A stretch of DNA of 10,970 bases from Syntrophaceae bacterium (lineage in GTDB: Bacteria > Desulfobacterota > SM23-61), in NCBI GenBank assembly GCA_003154025.1, contig PMCE01000520.1, positions 1 through 10,970 of the forward strand, in the 5' to 3' direction. The notes beneath the pieces are model-generated. The model did no database searches, was not told the origin of the DNA, and worked only from the letters and a program-made list of their open reading frames with translations. Within the stretch, counting starts at the first letter, position 1. Each line of letters opens with the position of its first letter. Of this stretch, positions 1 to 10,970 are shown one piece after another. The position numbers were made by a program, and so were the translations under genes.

Positions 1-60
1 CGGCTTTCGCCGGAATGACGGAAAAGCCTGGTTTTCGACTTTTTACGCATTCATCAATGT
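1..60. repeat. Edge of a dispersed palindromic extragenic repeat (partial)
   Basis: The first bases form a small hairpin, CGGC-TTTC-GCCG (1-12), followed by GAATGACG. Read on the minus strand this gives the arrangement GTCATTCCGGCGAAAGCCG preceded by CGTAAAAAGTCG. From memory, arrays of this kind (a CGTAAAAAGTC stretch next to an ATTCCGGCGAAAGCCGGAAT palindrome) are scattered between genes in many deltaproteobacterial genomes. Only one arm end is inside the window and no second copy is present, so the repeat nature is inferred from general resemblance. Confidence 0.45.
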
Positions 61-118
61 TTAGATGGAACCGGGAGGCCATCAGGAAATTTATTTGACT
101 TGACTACGTGTCGCAGGG

Positions 119-496
119 CTAAGTAGAACTGGTCTTGGGTGCCGCGGCCGGTTGGAGACTCACAACTGAATCTCCTCCTTTCTCCAGCTTACGAATCCAC
201 ATCTCGGCAAGAACCCGCAGTTCTTCAATCGGGCTTGCTTGCGAGCTTTCTTTGTGATCCAGCTCGTCGAGCACTTCAAACTGAAAAGATGATTCTCCAA
301 ACGAATTCCACTCTTCCTGCAATTCTCTGTTTCGATGACTTCCGAATTTCAGTTCAGCTTTGTGTCTGTTGATTCTGGCGGACAAATCCCTGTCGAAACC
401 GACATATGATTTATTGTTTCGGGTATTCCTGATTCTATATACTCCCATCGGCCGCTTAGCCTGCTTGTACTCCTTCTTTGCCGCCGATTTGTCCAT
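119..496 (-). CDS. Stand-alone GIY-YIG nuclease-family protein
   Basis: A 125-residue protein. The GIY-YIG core starts near residue 18: GVY (18-20) takes the place of the GIY triad and YVG (31-33) that of YIG. They are followed by a conserved-looking Arg41 and His45, the block GSHRNRELQEEW (52-63) and FQFEVLDEL (71-79). Glu98 in LAEMWIRKL is the best candidate for the metal-binding glutamate. The family cuts DNA in homing, repair and mobile-element contexts; the role of this single-domain form is unknown. The start at 496 is chosen because GGAAGGGAG lies 7-8 bases upstream; the same frame is open to an ATG at 583, which would add 29 residues without a good ribosome site. The C-terminal tail (about 105-125) is Ser/Ala/Pro-rich and lacks the Asn usually found late in the domain, so activity is uncertain. 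Confidence 0.8.
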   Translation of the reverse strand: MDKSAAKKEYKQAKRPMGVYRIRNTRNNKSYVGFDRDLSARINRHKAELKFGSHRNRELQEEWNSFGESSFQFEVLDELDHKESSQASPIEELRVLAEMWIRKLEKGGDSVVSLQPAAAPKTSST

Positions 497-583
497 TCCA
501 TTTCTCCCTTCCTTGTCTCTACAATATTTAGATGCCTCTGCATAAAAACCGGGTTGCTGCACCCAAAGGATAGCCAAAAACAC

Positions 584-898
584 GATTGTATCGATTATGG
601 GTTGAAAGCCGCACTTTTTGAAAAGACTTGTTAAATCGCGCTTCCAGAAGATGCGGCGGGGTCATGGTATTGAATGTGGATTCATGAATTCCCCTATGCC
701 CTGGCTTAAAATTGGGGAAGGAGGAGATTACTCTTTTCATATTGGGTGGCTTGCGAGCATGCAATTATAACAAGTTATCTTCGAATTCATCTCAACGGTT
801 CGCCGGAAAGGGCGACGAAAGGCAAGGTGGCGGGTCATGCTTCCGTGCCAATAGACCTCGGAATGAGTCCAGCTGGGGACGGCTATGCCATTATGTTT
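584..898. other. AT-rich stretch without a supportable gene
   Basis: These 315 bases between two minus-strand genes contain several short open frames on both strands, none with a credible ribosome site and start codon or a recognisable protein. The best minus-strand frame (up to 764) would need a TTG start or an ATG at 740 with no Shine-Dalgarno. An AAGGAGGAG run at 718-725 on the plus strand is not followed by an ATG at suitable distance. The stretch may be a decayed gene or the leader of the GIY-YIG gene; the promoter-like motif at 764-772 is listed separately. Confidence 0.4.
764..778 (-). promoter_or_regulatory. Extended -10 promoter with overlapping inverted repeat
   Basis: The minus strand reads TGTTATAAT (772 to 764), an exact TGn extended -10 plus consensus TATAAT. 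No good -35 lies 16-18 bases upstream, which is usual for extended -10 promoters. The motif overlaps the inverted repeat ATAAC-AA-GTTAT (767-778), a possible operator. It would drive transcription toward the GIY-YIG gene with a leader of about 260 bases. AT-rich DNA produces such matches by chance, so confidence is modest. Confidence 0.35.
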
Positions 899-1300
899 TT
901 AGTCGGTTCTGTCCCGATGGTTTTCACTGGGGATATCAGATTTTGAATTGGATGGCAAGTGTCGGCCAGCATAAAAAAACCCCAAGGATATAAAAATGGT
1001 AATGCAGGCTACTGTGAATGCGAGTGATTCTCCATGCCATAACCCGATAAACCAGCGCCTGAATTCATCCGCAAGCACATTTGCCTTTCCGCCGTATAGT
1101 TCCAAATCCCGTAAATACTTCTTGGAATCTTCAGGCCTAATCGGATAAACAGATCCATCCCCTTCTGTGTAACCCAAAACGCCGTTCGAACCATTCTCAG
1201 CTGTCCGATAAATCAAGATGGCGCTACCCAAACCAACCAGCAATATGATGGCGCCGATGAGATTAAGGCATGTATGCCGATCCGCGATTTTCCACTTCAT
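899..1300 (-). CDS. Small conserved membrane protein with two transmembrane helices
   Basis: A 133-residue protein I cannot assign to a named family. A short basic N-terminus (MKWKIADRH) precedes a first membrane helix at about 12-31. Next comes a polar loop of about 60 residues (ENGSNG, the acidic PEDSKKYLRDLELYGGKA, then DEFRRWFIGLWHG), a second helix at about 92-111, and a polar tail rich in Ser, Asn and Asp. By the positive-inside rule the topology is probably N-in/C-in with the loop outside, though RHTC before helix 1 and GRH after helix 2 give only weak charge signals. The ATG at 1300 is the first in-frame start after a stop ten codons upstream, but no Shine-Dalgarno precedes it. A very good sigma70 promoter lies about 110 bases upstream, which supports the gene being expressed. 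Confidence 0.72.
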   Translation of the reverse strand: MKWKIADRHTCLNLIGAIILLVGLGSAILIYRTAENGSNGVLGYTEGDGSVYPIRPEDSKKYLRDLELYGGKANVLADEFRRWFIGLWHGESLAFTVACITIFISLGFFYAGRHLPSNSKSDIPSENHRDRTD

Positions 1301-1689
1301 GTTGTGTCTATTTTTGCTGTTATATCTCTACAAAGGTTGATTCATCCCACCCGAAAATTCATCCTGCTTCCATCCTCTCTTCTCAAACAAATCCCCGAAT
1401 ATTATCCGTTTTTTTGAAAAAGTATAAGAAGAAATGCCTTGTGTGTCAATAAAGGAGTTTCTCGAAGGGCGTGTGCGGATCTAGCTGAAGCGGAAACATC
1501 TTGAGAAAGGGAGGGAGGGTATAAGGCCTATCCCGGCTCCTTTTTACCCCTTCGCCGCGGGATCAAAAAATAAAGATTTCCTGAAAAGATTCCGATAATT
1601 CATTAAGAACGTCAGGCGGAGAATCCTATTCGTTCCGGCTTCCTGTATGGGTAACGGCAAAAAGCTTGGCGTATTGTGAGGAAGGGGTC
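1301..1689. other. Divergent intergenic region, 389 bases
   Basis: This AT-rich region separates the minus-strand membrane-protein gene from the plus-strand 262-residue gene. It contains the strong minus-strand promoter at 1421-1449 and the leader of the membrane-protein gene. A purine-rich run (GGGAGGGAGGG at about 1508-1518) lies in the middle, and the ribosome site of the plus gene is at its right end. A GATAAT at 1595-1600 could be a plus-strand -10, but no convincing -35 sits before it. No small gene or RNA is recognisable. Confidence 0.5.
1421..1449 (-). promoter_or_regulatory. Near-consensus sigma70 promoter for the small membrane protein
   Basis: On the minus strand, TTGACA (1449 to 1444, a perfect -35) is followed by exactly 17 bases and TATACT (1426 to 1421, five of six matches to the -10). 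The start of transcription would fall near 1413, giving a leader of about 113 bases before the ATG at 1300. The leader starts with an A-rich run. This is the best housekeeping-type promoter in the window. Confidence 0.7.
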
Positions 1690-2478
1690 ATGATTAAAAA
1701 ATTGATCCGCTGTTCAGCCTGTAACCGGGTGATTCCCAATTACGACGGGTACGAGTTGACCCGGGCCCAAGGCCTTCCCGGGGTGGAATGGTCAAACTCG
1801 GATCTCGCCGGGGCCAAAGAATTTCTTCGCACCCATTCCGGTCACCCCCTGGAAGAGCTTTCGGTTGAAGAAGAAACCTGGGTCAGCGCAAAACCCTGCT
1901 GGGAACCCTTGCGGGTAAGCTATTTCCTGGCCGGCAACGCCGGAGGAAAATTCCTGATCCAGCGGAAAAAACCGGCCTTGGACGAGCCGGCCGCTTACGA
2001 AATCCTTCCGGGAAAATTGAGGATCTCCAATGTCTCCTTGAGGGTTCAAGAAGAGGATTTCCGGAAGCAGATTGCCGGGGACCCGGGGGTCTCTCCTTTG
2101 CTGAAAGAAAGAATGGAAAGATTCATTCAGGTGTTCCGGGATGAGATCGCCGGAATTTCCCCAGAACGGTTCGAAGAGGAGGCCGGGGAGATCGAAGAGG
2201 GGGAGACCTTCCTTTCAGCCTATGGGGGGCTTAAAGATTCCCGTTGGGCGCGGGTCGTGAATCGGTGCCGCCTGTATTTTGACGAATTTGAGCTGAAGGT
2301 CATCAACCGGCTCATAGATGAAAACCGCCATCCCCCCGATGTTTTGTCCATCCGGGTGGACAGGCGAATCTCGGTTATTTCCCTGACGGGGGCGGAGTCG
2401 GCGCTGGACCTTTCCGACGGGAAGGAAACCGGAGAGGCTATGGAAGCTCGGCCCGTTGCCGTATCCCAAAGAAGTTGA
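1690..2478 (+). CDS. Unrecognised conserved-type protein with CxxC and HxxH pairs
   Basis: A 262-residue soluble protein of unknown function. The start at 1690 has GAGG eight bases upstream; a longer frame from a TTG at 1666 lacks this support. The N-terminus MIKKLIRCSACNRVIPNYDGYEL carries Cys8-x2-Cys11. His49-x2-His52 lies in FLRTHSGHPLEEL after the WSNSDLAGAKEF stretch. Together the two pairs could bind a metal ion such as zinc (inference). The middle (about 72-120) is beta-rich; residues 120-175 are charged and helical with many Glu (EDFRKQ to EAGEIEEGE). A third segment, SRWARVVNRCRLYFDEFELKVINRLIDENRHPPDVLSIRVDRRISVISL (about 184-232), ends before a polar tail. No signal peptide or membrane helix is seen. 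It converges on the sensor-kinase gene with 157 bases between the stops. Nothing in its surroundings fixes its role. Confidence 0.78.
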   Translation: MIKKLIRCSACNRVIPNYDGYELTRAQGLPGVEWSNSDLAGAKEFLRTHSGHPLEELSVEEETWVSAKPCWEPLRVSYFLAGNAGGKFLIQRKKPALDEPAAYEILPGKLRISNVSLRVQEEDFRKQIAGDPGVSPLLKERMERFIQVFRDEIAGISPERFEEEAGEIEEGETFLSAYGGLKDSRWARVVNRCRLYFDEFELKVINRLIDENRHPPDVLSIRVDRRISVISLTGAESALDLSDGKETGEAMEARPVAVSQRS

Positions 2479-2490
2479 GAAGACGCCCCT

Positions 2491-2509
2491 GAAAAGGCCG
2501 CGAACGGCC
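2491..2509 (-). terminator. Possible minus-strand terminator hairpin with TTCG loop
   Basis: On the minus strand GGCCG-TTCG-CGGCC (2509 to 2496) forms a 5-bp GC stem with a TTCG loop and is followed directly by TTTTC. It lies about 127 bases past the sensor-kinase stop, in the 157-base gap between convergent genes. The T tract is short, so termination strength is uncertain. The plus-strand version has no T run after it. Confidence 0.4.
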
Positions 2510-2635
2510 GTAGGAACCGGAATCCTGCTGCCCGGCATGCCGCGCAGGCCTCCGCCCGGAATGGAGACGCTCTGCCGACCATCGATGAGGAGTGAATCTG
2601 CTCCCTTCCGAATCCGGCGAAAAGGCAAAAAGCAT

Positions 2636-5608
2636 TCAGGATGATCCCTTCTTTTTCTTCTTCCGATCCAGTGCCCTGCGGATCACCTTGGCCAAATCCT
2701 TCATCACCAGCGGTTTCATGACGAACTCTTGAATCCCGAGCGCTTGGGCCCTTTCTTCGGTGATGTACTCGCTGAACCCCGTGCAGAGGATAATCGGCAA
2801 TCCCGGACGGAGGCTGAGGATCTCCTGAGCCAATTTATCCCCGGTCATATTCGGCATGGTCATATCGGTGATCACCAGGTCAAACCGATCCGGATTCGCC
2901 CGAAACATTGCCCTCGCCTCAATACTGCTCGTCCTCACCTCCACCTCGTATCCCAGGCGCTCGATCAGGCCCTGGGCGATTTCCACGATGGCCTTCTCGT
3001 CGTCCACAAACAGGATCCGCTCGTGCCCGCCCAGGGGCAGGGGTTCCATTCGGGCAACCTGCGCGGGTGGCTTGACGGGATAGACTCCGGGGAGATAAAT
3101 TTCGAAAGTCGTTCCCTTCCCCGGCTCGCTGGAAACCGTTATGCCCCCCCGGTAGCTTTTTACGATCCCATGAACCACGGCCAGGCCCAAACCCGTCCCT
3201 TCACCGACCTGCTTGGTTGTAAAGTAGGGGTCAAAAATCCTCCGCTGGACTTCAGGGGGCATGCCGTGTCCCGTGTCGCTTACCCGTAATTTCAAATAAG
3301 GACCGGCTTCTAACTCCGGATAGGCGGAAGAATATTCTGAAGTCAGGCTAAATCTGGTCAGGGATACCTCCAGGATCCCTCCCTTTTCGCGCATGGCGTG
3401 GGCGGCGTTCGTGCAAAGGTTCATGAGCATCTGGTGGATCTGGGTGGGGTCTGCTTCGATCACCCCCAAATTCCCTTCGATGTTCTCCCGGATTTCAATG
3501 GTGACCGGCAGGGAAGCGCGCAAGAATTTCAACCCCTCTTTGACGATCGGGCGGATATCCATCGGCTTGCGCTCCTGTTTCCCCTGTCGGCTGAACGTCA
3601 GGATTTGCCGGACCAAGTCCTTAGCCCGATGGACTGCCTGGAGGCACTGCTGCAGGTTCTCCATGACCTCGGAATCTTCCGGGACCCTCAAAGACGCCAG
3701 TTCCGCATATCCCAGAATGGCCGCCAGGATATTGTTGAAATCATGGGCGATGCCCCCGGCCAAGGTCCCGATGGCCTCCATCTTCTGCGCCTGCAGAAGC
3801 TGGCCTTCCAGCTTCCTTTGCCCGGAGACATCCTCCAGAATGGCCTGCACCCCGGTAACCTTGCCCCCCGGGTCCAGGATCGGGGTCAGGTAGTACTGCA
3901 GGTAAATCTCCTTTCCCAATTTCGTGCGATAGGGGCTCTCGAAGACCCCCCCCTTTCCGGTCTCCAAACAGCGGTGGAAATGGTCCGCAATCCCCGCTTC
4001 CGCCACCGGAGGGAAAGTGAATAAGTTGATGGCCCGGGTGGCCTCTGCCGAGGGAGAGCCGAGAATGGAACGGAGTCGAGAATTGATATCGATGATATTC
4101 CCGCTTGGGTCCATGGAGAGAATCCCCAAAGGAGCGTTCTCCACCAGCCGGCGGTAGCGTTCCTCGCTCTCCCGCAGCCTTTCCTGGGCGAGCTTTTCGT
4201 CCGTAATATCCGCAAGAACCCCTTCGATGTACCCCCTTTCCGGGAAAAGGCGTGCGGTTAAACGGGCCCAAAAGAAGGTGTCGTCTCTGCGCGACAACCT
4301 GGCTTCGAAACTCTGAACTTCTCCTTTCTTCTCCAGTTCCGCGAGCAACCGTTCCCGAGTTCCGGGGTCCAGATAATGGTCGGCGGTTCGAAAATTTCCG
4401 ATGAATTCCTCGCGGTTCTCATAACCACAGATCTGGGCCAACCGGGTATTCGCCTCCAGGACCATCCCGTCACCGATTCTCGCCCGGTATAACCCGATCT
4501 GGGCGTTGTTGTAGATATGCCGGTACCGCTCCTCGCCGGCCCGCAGCTCCTCCTGCGCCCGCTCCCGTTCGCGGAAGAGCTGGGCGTTGGCGACGGCTCC
4601 GGCGATCTGCGTGGCCACCCTCTCGGCCGTGGCCAGGTCCGCCCGGGTGAAGGCATCCGGCCTGCGGGAGGCGATATTCAGGGTTCCGATGACCTGGTTT
4701 TTGGAGATGAGGGGGACGATCATCATGGCCCTCCGGCCCGCTTCCCAGGCGGGCCGGAGCCCCGGGATCCTCCTCACCGTTTCTTCCATATCCTCCGCTT
4801 GCAGGAGCAGGCTGGAGCGTGTCCCGTGGATTTTTTCCAGCGCCGTGCCCGCCAGGGGAATGACCGTGCCCACTTCGCGGCCGGCCACGGTCGTCCCGAT
4901 GACGTGGGTAACGGTCGAGGAATTTTTATCCGGGTCCATTAATAGCACGGTTATGTTGTCAAAATTCAACAGCTTCCGGACTTCTTGGGCAAACCGGTCG
5001 TACACCTCCTCCAGGTTCAAGGTTGAACCGGCAATCCGGCCGATTTCGGCCATGATGGTATTCTGCCGGGCCAGGTGATGGGCTTCTTCCTCGCTCCTTT
5101 TCAAAGCCTCCTCCGCCCGCTTGCGCTCGGTGATGGCGTCAAAGACGGCCACAAAGTATTCTTTCTTCGGGCTGTAAACCGAAATCCAGAACCACTCCCC
5201 GAGCGCCTCCAAATAGATTTCAAACCTCTCGGGTCGTCCCGACGAAGCCACTCGGCCATAAACCGCAAACAACTCGGGATCGGACTCCCGTATGCCCGGA
5301 ATGACTTCGGATACCTTTTTCCCGACGACATTTTTCAACCCCGTTAAGGCCTCGAAGGAATGGTTCACGTTCAGGTATATGAAGTCCTGCGGCTGATTTT
5401 GGTGAAAGAGCATCTTGCAGTAAGCAACTCCATTCAGCATGTTCTCGAATATGGAACGATATAATTCTTCGCTTTCCCGGAGCGCTTCCTCCGCCTCCCC
5501 GCTTGATTGACGGACAGCGGGTGCTTTCTCCAGTTGAGCGACTTTATTCTTCAGCGCGCTCAATTCCTCTATCAACTGGGCTTTGGATTTCTGACTGTTC
5601 GTGGTCAT
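2636..5608 (-). CDS. Cytoplasmic PAS-GAF-PAS-PAS hybrid histidine kinase with receiver
   Basis: A 990-residue signalling protein. A coiled coil (about 8-50) leads into PAS1 (about 48-165), GAF (about 185-345), PAS2 (about 360-472) and PAS3 (about 483-600), joined by short SEE/RERLRE-type helices. The dimerisation domain has His622 in GGIAHDFNN as the autophosphorylation site. The ATPase domain shows the N box LMNLCTNAAHAM (Asn734), G1 DTGHGMP (778-784) and G2 GEGTGLGLA (802-810). A fused receiver follows, with acidic Asp869/870, phospho-acceptor Asp915 (VITDMTMP), Thr943 and Lys965. All catalytic residues are present. No membrane helix is found, so it should sense an internal signal (small molecule, redox or nucleotide). 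The tail is basic (RKKKKKGSS). There is no separate DNA-binding regulator next to it, so its output is unknown. An in-frame TGA four codons upstream supports the ATG at 5608; GGGGAG lies rather far (about 12 bases) before it. Confidence 0.95.
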   Translation of the reverse strand: MTTNSQKSKAQLIEELSALKNKVAQLEKAPAVRQSSGEAEEALRESEELYRSIFENMLNGVAYCKMLFHQNQPQDFIYLNVNHSFEALTGLKNVVGKKVSEVIPGIRESDPELFAVYGRVASSGRPERFEIYLEALGEWFWISVYSPKKEYFVAVFDAITERKRAEEALKRSEEEAHHLARQNTIMAEIGRIAGSTLNLEEVYDRFAQEVRKLLNFDNITVLLMDPDKNSSTVTHVIGTTVAGREVGTVIPLAGTALEKIHGTRSSLLLQAEDMEETVRRIPGLRPAWEAGRRAMMIVPLISKNQVIGTLNIASRRPDAFTRADLATAERVATQIAGAVANAQLFRERERAQEELRAGEERYRHIYNNAQIGLYRARIGDGMVLEANTRLAQICGYENREEFIGNFRTADHYLDPGTRERLLAELEKKGEVQSFEARLSRRDDTFFWARLTARLFPERGYIEGVLADITDEKLAQERLRESEERYRRLVENAPLGILSMDPSGNIIDINSRLRSILGSPSAEATRAINLFTFPPVAEAGIADHFHRCLETGKGGVFESPYRTKLGKEIYLQYYLTPILDPGGKVTGVQAILEDVSGQRKLEGQLLQAQKMEAIGTLAGGIAHDFNNILAAILGYAELASLRVPEDSEVMENLQQCLQAVHRAKDLVRQILTFSRQGKQERKPMDIRPIVKEGLKFLRASLPVTIEIRENIEGNLGVIEADPTQIHQMLMNLCTNAAHAMREKGGILEVSLTRFSLTSEYSSAYPELEAGPYLKLRVSDTGHGMPPEVQRRIFDPYFTTKQVGEGTGLGLAVVHGIVKSYRGGITVSSEPGKGTTFEIYLPGVYPVKPPAQVARMEPLPLGGHERILFVDDEKAIVEIAQGLIERLGYEVEVRTSSIEARAMFRANPDRFDLVITDMTMPNMTGDKLAQEILSLRPGLPIILCTGFSEYITEERAQALGIQEFVMKPLVMKDLAKVIRRALDRKKKKKGSS

Positions 5609-5870
5609 GCCAATCGCTCACTCCCCAGCAGGAATCTCACCTTCTCGTCCTTAAAAGAGGCGTCTTTCCCCGCGCAAAGATCCGTGAAGCCCATCAGGGC
5701 GTGGGGGACATTTCACCATGATATGAGGAATGAAAATAAACGGACGAATCGCCCCTTGCTATATCTGTTCGGCAAATTTCGATAAACCTGCATCCTTTTT
5801 TCAATCAGCCATTTCGAGGTTCATACCCGGGATAATAACAAATTTCGTGAAGATATCAAGAATTTTGGTG

Positions 5871-5936
5871 GCGGGCCCGCATGCTTCTGGATACCGGGAA
5901 CCCCGCCTGATTCATGTCTCCGGGGGCCTGAGGCCC
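5871..5936. repeat. GC-rich palindromes in the kinase/TAXI gap
   Basis: GCGGGCCCGC (5871-5880) is a perfect 10-bp palindrome. Alternatively, GGCGGG (5870-5875) can pair with CCCGCC (5902-5907). GGGCC-TGA-GGCCC (5924-5936) is a second compact hairpin, extendable by CCGG arms with a two-base bulge. Neither is followed by a T run, so they are structural or protein-binding candidates and not terminators. Confidence 0.4.
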
Positions 5937-6057
5937 GGCCCGGCACCCGGCGCGGAGATCAAGAGGCCCGTGGAGATTTTCGTCTCCCATATGATTGAGA
6001 AGATTGGAATGGGTGTCCGAGCCCCGCCCTTTTCTCTTTCCCGTTCCGTGATTTCGT

Positions 6058-6086
6058 TTGACTCCGGAGGGAAAAGACGATAAAAA
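6058..6086 (+). promoter_or_regulatory. Candidate sigma70 promoter of the TAXI gene
   Basis: TTGACT (6058-6063, five of six) is followed by 17 bases and TAAAAA (6081-6086, four of six). Transcription would start near 6093, giving a leader of about 124 bases. The palindrome CTCCGGAG (6062-6069) overlaps the end of the -35 and the spacer. Confidence 0.42.
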
Positions 6087-6142
6087 TACGAGGGTCTCCG
6101 GGTGAGCCGGATAGGGACGCTCCCAAGATCAATCCGGGGATC

Positions 6143-6158
6143 ATTTCTCCGGAGAAAT
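6143..6158. promoter_or_regulatory. Perfect 16-bp palindrome in the TAXI leader, possible operator
   Basis: ATTTCTCCGGAGAAAT is identical to its reverse complement over all 16 bases. Its core CTCCGGAG (6147-6154) recurs at 6062-6069, 85 bp away (about eight helical turns), inside the candidate promoter. A direct repeat AATCCGGG flanks the palindrome (6131-6138 and 6156-6163). This arrangement suits a dimeric repressor binding two sites, or an RNA hairpin in the leader; the choice is inference. Confidence 0.5.
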
Positions 6159-6216
6159 CCGGGCCGCAACCGAGGGATGAAGGCAGGTCTGAAGGCTGCA
6201 TTTCCAGGAGGGAAAG

Positions 6217-7239
6217 ATGAACCCAAAATGTTTGTGCTGGCAAAGGATTGTCCGGAGAGAGAATATAAGATTTTCGATAACCGCCGTCCTGGCCGTCTCG
6301 ATCCTGCTCCTCTCGGCGGGGATTTCCCAAGCCCAGCAGGGCAAAAGAATGATTTCCGTCGCCACCGGGGGGACGGGCGGGGTTTATTATCCGTATGGAG
6401 GAGGGATCGCCAATATCATCTCCAAATATGTTCCCGGCGTGCAGGCGACCGCCGAAGTGACCGCCGCCGCGGTGGATAACTGCAAATTGATCGATGCGGG
6501 GAAGGCGGAAATGGGCTTCATGGGGGCGGATGTGGCCTGGGACGCCTTCCAGGGGCAGCTCAAAAATTATCCCAAAAAAGTTCCTCTCCGGGCGGTGGCG
6601 GTGCTCTACCCCAATGTGACCTCTCTGATCGTGCTGGAGGGTAGAGGGATCAGCCAGATTTCCGACCTCAAGGGGAAAAGAATTTCCACCGGGGCCCCCA
6701 ACAGCGGGACCGAGGTGAAATCCATGAGGATCCTGGAGGCTTATGGAATCCATCCGGACAAGGATGTGAGGCGGGAAAAACTGAGTTTTGTCGAATCCGC
6801 CGGGGCCATCAAGGATCGAAAGATCGATGCCATTTTCGTGGATGGAGGGATTCCCATGTCTGCGGTCATGGACCTGGCGGCAAGCCCCGGGCTGAAGATA
6901 AGGCTGCTGGACCATGGGGAGGCGGTTCCCAAGATGGTGAATAAATACGGCCCGGTCTATTATGTGTTTGAAATCCCCAAGGGTACCTATCCCGGCATCG
7001 ATTACCCGTCCAAGGTGGTCGCCAATGCAAACTTTTTGGCCTGCCACGAGAAGATGGATGAAAAATTGGTTTACGCCATTACCAAGGCGCTGTTCGAATA
7101 TAAGCCGGATTTGGCGAAGATCCACAAAGAGGCCGAAAGCCTGACCCTGGAAAGCGCCGTCAAGGGTTCGCCCGTTCCCTTCCACCCCGGGGCGGCGAAA
7201 TATTACGGCGAGAAAAACCTGAAGGTGAAGGTCCAATAG
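6217..7239 (+). CDS. TAXI-family TRAP transporter solute-binding protein
   Basis: A 340-residue periplasmic receptor of the TAXI class, which delivers small organic acids or related ligands to a fused DctQM-type permease. A strong AGGAGGG (6206-6212) sits four bases before the ATG. The signal peptide has Arg-rich residues 10-18, a hydrophobic core at about 19-36 and a likely cut after SQA (37-39). The mature protein opens with the family signature ISVATGGTGGVYYPYGGGIANIISKY (46-71). Other typical segments follow: TAAAVDNCKLIDAGKAEMGF (82-101), VAVLYPNVTSLIVL (127-140), ISDLKGKRISTGAPNSGTE (148-166), IDAIFVDGG (203-211) and the C-terminal FHPGAAKYYGEKN (322-334). Length matches the family. No permease gene is within the window on either side, so the partner must lie elsewhere. 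The ligand cannot be told from sequence alone. Confidence 0.93.
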   Translation: MNPKCLCWQRIVRRENIRFSITAVLAVSILLLSAGISQAQQGKRMISVATGGTGGVYYPYGGGIANIISKYVPGVQATAEVTAAAVDNCKLIDAGKAEMGFMGADVAWDAFQGQLKNYPKKVPLRAVAVLYPNVTSLIVLEGRGISQISDLKGKRISTGAPNSGTEVKSMRILEAYGIHPDKDVRREKLSFVESAGAIKDRKIDAIFVDGGIPMSAVMDLAASPGLKIRLLDHGEAVPKMVNKYGPVYYVFEIPKGTYPGIDYPSKVVANANFLACHEKMDEKLVYAITKALFEYKPDLAKIHKEAESLTLESAVKGSPVPFHPGAAKYYGEKNLKVKVQ

Positions 7240-7290
7240 TCTCCGCCTTTTTCGCCAGAATATTTTCCCGTCTTACGGCTATTCTCGTGG

Positions 7291-7355
7291 CCTTTGGGGG
7301 GTCCAAAGGAAAGAGAGGGTTGGGGAATCCTCAAGAAGGCCTTTTCCCCTCCCTC
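7291..7355 (+). terminator. Tandem hairpins after the TAXI gene, possible transcript end
   Basis: The first stem is CCTTTGG-GGGGT-CCAAAGG (7291-7309). The second pairs GAGGG..GGGGAA (7315-7327) with TTCCCC.CCCTC (7344-7355), 11 base pairs with a small internal bulge; its loop contains AAGGCCTT. Neither is followed by a clear T tract, so these are not classical intrinsic terminators. They may protect the 3' end or halt polymerase with Rho. Confidence 0.35.
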
Positions 7356-7534
7356 ACAAAGGACAGGCGTGATCTCCCGCCCGGGATCTCCCCCTTTTCC
7401 CTTACCGGGTTCCTTCTCTTCCACCGCTTTTCCACCTTCACTTTCGTTACATCGGATGAAAGTCAAGGTCTTGGAGGCTTTCTCAGGCAAGGGATATCTC
7501 CAAAGTGAAAGTGGGCAGGTCTCTCTCCCGGGGT

Positions 7535-7563
7535 TTGATTAACTTTCGGATCCGAAGTAAAAT
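7535..7563 (+). promoter_or_regulatory. Candidate promoter of the tube genes with palindromic spacer
   Basis: TTGATT (7535-7540, four of six) and TAAAAT (7558-7563, five of six) are separated by exactly 17 bases. The spacer contains TTCGGATCCGAA (7545-7556), a perfect 12-bp palindrome, where a bound repressor would block polymerase. Transcription would start near 7570, with a leader of about 63 bases before the ATG. Confidence 0.5.
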
Positions 7564-7620
7564 TTAAGAGTATATTCCGAGCGACTCTTGCGGATCGCGG
7601 CAAACAGGAGAATAACCCAG

Positions 7621-7629
7621 AGGAGGTGA
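7621..7629 (+). promoter_or_regulatory. Very strong Shine-Dalgarno of the tube gene
   Basis: AGGAGGTGA is a full match to the 3' end of 16S rRNA and lies three to four bases before the ATG at 7633. It suggests high translation, as expected for a structural protein needed in many copies. Confidence 0.8.
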
Positions 7630-7632
7630 AAG

Positions 7633-8157
7633 ATGGCCCAATTTACGGTGAACCCCCAGCGGTTCGATCCCTACAAGAACTTCAAGTTTCGGATTAAATG
7701 GGATGGCCGCTACGTGGCCGGGATCAGCAAGGTCAGCGGTCTGAGGCGGAAAACCGAAGTGATCGTGCATCGGGAAGGGGGAGACCCCAGCACCGGCCGC
7801 AAATCTCCGGGCCGGACGGAATTCGACCCGATCACCCTGGAACGCGGGGTCACCCACGATTTGGAGTTTGAGAGATGGGCCAATAAAGTTTGGAATTTCG
7901 GGGCCGGGCTGGGGATGGAGGTCTCCCTGAGAGATTTCCGCAAGGATATCATCATCGAGCTCTACAACGAAGCCGGCCAGCTGGCCATGGCCTACAGGAT
8001 TTACCGTTGCTGGGTTTCCGAATACGAGGCCCTGCCGGGGTTAGACGCCAATCACTCCGCAGTGGCCATACAGACCATCGTATTGCAGAATGAAGGATGG
8101 GAGAGGGACTACTCCATCCCCGAGCCGACAGAACCGTCCTTTACCGAGCCGGCCTGA
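7633..8157 (+). CDS. Contractile injection system inner-tube protein, T4 gp19-like
   Basis: A 174-residue protein of the phage T4 gp19/tail-tube family, as in the tube subunits of phage tails and extracellular contractile injection systems (Afp/PVC-like). Hexamers of such proteins stack into the rigid tube that is driven through a target membrane. Signatures are NFKFRIKWDGRYVAGISKVSGL (16-37), TEVIVHREGG (41-50), PITLERGVTHDLEFERWANKV (66-86), RKDIIIELYNEAGQ (103-116), and the family ending EALPGLDANHSAVAIQTIVLQNEGWERD (132-159). A proline-rich tail PEPTEPSFTEPA (163-174) goes beyond the usual length of about 150. The next gene, 76 bases on, encodes a tube-adaptor protein, the neighbour expected in injection-system clusters. 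No sheath, baseplate or ATPase gene is in view. Confidence 0.92.
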   Translation: MAQFTVNPQRFDPYKNFKFRIKWDGRYVAGISKVSGLRRKTEVIVHREGGDPSTGRKSPGRTEFDPITLERGVTHDLEFERWANKVWNFGAGLGMEVSLRDFRKDIIIELYNEAGQLAMAYRIYRCWVSEYEALPGLDANHSAVAIQTIVLQNEGWERDYSIPEPTEPSFTEPA

Positions 8158-8233
8158 ATCATCCACCTGCGGATTTCCGCTTCCGCTCATCCCCTCATGG
8201 CTCGAGAGCCCAGGGGTAAAGGAGTTTCGCCCG

Positions 8234-8830
8234 ATGAAATACCCCCGATCCCCGGAAGTCCAGAAAGGGGCCTTTATTCAAATCGATGGACAATCCCCCC
8301 ATGGGCGGGTGATTCCTTTCCAGTATAACCCGGAGACCATTTCCCGGAAAGTTGCCGCCCCGGAAACCCCTGAAGAACAACGACGATCCCCGCGGGAGAC
8401 GATTACCTTTACCTTGGTATACGACGCCGCCGATTATTTGGAGACTCCCGACCAAAACAAGCGCATCGTGGAAAGTGGAATCTATGCTGAATTATCCGCC
8501 CTGGAGCTGTTACTCCACCCGGGGAACCCCGATGGAAGGGAAATCGGCTTTCTGGGAATCGGAAACGCCGGTGAGAACCGGGAATCCCTGACCCTGTGGG
8601 CTTGGGGGGATAGAAGAATTTTGCCCGTCCGGATCACCGAACTGCAAATAAAGGAAAAAATGTTTGATCCCCGGCTCAACCCCATTCGAGCGGAGATTGA
8701 AGTGACGATGCAGGCGCTCCAGGAAGAGGACCTGACCAAGGACCAAAAAGGGTATGAGATCTGGAAGGCCCACATGTCCGCCAGGAACATCCTGGCCCAG
8801 GCGGTCTACCAAAAAGGGTCAGGCCTTTAG
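8234..8830 (+). CDS. CIS_tube-type tube/hub adaptor protein without LysM domain
   Basis: A 198-residue protein resembling the N-terminal domain of the Afp7/Pvc7-type component that joins the inner tube to the spike hub. Its opening KGAFIQIDGQSPHGRVIPFQYNPETISRKV (11-40) is characteristic: a short strand, then PFQYNPE. Next come ETITFTLVYDAADYLE (55-70), YAELSALELLLHP (84-96), LTLWAWGDRRILPVRITELQIKEKMFDPRLNPIRAEIEVTMQAL (119-162) and a helical tail (163-198). Full-length homologues usually carry a LysM domain after the MQAL-type strand; here only about 36 residues remain, with no LysM pattern. AAAGGAG (8218-8224), nine bases upstream, fixes the start at 8234. The frame stays open upstream to 8090, inside the tube gene, but that extension is Pro/Ser-rich and unsupported. 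The last 12 bases overlap the convergent MmgE/PrpD gene. Confidence 0.85.
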   Translation: MKYPRSPEVQKGAFIQIDGQSPHGRVIPFQYNPETISRKVAAPETPEEQRRSPRETITFTLVYDAADYLETPDQNKRIVESGIYAELSALELLLHPGNPDGREIGFLGIGNAGENRESLTLWAWGDRRILPVRITELQIKEKMFDPRLNPIRAEIEVTMQALQEEDLTKDQKGYEIWKAHMSARNILAQAVYQKGSGL

Positions 8831-10171
8831 TAAAAGCGGAACCCGGCCAGCCTCGGCGAGGCGGTCGAGACTCCACACGAGGTCCAGGACCTGGCGGGAG
8901 CGGGGGCCGATGACCGGCGTGGCGAGGTCCAGGAACTTTTCAGCCAGGGCCTCATCGGACAGCGGGTTTTCGGCGGTGCCGGAGCCCCGGGGGACATGTT
9001 TTTCCCGGTTCGTGCCATCCGTCAGCCTTACTACAACCCAACATTCGTCTCTCCTGATGGATTCATCGGGGATTAAGGTGACTTTGCGGCGGAGGGCTAC
9101 GGCCGCCGGGTCGTTGACCCGGGCATCGGTGAACTGGGCTTTGCGCGCCGTGCCGTCCAGAAGAGCCACGGCGGCGCAGTGATAGGCGCTGAACTTTCCC
9201 TGCAGGCCGGTTTGGGGCTCGGCTTGTCCGGTCACTTGGAGCACAAAAGGATTGACCCTTACGTCGATGCGCCCGACCTGATCCGGTTTCAACCCTTCTT
9301 CCCGGAGGGCGACCAAAGCGTCGATTACCGGATGGGTGACGACTCCGCTGGCATAGGGCTTGAAGCCGTTCTCCAGGATCAGGTACCTTTCCCCCAGCCG
9401 GTCGGTCAGTCTTTCGACAGCTCGGTCGTTGGAGGCGACATTCAAGTAACCCTGGGGATGGGTCAAAGGTTCCGGGGGCCCGTCAAAGCCCATCTCCGCC
9501 AGCAGGGCCGCCCGGACCCCCGTCTCCGCAGCCTTCCCGCACTGGTAAGCTTTGGACATGGAGCCGAACATGGCCGTCACCCCGCCGCTGTGGGTGAGAG
9601 CGATGCCGATGGCATGTCGCATCTGGATCGGCGGGAGGCCGATCAGGAGGCCGGCTCCGGCGGCGCTTCCGACCGGCCCGGTGGTGGCGGTCACATGCCA
9701 GCCGTCGAGCAAGTGGCTGCGCCCGAGGGCCAGGGCGAGGCGGGCCTCAGCCTCGAAGCCCAAGGAAAAAGCCCGCAGGACAGCTTTGCCGGATGAATGG
9801 CGCTGTTCAGCGAGGGCCAGTAAGGGCGAAAGGAGGGGAACGGTTCCGTGAAGGGCCGTCTCCGGCGGCAGGAAGGTGTCGTCAAAGTCGAGCACATGCC
9901 CCTGGTGGCCGTTGATCAGGGCGGCAAGTTCCACGGGCAAACGGTCCTGGTGTCCCCAGGCTTGGGCCTGCGGGTTTCCGCCCAAGGTACGGCAATAGTT
10001 CAAAAGGATTTCGGCCGAGGGATGATCGGCCCCGCCGAGGGCGACTCCGATTCCGTCGACGATGCAGCGCTTGGCCTCGTGGATGACTTCGGGGGGAAGG
10101 GCCTCGTAGGAGGTTTCCACGAAGAACCTTGCCAGGTGATCCGTCACATTCGTTGATAAGTTGGCTTCCAT
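8819..10171 (-). CDS. MmgE/PrpD-family protein
   Basis: A 450-residue cytoplasmic enzyme-family protein related to 2-methylcitrate dehydratase, cis-aconitate decarboxylase and iminodisuccinate epimerase. The N-terminal helical domain shows GHVLDFDDTFLPPETALHGTVPLLSPLLALAE (91-122), GFEAEARLALALG (138-150), DGWHVTATTGPVGSAAGAGLLIGL (156-179) and FGSMSKAYQCGKAAETGVRAALLAEMGFDGP (202-231). The alpha/beta domain begins at about 268 with ENGFKPYASGVVTHPVIDAL and includes LQGKFSAYHCAAVALLDG (323-340). Asp97/98, His108, His159, Lys207 and Lys271 fall in the family's active-site blocks. The usual FKPYPxC stretch reads FKPYASG, so substrate use may differ from PrpD. AAAGGAT precedes the ATG at 10171. 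The gene lies 20 bases after the CooC-like gene and was probably made from the same transcript. The true substrate is not predictable. Confidence 0.92.
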   Translation of the reverse strand: MEANLSTNVTDHLARFFVETSYEALPPEVIHEAKRCIVDGIGVALGGADHPSAEILLNYCRTLGGNPQAQAWGHQDRLPVELAALINGHQGHVLDFDDTFLPPETALHGTVPLLSPLLALAEQRHSSGKAVLRAFSLGFEAEARLALALGRSHLLDGWHVTATTGPVGSAAGAGLLIGLPPIQMRHAIGIALTHSGGVTAMFGSMSKAYQCGKAAETGVRAALLAEMGFDGPPEPLTHPQGYLNVASNDRAVERLTDRLGERYLILENGFKPYASGVVTHPVIDALVALREEGLKPDQVGRIDVRVNPFVLQVTGQAEPQTGLQGKFSAYHCAAVALLDGTARKAQFTDARVNDPAAVALRRKVTLIPDESIRRDECWVVVRLTDGTNREKHVPRGSGTAENPLSDEALAEKFLDLATPVIGPRSRQVLDLVWSLDRLAEAGRVPLLLKA

Positions 10172-10191
10172 ACCGATCCTTTACCTATTCT

Positions 10192-10970
10192 CTACTCGGA
10201 TTCATCCAGGAGGCTTTGGACAATTCCCTTCATTGCCATCCGGGCATTGGACCGGGGGGATGGGGCGAGGCCTTCCAGGCTGGCTTCGCTGATCCGGTCA
10301 TCGACGAAAAGAACCCCTAAAACTTTTATATTTCTCTTCGCCATCTCCGCGGTGATTCTTTGCCCGATTTTTTCACTGGGAATTTTATTGGGGATCCCCC
10401 TTACCTTCTTTACCCCGATGCCGTCGGCCAGGTAGCTGATCTTTTCGGCCAGGGCCAGGGATTCGGCCGAAGGTTCGGCCATGATCACCACGGTGTCGGC
10501 AACCCTTTCCACCCCCCGACCAAAGCTCTCGACGCCCGCTTCCGTATCGATGAGGAGAATCTCCTTTTCCTCCAAAACCAGCTTTTGGACGAAACCCCGG
10601 GCCAGATCGGCCATGGAGCAGGCACACCCCTGGAAAGGATCGGCGATTTTGCCGGCCATCAGGAATTTCACCCGGTCTTCTCCGTCCAGGTATTCGGGGG
10701 GAATATCCCGGATCCCCAGTTCCTCCCGGGTGAACCATCCCTCCTTTATTTTTTCTTCCCGGGGGAGTCTTCCCATGACCGCCATGAGAGGCTTGGGCTC
10801 CCGGCCAAACCCCAACATCCTGCGCAGGCCCGGGTTCGACTCGTCCAGGTCGATGACCAGGACGGAGTATCCCAATTCCCGAAAGGCCCCGGCCATGAGC
10901 GCCACGGCAGTGGTCTTGCCGGTGCCCCCTTTCCCGCAAACGGCGATCTTCCGGCTGGGACCCTTCCGAG
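10192..10970 (-). CDS. CooC-like nickel-insertion ATPase (5' end outside window)
   Basis: 258 residues are visible and the frame runs off the right edge. It includes the deviant Walker A CGKGGTGKTT (visible residues 11-20), so a GTG at 10905 that might be taken as the start is internal, just after the P-loop. Walker A' is VLVIDLDESNPG (36-47) and Walker B LLIDTEAGVESFGRG (138-152). A CxC pair, GCACSMADLARGF (Cys115 and Cys117 in visible numbering), sits where CooC proteins bind nickel or zinc at the dimer interface. CooC proteins use ATP to load nickel into the active cluster of carbon-monoxide dehydrogenase. FGRGVERVADTVVIMAEPSAESLALAEKI (149-177) and GIPNKIPSE (191-199) also fit the MinD/ParA-like fold. 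No dehydrogenase gene is in view; its partner may lie further right. Related MinD-type ATPases serve other maturation roles, so the substrate is inferred. Confidence 0.87.
   Translation of the reverse strand, partial: RKGPSRKIAVCGKGGTGKTTAVALMAGAFRELGYSVLVIDLDESNPGLRRMLGFGREPKPLMAVMGRLPREEKIKEGWFTREELGIRDIPPEYLDGEDRVKFLMAGKIADPFQGCACSMADLARGFVQKLVLEEKEILLIDTEAGVESFGRGVERVADTVVIMAEPSAESLALAEKISYLADGIGVKKVRGIPNKIPSEKIGQRITAEMAKRNIKVLGVLFVDDRISEASLEGLAPSPRSNARMAMKGIVQSLLDESE

Follow-up and report, generated by a model that had tools for sequence, protein, structure and literature searches.

Two injection-system genes at the locus

The window, by which we mean the whole 10,970-base stretch of DNA analysed here, carries on its forward strand two genes for parts of a contractile injection system (CIS), each preceded by a ribosome-binding site read from the sequence:

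7621-7629, forward strand: ribosome-binding site AGGAGGTGA of the tube gene, with six bases from AGGAGG to the ATG at 7633
7633-8157, forward strand: eCIS inner-tube gene (gp19 fold, CIS1/All3324-like), 174 aa
8219-8224, forward strand: ribosome-binding site AAGGAG of the adaptor gene, nine bases before the ATG at 8234
8234-8830, forward strand: tube-initiator/adaptor gene (Afp7/Pvc7/Alg7-type beta-barrel ring domain, without LysM tail), 198 aa

The first-pass annotation had read these as a gp19-like tube gene and a CIS_tube adaptor gene with intact frames, and our searches agreed on both identities and on the frames, which are open. The tube gene matched PF06841 (E 1.4e-43, 148.4 bits, cut-off 28.2) and TIGR02241 (144.9 bits, cut-off 62.4), which makes it a member of Phage_T4_gp19/TIGR02241, and its predicted structure (model mean pLDDT 75.7) matched the gp19/Hcp fold. 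The NCBIfam equivalog cut-offs were not reached, with CIS5_fam at 53.4 against 260 bits and CIS1_fam at 47.5 against 220. A tube-adaptor (CIS5) identity for 7633-8157, where CIS5 scored slightly above CIS1 and each fell far below its cut-off, was considered and rejected; we call the gene a tube because inner tubes were favoured among its PDB sequence matches and because a single gp19-type match was present in each of 36 loci (restricted to 10 kb flanks). The tube was 64-79% identical to the tubes in those of loci L001-L080 that showed one, and its relatives P0002 and P0003 are full-length, open proteins at 95% identity. A further protein, P0001, is a 265-aa tube whose N-terminal half is partly repeated in tandem and may be an assembly artefact. 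The strong ribosome site that had been credited to the tube gene is present at 7621-7629; the promoter of its own that had also been claimed did not hold up, as the one predicted promoter is at chance level, given a mean of 0.9 in shuffled sequence.

For the adaptor, the open reading frame as listed begins at 8090, and the AAGGAG site favours the ATG at 8234 as the likely start, giving 198 aa. This protein belongs to PF19266 CIS_tube (E 8e-8, 32.6 bits, cut-off 27), and Foldseek and VIA both matched it to the initiator-ring fold of 7aeb_M, 6rao_G and 6j0n_b (Foldseek E about 4e-6 to 7e-6), with the baseplate proteins of phages P1 and A-1(L) tying by VIA Z. It has the motif FQYNPET in common with its relatives. 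Alg7 is described with a C-terminal LysM domain (PMC8894135); in the window adaptor no such domain is present, since the protein ends with a helix after its barrel and holds no second Pfam domain. Its nearest relatives are P0122 (83% identity, full length) and P0123 (85%), the latter starting about 25 residues late and so serving as a partial witness, and the window adaptor shares a clade with nine proteins, P0122 to P0129 and P0134 (10 rows, SH-aLRT 97). Among the best 80 of 160 GTDB-representative loci no adaptor relative exceeded 39% identity, and none exceeded 45% in the 395 genomes of our first phylum sample.

The pair stands apart from other injection-system genes

The tube and adaptor genes lie 76 bases apart, with a TAXI gene (NMT1_3) upstream on the same strand and a convergent MmgE/PrpD gene and CbiA/ParA-type ATPase gene downstream. 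Among the 120 PrpD homologues listed, the nearest ones that carry names come from Chloroflexi, Dehalococcoidia, Syntrophales and Thermodesulfobacteriota; the host might belong to Thermodesulfobacteriota, a guess based on resemblance of the kinase receiver domain. All six frames of the window were searched by hmmsearch with a set of 20 profiles derived from CIS loci, including sheath, T4-type baseplate, Pvc16, AAA+, hub, OB spike, gp25 and baseplate-J, where the hub label of one profile cluster comes from its position beside the OB spike, one scanned member having no Pfam match. Only the tube (1.7e-103) and the adaptor (1.9e-51) were found; the other 18 profiles gave chance-level scores, the best being that of the AAA profile, at 0.053 for the ParA-type ATPase. 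The earlier view of a pair standing alone between the TAXI gene and convergent metabolic genes is thus borne out. Decay with leftover CIS relics in the window was also considered and was rejected on these chance-level scores. An eCIS operon is defined in PMC8213781 by at least ten core genes in proximity, and the two CIS genes of the window fall outside that definition; nor is the locus a tailed prophage by its content, as a Pfam scan of the nine window proteins recognised no further phage structural genes and no lysogeny genes. No RNA genes were found in the window. At 119-583 on the reverse strand lies a GIY-YIG domain gene of lower GC (0.47) with codon usage unlike the other scored window genes. 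The codon usage of the pair is close to that of its neighbours, with scores of 0.234 for the tube and 0.151 for the adaptor, just outside the 0.17-0.23 of the four neighbours that formed the reference set.

Evaluating the arrangement in relatives, we scanned GTDB representatives with the adaptor alignment and used the best 80 of 160 relatives together with one IMG/VR locus, making 81 loci. Within 3.5 kb after the adaptor, a small gene that we call c6 followed in 79 of the 81 and a gp27-like hub gene in 77, and in the four loci without gp27 the contig ends within 320 bases of the adaptor, so the first-pass statement that relatives sit among other CIS genes was right. By eye c6 looks LysM-like, and the two c6 rows scanned (L055 and L010) had no Pfam match. 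The first phylum sample contributed eleven more adaptor rows in 10 genomes (one of them, G001, being also L065), and c6 and gp27 were present in all eleven. Tube and adaptor were separated by 4,943 to 9,207 bases in 28/28 loci showing both and by 4.4-12.6 kb in all nine first-phylum genomes with both (G001 again being also L065). Among 18 adaptor-bearing plasmid records, several of which are near-copies of one another, 17 also carried a tube, at least 4.9 kb away and once on opposite strands, and the 18th had no tube in the same record. The 76-base spacing of the window is without parallel in the loci, genomes and plasmids compared.

One explanation of such a pair is that a CIS cluster was deleted and two genes survived by chance, open because the loss is recent. 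The usual order of tube and then adaptor on one strand would allow this, since the pair would result from a single internal deletion once the flanking parts were also lost, and the patchy occurrence of the tube (13/395 and 19/396 sampled genomes) is in keeping with it. The adaptor frame and the convergent PrpD frame share their final 12 bases (8819-8830), which leaves no room between the two genes for remains of a former downstream cluster. Speaking against a young relic, no fragment of other CIS parts occurs in the window, the tube has not loosened in sequence and close relatives are open (tubes P0002 and P0003, adaptor P0122, with P0123 partial); homologues existing only as degraded relics were not seen among the relatives compared as proteins. 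The adaptor/PrpD neighbourhood, too, is probably kept in a relative, as suggested by the same 16488-base longest contig listed for P0123 (adaptor, 85%) and P0177 (PrpD, 90%). The adaptor P0124 (56%) and the tube P0038 (82%) likewise both list 9402 bases, a length that the usual tube-adaptor spacing would also fit. We regard a recent relic as unlikely.

Phages provide another conceivable source, in which case mobile elements would have carried the pair as domesticated phage cargo or defence cargo, acting as a tube-like decoy or inhibitor. A case that could be read this way is L102:2500-3036 (forward strand), a lone eCIS-type tube (70%) in opposite orientation to an adjoining FII-type phage tube and likely sheath gene. 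Next to the window pair no mobile gene was recognised, and 50,697 phage records contained no adaptor match; tubes occurred there in just 6 records, all from Streptomyces phages and all distant (33-34%). This origin is very improbable. In IMG/VR the adaptor was found at one locus with the alignment query and at none with the single-protein query.

The tube is constrained and the adaptor divergent

Conservation was assessed against 60 sheath-borne tube rows (a few of them one gene fetched twice), which define 39 positions conserved at 95% or more. The window tube changes 0/39 of these near-invariant positions, and in leave-one-out comparisons on 27 to 33 positions, 51 of the 60 sheath-borne rows showed 0 or 1 change and 9 showed 2 to 9. 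Compared with the CIS1 inner tubes (Anabaena All3324, Algoriphagus Alg1, Afp1 and Pvc1), the window tube thus has the same gp19 fold and all near-invariant positions, and differs in that sheath, baseplate-wedge and hub genes are missing from the window. Among lone tubes, L119 retains 39/39 and L118 37/39 of the near-invariant positions, so that the constraint on the tube is explicable without a sheath. Other lone tubes are looser, with changes at 6/39 positions in L147, 4/39 in L102 and 8/28 in L120.

Adaptor sequences gave a different picture, the window adaptor averaging 37% identity to 28 cluster adaptors against a mean of 53% among those 28, as compared with 75% for the window tube against 78% among the cluster tubes of the 28 loci. 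It changes 8/43 near-invariant positions; among the 81 cluster adaptors, 75 had at most five changes and four had at least eight. The divergence of the window adaptor is high yet not unique, since two cluster adaptors, L064 and L065, come close to it with 39-40% mean identity. Relative to Afp7/Pvc7/Alg7 (PF19266), then, it has the same beta-barrel initiator fold and a motif common to the relatives, and is set apart by its missing LysM tail, by the absence of c6 and gp27 after it and by this unusual divergence.

A tube that still works for a full CIS would equally be expected to be conserved at 39/39 positions, and such a CIS may exist elsewhere in the window's genome. The pair would then be an auxiliary tube and initiator set that supplies, or exchanges with, parts of a contractile system whose genes lie elsewhere in that genome. 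This reading gains from the match to working tubes at every near-invariant position, from the orphan hcp gene described beside a single T6SS cluster (PMC5256989), which is likewise a tube-ring gene apart from its machine, and from genome G758, where a sheath-borne tube (L134) coexists with a tube that has no CIS neighbour (L152). The genome with that Hcp orphan also encodes a T6SS (PMC5256989), whereas three lone-tube genomes have no CIS sheath match. Supply in trans also asks the adaptor to fit a distant hub, yet it is the more divergent protein of the two, and none of the 77 loci with room lacked a nearby gp27 after the adaptor. We consider this explanation somewhat doubtful.

Lone tubes recur in other genomes

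A tube at E 1e-20 or better was present in 13/395 genomes of the first phylum sample, with a sheath beside it in 10 and none in G061 (tube 71%), G361 (71%) and G063 (51%). Genome-wide, the CIS sheath profile matched in the same proportion, 10/13, with no match in G061, G361 and G063 (genomes of unstated completeness). The adaptor profile matched in 9/13, being absent from these three and from G161, and the baseplate-J profile in 8/13, being absent from the three and also from G001 and G161, two further misses that make it the weaker test. The Pfam sheath model is weak for CIS sheaths, the CIS sheath of G167 scoring only 26 bits. The three genomes belong to three different classes, and no further tube was found in the classes of G361 (23 genomes), G063 (8) and G061 (5). 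Their tubes form one clade with support of 100/97 in a 70-row tree whose bootstrap had not settled; the window tube falls outside this clade, its placement not being settled by the same tree, and L120 forms a long branch.

The second phylum sample revealed tubes in 19/396 genomes at 21 places, where the sheath was adjacent at 15 and not at 6, and at those six no CIS profile other than the tube matched in the surrounding 16.5 to 19.8 kb. Four of the six places, in as many genomes, carry distant gp19 proteins (36-41%; L148-L151). Among individual loci, the L118 tube is flanked on either side by about 9.5 kb free of CIS genes; L119 and L120 are whole short contigs, and one flank of the L120 tube measures only about 0.4 kb. 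At L118:8687-10058 (forward strand) the lone tube comes directly after a peptidoglycan-binding and M15 peptidase gene, and the L147 tube lies near dnaG. At L120:7375-8073 (reverse strand) the N-terminal arm of the tube is replaced by a hydrophobic, signal-peptide-like stretch, read by eye, that ends in a cysteine in poor lipobox context, and the start is preceded by a GGAGG ribosome site; going by these features, L120 is possibly an exported or anchored tube protein.

No neighbour common to lone tubes was recognised among those scanned (L118, L119, L120, L147 and L152), and no adaptor stood beside any lone tube read outside the window. Lone CIS tubes thus occur repeatedly, and among the cases that could be read the initiator ring gene is kept beside the tube in the window alone. 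No report of lone CIS tubes was found among the listed titles and abstract openings of open-licence PMC literature.

A tube that may work without a sheath

We favour, at a probability of roughly 0.42, the reading that the pair is a functional remnant unit of an eCIS that has been exapted and now works without a sheath as an adaptor-nucleated tube or ring stack, and we place it ahead of supply to a distant system and of a young relic. That a tube can stand alone without a CIS sheath is possible, as the three other lone-tube genomes have no sheath match. In terms of function, the simplest view is that the two proteins still build what they can by themselves, a starter ring and a tube, and the looser sequence of the adaptor fits the loss of hub and wedge partners. 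By inference, the adaptor would form a hexameric starter or cap ring onto which gp19-like tube protomers would stack, and the product would be a non-contractile tube or ring stack. Because neither protein has an obvious signal peptide by eye, the assembly would be cytoplasmic unless cells lyse. It might act as a scaffold, container, matrix filament or Hcp-like carrier.

A possible point of comparison comes from the granules of Ca. Accumulibacter, where a gp19-domain protein is described as the most abundant in one cluster of proteins predicted to form aggregates and to be secreted or extracellular, and where the authors suggest this Phage_T4_gp19 protein as the subunit of a tubular protein (PMC12019908). 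The Ca. Accumulibacter protein may itself belong to a full CIS.

More tentatively than for the window itself, we propose that several phyla may keep free-standing CIS tubes as a separate sheathless class, in which the window adaptor would be a nucleator and L120 perhaps an exported or membrane-anchored member. Tail tubes are known as the piston of contractile machines. If a tube and its starter ring can be kept alone over the long term, tube assembly would have found a second use as an independent structural element, in the way that phage tails turned into injection systems, and, if this is true, genome surveys should not read a tube gene as evidence of an injection system.
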